From: Pinguiococcus pyrenoidosus
Taxonomy: Eukaryota > Sar > Pinguiophyceae > Pinguiochrysidales > Pinguiochrysidaceae
DNA length: 32,946 bases
Direction of reading: 5' to 3'
NCBI GenBank assembly: GCA_019677205.1
Contig: JAAMXY010001385.1
Span: forward strand, 1 to 32,946
Position numbers and translations under genes: made by a program. Below the pieces are notes generated by a model, which was not told the DNA's origin, searched no databases, and worked only from the letters and a program-made list of their open reading frames with translations. How positions within the stretch are numbered: the stretch's first letter is position 1; each line of letters opens with the position of its first letter. This document shows positions 1 through 32,946 of the stretch, one piece after another.

Positions 1-680
1 CGAGACCGATCCTCCCGGCTGGCGAGACGGGCTGCGCGTACGACGTGCCCGCGCTGGCAGCAGCCTTGCCGAAGGAGAATGACGCCGGCTGCTGGCCGTT
101 CGCCCTGAAGCTGGCGGAGGCGAAGGTGCTGCTCACCGCGTTTGCCGAGCAAGGGCGACAGAATCTAGAGAGAGCCCTTGGACGGTGGGACGCCGGCTCG
201 TTGCAGGGTTGGCTGGGCGTCGCGGGTCTGTGCGTCAGTGAAGAAGACACGGGCAAGTTCTGGCTGGTGTCCGCGAACGAGCAGTTCATCTCGATCGAGC
301 CGACGACGCCGCCCGCTGCTGGAGTCTCCGAGGCGCGCCTCTGCTTTGCGAGGAAGGGGGATTTCTCGAGCACCGGGCTCGCGGAGGCGGTGCGGCTCTG
401 CCGCCCGTATCGGCCTCAGAATCGTCCCCCTCTGAAGACGCGGGACGTGAACAAAGGGGATCGAGATCGCATCCTGTCTCAAGCTGAGGCGTCGCAGCGA
501 CCTCTCCCGTCGGGGTGGCTCTCGGACGGCTACGGCTACGTCAACATGCTCGGCCAGCGGAGCATGCGCCGCCCGGACGAGGAGGAGCTCGTTCAGGAAT
601 GGGTGGACGGAGTAAATCGCAGACGTGCCCGCGAGGAAGACGTCGCGATGGCTCTCCAGACCCTCCTGGACGTGCAGTAG
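1..680 (+). CDS. 3' end of an unrecognised protein gene (partial, runs off the left edge)
   Basis: An open frame enters from the left edge (first full codon at base 3) and stops at a TAG at 678-680, giving about 225 C-terminal residues. No in-window Met is needed as a start, since the frame is open from the edge. I do not recognise the family. The N-terminal part is Leu/Ala-rich and mildly helical. A middle stretch reads like a compact beta-rich domain (FWLVSANEQFISIEP). Near the end, the segment at 511-579 (LPSGWLSDGYGYVNMLGQRS, then MRRPD) faintly resembles a WW domain: a Pro-Gly-Trp start, aromatic-x-Asn, and a final Arg-Pro. The second Trp is a Met and the spacing is short, so this is only a resemblance. 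The tail is charged (EEELVQEW, RRRAREED). The last codons and stop are part of a local sequence duplication. Confidence 0.6.
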   Translation, partial: RPILPAGETGCAYDVPALAAALPKENDAGCWPFALKLAEAKVLLTAFAEQGRQNLERALGRWDAGSLQGWLGVAGLCVSEEDTGKFWLVSANEQFISIEPTTPPAAGVSEARLCFARKGDFSSTGLAEAVRLCRPYRPQNRPPLKTRDVNKGDRDRILSQAEASQRPLPSGWLSDGYGYVNMLGQRSMRRPDEEELVQEWVDGVNRRRAREEDVAMALQTLLDVQ

Positions 681-860
681 ATCCGAGCCTAGCGCCCTTC
701 GGCAAGTAGCCGCGAACCAGCCCCGAGAAGGCGAAGAAGTTTTACAGGCCAGGTTAGATTCGTAGCATCTATGTGCATGCAGTAGATCCGAGCCTAGCGC
801 CGTCCGACAAGGAGAAAAATTAGAGACGAAGCAGACGCGAAAGGCGAAGAAGTTTCACAG
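674..860. repeat. Imperfect direct duplication across a stop codon
   Basis: A 23-bp sequence beginning gcagtagatccgagcctagc occurs at 674-696 and again at 779-801, an offset of 105. A second element, aaggcgaagaagttt(t/c)acag, occurs at 728-747 and 841-860, an offset of 113. The order is the same in both copies, so this is one diverged tandem duplication of about 105-113 bp with a small indel. The first copy contains the last codon and the TAG stop of the gene ending at 680. The second copy lies wholly in the 3' flank. A weaker third echo, aagaagtttcctgagcttcacag, follows near 912-934. Confidence 0.8.
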
Positions 861-1271
861 ATTAGTTTGCTAGCAACACAATAGAGGACTCTTGAGCAGC
901 CACGGAAAAAAAAGAAGTTTCCTGAGCTTCACAGTTTACGATTGTAAGATTGCAGGCAGTTGCACCATCTGGTGGCCTGCGGCACGGCACACTTCCTGAA
1001 CGGGAGCACTCTACAGTCTTGCACACTCGCCTCACCATGTATGCATGCCCCTTCTCCGAATCATGTCCCTTTGCATTCTCATGACAGTTGATTTCCCCTT
1101 TGGTTTTTGGCGGTCAAACCTGCTGGACATTCCCTCGAACCCTATCACATTCACGCGGCCAGTTCGATGCACACTTTTTGCCAACACGCGTCTCGACATT
1201 TCCACATGAGACGGCCTCACGGCCCCCAAGGCCGCAGAAGACCGTCGTTTGAATCATGGTCCACAAAGCAA
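681..1271. other. Convergent intergenic stretch
   Basis: This 591-bp stretch lies between the 3' ends of the left-edge gene (+) and the RNA-binding protein gene (-). Apart from the second copy of the local duplication and an A-rich run near 906-913, I see no gene here. The small open frames are short, have no family features and probably belong to 3' UTRs. Confidence 0.6.
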
Positions 1272-3380
1272 CTACACGTTCTCTGCCTGCACTTCGGGCC
1301 CCTCGTAGAAGCCAGCGGCTGTCCGCATCGGCGCGGGATATGGCGCCATGGCGGGGAACGAGGCCGGCACCGACGGGTGCACGGCGGTCGGCACGGGACC
1401 CCGCATCTGCATCTGCGCATACTGGCCCGGCGGGTGCACGGGAGGGTGATGACCATGCGGGGAGCCCACCGGGGGCTGGGGAAATCCCACGGCCCCGGAA
1501 GGATACGGCATGCCTACAGCGGAGGGCAGGGCAAAGAAAGCCAAGCGCGGATGAGTTCGAAGCAGCCACGTCGTCGTGCGAAGGCGAGGAGCATCAAAGG
1601 AGAGGAACATCCACACGGAAATGGACAAGGAGGGCTACAGGGCAACTCGTAGCTGCCTTGCGTCTTGGAAGAAGAGAAGTACCTGTGACGGGCATGCGGG
1701 CGCGCATTCGGTTCGTGCCGGAGTAGGGCGCTCCGTTGGGCATCACGCCGTGGTGCCCAACGCTCATGTTCAGGTCTGCCGCGGGGGAGAAGTAGTTCAC
1801 GTACTGCGGATCCGAGCTGCCGGGTTCGTAGGGCTTCATGCCGGGCCGGGGGTAGGGCATGGTCCCCGGCGGGGAGGCGGCGGCGTGGCCGTTGGAGTGC
1901 GCTCCGGGGTGCATCAGGAAGGGCGCGGGCATGACGCCGTCGCGGCCGAGGCGGAGGCCGCCCAGCTGGGCCGTCAGGTCCTGGATGCCGCGTCCTACGG
2001 GCATGATTCTCGACTGCGGATAGAAGACTGCGCTCTGGGCCATGTCCAATCCCCTCGCGTTCTTGTTGTGCGCCATTTTCACCACCATGCCGCGGGTCGC
2101 CCCCTGCAGCTGCACGCCGTGCATGACCAGCGCCGCCTCGGCGGCTGCCTTGGTGGACATGTGCACGAACGCGGTGCAGCGCGACTCGCCCTTCTCGTCG
2201 TAGAGCACGCGGCACTCGAGGATGCGGCCGAAGCGGTTAAAGAGGCGGCACACGTCGTCCTTGGTGTACGTCTTGGGGATGTAGCTCACGTAGAGCTTGT
2301 TGTTGCGCAGGTTCCAGACGCCGGAGGCCGGCCTGGCGATGCTGACCTTGAGGCGCTTCTGCCCGATGTCGAGACCGTTGAGAGCCTCCAGGGCGGTCGC
2401 GGCGCAGTCATCCTTCTTGAATTTCACGAAGCCGTAGCAGAGGCTCATGCCGGTCTCCCGATCGCGCACGATCTTCACCGACTCCACCTCTCCGTGCGCG
2501 CTGAACAGGCGGAGGAGCTTGTCCTCGGTGATGTCGTGCGTCAGGTAGTTCACGATGAGGTTGTTCTGCGGGTACTCGCCGGCGCTCATGCCGCGGCCGG
2601 GGCCCAAGGCCACGCTGACCTTGAGGCGCTTGCCGCGCAGGGCGTAGCCCTGCTTCTCACTGATGGCCGCCGCCGCGGCCTCGTGCGCGAGGTACTTGAC
2701 GAAGCCGTAGCCGCAGGACACGCCGGTGGCCCGGTCGCGCACCACCTTGGTGCTCTCGATGTCGCCGTGCTCGGCGAAGATGCTGCGCAGCTCGTCCTCT
2801 GCGCAGTCGTTGGGCAGATAGTTCACGATGAGGTTGCAAAACTCCGCGTCCGCGGCGCTCTTGAGCGCGTCCTGCTCCTCCGCGCCTTCCTCCGCGACCG
2901 CGTCCTTGGGCGCGTGGCCGCGGAAGTCCTCCAGCGCCGCGTGCAGCACGTGCGCGCGCAGGGGCGCCTCCGGCGGGCTCTCTTTCCCGTCTTCCAGGAG
3001 GCTTTTGGCGCCGGCGCTGCCTTCCGCCAGAAGCAGATGCGCGCGCGCGTCCATGTTGCCTCCGAGGTCAGCGTCCTGAGGGGAGCGAGGCGCGTCAGAA
3101 ACCCATCTCTGGCCGTTTGCCGCCACCGGCTCCACTCAAACTTGGATCTTTTCTTCCGCCGCTTCGCGCTTCGCGCTTCGCGCGCGCTGCGTTCGAAGCG
3201 CCGCTTCTTTCTCGCGCGCGCACGTGCGCTCGCAGGCTCGCGAGGCGGCGTGCCACTCACCTCCGGCGTCGCGGCGCTGGGGAGCGCGGCCATGGCCGGC
3301 GCCGCGGTGCCGAGCAGAATGGGATTGGGCGGAAGGCCTCGCGTCGCCTCTCCCGCGTCCGGTGTGGGCTCTTCCACCAT
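1272..3380 (-). CDS. ELAV/Hu-like RNA-binding protein with three RRMs
   Basis: Proposed CDS: complement join(1272..1513, 1683..3075, 3261..3380), 584 residues. The introns are 3076-3260 (GTGAGT...CAG) and 1514-1682 (GTACTT...TAG), and both junctions keep phase. RRM1 is about residues 121-195 (RNP2 LIVNYL, RNP1 GYGFVKY). RRM2 is about 212-287 (LIVNYL, CYGFVKF). RRM3 is about 299-375 (LYVSYI, CTAFVHM) after a short linker. Two near-identical tandem RRMs plus a separate third RRM is the ELAV/Hu/Sex-lethal layout; such proteins bind U-rich or AU-rich RNA and control splicing, stability or translation. The roughly 120 residues before RRM1 are acidic and Ala-rich. The roughly 200-residue tail is rich in Pro, Gly, Met and His and probably disordered. 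The first exon begins at ATG 3380; a downstream in-frame Met in exon 2 (residue 48) is an alternative start. The family call is firm; the exact orthologue is not. Confidence 0.87.
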
Positions 3381-4060
3381 CGGGCTTGCGCTCTACCGCC
3401 GCAGCATAGCTTCGCGCGTCGCTGAGCGGATGTCGGTCGAGAGAGATGGGGTCGCTGCGCAGAGAGACGCACTTGAACTCCGACGTCGCGCCGCCTCCCT
3501 TTGCCGCCGTCCACCCATTGCTGCACGTGTACATCCCGCGCATAAGCAAGAATGGATATAAAACCAGGCAGATGGGGCGGTCCCGCCGAAACAAGTTTGA
3601 GGTGGAAACTCTTGCGTTTCCCTCCGAAACAAGTGATATTATGTTGTGTTCGTTTTAGTGCTTATCATATTTAACTCAAAATATGATTAGACCCTTTGCT
3701 TCATCAGTATTCTATATTATATCAGAGAAGTATTTTATCGTTGGATGAAAAGAAATTCGTAAGCGGAGGAAAGGACGAGTTTCACTTTGCCAGCTGAAGG
3801 CGCGAACGCTGGGCCAATTGGAAGCGAGGAGATCATTGACCTTCAGGTATGCACGCCAATACATGATTCCGGAAGGCACCGCCTCGACGAATCGGCGCGG
3901 CTGAATCGCTACTTCACTTGAAACATGCACGAACAGCGGCCAACTTCACAGTTGTCTGTTATGTTGAACGAAGTATGGCTGGACACAAGCTGGCCCGTGT
4001 GGAAGCCTCTCGATGCGGGATCTTGCATGCCTTCGAGATGCCCGCTTGCTTGCCGATTCT

Positions 4061-4085
4061 CGCCGCGCCGCGCCGCGCCGCGCCG
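4061..4085. repeat. CGCCG pentanucleotide microsatellite
   Basis: Five exact tandem copies of CGCCG, followed by a partial copy (CGCC). This is a simple sequence repeat in noncoding DNA with no sign of function. Confidence 0.9.
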
Positions 4086-4365
4086 CGCCCTTCCCTCCTC
4101 TGTGAACCCCTTGCCCCGCGGAGCAGCCACCAAGAGAGCTGCGCTGAGCCGACTCGGTCCCATCTGACACGCACGAACTGCGCGCGACCACGGCACCTGT
4201 GGCTGCGTGGCTGGCGGCCGGCCGGCGCCGCGCGCATCATGATGCATCGCTCATCAGCCAGTTCTTACTTCGGTGCAATCGATGCATCAATCATCATGCA
4301 CGGAGACGCACGCACACAAGCCAAGGCAGATGCATTGCTTCAGCACCACGATTCCGCTCATCGCG

Positions 4366-4465
4366 GCGCGCCTCGAGCGAGACCTATCGAAGTCGCTCAA
4401 GGCGCAGGCCTCGAGACCTATCGAAGGCGCAGGCCTCGAGACCTATCGAAGGCGCAAGCAAGGCC
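4366..4465. repeat. 25-bp tandem repeat
   Basis: The 25-bp unit ggcgcaggcctcgagaccta + tcgaa is present as two exact adjacent copies (4401-4425, 4426-4450). A diverged partial copy precedes them (4366-4400, cctcgagcgagacctatcga) and a truncated one follows (from 4451, ggcgcaagcaaggcc). It lies in noncoding DNA about 1 kb upstream of the GSK3 start. Confidence 0.85.
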
Positions 4466-5416
4466 ATAGCTGCCTGCAACCCAAAACGCAAAACTCAGAA
4501 CATCCCGAAAACCGGCGAAGCTTATCCTTCGCCCCATTCGGTCCTGCGGGTCGGTGTTCAGAACTCAGAACTATCTTTGCGCTTCGGTGCGCTCCGGAGG
4601 GACCCACTGCCGGCGAAACGGCCGCAGAAACATTGCCCCATGCAGCCCTTTATCCCCGCATCTTACGGCTTCGACAAGGCCTGCTCCTTTTTCCCGCTCA
4701 CTTCTTCCATTCCTCGGTGGCTCGTGATTGGCGCAGCTCCATTCTGGAATTCCAAGCGTACGGGACTTGAATGCGAACATGAGCGTCGAATGCTCCTAAC
4801 GATAGGAAGCGCTTGCTAGTTACGCCGGAGTTGGAGCCGCGCGTTTTGCTCCGCTCGCCTTCCGCATCGCGCACGCCACCAGCGCGGGCTTCCAGAAGCC
4901 TCCTGTGAGCTGTCGGAGCGCGCGCGACGCGCCACGAGCGCCAGACACGCGCCGGGCGCGCGACTTCTGGAGACGCCGAGATCCGCAGCGGATCTGAACT
5001 ACAGGGGCGCTTGGCGGGCGTAACGTCTGGCCGGGGCCGGCGTCGATGCTGCAGGCGCTTCGTCGCTGAACTTCGCACACCTGCGCAGAGAGTGAGCTAC
5101 GGGCCCAGGGTGAGTCGCAGAGCGCAAGCGCAAGCGCGGGCGCGAAGAAGCGCGGCGAAGGCCGTCGAACGGGTCCGGGGGGCCGCGCCGCCTCAGGCGC
5201 TCCCGCGGAGTGGAAGTGGCGCAAAGCGGCCTCGGAGGCACGGCATCCGTGTGTGGAAGAGAGCGGAGAGAGATAGAGTGGCGCGAGCCGCGGAATTTAG
5301 CGTCGGACGGAAGATCCCGGGGGGGGAGCCGCATTTTGAGACGCTGGAGAGAAGAGGGGAGAAAGCGCTCTGTCTCACCGCTTCCCTTCGTCTGGTGTCG
5401 CAGGAGATCTGACGAC

Positions 5417-6765
5417 ATGGAGCCCGAGCGAGCGGAATCCAAGGCCACCAGCAATGGCCCGGCCGCGGAGGGCGCCCGCGGCGCCAATGCGGGAGGCTCA
5501 TCTGGAGGAGGGGAGGACGAGGGCGGCCACATGATCAGCTACTCGGCAGAAAGGATCATCGGGAACGGCTCCTTTGGAGTCGTCTTTCAGGTGCGTGCGG
5601 CTGCCTGCCCGAGTTTGAAGGGGGAGGCGCCACGCTGGGACTGGGTTCCTCGGTCCTGGGATGCATCGGTCTCATGTTGTTGGTGGTTGTGCGATGTTGC
5701 CGCTCCGTCCAGGCCGTGAGTGTCGAGACGGGGGAAGTCGTGGCCATCAAGAAGGTGCTCCAGGACAAGCGCTTTAAGAATCGAGAACTTACCATCATGC
5801 GCATGCTGGCGAAGAACCCGCATCCGAACATCGTGCTCTTAAAGCACTGCTTCTACTCCAACGGGACAAGGAACGACGAGCTGTACCTCAACCTGGTGCT
5901 GGAGTTCGTGCCGGAGACCGTCTGGTCGATCGCGCGGCAGTACCAGAAAAGCAAGCAGACCCTGCCGCACTTCTTCGTCAAGCTATATGTGTACCAGCTC
6001 TGTCGCGCGCTCGCGCAGATCCACGCCTTAGGGATCTGCCACCGTGACATCAAGCCCCAGAACTTGCTTTTAGACCCAGCGACGCACGTTCTGAAGCTCT
6101 GCGACTTCGGCTCCGCGAAGGTCCTCGTGCCCGGCGAGCCGAACGTTAGTTACATCTGTAGTCGCTACTACCGCGCGCCGGAGCTCATCTTCGGCGCGAC
6201 GGACTACACGACGGCCATCGACGTGTGGTCCTCGGGCTGCGTCACAGGGGAGCTGCTTCTGGGCCAGCCGGTCTTCCCGGGGGAGTCGGGCGTAGATCAG
6301 CTCGTGGAGATCATCAAGGTGCTGGGCACGCCGACCAAGGAGGAGATCCGGGCGATGAACTCGAACTATAGCGAGTTCAAGTTCCCGCAGATCAAGGCAC
6401 ATCCGTGGTCGCAGGTGTTCCGCTCTCGTACGCCGCCCGAGGCCATCAGCCTCGTGAGCGCGATGCTTGCGTACGACCCGCTGAGGCGCTTGACGCCCCT
6501 GGGGGCCTGCGCGCACGCCTTCTTCGACGAGCTGCGGAATCCGGACACCACGCTGCCGAACGGGCGCGACTTGCCACCGCTCTTCAACTTCACGGAAGCG
6601 GAGATGCGGAACAACGAGGACGTGTGCATGCAATTGACACCCGCGCACGCCGTCGCGGCGCTCCGGGAAGCCGAGGGAAATGAAGCGGGCGATAACATGG
6701 GCCATCTCGCCGCAGCCGAGAACGGCCAACGGGACATGTCAGCGGTGTCCCAGGTGGTACGCTAG
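5417..6765 (+). CDS. GSK3: Glycogen synthase kinase 3 (shaggy-like) Ser/Thr kinase
   Basis: CDS join(5417..5590, 5713..6765), 408 residues. The 122-bp intron (GTGCGT...CAG) is phase 0 and interrupts the Gly-rich loop region after GVVFQ. The whole kinase core is present: Gly loop GNGSFGVV (49-56), ATP lysine K71, HRD at 168-170, DFG at 189-191, and APE at 213-215. The GSK3-specific pocket for pre-phosphorylated substrates is intact: R82, R169 and K194 match R96, R180 and K205 of human GSK3-beta. The activation-loop tyrosine is Y205 in [13 protein letters not shown] (human Y216). GSK3 phosphorylates many primed substrates in metabolism, cell fate and cytoskeletal signalling. The N-terminal 40 residues are Gly/Ser/Glu-rich and lack an obvious inhibitory Ser9-type RPRTTSF motif. 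The C-terminal 60 residues diverge. The start is the first ATG before the kinase domain, in a good context (gacATGG). Confidence 0.95.
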
Positions 6766-7549
6766 CTGTCGTGCGGCTCCCGAACGCCTGCGCCAGGCCC
6801 TGCGCCATGCCTTGCTCATCTCGTTCCTCTGCCGCCTCGCCAGGTTCCTGAACCCATCCAGACGGGGCCGACTACCTCCGGATCATAAATGACCCTGCGA
6901 AGCTGAGCCAACACGAAGCTCTGGTGATACGGGAGATGACATCGCATACAGGAATACATATGTATATACTTACACGTTCATCGGTTGCGTTGGCCATTCA
7001 GCTGGCCATTGGACCGTAGTCCGCCCGGAGGGAAGTGGAGCTTGCGTTGCCGAGTACCGTTGCGACGATGAAGAGAAGGTCGTCTTGCGTGCTTGCGTTC
7101 GCGAGAGCGTGTTCACACCATCATCATCTTTGTGGGCCGCCGCCAGCACGACGTGTCTCCCATGGACACTGCGGACTGGGCGGAGTAGGGAGTAAGGAAA
7201 GCGTGCATGAGAGTGCAGGGACGCCGTGTCCGTCCCGTCTTGCTTGAGGCTCGTGTGTGGTAGGGATAAAGCCGTCCACCCCGTCGTGATCACGAGCAAG
7301 TTGCCTTCGTTTCTTTGTTGCGTTCTCCTTCGGCTCAGACCGGAAAGTTGCGAGAGCTGGTGCAGGCGAAGCCTGCCGTGGGTTTTTGGACGCTTTCTTT
7401 TGGTATGAGAAGTTGCTTGTCTGTCTCTCCTCGAGTTTCCCTCTTCTCTAGGCTTTCCGCTAGTCTCTCGTACCATGCCGTGATCCAGAACGGCCGGGCC
7501 GCGCCTCCGAGCCGCTTGCATCTACTAATGAATCCCTGCTCTTCTGTGT
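6766..7549. other. Convergent intergenic stretch
   Basis: This 784-bp stretch lies between the 3' ends of the GSK3 gene (+) and the CaMK-like gene (-). It contains a 12-bp palindrome ATACATATGTAT (6954-6965) in an AT-rich patch and a pyrimidine-rich stretch from about 7400 to 7570. An open frame of 183 codons on the minus strand (6970-7521) has no recognisable features, and I do not call it a gene. Confidence 0.55.
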
Positions 7550-8947
7550 CTACTCGCGCTCATCCTCCTCTTCCACCTCGTCTTCATCCTCGGCCTCTCG
7601 CCGGTCTTCTTCCCGGTCATGGCCTTCTTCCCCGCCGTCCACCTGTGCCCCCGGCTCGGGCGTAGGAGTGTCGTCGCTGGTAGTGGTGTACGCAGCCTGC
7701 TTTCCGTCCGCCGCCATCGCTTCGGCCTCCTCGACCGCCTGATCCTGCTCCGCGGCAGACGGCTCCTCGATGGCTGGCGTCTCCTTCTGGTCCTGGACAT
7801 CCTCCTCCACCTTCTTCTCCTGCTCTTTGGCCGCCTCTTCCTCAACCTCGATTTCGTGCTGTGCGCTTTTGATGACGTCGACGAGGCGCCCGGTCGCGAC
7901 CGCGGCGTGGACTGCGGCGCGGAACTTCCTTCGCGCGTTGAAGAGCTTGATCACCGCAATGGACTTGTCCAGGCCGCGGCGCGTCAGGACGCTCTTCTCC
8001 TGAATGAGCCACGGGTGCTGCAGTGCCTGCTCGGCCGTGAGGCGCTCCTCGGGGTCGATGACGAGGAGCTTGGAGACGAAGTCCTTGGCCTCGTCAGACA
8101 CGTGTCCGAAGTAGTCGGGATGGAACTCGTACTCGGCGCTGAGCACCTTCCTCACCAGATCACGGGCGCTGCGGTCGTAGAAGGGCATGTAGCCGCCGAG
8201 CATGATGAACACCACGCATCCGATGCTCCACATGTCGACGGCCGTGCCATAGGGCTGCCGCCTCAGCATCTCGGGTGCGACGTAGTTCGGAGTCCCCTTG
8301 AGCTGGGTGGCCTGGCCACCCCCGAGACGTCTGGAGCTGCCGAACTCGGTGATGGTCAGGCTCCGATCGTCATACTGCTGTGCCAAGACGAGAGCCTCGG
8401 GCTTGATGTCGCGGTGCACGACGCCCCTCGAGTGGAGATACGCCAAGGTCTCGATGATCGTGACAACCGCCTCTCGCGCGTCATCCTCGGTGTAGTGCCT
8501 CTGCATTGCCAGGGAGGGACGCATCAGCTTGTCCGGGTGCTGGCGCCGCGTTGCGCTTCAGCGGGCTTTCCCTTCGCCCGGAGAACGTACCAGATGGGCA
8601 ATGCGCTCGAGGAGTTCTCCGCCGTTGAGCGCTTCCGTGACGACGATGAACCTGTCCGGATGCTCCTGGAAGTCCGTGAACTTCACGACGTGCGGGTGGT
8701 CCACGGCCTTCAGGATCTCGACCTCCTCCAGGGCGTCCGCCTCGTCCACCAGGTAGCGCCGCTCGATCATCTTGAGCGTGTACTGCTTGTCCTCCACTCC
8801 CGGCACACACACGCGCACCACGCGGCCATACAGCCCTTCGCCCAGCTCCTCGATCACCTGGTAGCCGGCGATCTCCTCGCCCTCGAAGCTGGGCACGACG
8901 GGCTCTGCCACTTGCGGCTCCGCCGCCTTCGAACTCGTGCATCCCAT
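7550..8947 (-). CDS. CaMK-family kinase, probably acylated, with non-canonical metal-binding residues
   Basis: CDS complement join(7550..8500, 8591..8947), 435 residues. The 90-bp intron (GTACGT...CAG) is phase 0, and the join ERIAHL-RHYTEDDA matches CaMK spacing without gaps. The N-terminus MGCTSSK is a classic N-myristoylation (Gly2) plus palmitoylation (Cys3) signal, suggesting membrane attachment. The kinase domain runs from about 29 to 283: Gly loop GEGLYGRV (36-43), Lys59, alpha-C Glu75, HRD 148-150, Lys152. Two key residues differ. The catalytic-loop Asn is Ala155 (KPEA for KPEN), and DFG is EFG (171-173). Residues 306-311 (FNARRK) begin a helix very like the CaMKII/CASK calmodulin-binding autoinhibitory segment. 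The last roughly 100 residues are Glu-rich and probably disordered. CASK also lacks both metal ligands and works with little or no Mg2+. This protein may be a pseudokinase or an atypical kinase. Confidence 0.88.
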
Positions 8948-9485
8948 GCTCCTGACGCCAGCAGAAGCTTTCGCTGGACCTGCCGCCTAGGGGCTGGGGT
9001 GCTCCAGCTAGATGGCCCTGCAGCTTCTGGGGGCTCGACCGGCTCCTCGGGAGGTGCCTCTGGGCAGGAGAGGCGGGAAGCCGAAGCCGGCGCTGACGAC
9101 ACGGAGGAGAGGGTCAGGCGTTTGATGGACACAGTTTGGACTGTGCTGTGCGGTTATGCCATGGCTGGATAAGGGTCCGACTGATGAGTCATTGTGGAAG
9201 ACATGGAAGCTTCGGATTGGTGAGGGGAAGGACGTAGGCCACCGCCATTGGTTGCGGTGGTTCAAGCGCAATTTGAAGTGCATTGTATGGAGCGTGCGGC
9301 AGCTCCCGGAACAATCGGTTTTTACCCGATCTCCCTTCGACGCAGAAACTGGCATTCGTCATTCCAGCGACGAAAACCGGATCTCCGGAGCTCCGCACGG
9401 AACGAGAACGGAAACCAGATATCAGCTGAGAGGGAGAAGAGAACTTCGCCGCCTATCGCTGAATTCCGACAATCGGCCTCTGGCG
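8948..9485. promoter_or_regulatory. Divergent intergenic region, presumed bidirectional promoter
   Basis: The 538 bp between the start codons of the CaMK-like gene (-) and the helicase gene (+) must hold both 5' UTRs and promoters. I see no TATA box or other defined element. The plus-strand frame of the helicase stays open back to 9156, but that extension has no similarity to the helicase N-terminus and I treat it as 5' UTR. Confidence 0.45.
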
Positions 9486-11134
9486 ATGGAGCTGTTCCAG
9501 AAGCCTCGCGGGCGGAAGCGCCCGGCAGCTACGAGGAGCCCTGAGGAGCCAGCCAAGAGGAAAAAAGGGGCGAGGGCCCCTGCAGACGCCTCCCCGACGG
9601 CGAGGAATTTCCAGGCCCTCGGGCTCTGCGACTGGGTGCTGCGGATGTGCAGGGGCCTGGGCTTCTCCTCGCCCACGCCGGTGCAGGTGGCTTGCATCCC
9701 AGGCATCCTAGGTGACCATGACGTGCTGGCATGTGCCGAGACGGGCAGTGGGAAGACGGCGGCCTTCGTACTGCCGATGCTGCAGCGACTCAGCGAGGAG
9801 CCCTACGGCATCTTCGGCGTGGTGCTCACGCCCACTCGCGAGCTGGCCTTGCAAGTCAGCGAGCAATTTGCTGCCTTTGGAGGACCCATCGGCCTCCGGA
9901 TGGCCACCGTGATTGGGGGCGTGGACTCCGTGACGCAGGCGTTGGAGCTGCAGAAGCGGCCGCACATCGTCGTCGCTACGCCGGGCCGCCTGGCCGCGCA
10001 CATCCAGGGCGCGGATCCGCCCTTTTTGAGGAACGTGTCCACGCTGGTGCTAGACGAGGCGGATCGCTTGCTGATGGGCAACTTCGGCGAAGACCTGGAG
10101 ACCATCGTGCAGGCCTTGCCTGCCTCGGGCCGGCGTCGGACGCTTCTTTTCTCGGCCACGGCGGATGCGTCGCTGACGGGCAAGATGAAGGGCGTGCTTG
10201 GGATGTCGGAGTGGGAAGCATTTGACCTCACGACCCCGGCGCAGAGGATGCCGAACTCGCTGGAGCAGCAGTACGTCTTCCTGCCAGAGCAGCTGAAGCT
10301 CGCGTACCTCGTTCACCTGCTGAACGAGCTGACCGACGAAGGGCTACGACGCCGCAAGAGCGAAGCAGACGCCGGAAGGAAGAAGAAGCGTGGAGAAGGC
10401 GGGGGGCAAGGGCGCGGCGGCGACAAGAGGGGGCTCAGCGACGATGACGACGACGATGAGGAGGGCGAGGAAACGCGAACGAGCAGCGGGTTGCCGTTTG
10501 CGCAGAGCGCGATGATCTTCACCGGCACTTGCAAGGCCGCTGCTGAGGTACGAGAGGAAACACAGAATCAGACGTGGTGTGGCTTCGAATTGAGACGTCT
10601 GACACCGTGGCTCGGCGGCTCTTGGTGCAGGTGAAGGAGACGCTGTCTCAGCTTGACGTGCCCTGTGTGGCTCTGCACAGCGTCGCGGGGCAGAAGAGGC
10701 GCTTGGCCGCTCTCGGAGCGTTCAAGTCCCACCAAGTGAAGCTGCTGGTGGCCACCGACGTGGCCTCTCGAGGACTCGATATCCCTAGCGTGGATCTGGT
10801 GGTCCACTACGACGTGCCTCGCGACGCAGCCGACTACATACACAGGTGAGCGCGCTTCCTTGCTAGGCAGAAGAAGAGACCAGGCGCCATGCAAGGGTCC
10901 TGAAGCTTGGTTCGGATGCGCAGATGCGGACGTACCGCGCGTGCAGGCCGGTGGGGACGATCGGTGGCGCTGGTCACCCAGTATGACGTGAGTCTGGTCC
11001 ACGCCATCGAGGGGAGGACCAACAAGGAGATGAAGTTGTGCGCCGAGGCCAGCGAAGACGAGGCTCTCAAGCTCCTGAACGCGGTCTCGAAGGCGCACAG
11101 GGCGGCGAAGATGCAGCTTGCAGAAGTGCAATGA
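9486..11134 (+). CDS. DDX49: DEAD-box RNA helicase, DDX49/Dbp8 type
   Basis: CDS join(9486..10547, 10631..10845, 10924..11134), 495 residues. The introns are 83 bp (GTACGA...CAG) and 78 bp (GTGAGC...CAG). The second splits the motif VI arginine codon and restores HRCGRTARAGR. All helicase motifs are present: Q motif (F42, Q67), I AETGSGKT (84-91), Ia PTRELALQ, Ib TPGR, II DEAD (190-193), III SAT (223-225), IV MIFTGT, V TDVASRGLD (396-404), VI 425-432. The stretch PYGIFGVVLTPTRELALQ and the following GGVDSVTQALELQKRPH are typical of DDX49/Dbp8, a nucleolar helicase for 40S ribosomal subunit (18S rRNA) maturation. Unusual is a roughly 50-residue Lys/Gly- then Asp/Glu-rich insert (284-336) between the two RecA domains. 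A basic N-terminal tail (KPRGRKRP, KRKK) fits nuclear import. Start chosen at ATG 9486, next to the family-like N-terminus. Confidence 0.93.
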
Positions 11135-11587
11135 GAGAGTTATTTTGCACCGAGTCCCAGGTCTGCAGCTGCGTTGTCACAGAGGACAATGTCGACGCAC
11201 TCCGCCCCTTCAAGCACCCTCGGCGCTGTCGCGGTGGACCCGACGGATCGTCGGAAGCTGTCTTCTCGTCTCGTGGCCTCGTGGCCAAACCGATCTTATG
11301 ATGATCACTGTCTCGTCATTTTCTTGTTATCATTCTTGTCCCTTTTTTTAATAAGTTCAAATCTCCTTTGCACACGAATAGGATTCCGTCGTCTCGTATC
11401 TTTTCTTCGCAATGTTACTATGCTTCAGCTCGAGCAAGACCGCGAGAAACGCCGGTAGATTCGCCGAGCTCTTTGGGGCGTTTTTTTCCGTCTGTGCTAC
11501 AGCTCTTCACGTCCGCGGCCCTCAGCGCGGCCCTCAGCGGTCACTTTCGAGGCTCCTCGGGAAGAGGACCGGCGTCCGGAAGGCACC
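11135..11587. other. Intergenic stretch upstream of the EHD gene
   Basis: The 453 bp between two same-strand genes contain no gene I can support. The 11325-11370 part is T-rich, as expected for a 3' flank and terminator region of the helicase gene. Confidence 0.5.
11515..11538. repeat. 12-bp tandem duplication
   Basis: Two exact adjacent copies of gcggccctcagc, about 50 bp upstream of the EHD start codon, so in its 5' UTR or core promoter. Confidence 0.8.
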
Positions 11588-13849
11588 ATGGCCATGGCGG
11601 ACAGAGACGAGGCGACAATGGCGGTGATCGAGCGCCTTAAAGAGCTGTACAATGAGTTCATCCGCCCCGTGGAGCAGCAGTTCAGGTGCGCCGCCCGGTA
11701 CTTCCGCGCCCTTGCCTTGCGGATGCGCGTTGACGTGAGCTTGCGACCGTGGAATACAGCTACGAGCACTTCTACTCGCCCATGCTCACGGATTCGGAGT
11801 TCGAGTCGAAGCCACAAGTTCTCATGATCGGCCAGTACTCCACGGGAAAGACCAGCTTCATCAAGTACATCATCGGGTAAGTCGCCAGCGCGCCGTGGAA
11901 GAGGAGGGCCACTTGGAGCTGTGGGAGTCTGCGCTGGAAAGTGGAGATGTCCTTCAAGTTCTTCGGGTGGCCGAGAAGAGCGACAAGAATTGCTGTGGAG
12001 GATCTTGCTCAAGTTGCGTCCCAATCGCGCAGGCGAGACTTCCCGGGTATCCGCGTGGGCCCTGAACCCACGACGGACCGGTTCGTGGCCGTGATGGACG
12101 GGCCCGACGAGCGCGTGATCCCAGGAAACGCCCTTGCCGTTGCGCCCAACCTACCCTACTCCGGCCTTCAGCAGTTCGGCGTCAATTTCCTCAACCGGCA
12201 AGTACATCTGCTTGGCGAGAAGATGTTGTGTGGCTTTGTTGGGATGACCGCCTCGGCCTGTCTGGCTTGCGTAGGTTTGAAGGCTCTCAGCTTAGCTCTC
12301 AGGTCCTGCGCAACATCACCGTCGTGGACACTCCGGGAGTGCTCAGCGGCGAGAAGCAGCGACTCACTCGTGGCTACGACTTTACCAAAGTTTGCCGCTG
12401 GTTTGCTGACCGATCCGACCTCATTCTTCTGCTGTTTGACGCGCACAAGCTGGACATTAGCGACGAGTTCAAGAGCGTCATCCAGTGCCTCCATGGCCAT
12501 GAAGACAAGATCCGATGCATTCTCAACAAGGCAGATCAAGTCGACCGACAGAAGCTCATGCGGGTCTACGGGGCGCTCATGTGGAGCTTAGGGAAGGTGG
12601 TGGAGAACCCAGAGGTGCTCAAGATCTATGTCGGCTCGTTCTGGGATCAGCCTCTGCTCTTCGAGGACAACGCGGAGCTGTTCGAGATGGAGGAACGGGA
12701 CCTCATGAACGACCTGCGCGACCTGCCTCGCAACTCTGCCGTGCGGAAGATCAACGAGCTCGTGAAGCGGACGCGCCTTCTCAAGGTCCATGTCCACATT
12801 CTGAGCTACCTCCGGGACCAGATGCCGGCGATGATGGGAAAGGAGAGAAAGCAAGCCGAGCTGATCCGGGACATGTCGTCCGTCTTCCGGAACGTGCAAC
12901 GGCAGTACAACCTCCCGACTGGTGACTTCCCAGAGATCGAAAACTTCAAGGCCAAGTGCGCCGAAATCAATGGTGGATTCGCGATGCTTCCGAAGATGAA
13001 CAAGAAGAACCAGAAGCTGCTGGACCAGATCGATGATGTGCGGAAGGCATCCTGCCCAGGCTGTTCGTTTCTGCACACCTTCTAACGCCAGCTGCTCCCC
13101 CGCCGTGCAGGTGCTCGGCAAGGAAATCCCGGATCTGATGAATGCGCTCCCTCGCACCCTTGCCAACTATGACAATGCCGCCGAAGGGGCGACGCCGGAG
13201 GAGAAGACCGCGGTGCCGGTCCTTGCCGCCTCCAGTATCCCACAGGTGACGGCCAGCTAGCTCTGGCAAGCCCGTTGCCACCCCTGGCACCCTCTTCTGC
13301 TCTCCGTTCGTCGCGTTCTCGCTTGAATCTCACTCGCCCTGTCTGCATGTCCGAAGGTCCCCGTGCCGTCGAAGACCGCCGCGCCCAATCCGTTCAAGGT
13401 AAACAATCCCTTCGGGGGTTGGTCGCTGCAGTCGTTGCACGACAGTCTTGCGGAGGAGTTCGATTCGTTGAAAGGTACTCAGCTTCAGAAGAGAGAGGGG
13501 TGATGGTGGAAGACGCGCTGGCTGGAGGAAGCTAATCGCGTCGCATCTCGCAGGCTCGAACGGCAAACTGGACGCAAACAGCGCTGCCGCGAAGATGCGG
13601 GAGACTGGAGTGCCTCAAGACATGCTGTTCAAGATCTGGAATCTGTCGGATACAGACCACGACGGAGAGGTGGGCGCGCCTGTTGCGCGAGACGCCGTAC
13701 TGCATGTCGTGGGACTGACGCTCGAGGCTTGCCTTCTGCAGATGACCTTGACCGAGTACACCATCGCGATGCACCTATGCGAGCAGGCGAAGAAAGGTTC
13801 TGAGCCTCCCTCTGTGCTCCCGAAGGAGCTTCTGCCTGGGAGCAGCTAG
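11588..13849 (+). CDS. EHD: EHD family dynamin-like membrane-remodelling ATPase
   Basis: CDS join(11588..11685, 11760..11876, 12033..12197, 12275..13037, 13111..13245, 13357..13474, 13554..13669, 13742..13849), 539 residues, the usual EHD length (about 535-550). All seven junctions keep phase; intron 3 (12198-12274) uses a GC donor. The dynamin-type G domain has the P-loop GQYSTGKT (57-64), switch region RVGPEPTTDRF, DTPG and NKAD. The helical membrane-binding region follows (MRVYGALMWSLGKV, SLPRN-like LPRNSAVRKINEL). An NPF motif pair (NPFK, NPFGGW) precedes a C-terminal EH domain with an EF-hand loop, D-T-D-H-D-G-E-M-T-L-T-E, and the WNLSD-type Trp that binds NPF peptides. EHDs oligomerise on membranes and drive endocytic recycling and tubule scission. 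Start ATG 11588 is in strong context (caccATGG). The least certain boundary is the exon 6 acceptor (13356). Confidence 0.93.
12198..12274 (+). other. GC-AG intron in the EHD gene
   Basis: The donor is GCAAGT, the usual form of non-canonical GC donors, and the acceptor is GTAG at 12271-12274. Only this choice restores FLNRF-x9-LRNITVVDTPG with the same spacing as animal EHDs. Using the nearby GT (12202) shifts the frame into a stop. Confidence 0.85.
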
Positions 13850-13980
13850 AAGAAAGATGTTTCCGATGGGGAAAGGCTTAGGGGTGTCGTGCTACTTGTG
13901 GGAGCCTCTCGAGACCCGGCGAGAATCGTGCTCTTTCGAGGATGAGACTTAACTAATGTAAAGCAGTTGCAGTACCCTGC

Positions 13981-14010
13981 GTCAACTTGCATCACCTCGT
14001 GTCAACTTGC
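13981..14010. repeat. Short direct repeat between convergent genes
   Basis: The 10-bp string gtcaacttgc occurs at 13981-13990 and 14001-14010, in the 187-bp gap between the EHD and DPM2-like 3' ends. No function is evident. Confidence 0.6.
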
Positions 14011-14036
14011 TCGTCCAGCCGGCGCATCTCCTCGCT

Positions 14037-14523
14037 TTATGGCTTCGCCTGGATGCAGTCCTCTCGTGGAGCTGTAGATGTGGCCGCTGCCTGAAAGGCC
14101 AGACGAAGGATTACGGCGAACAGAGATGAGCTCCTTGCCCATCCACAACGACTCACCACGAATAGCGTGTAGCAGATGAAAATCCCAAGGGAGCAAATCC
14201 CAGTCGTCAGGATGCTCGCGGGAATGAGAATACCCAGGAAATTACGAGCGAGCAGCTCAGCCGTGCTCAAGTCTTTGAAGCGAGTAAGAGGCTGCGGGTC
14301 CCAGCGGATGAGGGAGTAGTTCCTGGCTGCTTGCAGAGGATGCGATAGACCGTACCAGGACGATGATCCAAAAGGTATACAACAACATGGACGCAATGCT
14401 TCCGACGACGAGGATGGCACCGAGGATCCTTCCTGCTCGGATAGAGCGCGTGCTCCTCGTCGTGGCTTCGTTTCCCTCGTCGATCTTGTCAATCGTCGTT
14501 GTTCTTCGATCGAATTCTGCCAT
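14037..14523 (-). CDS. DPM2: DPM2-like subunit of dolichol-phosphate mannose synthase
   Basis: Proposed CDS: complement join(14037..14090, 14157..14291, 14356..14523), 118 residues, two transmembrane helices. The introns are 64 bp (GTACGG...CAG) and 66 bp (GTGAGT...CAG), all phase 0. The first helix (about 32-56) ends YTFWIIVL and is joined to Pro57, matching the YTxWVxxLP hallmark of DPM2. The second helix (about 76-101) carries the IP-x11-GxFIxY pattern, also at DPM2 spacing; the loop between them differs from human DPM2 by one residue. DPM2 sits in the ER membrane and stabilises the catalytic DPM1 subunit, which makes Dol-P-Man for N-glycans, GPI anchors and O-mannose; it also associates with the GPI-GlcNAc transferase. 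Unlike the roughly 84-residue human protein, this one has about 30 extra hydrophilic N-terminal residues. The first ATG after an upstream stop-free stretch is 14523. The family call rests on remembered sequence patterns. Confidence 0.68.
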
Positions 14524-15087
14524 CAGCTCCTTCGCACGATGTGCGAATTGCTGGGGTCGAGCCAAGTCAGCCAGAGAAGCGACTAGGAAAGGGTGCAGCC
14601 ATTGCCGACACCCCTGTGTGGCTCTGCAGGACCCGTGGCGAGCTGGGCTTCCTCAGCGCCGATGTTCGAACCTGCTCCCCAAACACAACACGCAGTCAGA
14701 ATCCAAAGCTTCAGCATGGATCTCCCACAGCCGCAAGCCGTCAGAGCTCTATCTTCCCGTAGATCAGCGGATCCGCCGGGCTTCCCCCTCGGGGTCGACC
14801 AGGATTGGACGGGACCCTGGAGTTGCGGTCCCGGTGCGCTTCATCCCGGTTTTCTGCCTCCTGAGCCGAGATACAGCACCGGTAGCACAGAACCGAACTC
14901 TCCCAGCGTGCCGCAGCCTCTCCAAGTGCCTCTGCACACCGTCCTGGTGGCGCCCACCCGCTTCCTTGGCCAAAGGACGGATCATTGCCCAAAGCGCCCG
15001 TCGCATACTTGGGCTGTGAAGGCTTTCCGGGAGCTTTTTCTTCGAGCTCCTTAGAGGCAGATCGACCGACTTCTTCAGGGACACAGC
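14524..15087. promoter_or_regulatory. Divergent intergenic region
   Basis: The 564 bp between the DPM2-like start (-) and the start of the PPC-domain membrane protein (+) must contain both promoters. Overlapping open frames on both strands (up to 154 codons) are Pro/Ser-rich and lack recognisable features. I see no defined regulatory motif. Confidence 0.4.
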
Positions 15088-18000
15088 ATGATTCTCACGG
15101 CGGTGGTCTTTCTTCTCGGCGCGCTTTCGGTCCAGTCGCAAGGTGGCGACCAGCCGGCAAGCAACTCCACGCAGATTTTTGCAGGCCAGCAGTACGGCGT
15201 CGCCAACGTCACGAAGAATGAGGAGCAGTACTTCCGCCTAGACAAGCCGGTTGACCAGATTGGTGACATAGAGATCCTCCTGCGTACTCTGTCTGGCGAC
15301 GCCGATCTGTACGTGTCGCTGAGCGTCGAGAAGCCCAACTATGAGAACAATGACTTCGCATCGAGTCTGTACGGTGACGATTTTGTGAGGGTAGCAGAGC
15401 TTGACTTCGACCGCCTCTGTGGAGAAGAGAGCTGCTGCACGGCGGACGTATGTCCCGTGTACATCACCGTGCGCGGATTCGACCCCTTGTCGACCTACTG
15501 GCTCTTGGCGTCCATGAACACCGACTGGAGCCGAGCGACGCCGCTCACGATCAACCAGCTCGTTTCTAGCTCCGTCCAAAGCAGCTCGTACAAGTTTTTC
15601 ACCTTCAACGCGAGCGCCGCCGACGTCGAGACCTTCCGCATCGTGCTAGACTCCGGCGCCGCGACCGACGTGGATCTCTATGTCATCGGGGGCCTGGAGG
15701 AGCCCTCCATTAACCACTCCCAAGACTCCGCGACCACCATCCTCGTGCCCGAGACGCTCGATATCGATCAGGACAGCCCCGCCTTCTGTGGCGCTTGTGT
15801 GTACTCAATCGCGGTCTATGGCTTCACCAACGGCAGCTTTACTATCACGGTGAACGCGAACGACACCGGAGAGGTGACACTGCTGGAAGGGACGCCAGTC
15901 CATGGGTCTGTGGTCGCGCACACTTTCAACTACTACGCATTCTTGAACAGCGATGCCAGGAACAAGATCACCATCGAGCTGACGTCGACGATGGGAGACG
16001 CCGACCTCTACGTGTCCATCAACGGGACTCCGACCACCGACGACTATAAGTGGTTCTCGATACGCTTCGGCGACGATTCTCTCGTCATCCAGCCCACGGA
16101 CCCCAACTACTGCAGCGATTGCCGCTACGTCATCGGCGTCTACGGCTACAGCAGCGCCGTGTACCACCTGGTGGTCACCACGACGCGAGACGCCGTGATC
16201 GAGCTGCCGCGCGGTCGGGCGCAATTCGGCGAGGTGAACGCCGGGGAGCTGAGATACTACTCGGTACGACCCAGCACGTCCAACGACGTGTTGCGGGTGA
16301 GTCTGACCCTCACGGACGGCGCCGCGGATCTGTTCGTGAACTGCGTCGACATGAACGACTCGCACCTCAATCGCACGTCCTACGGCTTGCCCGACCCAGA
16401 CGACCCGAGTTCCTACCTTGCGTCAACCTCGGGCCTGTCCAGCATAAAGAGCCTGGAGGTGGCGCAGCACGACGAGCTGGGGTCCAACGTCTTCCTCATG
16501 GCAGTGAAGTCGGCAGGGACAGCGCACTACAGCATCCTGGCGTCCATGGAGGATGACGTGGTGTACCTGCGCTCCGGCGTCCAGCTACGCCAGTACGTGA
16601 GGGTGGGCAAGACGCAGCACTACGCGATCCCCGTGCCCGCTGACTCCTCGCTGCGAATCATCGTGACGCCCCTCACGGGAGATCCAGACGTGCTGGTGAG
16701 CGTCGAAGAGGAGCTGCCGGGCTGTGAGGTGGGGGCCTATGGCGTCGGGGAGCTCTGCTCCAACTACACGTGGATGTCCGCGACCACCGATGTGGACACG
16801 GTGTTCATAGACGCCGCAAACCCATGCGGTGGACTGCCGTCCATGCAGATCTCACCCGACTGCAACTACGACTCGCTGCCGGCCGGGCCCGCCTACATCG
16901 GCGTCTATGCGTATGGCTTCGTGGACAGCACTGGCGAAACACTCGCCGGCAGCGACTCCGACTTTCTCATAACCGCTAGCGTGGAGGAGGCGACGCATGT
17001 GCCTGTGACCTCGCTGATAGCTGGGATACCACAGGTGGTCAATACAGTCGTTGGTACCGTCTGCTCCGAGCGGGACGCCACGTCTGGGCAGTGCGCCGAA
17101 GGCGTCTCCAAGCAGGTGGCGTACTTGAGCTTCCACTTGACCTCGTCACTGCTGACGGAAGGCATGGCCCTGGCGCTGGACTTCGAGTACCAGAATGCCA
17201 GTGTGGGCTACACGGCGAGCGCGTTCCTCTCAACCTGTGCCACCGACAGCTGCGACGAGGCCGACAAGCACCCTTACACGCCGACCAGCGAGTTCCAGCT
17301 CCGTCTGGACCGCCGCTCGAACGAGATGCTGGTGGTGGCCACCGACGCGGCAACGCTCAGGTGCGAAGAGCTGCAACCCTTCACTGGCTGCACCGCCTTC
17401 GTGGCCGTCGTGGCCGACACAGCAGCGGCTTTCGGAGTTACCCTGCGGAGCAGCGATCGAGTCACCGTGCTACCTTGTCCCACGGCGGACGTCCGCCACG
17501 AGCATCGCCAGGACGGGTATGGCCGCTTTGACGTGACCGCCGGCTTCTACGAGATCTGCAGTCAGTGGGAGCAGAGAGTCACGGTCGAGACTTGCACGGC
17601 GGAGTCGGCGTTCGTGGTGANNNNNNNNNNNNNNNNNNNNNNNNNNNNNNNNNNNNNNNNNNNNNNNNNNNNNNNNNNNNNNNNNNNNNNNNNNNNNNNN
17701 NNNNNNNNNNNAGCCAGCGTCTGCTGCTGCCGAGCTTTGCGTGGCTTCGCCGGATCCGAACGGGAAAACGAGAAGCGTGCTTATAGCCAACGAGCCCGAC
17801 TCGGCGCCGAAGAGCATGCAACTCCTAGGTCCGAGTACGCCCTACGCCGTCGAGCTGGAGCGCTTCTATGACGGAGAGTCCTTCTCGGCGACCCTTTTGT
17901 CCTTCTCGCTCAACAACGCGGGCGCAGATTACGACTTCTTGTACCTGCACTGGACGAAGCCGCTCCTGAAGCTACCCGGCGTGGAGATCCCGGTTGTGGC

Positions 18001-18715
18001 CCAACAGGTCAAGTACGAGGTCGTCCTGGCCAAGACCTCCGACTTGGCCGCAGCGGAAGCCACGCTGCGCACGAGATGCGGAGTCCGCGTTGCACAGGGA
18101 TCTGCAGATATTCCTAGCCTTACGAGCAAAGGGCTGACAGTGTGGATGAGTTACAACGAGCACGCGGAGGCAGATGTACGAGTGGACTGGTATTCCATGG
18201 ATCTCTCCAGGTCGGAGCCGGTCCAGGTGGCCTTGATTGCCACGTGCGACAGCTCCTGCATGGCTTCCAGTGCCGCGAATGCCGGACAGCCGAGGGAAGG
18301 CTTTCCCAGCTGCTCCACTGAGGGGCACTGCAGCGAGAAGGCCGTCATGGGCACCATCACCATCACCATCGAGCATGGGGCCGTCGACGACGACAGCGAC
18401 TACAGCGGCGACGACAAGAGCAGCGGGGGAATGAGCGGTGGCATGATTGCGCTGGCAGTTATCGGGAGTCTCTTCGGTGCAGCCTTGCTCGCAGCCGTAG
18501 CACTGCTGGGCGTTCGTCATGTTAGGGGCGCACCGGATGGTTACCAGGGTATCGACGTGCATCTGTCGGACGACACGCATGCCATCGGAAGCGCCATTCG
18601 TGACAAGCTGTCGGAGTGGTGGGACTCCTTGCGGGGCACAGCTACCCGAGGAGACTCGAGCTATGTGCACACGGGGATCCCAATGGCCACTTTCAACAAC
18701 CGAGACGTGATCTGA
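15088..18715 (+). CDS. Secreted type I membrane protein with repeated PPC-like beta domains
   Basis: The gene opens with a signal peptide (ILTAVVFLLGALSVQSQ, residues 2-18) at ATG 15088 and reads 844 codons to the 91-N gap. After the gap the same protein resumes in another frame (from about 17714) for 333 residues to a TGA at 18713-18715, so the gap length is wrong or hides an intron. The ectodomain has at least five repeats of 100-130 residues with the signature of bacterial pre-peptidase C-terminal (PPC) beta-sandwich domains: a Y/F-F-x-F/L strand, then GDADLYVS (variants VDLYVIGG, GDADLYVSI, GAADLFVN, GDPDVLVS), then a YxIxVYG strand. Paired cysteines and many N-glycosylation sites fit an extracellular location. 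One transmembrane helix (roughly 18445-18510, GMIALAVIGSLFGAALLAAV) precedes a tail of about 65 residues containing a Tyr (SSYVHTG). No protease domain is visible, so it may be an adhesin or receptor. Confidence 0.82.
17621..17711. other. Assembly gap (91 N)
   Basis: A run of N interrupts the PPC-domain gene. The coding frames on either side differ by one base if the run is taken at face value, so the true missing length is not 91, or an intron lies inside it. Confidence 0.95.
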
Positions 18716-20433
18716 GCCTCGGCACATGACCACCGCGTTTGATGTGCAGGCTGGAGCTTGGTCGCCGCGACAGGTATTGGTCGCGCTTCATTAGATAACA
18801 TGGAAGACAAGGTGGATAAAGGTCGCAGTGTTTTGTGTCTTCCTTTCCGGAGGTCGATGGCACTCCGCAGCAGCATGTCTTCCGACCTGGGAAGACGCAA
18901 AGAAAAACAGCTCTGCCGCGTGGCTCCCAAGGCACACCATAGGTTGCGCAAAGACGTCCGCGGCTTTTCCTGCATCAGGAAGCCAGTCCTCTCCCCCCAC
19001 CAAGACGCGTCCCTCGTGGTCTTTCATTTGGTCGGGGTGCTCGGTGTCGCTCGCTATCACAGCGGAAGGACTGTGGAAGGGTGCGGGCGACCAGCAGGGC
19101 TAAGGCGGGGCCGCGGCATCGAGACAGGAGGGAAGCCCAATGATATGCGGCGCCGCCCTCCAATACCGAGTGACTTCCGTGAGAGATGCGCAGCACATGG
19201 GCAGCACCTGATCCAGCGTCCCGGGGCCAGATTTTCAGGCAACGATTCCGCGCGACCCCCCCTTCCCCCTCCCTCTCATCGTCAATATCGAAGTTGTCAC
19301 TCCGCTTCCGCACCGCACCGCCACCACCACTCGCAGTGGCATCGCGTGGCGCCAGCTGCAGGCGCTGCTGCTCAGGCAGCCGCCACGCAAGCATCTGCAA
19401 GAGAGGCAGAGGCGCAGAGGCCTGCGGCCGCCGGGCCCCATTGCAGCGGATATCGCCGAATTCTGCGACCAGCGAATCTTCTGCCATGTCGACCAGTCCG
19501 GCGCTCCGCCTCAGCCAGTTTCTGTCCTCAGCTGTCGCACGGTGGCCGAGGGGCATGGGACCGGCGGCAGGGCCGCCATGGCGCTGGAGGCGGCGCGATC
19601 GCGTCGAATCGGTGCTGTACAAAGCGACAGGTCCTGTGGCGCCGGCAATGTCGTTGGCGTTTCGGCGGAATGCGATGCCCGACTCGGCAGGTTTTTGCCT
19701 GCAGCACTCGAGGGCGACCACGGGCAGGCTGGGACGGCGGCCGAGGCGCCGGCAGGGCGGCGTTACTGCAAACGCAGGCGGAAACGCGCGAGACCACCGG
19801 TGGACAGAGAAGATACTGCGACAGAGACGGGGTTGCGCAAGCAGCTGATCGAGAACCGAGCGCCGCTCAGCTGACTGGTCCGGGTGTTTCGCGGTGATTG
19901 GCGATCCGTTACGGCAGTCTACCGGGGAACTCCTCTGTGGCAGGTCCCGGGGACGTGAGCCCTTTGCAGGATCAGATCTTTATAGGATTTCCTGGCAAAG
20001 TTGAGCAGCAGCAGTTTCTGGATCGGTTTGAATGGCTTCTCCCCGTCGCAGATCCGAGCGCCAGGCTGCTTTACATCGCGTCGCTTGCCGGGCTGGAGGC
20101 TTGCAAGGTCCCGCTGGAGGGGGACAGTCCGGATCGGGAACTTCATCCTTGACGTCCGGACTACACAAAAAGTCCACGGCTTCCATTCCTGATTCCGATT
20201 CCGCGCCAGATTGCAGATTGGATTCAAGTCCTCAGGCTCGGGATGCTTCTCAGCGCAAGTCCTTCACCAAGCAGCCGCGGCGTTTCGGAAGTGGCACGGA
20301 GCGTTGCAGAAGAATGAGAGATCACCAAGAAGCTTCAGTGCTGTCATCCCAGAAGGGCTCTGAGCATCCTGCGATCAGCCGCGAGAGGAGGCGTAAATGC
20401 ATCCGACGGAAGCTCTTATCAGCAGTTGATAGC
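18716..20433. other. Unresolved 1.7-kb region, no gene I can assign
   Basis: Between two secreted-protein genes. Three stretches read somewhat like protein but resemble no family I know, and the strands compete. On the minus strand, 19487 back to about 19160 gives MAEDSLVAEFGDIRCNG, later a charged RKRSDNFDIDDEREGEGG. On the plus strand, 19970-20152 (after a good CTTTGCAG acceptor) gives DQIFIGFPGKVEQQQFLDRF and continues to a stop at 20150-20152. Also on plus, about 19240-19874 stays open with fairly high GC at third positions. They could be exons of a small split gene, a decayed gene, or chance. I do not call a CDS. Confidence 0.35.
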
Positions 20434-23400
20434 ATGAGGGCAGCACGCGCTCTGCTGCTCGCCTGGATGATTGGGGATAGCCTCCTCATTTCGTCACAGG
20501 CAGCCAATTGCACCGACTTCGCGCCGATAGCGACGGATTCCTACTGGTATGAGCCCGATCTGCCTCCAATGGCCATTCCTGAGCATGTTGTCATATGCTT
20601 CTCGCATGACGCAGGACGGAGGTTGCCGTATGCGGATCATGTACGCAAAGCCCGGTCTGTGGGTATTGCTTGTCTACCTTGCAGTGCCTCGAAGGCAATC
20701 CCACGGGCCCGGGCGACGAGAAGCCATGCCCAAACTGGGTGTTCCAGGACGCCTCGTGCCCGTCGATTCCCAACTGCGCAGCACACACCTCCTGTCAGCA
20801 CTGTGCTGAGGATCCGGAATGTGCGTGGTGCGCGTCGGGGAATCTCTGCACCACGATTGCCGACGTCTACAGCTCGGACTGTCGAGGGATCGTCTTCGAG
20901 GCGCCGTGTCCTGCGGACTTCGTAGCAGGTACTTCCTGCACCGAGGCAGTGACACGACGGAAGTTTGCGCTGCATGTACTGACGGCTCTCTCCGCTTGCA
21001 GAGAATCGTATAGTGGGAAACTTGGTCATCCAGGCGGATGCACTGTTCGGAGGAGGGGAGCTAAAAGTCGACGGTCCCGGCCAGAACGGAAGTCTTTTCT
21101 CCCTTCATCTGGACAGCACCGAGTTTCGCCTGGTCTCTGCGGAGGGAATCGTTCTAGAGGCAGGGGAATCCGACGCTGTAAACGACTACGGCGGAGACGT
21201 AAGCATCAGAGGTGGAGATGGAACGAATCCGCAGGGAGGGAAAGGAGGATCTCTGGTCTTCGAGGGGGGAGCCGGCCTCGGCCAGGCCGCCTTCGGGGGT
21301 GACGTGGGGACTGGTGGAGACGCTGGTCTGTACGGCGGCCGGTCGATCGAAGGAAGCGGTGGAGCCAGCATTCTCGAGGGAGGTTCCAGTCAGAGCGGGG
21401 TGGGCGGCGACGTGCTTGTCCAGAGCGGCAACAGCCTGCATCAACGCTCTGGAGATGTCACAGTAGGCTCATCCAGTAGCCCGAACGTCCACGGCTCCGG
21501 CGATGTCCGCGTCCGGAGCGGCGTGGCCGAGCAGGGAAGCTCTGGGAGCATCTCCATAGAGAGCGGCTCGGGCACCACAGACCAGGCCGGAGGGATTCAC
21601 CTGGCGGTAGGAGCAAGTGGTCTGGGTCCCGGCGGGGCACTAAGCATGAGGTCAGGCTCGTCGCTAGCCGAGGGATCTCGAGGAGGAACGATAAATCTCC
21701 TTACAGGGTCCAGCAAGTCCGGCGCCGCGAGCGGGTCAATCCTGCTCGAGACAGCAAATGCGGGAAGCCTTGGCATGTCAGGTGATATTACGCTCCGAAC
21801 GGGTACAGCGAGCGGCGGTGGTTCAGGCTCTCTCCTCGTCGCAAGTAGCTCGGCCCGGAATGGCGCTGGTGGCTCAGTAAGCGTGCTTGTCGGAACAGGC
21901 GATTTCGGCCAAGGAGGATCAGTCGTGGTGACAGCTGGAGATACCGAAGCTCCCAGTGCTTCGGGGGGTGACGCTGAAATTGTAGCCGGAAGCGCACTTG
22001 AAGCAACACAGAGGGGAGTGGGCGGAACGCTTTTCCTGGTCGGAGGCGCCTCCCAGGCGGGTGAGGCAGCGAATGGGGGGTCCGTCAAGCTCCAAGGTGG
22101 TCTGTCGTCGACAGGCACGGGCGGGGAGATCTTCCTCCAAAGCGGTGTGGGCAGCAGCTCGTCGTCTGGAGGTCTCACGCTGGCCACATCCAATGCCGGG
22201 CTCCTTGGAACCAGCGGATCAATAGTGATAGCCAGCGGAACTTCGTCTTTCGGGGCATCTGGCTCTGTGCGAGTGTCTTCCGGCGACGCTTTAGGCGGCG
22301 ACGGGGGGGGCATACAGCTGCTGGTCGGCTCCAGTTTGACGGGCTCCGGTGGCGAGATCGAGATAAGAGCTGGCCACTCCTCGAATGCGTCTGAATCCGG
22401 AGGAGGCATCTCAATCGTGGGTGGCACGAGCACCGGAGGGAAGACGGGGTCGGTCCTTATAGCGTCCGCGTCTGGTGTATCGTCTGGAGATGTCACCATC
22501 TCGACCGGGGATTCGACGGCCGTGGAGAGTGGCGGCGTCACGATTGCCACAGGTTCATCTCCCGCGGGCGCGGGAGACATTTCGGTAGGCGGGGGGGACG
22601 GAGGAGCAGGAGACGTCACGGATGTCATCATCGCTGCTGGAGGCAGGAGCACGCCTGGTCTCGGTGGAAGTGTTCGTCTGCGGGGCGGAGATGGCAGAAG
22701 TGAGACTGAGGGTGCCGGCGGTGGCGTTGATCTTGAGGCGGGCGCGGGCTTCGGATTGGAGCTGAATGGCTTGGCTGGCAACGGTGGGGCCATCCGCGTA
22801 GCGGGCGGAGCGGCAGTAGACGGCTTTGGGGGGGATATTCTGCTGCAGGGAGGAAAGAGCGAGAACAACTACGGAGGCTCCATCGAGATTCTCTCGGGCT
22901 CCGGTGATGAAAGCTCCAGCGGAAACGTGGTGGTCTCCTCCGCCAATGCTGGCGTCGATGGCACGAGCGGAACGATCAGAATTACGACAGGCACGTCTTC
23001 CGTTGGCGCTTCCGGAAACGTGGAGCTTTCGGTAGGTGAAGGTGGTGGCGAGGGCGGGAACGTCCTGGTTGTCGCCGGCAGAGGCAATGCGGCGGACGGT
23101 GGGCACATCTCGCTTCAAGGCGGTGACAATACAGCCAAAGCGGGAGCCGGTGGCTCCATCGTGCTCTCTGCGGGAACGGGTCTCAGTGAGGACATAAGCG
23201 ACGGTGGCAATGGCGGCCATGTTGCTCTTCAAGGGGGCAGGGCTGCTGGCATGGCGAGGCGGGATGGTGGCGGAGGCATTCATATTTCTGGCGGAGCGTC
23301 TGCGCTCGGACGGGGAGGTGACTTCCTCGTAGTCACAGGCGGCTCCCAGTACGGGCCAAGTGGGCATGCTACAATCGCCACGTCCACGGCGGGCCAGAGT

Positions 23401-26400
23401 GGCGTGAGCGGTGACATCCAGATGTTGACCGGTGCCTCGTCCGCGGGTTCCACGGGATCTGTTGTTGTCCAGACTGGGGAAGCAATCAGAGGCAGTGGAG
23501 GGTCCATGTCGCTGCAGGTCGGCGACGGTGATACAAGAGACGGTGGGGATATCTCCGTCCGAGCGGGACGGACAACTGCAATGGCACAATCAGGCGGCCG
23601 CGTCCAGATCAGCGGCGGAGAAGGATCAAGCAGTCACACCAACGATGGTGGCGACGGAGGGAACGTGGACATCGCCGGAGGGGAAGCGAAGGGAGCCAAT
23701 CTCAACGACAACGGCGGAAATGTTGAGGTCTTTGGGGGCCGGGCATACGCAGGCTACGGGGGATCATTGCGATTCACGAGCGGCCTTGGAACTCAGACCT
23801 CGAGTGGGTCAATCCTCATCAACTCGGCGAACGCTGGTACGGACGGGGTCAGCGGGTCGCTGGCGCTGCTCACGGGCACCTCGAGCTCAGGCCAGACGGG
23901 ATACCTTCAGCTCGCGACCGGGCAAGCACAATCCGGAAAGGCGGGTCACATCAGTGTGCGCGTGGGCGAAGGGGATTCCGGCGAAGGGGGGCACATGGAG
24001 CTCTCCGCAGGACGCACGACGGCGTCTGCCACAGGGGGTTACATCTCTATCAGGACGGGATACAGTTCCTCCACGTCGAGCGGTCCCTTCTTTCTGCAGA
24101 CACCGAACGCAGGGGCTAGCGGCGTCAGTGGACAAATCTCAATGAGTACTGGCACAACAAGCACGGGCAATTCCGGCCAGATCACCTTCGGCACTGGCGT
24201 CGCGAGGGATGGGTCAGGCGGAGACATTCGACTCCGCGTGGGGACGGGCGATACTGGTGACGGAGGCGACGTCTTCATCAGTGCAGGACAGACGTCAGCC
24301 AAGCGGAGCACAGGCGGCTTCGTGGTCATAACGGCGGGGGAGGGAAGCAGCGACGATCAGTTTGACGGAGGGGATGGTGGCAAGGTCCAGATCTTTGGTG
24401 GAGCAGCCCAAGGCGGATTCGAGGAGGACGACGGGGGAAATGTCGAGATAGCTGGTGGATACTCTCGGATTGCCCGAGGCGGGTCCTTCCTGCTGCGCAC
24501 TGGATACGGTGAAGAGACGTCGAGCGGAATCATCGACATCTCCACCGCCAATGCTGGTGCAGAAGGCGTGTCTGGTGACATCGACTTGTCGACTGGCACA
24601 AGCAGCGCTGGCGACTCCGGCGTTATCAACATTACCACTGGCGTTGCCAACGGCGGGAGAGGGGGCTTCTTTCACGTGTTTGTGGGGACCGGCGATTCCG
24701 GCGTCGGCGGGGACATCGACATGACATCAGGGATGACAACGGCGTCAGCTAGTGGAGGAATCATTGCAATGCGCACGGGCTACTCCAGTGCAACAAGCAG
24801 TGGTTCGTTGTTTCTGGACACAGTCAATGCTGGGAGGCGGGGGGTCAGTGGCTCCATGTTCTTCACAACCGGCACGACAAGCGAAGGCACCTCGGGCAAA
24901 GTGAAGATCGAGACCGGCTATGCCAACCGTGGAAGCGGTGGTAACATCGAAGGCCTCGTCGGCACGGGCAACCGAGGTGACGGTGGTGACATCATCTTCA
25001 TAGCCGGCGAGGCCGAGGCACCCACAGCCTCAGGCGGACGCGTCACGATCGCAGCTGGTCTCGGAAGCAGCTCAAACGGCAACGACGGAGGCAATGGAGG
25101 TGATGTGGAGATTTTTGGAGGGGAGGGGAGAGGCCGCTCCGAGACGCGCGACACCGGAGGAGACGTCCGGATTGTCGGAGGCCTATCCGACGGCGCTTCT
25201 GGTGGAAACCTCGTGTTCATGTCAGGTTTCAGTACCCCGACTTCGAGCGGCCTGATTCGAATCCTGACTCAAGAGGCTGGCGACGCCGGTGTCTCGGGGC
25301 TCATCTCCCTCCAGACGGGCGCAACCACGTCGGGCGACTCCGGTGTGGTGGAGATTCATACTGGGGACGCCAACAGTGGGAAGGGCGGAAGCTTCATTGT
25401 AGATGTGGGAGCCGGTAACAGCGGCAACGGTGGGGATATCGTCATGGAGGCAGGCGAAACGCGTGATAGAGCTGCCGTGGGTGGCTCGGTGCGCATCACC
25501 GCGGGTCTCGGCAGCTTCGGATTGGTGAACCAGGACGGCGGAGATGGAGGCCCCGTCCTCATTGCTGGAGGGGAGGCGCTTGGTGACGATGATTTTGACA
25601 ACGGGGGCTCGATTGGCTTAACCGGTGGCCAAGCAGCAAACGGCTTCGGCGGCTCATTGCTCTTCGCCACGGGACGAGGGCTCGCATCATCAAGCGGTCA
25701 CATGATGCTGGAGACGAGCAACGCCGGGACCTCCGGGGTGAGTGGTCGCATAGACCTGCGCTCGGGAACAGCGTCGTATGGTGCATCTGGCACCATTGCA
25801 ATGCGGACTGGCAGCGCCAGCATGGGACGAGCCGGTCACATAGAGCTCCTTGTTGGAACCGGGACAAGAGGAAGCGGCGGAGACGTGGTGCTCAAAGCTG
25901 GCGCTCAGCTGAGCCCGGGCCAGACCGGAGGCCAGATCGTTATGCAGTCTGGACACAGCGCCGCAGCGAGCTCGGGTGACATCCATGTGTCAACTCCTAG
26001 CGCAGGAAGAGCTGGCATCAGCGGGAGCATCGAGTTCGCCACCGGCACTTCTTCAGAAGGCGATTCTGGCAGGATTCTCCTAACCACAGGCGCCGCCACA
26101 GGAGACACCGGCAGAAGTGGGAACCTGGAGCTCTTTGTCGGGGCAGGACAGTCGGGCGATGGTGGGGACATTGTCATGCAAGCGGGGACCACGCATGCCA
26201 AAGCACAGTCCGGGGGCGACGTACGAATCCAAGCTGGCCGAGGAAGCTCCACAGATCGCAGGAATGGTGGCGACGGGGGGGTCGTTCGCATCGTAGGTGG
26301 AGAGTCCAATGGGGAAAGCGAGGGAGTCGATGCAGGTGGGGACATCTCTCTTACAGCAGGCTTGGCGACCGCTGGGTCAGGAGGAGACCTGGTCCTCCAG

Positions 26401-29400
26401 TCCGGATTTAGCACGAGTACATCCAGTGGACGGGTCATTGTACAGACCGCGAACGCGGGCGTTGAGGGCGTCAGTGGGAGCTGGCAGCTCTTCACTGGTC
26501 ATTCCACCGCCGGGAACAGCGGGGAAGTCCAGATCTTCTCGGGAGAGGCCGTGTCTGGCAGCGGAGGCGGCATCAGCATTGGTGCTGGCGCAGGTGACAC
26601 CGGCAAAGGAGGATCCATCACGCTCTCCGCGGGAGACATTCTTGGCGATAGACGCGACGCCCTCCAAGGAGGCGATATTCACATCGCAACGGGCTATTCA
26701 GAGTGGTCATCATCCGGAGCGCTGACCGTCCGGACTGCTAACGCCGGCGAGGGAGGAGCGAGCGGCTTTGTTCGTCTCCAGACGGGTACAGCTTCGGAAG
26801 GTCAATCGGGCGAAGTCGTCCTCTCCACAGGGTCCGCTGCGCGCGATGCCGCTGGCAGCATAAGCATTCTTGTTGGCAGCGGGGAGAGGGGGGAGGGGGG
26901 TGGCATCCTTGTCGACGCAGGAGATGTCCTTGATTCTGAAGATGACGCAGGCGGCTCCGTATCATTGGTAAGCGGATACTCGGCCTTGGCTTCCAGCGGA
27001 GGCATCGCCCTCCGGACGAGGAGTTCCGGAAATTCAGGGGATAGTGGCACTATACTGCTGTCCACTGGACGAGGCTCAGACGGCAGTGGGAAAGTGGAGA
27101 TCTTTACAGGAAGCTCGTCGAAGGAGGCAAGTGGGGATGTCAGTGTCCGCGTTGGCCAGGCAACCTTGAGCGATGCAGGAGATGTGCGCATTCGAGCTGG
27201 AGACACAATAGCGGAGGGCGGCATTGGCGGGTCGGTTCTAGTCTTTGGAGGAGACAGTCTGAGCGACGAGGCTGCGGGGGCCAAAGGTGGTGCAGTAGAG
27301 ATTCGTGGAGGGGCTTCTCATGGAGAAGACAAGGACACGGATGTTGGTGGAGACGTGATTGTGAGTGCTGGCGCCTCCGCACGTGCATCAGGAGGTTCCG
27401 TGTCCCTTCGGAGTGGTCCTGGCAGCCGATCGTCCAGCGGTCGCGTGGAAATCAAAACGGTCGACGCTGGGCCCGACGGCCAAAGTGGCGGGATTAGCCT
27501 CTCGACTGGCATCGCCACCGAAGGCGACGCTGGGACCATTACCATCACCACTGGGTCTTCCACGGATGGCGTAGGAGGAGGGGTCTTGCTTAGGGCCGGT
27601 ACAAGTTCACTCGGGAGAGGCGCAGATGTCTCTATATCTGGTGGAGATACGCTGGATGACTTCATTGCGGGTGGTGTGGTCCTCATGTCTGGTCATAGCA
27701 GCGAAATGACTAGTGGGTCCGTCGAAATAAGAACGTCTCCGGGTGGCGAAGGTGGCGAGAGTGGTGGAATTGAGATTCGCACAGGGACAACCTTCGCCGG
27801 CTCCTCCGGCATTGTGGAACTGCTTTCGGGAAGCGCATCCTCTGGGAGGGGGGGGGCGGTAATCCTCTCTGTTGGAGCTGGCGACCAGGGCGACGGAGGT
27901 CGCCTTCTTTTCAAGGCAGGGGACACGTCCTCCCCTAATCGAGGCGGAGACGTCGACATCTTTGCCGGAAGGTCTCCAGCGTCGGGAGGAGGTATCTTGC
28001 TGCAAGCCGGCGGTGGCTCGAGCTCGCTAGGGGGGACAGTTGACGTCCAAGGTGGTGCTTCTTCGGGGAGGACCGGGGGCCACGTCCGCCTGACGACGGG
28101 ATACGGTGCCTCCTCCTCCAGTGGTAGCCTTTCGATGTCGAGTGCAGTGGGTGGGCGTTCGGGCAGCTCGGGGGCTGTAAAGCTTCTTTCTGGGGCTTCC
28201 CCGGATGGAGCTTCTGGTACGTTGATGATAGCTACCGGGGAGAGCCTGGCGGACGCCGGTGGGATAAGCGTTTTCCCTGGGGCCTCAGACGCTGCTCCGG
28301 GGGCACAATTGCACATGTCTGCGGGGACATCCCAGGCGGAGACGGGGGGCGACCTCGTGCTGCGCAGCGGAGCCAGTGCGGAGGCTTCTAGCGGAGCAGT
28401 GACGATCAAGACGGCACCGGGGGGGGAGGAAGGTGACAGTGGCTCTGCTACCGTAACGACCGGGGATGCTACATCCGGCTCCTCCGGTGATCTTGTGCTA
28501 CGCACTGGAAATGCAGAGGGTGGCACCGCTGGGCGAATTGACCTGCAGATGGGCACATCGGTTGACGGGGTCGGCGCCACTGCTTCCATATCGGGTGGGG
28601 CTGCGACCGGACGAAGTGCAGAGACGGGCGGTGGCATCATCATCTCGACCGGACACTCGGAGGCGACCACGAGCGGCAGTCTTTCCATCTTCACAGCGAA
28701 TGCCGGGCTGGGCGGCCGTAGCGGAAACGTTCTGATGTATACGGGAACTTCTTCGTCGGGGCCATCGGGACAAATTCTGCTGTCTTCTGGCCGGGCTGCC
28801 GGCGGAAGCGCAGGCGGCATATACCTCACGGTCTCCGACGGCGACGAAGACACGGGCGGAGAAATACAGCTGCAGGCTGGCGAAAGCGCTGGAGGCCAAG
28901 GAGGTCCTCTTCGCGCGAGAGGCGGGACGGGTACCACTGGCGGATCTGTCAGCCTTCAAGGGGGCGGGGCGAGTAAGCTGGGTGGTAGCATTACCATCGT
29001 CAGTGGGCCTGGTGGTTCAGGCTACGCGTCGGGGTCCTTGGGGCTTTCTACAGCAGTCGGCGCGTCGGCTGGAGCGAGTGGCGGTGTGTCTGTTTCTTCT
29101 GGCACCACGGAGTTTGGGGACGCAGGCGAGCTGAGCCTCGCAGCAGGGGCAAGCACGAACGGCTTGGGCGGTGCGGTGAACGTGAGAGGCGGCGATGGCT
29201 CTATAGGAGGCTCGCTCATTTTCGTTGCGGGATCCTCTGACGCAGGATCGGGGGGGCAAATTGAGATCTCTTCAGGCACCAGTGCGACAACGGCGAGCGG
29301 AGATGCCCGTTTGAGCACGGCCGCCTTGCTTCAAGAAGGCTCTTCGGGTCGACTGCAGCTATTCTCTGGAGCCTCCTCAGAAGGCGACGCAGGGAGTGTT

Positions 29401-32400
29401 GTCGTCCGTGGCGGAACTGGGGGTTCGGCCGGTGCGCCGACTAGCATTCTAGGAGGCGCAGGGTCAGCAGGCGCGGGAGGCTCTCTTACCGTGCTTGGTG
29501 GAGACAGTGCGGAAGAGACAGGCGGACACCTTCGACTGCAATCTGGATCATCTGGGTCGGGGCACCCCTCCGGGATCACGTCCGTCGGATCTGCTGATCA
29601 GATGGCCGAAGGGGCGTCTGGCAATTTGCGGCTCTTCACCGGCGGGACACAGTCGGGAGACGTCGGGAGAGCAAGCCTTGAAGGCGGAGCCTCAGCTAGC
29701 GGTCGAGGAGGCCACGTCTCAATCTCTGCGGGTCGGGGTTTCTTGGCGGCGGGAGATCTTCTGCTTTCTGGTGGAGACGGTGGCGAAGCATCCGGAGGAG
29801 ATGTCACGATCTTGTCTGGCAATTCAGACGACGCAGAGCTTGCAACCGGCAGCGTCCGCGTCGAAACAAGCGCAGCGTCTGCCAGCAGCAGTGGCGTGCT
29901 GGGCTTGTCCACGGGGTCATCGCAAGGTGGGACCACAGGCGAGGTGACCGTCTCCACCGGGCCGGCTGCGTCGAGCCGAGCCGGGCATCTTCTACTACAA
30001 ACAGGCTCCAGCGGAGAAGGACCTGGCGCTGATATTAGTCTTCGAGCCGGGCAATCCCTGGCATCAACAGGTGGCGCGCTGGTACTTCGCAGTGCCACGG
30101 GAGAGGCAGGCAGCGGCCAAATTAACGTACAGACCGCTGAGGTATCGGGAAGTCGACCAAGCGGTAGCTTGCTTCTTGCAACGGGTGGAACGGCATCTTC
30201 GCGGAGTGGTCTGGTCGAATTGACTACAGGACAATCGGTCAGTGGACCCAGCGGTGCGGCGGTGATCTCTTCAGGTGCCTCTGGCGTTGCCGCCGGAGCA
30301 CTTAGCATTCTTGGCGGGAAGAGCAGTGGGGCAGCCGGGCACGTGTACGTCTTTGGCAGTGCCAGCGAGACAGGAGATGGCGGTGACATTCGTCTCACTG
30401 GCGGAGACGCCGAAAGCTACGATGGAGCGTCTCGCGGAGGCTCTGTACATCTGGCAGGCGGGGATGCCATGGAGGGGGGGTCCGGTGGAATGGTCCAAAT
30501 CACAAGCGGATTTGGCGGGCAGGGCGGTAGCGGCGCGGTCGAGATATCGACCGCAGAAGTCAACGGAGAGTCCTCGTCGACGACTGGAGAGATCGTGCTT
30601 CACACGGGGAATTCCATGGCATCTTCGACGGGAAGAATTAGTATCAGTACAGGCGTCGCGCTCGGCGCGGACGTGGCCGGTGGGATAAGTCTTTCTGTTG
30701 GTCCTTCCCCGAACGAAGGTGATGGTGCCGACGTTTCCATCACCGCGGGCAGCCTGATCTCAAGCGCCGAGGCGGAGCGGCTTCTCCCAGCGAGCCTCGC
30801 AGATCGTTTTTCCGATGATGACAAGTCTGATCCATTTAAAGCCGGGTCACTGCTCTTCGCTGCCGGTTCGAGCACGGCTGGAACTGGTGGATCTGTTGTC
30901 CTTCAGTCTGGTGCTGGTGGGACGAGTCACGCAGCCGCTGGAAACCGCCACACGGCCGCAGGGAAGGCTGCAGACTCGGGGGAGGTTCGGATCCTCTCGG
31001 CGTCTTCTTCCGGGGGCCAAGGCGGCAAGATTAGCATCTCAGTTGGGAGCGGCACGCACGGCAAGGGCGGAGGCCTTGTCCTCCAAGCCGGCGGACAGAC
31101 TACGCTTCCCGATGATTTTGACAACGATAAGGTCTCTTACGCCGGAGGAGACGTGAAGATGTCGTCGGGCCACAGCCAAGGTAGCAGCAGTGGGGACATA
31201 GCCCTCCTGACCCCAGACGCTGGGATGACAGGTGCTTCCGGCAGCATCCGGTTGGAGACTGGAGGAAGTTCCGCCGGAGTGACTGGTAGCGTGGTTATCA
31301 AAACGGGAGATCGTGCCTTTGCCAAAGGATCTGCGTCGACAGATCGGTTCGCGAGCAAGAGTCAAATGTCGACAGGATCGATTCTCCTAAGCACGGGCTC
31401 GAATACGAGTACCGATTCAGCGGAAACCATCTCGGGGAGCATCTCCCTGGTGGCAGGAAGCTCCCTCAAGGGTGGTGCGCTGCGGCTATACTCGGGGCGG
31501 GGCAATTCCACAGACGACAAAGGACTGGGAGGAGCAGTGGATATTCAGAGTGGCACAGGGTATGCCGCATCTGGAGTTTCTATTCGAGCTGGTGCTGCGA
31601 TGGCGTCGTCCGCATCTCTTCTTCTCGCGGCAGGAGACACAAGCGGCTCGGAAGCTGGAGGCTCGGCTGGCCTATCAGCTGGGCGGAGCCTCTCTGGGAC
31701 GGGGGGGAGCTTGTCCTTGGCGGGCGGTGGGGGGGATGGGATACAGCGTTCCGGAAGCGTCTCGATCACCTCTGCTCCATCGGCGTCAGCGTCTTCTGGC
31801 AGCTTGAGCTTGACCGCTGGAAGCGCGACTGCGACTGGTGGAAGCATCTTCGCGTCTGCAGGAGATGGCTCGCTAATGGGAGGAAATCTGACCGCAAAAG
31901 CTGGGGCGAGCGCCGATGGGTTGGCCGGAGCCATAAGAGTGGAGAGCGGAAGTTCTGGGGCGGCGGCAGGAGGACGCATCGAATTGCGTACGGGCTCGGG
32001 ACAAACGGGCCCAGGTGGAGACTTCACTCTTGAGACCGCCGCGTCGTCGTCTGAAAGGGCTGGCCATATCACGCTGTCCGCTGGAGACAGCTTCCTATCC
32101 GGCACGGATGTGTCTCTTCAAGCTGGCTCGTCGTCTGGCGCGTCTAGCTCAGCTGGTCGCATGTCTTTGGCTGCCGGAGATGCCTCGGGAGCAGGCAAAG
32201 GCGGAGAGGTTCTTATCGCTGGAGGGGCGTCCACCGAAGGCAGCGGCGGGGACGTGTCGATTCGGGGTGGCGGAGCCAACTCGTTGGATGGCACAGGCGG
32301 TTCGATCGTTTTACGTCCAGGGGAGGGAGCCCTTGGAAGCGGTGTGAAGGCCGTCGACTCAAACGGTGAACGGAGGGCGTCTTTTGACAACGTCGGTGTG

Positions 32401-32946
32401 AGCCTTGATAGCTCCACTTCGGGGGGGATCGTTCTGACGACGAACAAGCCAGACCAGCATGGGGTTGCTGAAAACATCATCGGCTTCACTCTCAGGGATA
32501 CGTCCAAGGGCGAAGGTCCTAGGACAGACAGGGAGGTTGGCGCTGAAGATCAGGACAACGAAATTGACGTCAGGCTGATGAATGTAGATGGCAAGGACAC
32601 GTTGGTCAGCTCGGTCGAAATACAGGCCACTCAGGTCATCTCTTCGTCGGACAGTCGTATTAAGAAGGACTTCGAAGACGTCGACGTGGACGACATCTTG
32701 GAACGCATGCTTCAGGTTGAAATTAAGTCGTATGGGTACACAGATGAGTGGCGTCGTGTTCGCAACATCGAGGACCGCCGAGTGCGTGGTGTCATCGCTC
32801 AACAGCTGCATTCTGTGTTTCCCGAGCGCACGGACATCCTGTCACAATACTCTCTCCCGGACAAAGACTTCTCTATCGAGGACTTCTACCAGGTCGACAA
32901 GCAAGGGTTGACGTTGGATCTAATCGCTGCCATGCAGGCACACGCC
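20434..32946 (+). CDS. Giant secreted PSI-PSI / glycine-rich beta-repeat / peptidase S74 protein (partial at right edge)
   Basis: CDS join(20434..20546, 20615..20928, 21002..>32946), at least 4124 residues. The introns are 68 bp (GTATGA...CAG) and 73 bp (GTACTT...CAG), with phase kept. Residues 1-23 are a signal peptide (ALLLAWMIGDSLLISSQA). Two cysteine-rich PSI domains follow: residues 43-86 (Cys 44, 47, 53, 56, 62, 76, 86) and 91-136 (Cys 92, 98, 101, 107, 110, 116, 127, 136). From about residue 203 to 3916 the protein is short Gly/Ser strand repeats of the form GG-x-hydrophobic-x-hydrophobic-x-x-G, in one 11.9-kb exon with no in-frame stop. From about 4025 comes a peptidase S74 intramolecular chaperone domain. 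Known S74 domains trimerise beta-helical phage tail spikes (and MYRF in animals), then cleave themselves off. I infer a secreted, trimeric, self-processing fibre or wall protein. Cysteines are essentially confined to the N-terminus. A signal peptide and introns mark it as a nuclear gene and not a prophage. Confidence 0.85.
21181..32320 (+). repeat. Coding array of glycine-rich strand repeats with 276/447-nt higher-order blocks
   Basis: Hundreds of degenerate 12-15-residue units, e.g. SSGSILINSANAGTDGVSG and GGDVSIRGG, each offering one short beta strand between glycine turns, as in parallel beta-helix fibres. A recurring landmark (SSG-x8-NAG-x2-GVSG-x5-TGT) begins at 23800, 24076, 24520, 24796, 25243, 25690, 25969, 26422 and 26710. 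The spacings are 276, 444, 276, 447, 447, 279, 453 and 288 nt. A second landmark, the acidic loop DGGDGG or a variant, sits at 23644, 24364, 25084 and 25534 and only in the long blocks. Before 23356 and after about 27000 the regularity fades. The nucleotide sequence of the copies is well diverged, so this is an old or selected array and not a recent satellite. Confidence 0.85.
32644..32946 (+). other. Peptidase S74 (intramolecular chaperone, auto-processing) domain
   Basis: The segment starts at SSDSRIKKDF. In this family the Ser of S-D-x-R-x-K attacks the preceding peptide bond, and the Lys five residues on completes the dyad. Here they are Ser4025 (32647-32649) and Lys4030 (32662-32664), both intact. 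Further hallmarks follow: a helix leading to IKSYGYTDEWRR, then RGVIAQQLHSVFPE (family G-x-IAQE-x5-P) and LTLDLIAAMQAHA, where the window ends. The roughly 100 residues before the cleavage site (32344-32643) leave the glycine repeat and look like the trimer-forming stalk seen in phage spikes. Most of the domain is present; only its last helices are missing. Confidence 0.88.

Follow-up and report, generated by a model that had tools for sequence, protein, structure and literature searches.

Self-cutting chaperones of the S74 type have been described as end domains of viral fibres and as internal domains of MYRF-type transcription factors, and members of the MYRF family carry a transmembrane segment after this domain (ICA). 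In the chaperone domains (CIMCD) of phage endosialidases, neck appendages and T5 fibres, S74 is C-terminal and is released, as described in the available parts of PMC8326128 and PMC3828593, which also supplied the reference Ser-Lys dyad residues of S74/ICA. The fibres of polinton-like viruses are large and modular (up to 3.9k residues) and contain S74, often at the C-terminus, together with laminin G/collagen modules and in a viral gene setting; in the accessible portion of PMC12220804, polinton-like viruses with S74 genes are given for most groups of eukaryotes, but not for ochrophytes. The algal gene described here shares with MYRF/MrfA its eukaryotic origin, the mid-chain position of S74/ICA (here taken from relatives), a Ser and a Lys five residues apart and a Tyr-x-Tyr, but it differs in its secreted-type N-terminus with PSI domains and in its giant repeat arms. 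Furthermore, Pfam matched no Ndt80-type DNA-binding domain, either in the exon-3 ORF (3978 residues, E up to 0.01) or in the N-terminus (232 residues, E up to 1). With the phage CIMCD proteins it has the S74 fold and the dyad in common, whereas relatives of the algal gene have further repeats after S74. Among the literature matches listed, there was no paper on such a protein.

The DNA analysed (the window, 32,946 nucleotides) corresponds to contig C469 in its entirety; the assembly comprises 768 contigs and totals 23.7 Mb. The giant fibre gene occupies positions 20434-32946 in three predicted exons and is open at the contig end; it and all of its features given below are on the plus strand. 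Exon 1 (20434..20546) contains the start codon, a signal-peptide-like N-terminus (residues 1 to ~24) and the first Cys of PSI 1, exon 2 (20615..20928) encodes most of PSI 1 and PSI 2, with the best Pfam PSI stretch at 20772-20888, and exon 3 (21002..32946) runs for ~12 kb without a stop codon. The two introns (20547..20614, 68 bases; 20929..21001, 73 bases) were predicted in silico as GT...AG, and the joins 20546/20615 and 20928/21002, already proposed in the preliminary description, give a single open frame of 4124 codons up to the contig end. An in-frame ATG is also found at 20032; the start at 20434 was preferred because the third-position GC of 20032-20433 is 0.53. At the encoded N-terminus, small residues come after a hydrophobic core (best 15-residue mean 1.81), and we read this region as the signal peptide that had been predicted before; one later 19-residue stretch of the giant protein is also hydrophobic, reaching 1.65. 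The two PSI domains named in the same description were recovered by the Pfam scan (PF01437, 36.4 bits against a cut-off of 23.1, in two stretches), and the PSI cysteine spacing 3-6-3-6 is present twice; profile score and cysteine pattern thus both place them among the PSI (plexin repeat) domains. All 16 Cys of the protein lie within residues 26-136, and the other 3988 residues of the available protein contain none. Elsewhere in the genome, an open ORF near the end of contig C607 (L055:3715-4704) contains a stretch of Thr/Pro-rich repeats and a PSI domain that is truncated where the contig ends.

The N-terminal arm (21190..32340) consists of Gly/Ser-rich repeats of ~15 residues. Autocorrelation peaked at lag 15, and part of the array has a higher-order period of 240 residues. 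A 15-residue profile, built from the giant protein itself, gave 196 matches, whereas 20 shuffles averaged 17.1 and never exceeded 25, and 94 of the 195 spacings were exactly 15; the array of ~3700 residues claimed earlier is thus confirmed. We estimate ~200-240 repeats with a length of 15 residues; dividing ~3700 residues into units of 15 to 16 gives ~240. Three one-register-shifted segments of 21 were excluded from the repeat alignment (A3). Two adjacent 240-residue units have 47.5% of their residues in common, and the same codon was used in 39% of the shared residues counted, compared to 28.5% by chance. Since residues are shared but codons largely are not, the array looks old and maintained at the protein level. 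The predicted structure of the repeats was fair (mean pLDDT 73.7) with zero strands assigned, and Foldseek, with a YadA-like/triple beta-helix fold checked, found no PDB match for this model. Its best match was one predicted protein of an uncultured Caudovirales (E 1.7e-5, TM 0.69 by query), and two further proteins matched more weakly (TM 0.36 and 0.47). The repeat segments gave no match in PHROGs. One turn of a beta-roll measures ~0.48 nm; if one repeat equals one such turn, the N-terminal arm would measure roughly 100 nm.

A neck (LRPGEG...GV, 32287..32640) leads to the S74 domain, and a similar neck start precedes the C-terminal domain of three sister fragments from the same genome (C18, C445 and C564); against the C18 row the neck is 22% identical overall, and 7 columns are invariant in four rows. 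The Peptidase_S74/ICA domain reported in the preliminary description is indeed present at 32647..32826 (PF13884, 44.8 bits, cut-off 22), and the conserved region extends to the contig end. Its predicted catalytic Ser4025 (numbering of the spliced protein; 32647..32649), immediately before which the chain is predicted to be cut by the mechanism given in the available parts of PMC3828593 and PMC8326128, is followed five residues later by the predicted catalytic Lys4030 (32662..32664), and the dyad is intact. In addition, a Tyr-x-Tyr (32731..32739) aligns with Y615/Y617 of the MYRF cutting hole, and both Tyr are invariant in 19 of the 19 rows of alignment A1. The profile score, the Ser-Lys dyad five residues apart and the fold all assign the domain to Peptidase_S74/ICA. 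Among solved structures, MYRF was the best fold match; the S74 profile scored 65 bits against the MYRF chain and 18 and 17 bits against phage chains, and the window S74 scored 67 bits against the phage tail-fibre family phrog_1980. Contig C469, and with it the window, breaks off inside the gene and before any stop codon.

Relatives with S74 were drawn from two protein searches, which yielded 18 among 1145 candidates and 5 among 948 (23 in total), and a script counted a relative as continuing if at least 30 residues followed the domain. By this rule, 14 of the 23 relatives ran at least 30 residues beyond S74; these are partly dependent, P0018 and P0019 being near-identical where they overlap. 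At least one repeat match after S74 was found in 12 of the 14 and at least three in 10, a number that no shuffle reached (the shuffles averaged 1.5 or less). P0004 (one match) and P0015 (two matches) were not above their shuffle maxima, and P0016 (34 residues) and P0018 (48 residues) had zero matches after S74. Repeat counts in these relatives, as in the virus ORFs below, scored non-standard letters as Ala or Pro. In P0020 (916 residues), S74 at 413-474 separates arms of ~400 residues, the first with 18 repeat matches and the second with 16. The remaining nine relatives were scored at 0 to 2 residues past S74 and count neither for nor against an internal domain; several depart from the alignment into unrelated sequence, which we read as intron read-through (P0007, P0012 and others). 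The rule misses such early leavers as well as P0010, which outside the script count has ~35 non-repeat residues after S74. Among the 22 relatives covering the dyad, the Ser was kept in 21 and the Lys in all 22. P0011, from the ochrophyte Phaeothamnion confervicola, has Ala instead of the catalytic Ser and would be a natural uncut form, if expressed. None of 1494 candidates was a giant-length relative.

The earlier statement that S74 ends the protein was not borne out, because the contig stops in an open frame and most of the relatives that can be followed resume repeats after S74. In the best reading, S74 lies internally in the giant gene and is flanked by repeats, as in these relatives. The end of the gene may be seen in the three sister fragments C564 (L022:3-1835), C445 (L049:2-727) and C18 (L058:3-704), each the end of a repeat gene with a shared C-terminal domain: they are open from bases 2-3, mid-repeat, and stop after this one common domain. 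The domain was related to phrog_18251 in C445 (5e-12) and C18 (1.3e-11), and in C564 only weakly (0.0099). The corresponding phage proteins (L059-L079, ~140 residues) are small stand-alone viral ORFs, unlike the domains of the sister genes. From 106 candidate stretches of viral contigs, a profile of the three domains picked out 21 related loci, the best at E 2e-8 as reckoned against these stretches; their ORFs span 137-162 codons from stop to stop, the domain is at the ORF end in 20 of the 21, and the three ORFs that were tested all matched phrog_18251 at ~1e-30. The C445 domain alone found nothing in the viral contigs, and the best PDB match of the profile, tail protein gp15 at E 0.005, was not relied on. 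From this comparison, the giant gene probably ends in a neck followed by a C-terminal domain of virus-like type, as in the sister fragments; a join to C18, C445 or C564 is hypothetical. The final 200 bases of C469, compared with the genome's contigs, matched only themselves, and no overlapping contig was found. The repeat gene family broke the assembly every time (four contig ends, in C469, C564, C445 and C18). Next to the C564 repeat gene lies a 788-residue ORF of the tubulin-tyrosine ligase family (TTL, L022:5414-7780).

To the S74 kinship with viral tail spikes noted in the preliminary description, the analysis adds the repeats and the sister C-terminal domain. A two-repeat DNA pattern occurred 10 times in the window, compared to 0 in 100 shuffles, and in 56 stretches of viral contigs. 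In 11 of these 56 the surrounding ORF had at least 20 repeat matches, and the remainder went down to chance level; examples are L085 (50 matches vs 3.5 in shuffles) and L135 (35 vs 2.0). Unfiltered BLAST of the algal repeats gave 382 bits for L085 (shuffles at most 160, reversed 210), 267 for L135 (125 and 168) and 225 for L090 (134 and 150), and also 225 for the sister fragment C564 (133 and 166). Low-complexity similarity contributes to these scores, and homology of the algal and viral repeats is thus likely, short of proof. The L090 repeat ORF adjoins a phage major head protein, and L085 adjoins OMP-decarboxylase/phosphoribosyltransferase and thymidylate-synthase genes; these neighbours differ, and the repeats may therefore come from different kinds of virus. 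Such repeat-rich virus proteins have the same 15-residue repeat type as the algal gene, but no S74 motif was found in the viral ORFs holding the repeat pattern, and the algal header is absent from them. On viral contig L091, a long repeat ORF and an S74-like motif occur in different frames of the same strand. Alignment A1 matched the viral contigs at two loci, L050 and L051, in the same fibre ORF, which has S74 near its C-terminus and matches phage tail-fibre families. Searches of the viral contigs with the window S74, alignment A2 and P0020, tblastn searches of phage with S74, the repeats and the C-terminal domain, and searches of the genome's contigs with alignments A1 and A5 found nothing. 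With a phage-like C-terminal module in the sister genes and repeats of a similar kind in virus contigs, kinship with viruses extends beyond S74; the plan with S74 last, on which the earlier comparison rested, is not supported by the relatives.

Four other explanations were weighed against a host-encoded fibre. In the classic tail-spike plan, S74 would be the last domain, fold the trimer and then be discarded. This agrees with the often C-terminal S74 of polinton-like virus fibres (in the accessible portion of PMC12220804), with the fibre ORF of locus L050, with the short non-repeat tail of P0010 and with C469 itself, on which nothing is visible after S74; however, the giant gene is itself cut by the contig end before any stop codon, and repeats clearly resume in 10 of the 14 scored relatives, on which count S74 as a C-terminal domain was rejected and we regard the plan as very unlikely. 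A mix-up in assembly or gene model, with PSI exons, repeats and S74 drawn from different genes, would fit the four contig ends at repeats and the in silico splicing, yet a single open frame of ~12 kb links repeats and S74 on one contig, the two are joined in relatives too and the predicted splice joins preserve the PSI cysteine pattern, and this is the least probable explanation, to be given hardly any weight.

We also think it less likely, indeed improbable, that an endogenous viral fibre gene, from a polinton-like or giant virus, sits within the algal genome. S74, the repeats and the sister-gene C-terminal domain all have viral relatives, and third-position GC is 0.60 in exon 3 of the giant gene, 0.49 in C564 and 0.49 in C445, compared to 0.72-0.89 in ten other genes. 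A polinton-like-virus gene setting was looked for on the upstream side, where the two nearest ORFs (17741-18712 and 18758-19894) had no Pfam match, but where six of the 12 other window ORFs, farther upstream, had matches that are all of host type (RRM, two protein kinases, DEAD helicase, dynamin_N/DUF5600 [EHD-like] and UPF0669). Against a viral gene also stand the signal-like start, the PSI modules and two predicted introns, the absence of ochrophytes from the polinton-like virus S74 groups in the accessible portion of PMC12220804, and the fact that no viral ORF joining S74 and such repeats was found in scans that reach close relatives or exact patterns, though L091 has both in different frames. 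A structural repeat protein in which S74 trimerises but no longer cuts, so that both arms form one continuous fibre, is somewhat easier to entertain and still unlikely: P0011 lacks the catalytic Ser and an internal S74 would make a good register point, but the Ser is otherwise kept, as is the Tyr-x-Tyr pair, and this conservation across relatives suggests that cutting is under selection.

The gene thus probably encodes a host secreted modular fibre of an ochrophyte-like alga, made of virus-type parts and with an internal S74. Of the secreted eukaryotic giant and self-assembling fibre first described, the PSI domains, the repeats and an S74 with intact dyad stand, and a fibre is still the best reading; the tail-spike plan was set aside on the evidence of relatives. 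The order would be signal peptide, two PSI domains, ~3700 residues of repeats, neck, S74/ICA, more repeats and probably a neck with a virus-like C-terminal domain. Judging from its N-terminus, the chain would enter the secretory pathway. The internal S74 would then trimerise and register three chains, as is known for S74/ICA, and the repeat arms may fold into a beta-structured trimer. Finally, the Ser4025-Lys4030 dyad would cut before Ser4025; we infer such a trimerising, self-cutting midpoint because the dyad is present and from MYRF and phage biochemistry. Cutting would produce an N-terminal fibre that carries the PSI domains and a C-terminal one with S74 as its N-terminal cap, and the two halves may separate or remain together; a single gene might thus give two fibres. 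A role in cell covering, adhesion or contact is a weak suggestion. Still more broadly, and only tentatively, ochrophyte algae may possess a family of giant extracellular fibres composed wholly of virus-type parts (shaft, S74 cutter and C-terminal domain) behind a eukaryotic secretion/PSI header, with the S74 midpoint cut yielding two different trimeric fibres. If true, S74 would have an additional use, in a secreted algal giant that carries it between two arms of repeats, and virus-type fibre parts would be serving as eukaryotic extracellular structures.

Some other genes were observed along the way. At 15088-17871 the window contains a 927-residue ORF with two UPF0669 (C6ORF120-like) stretches (PF17065, 53.5 bits). 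The genome has 29 light-harvesting (PF00504) matches, tallied per exon. From these, from the nearest structure to L025 and from the Phaeothamnion relative P0011, the source was read as a photosynthetic alga, probably an ochrophyte. For the light-harvesting protein of L023, the closest solved structures were chains named LHCI, followed by CAC and ACPI antenna proteins, an order that indicates no single group. For that of L025, the closest was VCPI-6 (202 bits vs 161 for the next), VCPI being a protein of Nannochloropsis.
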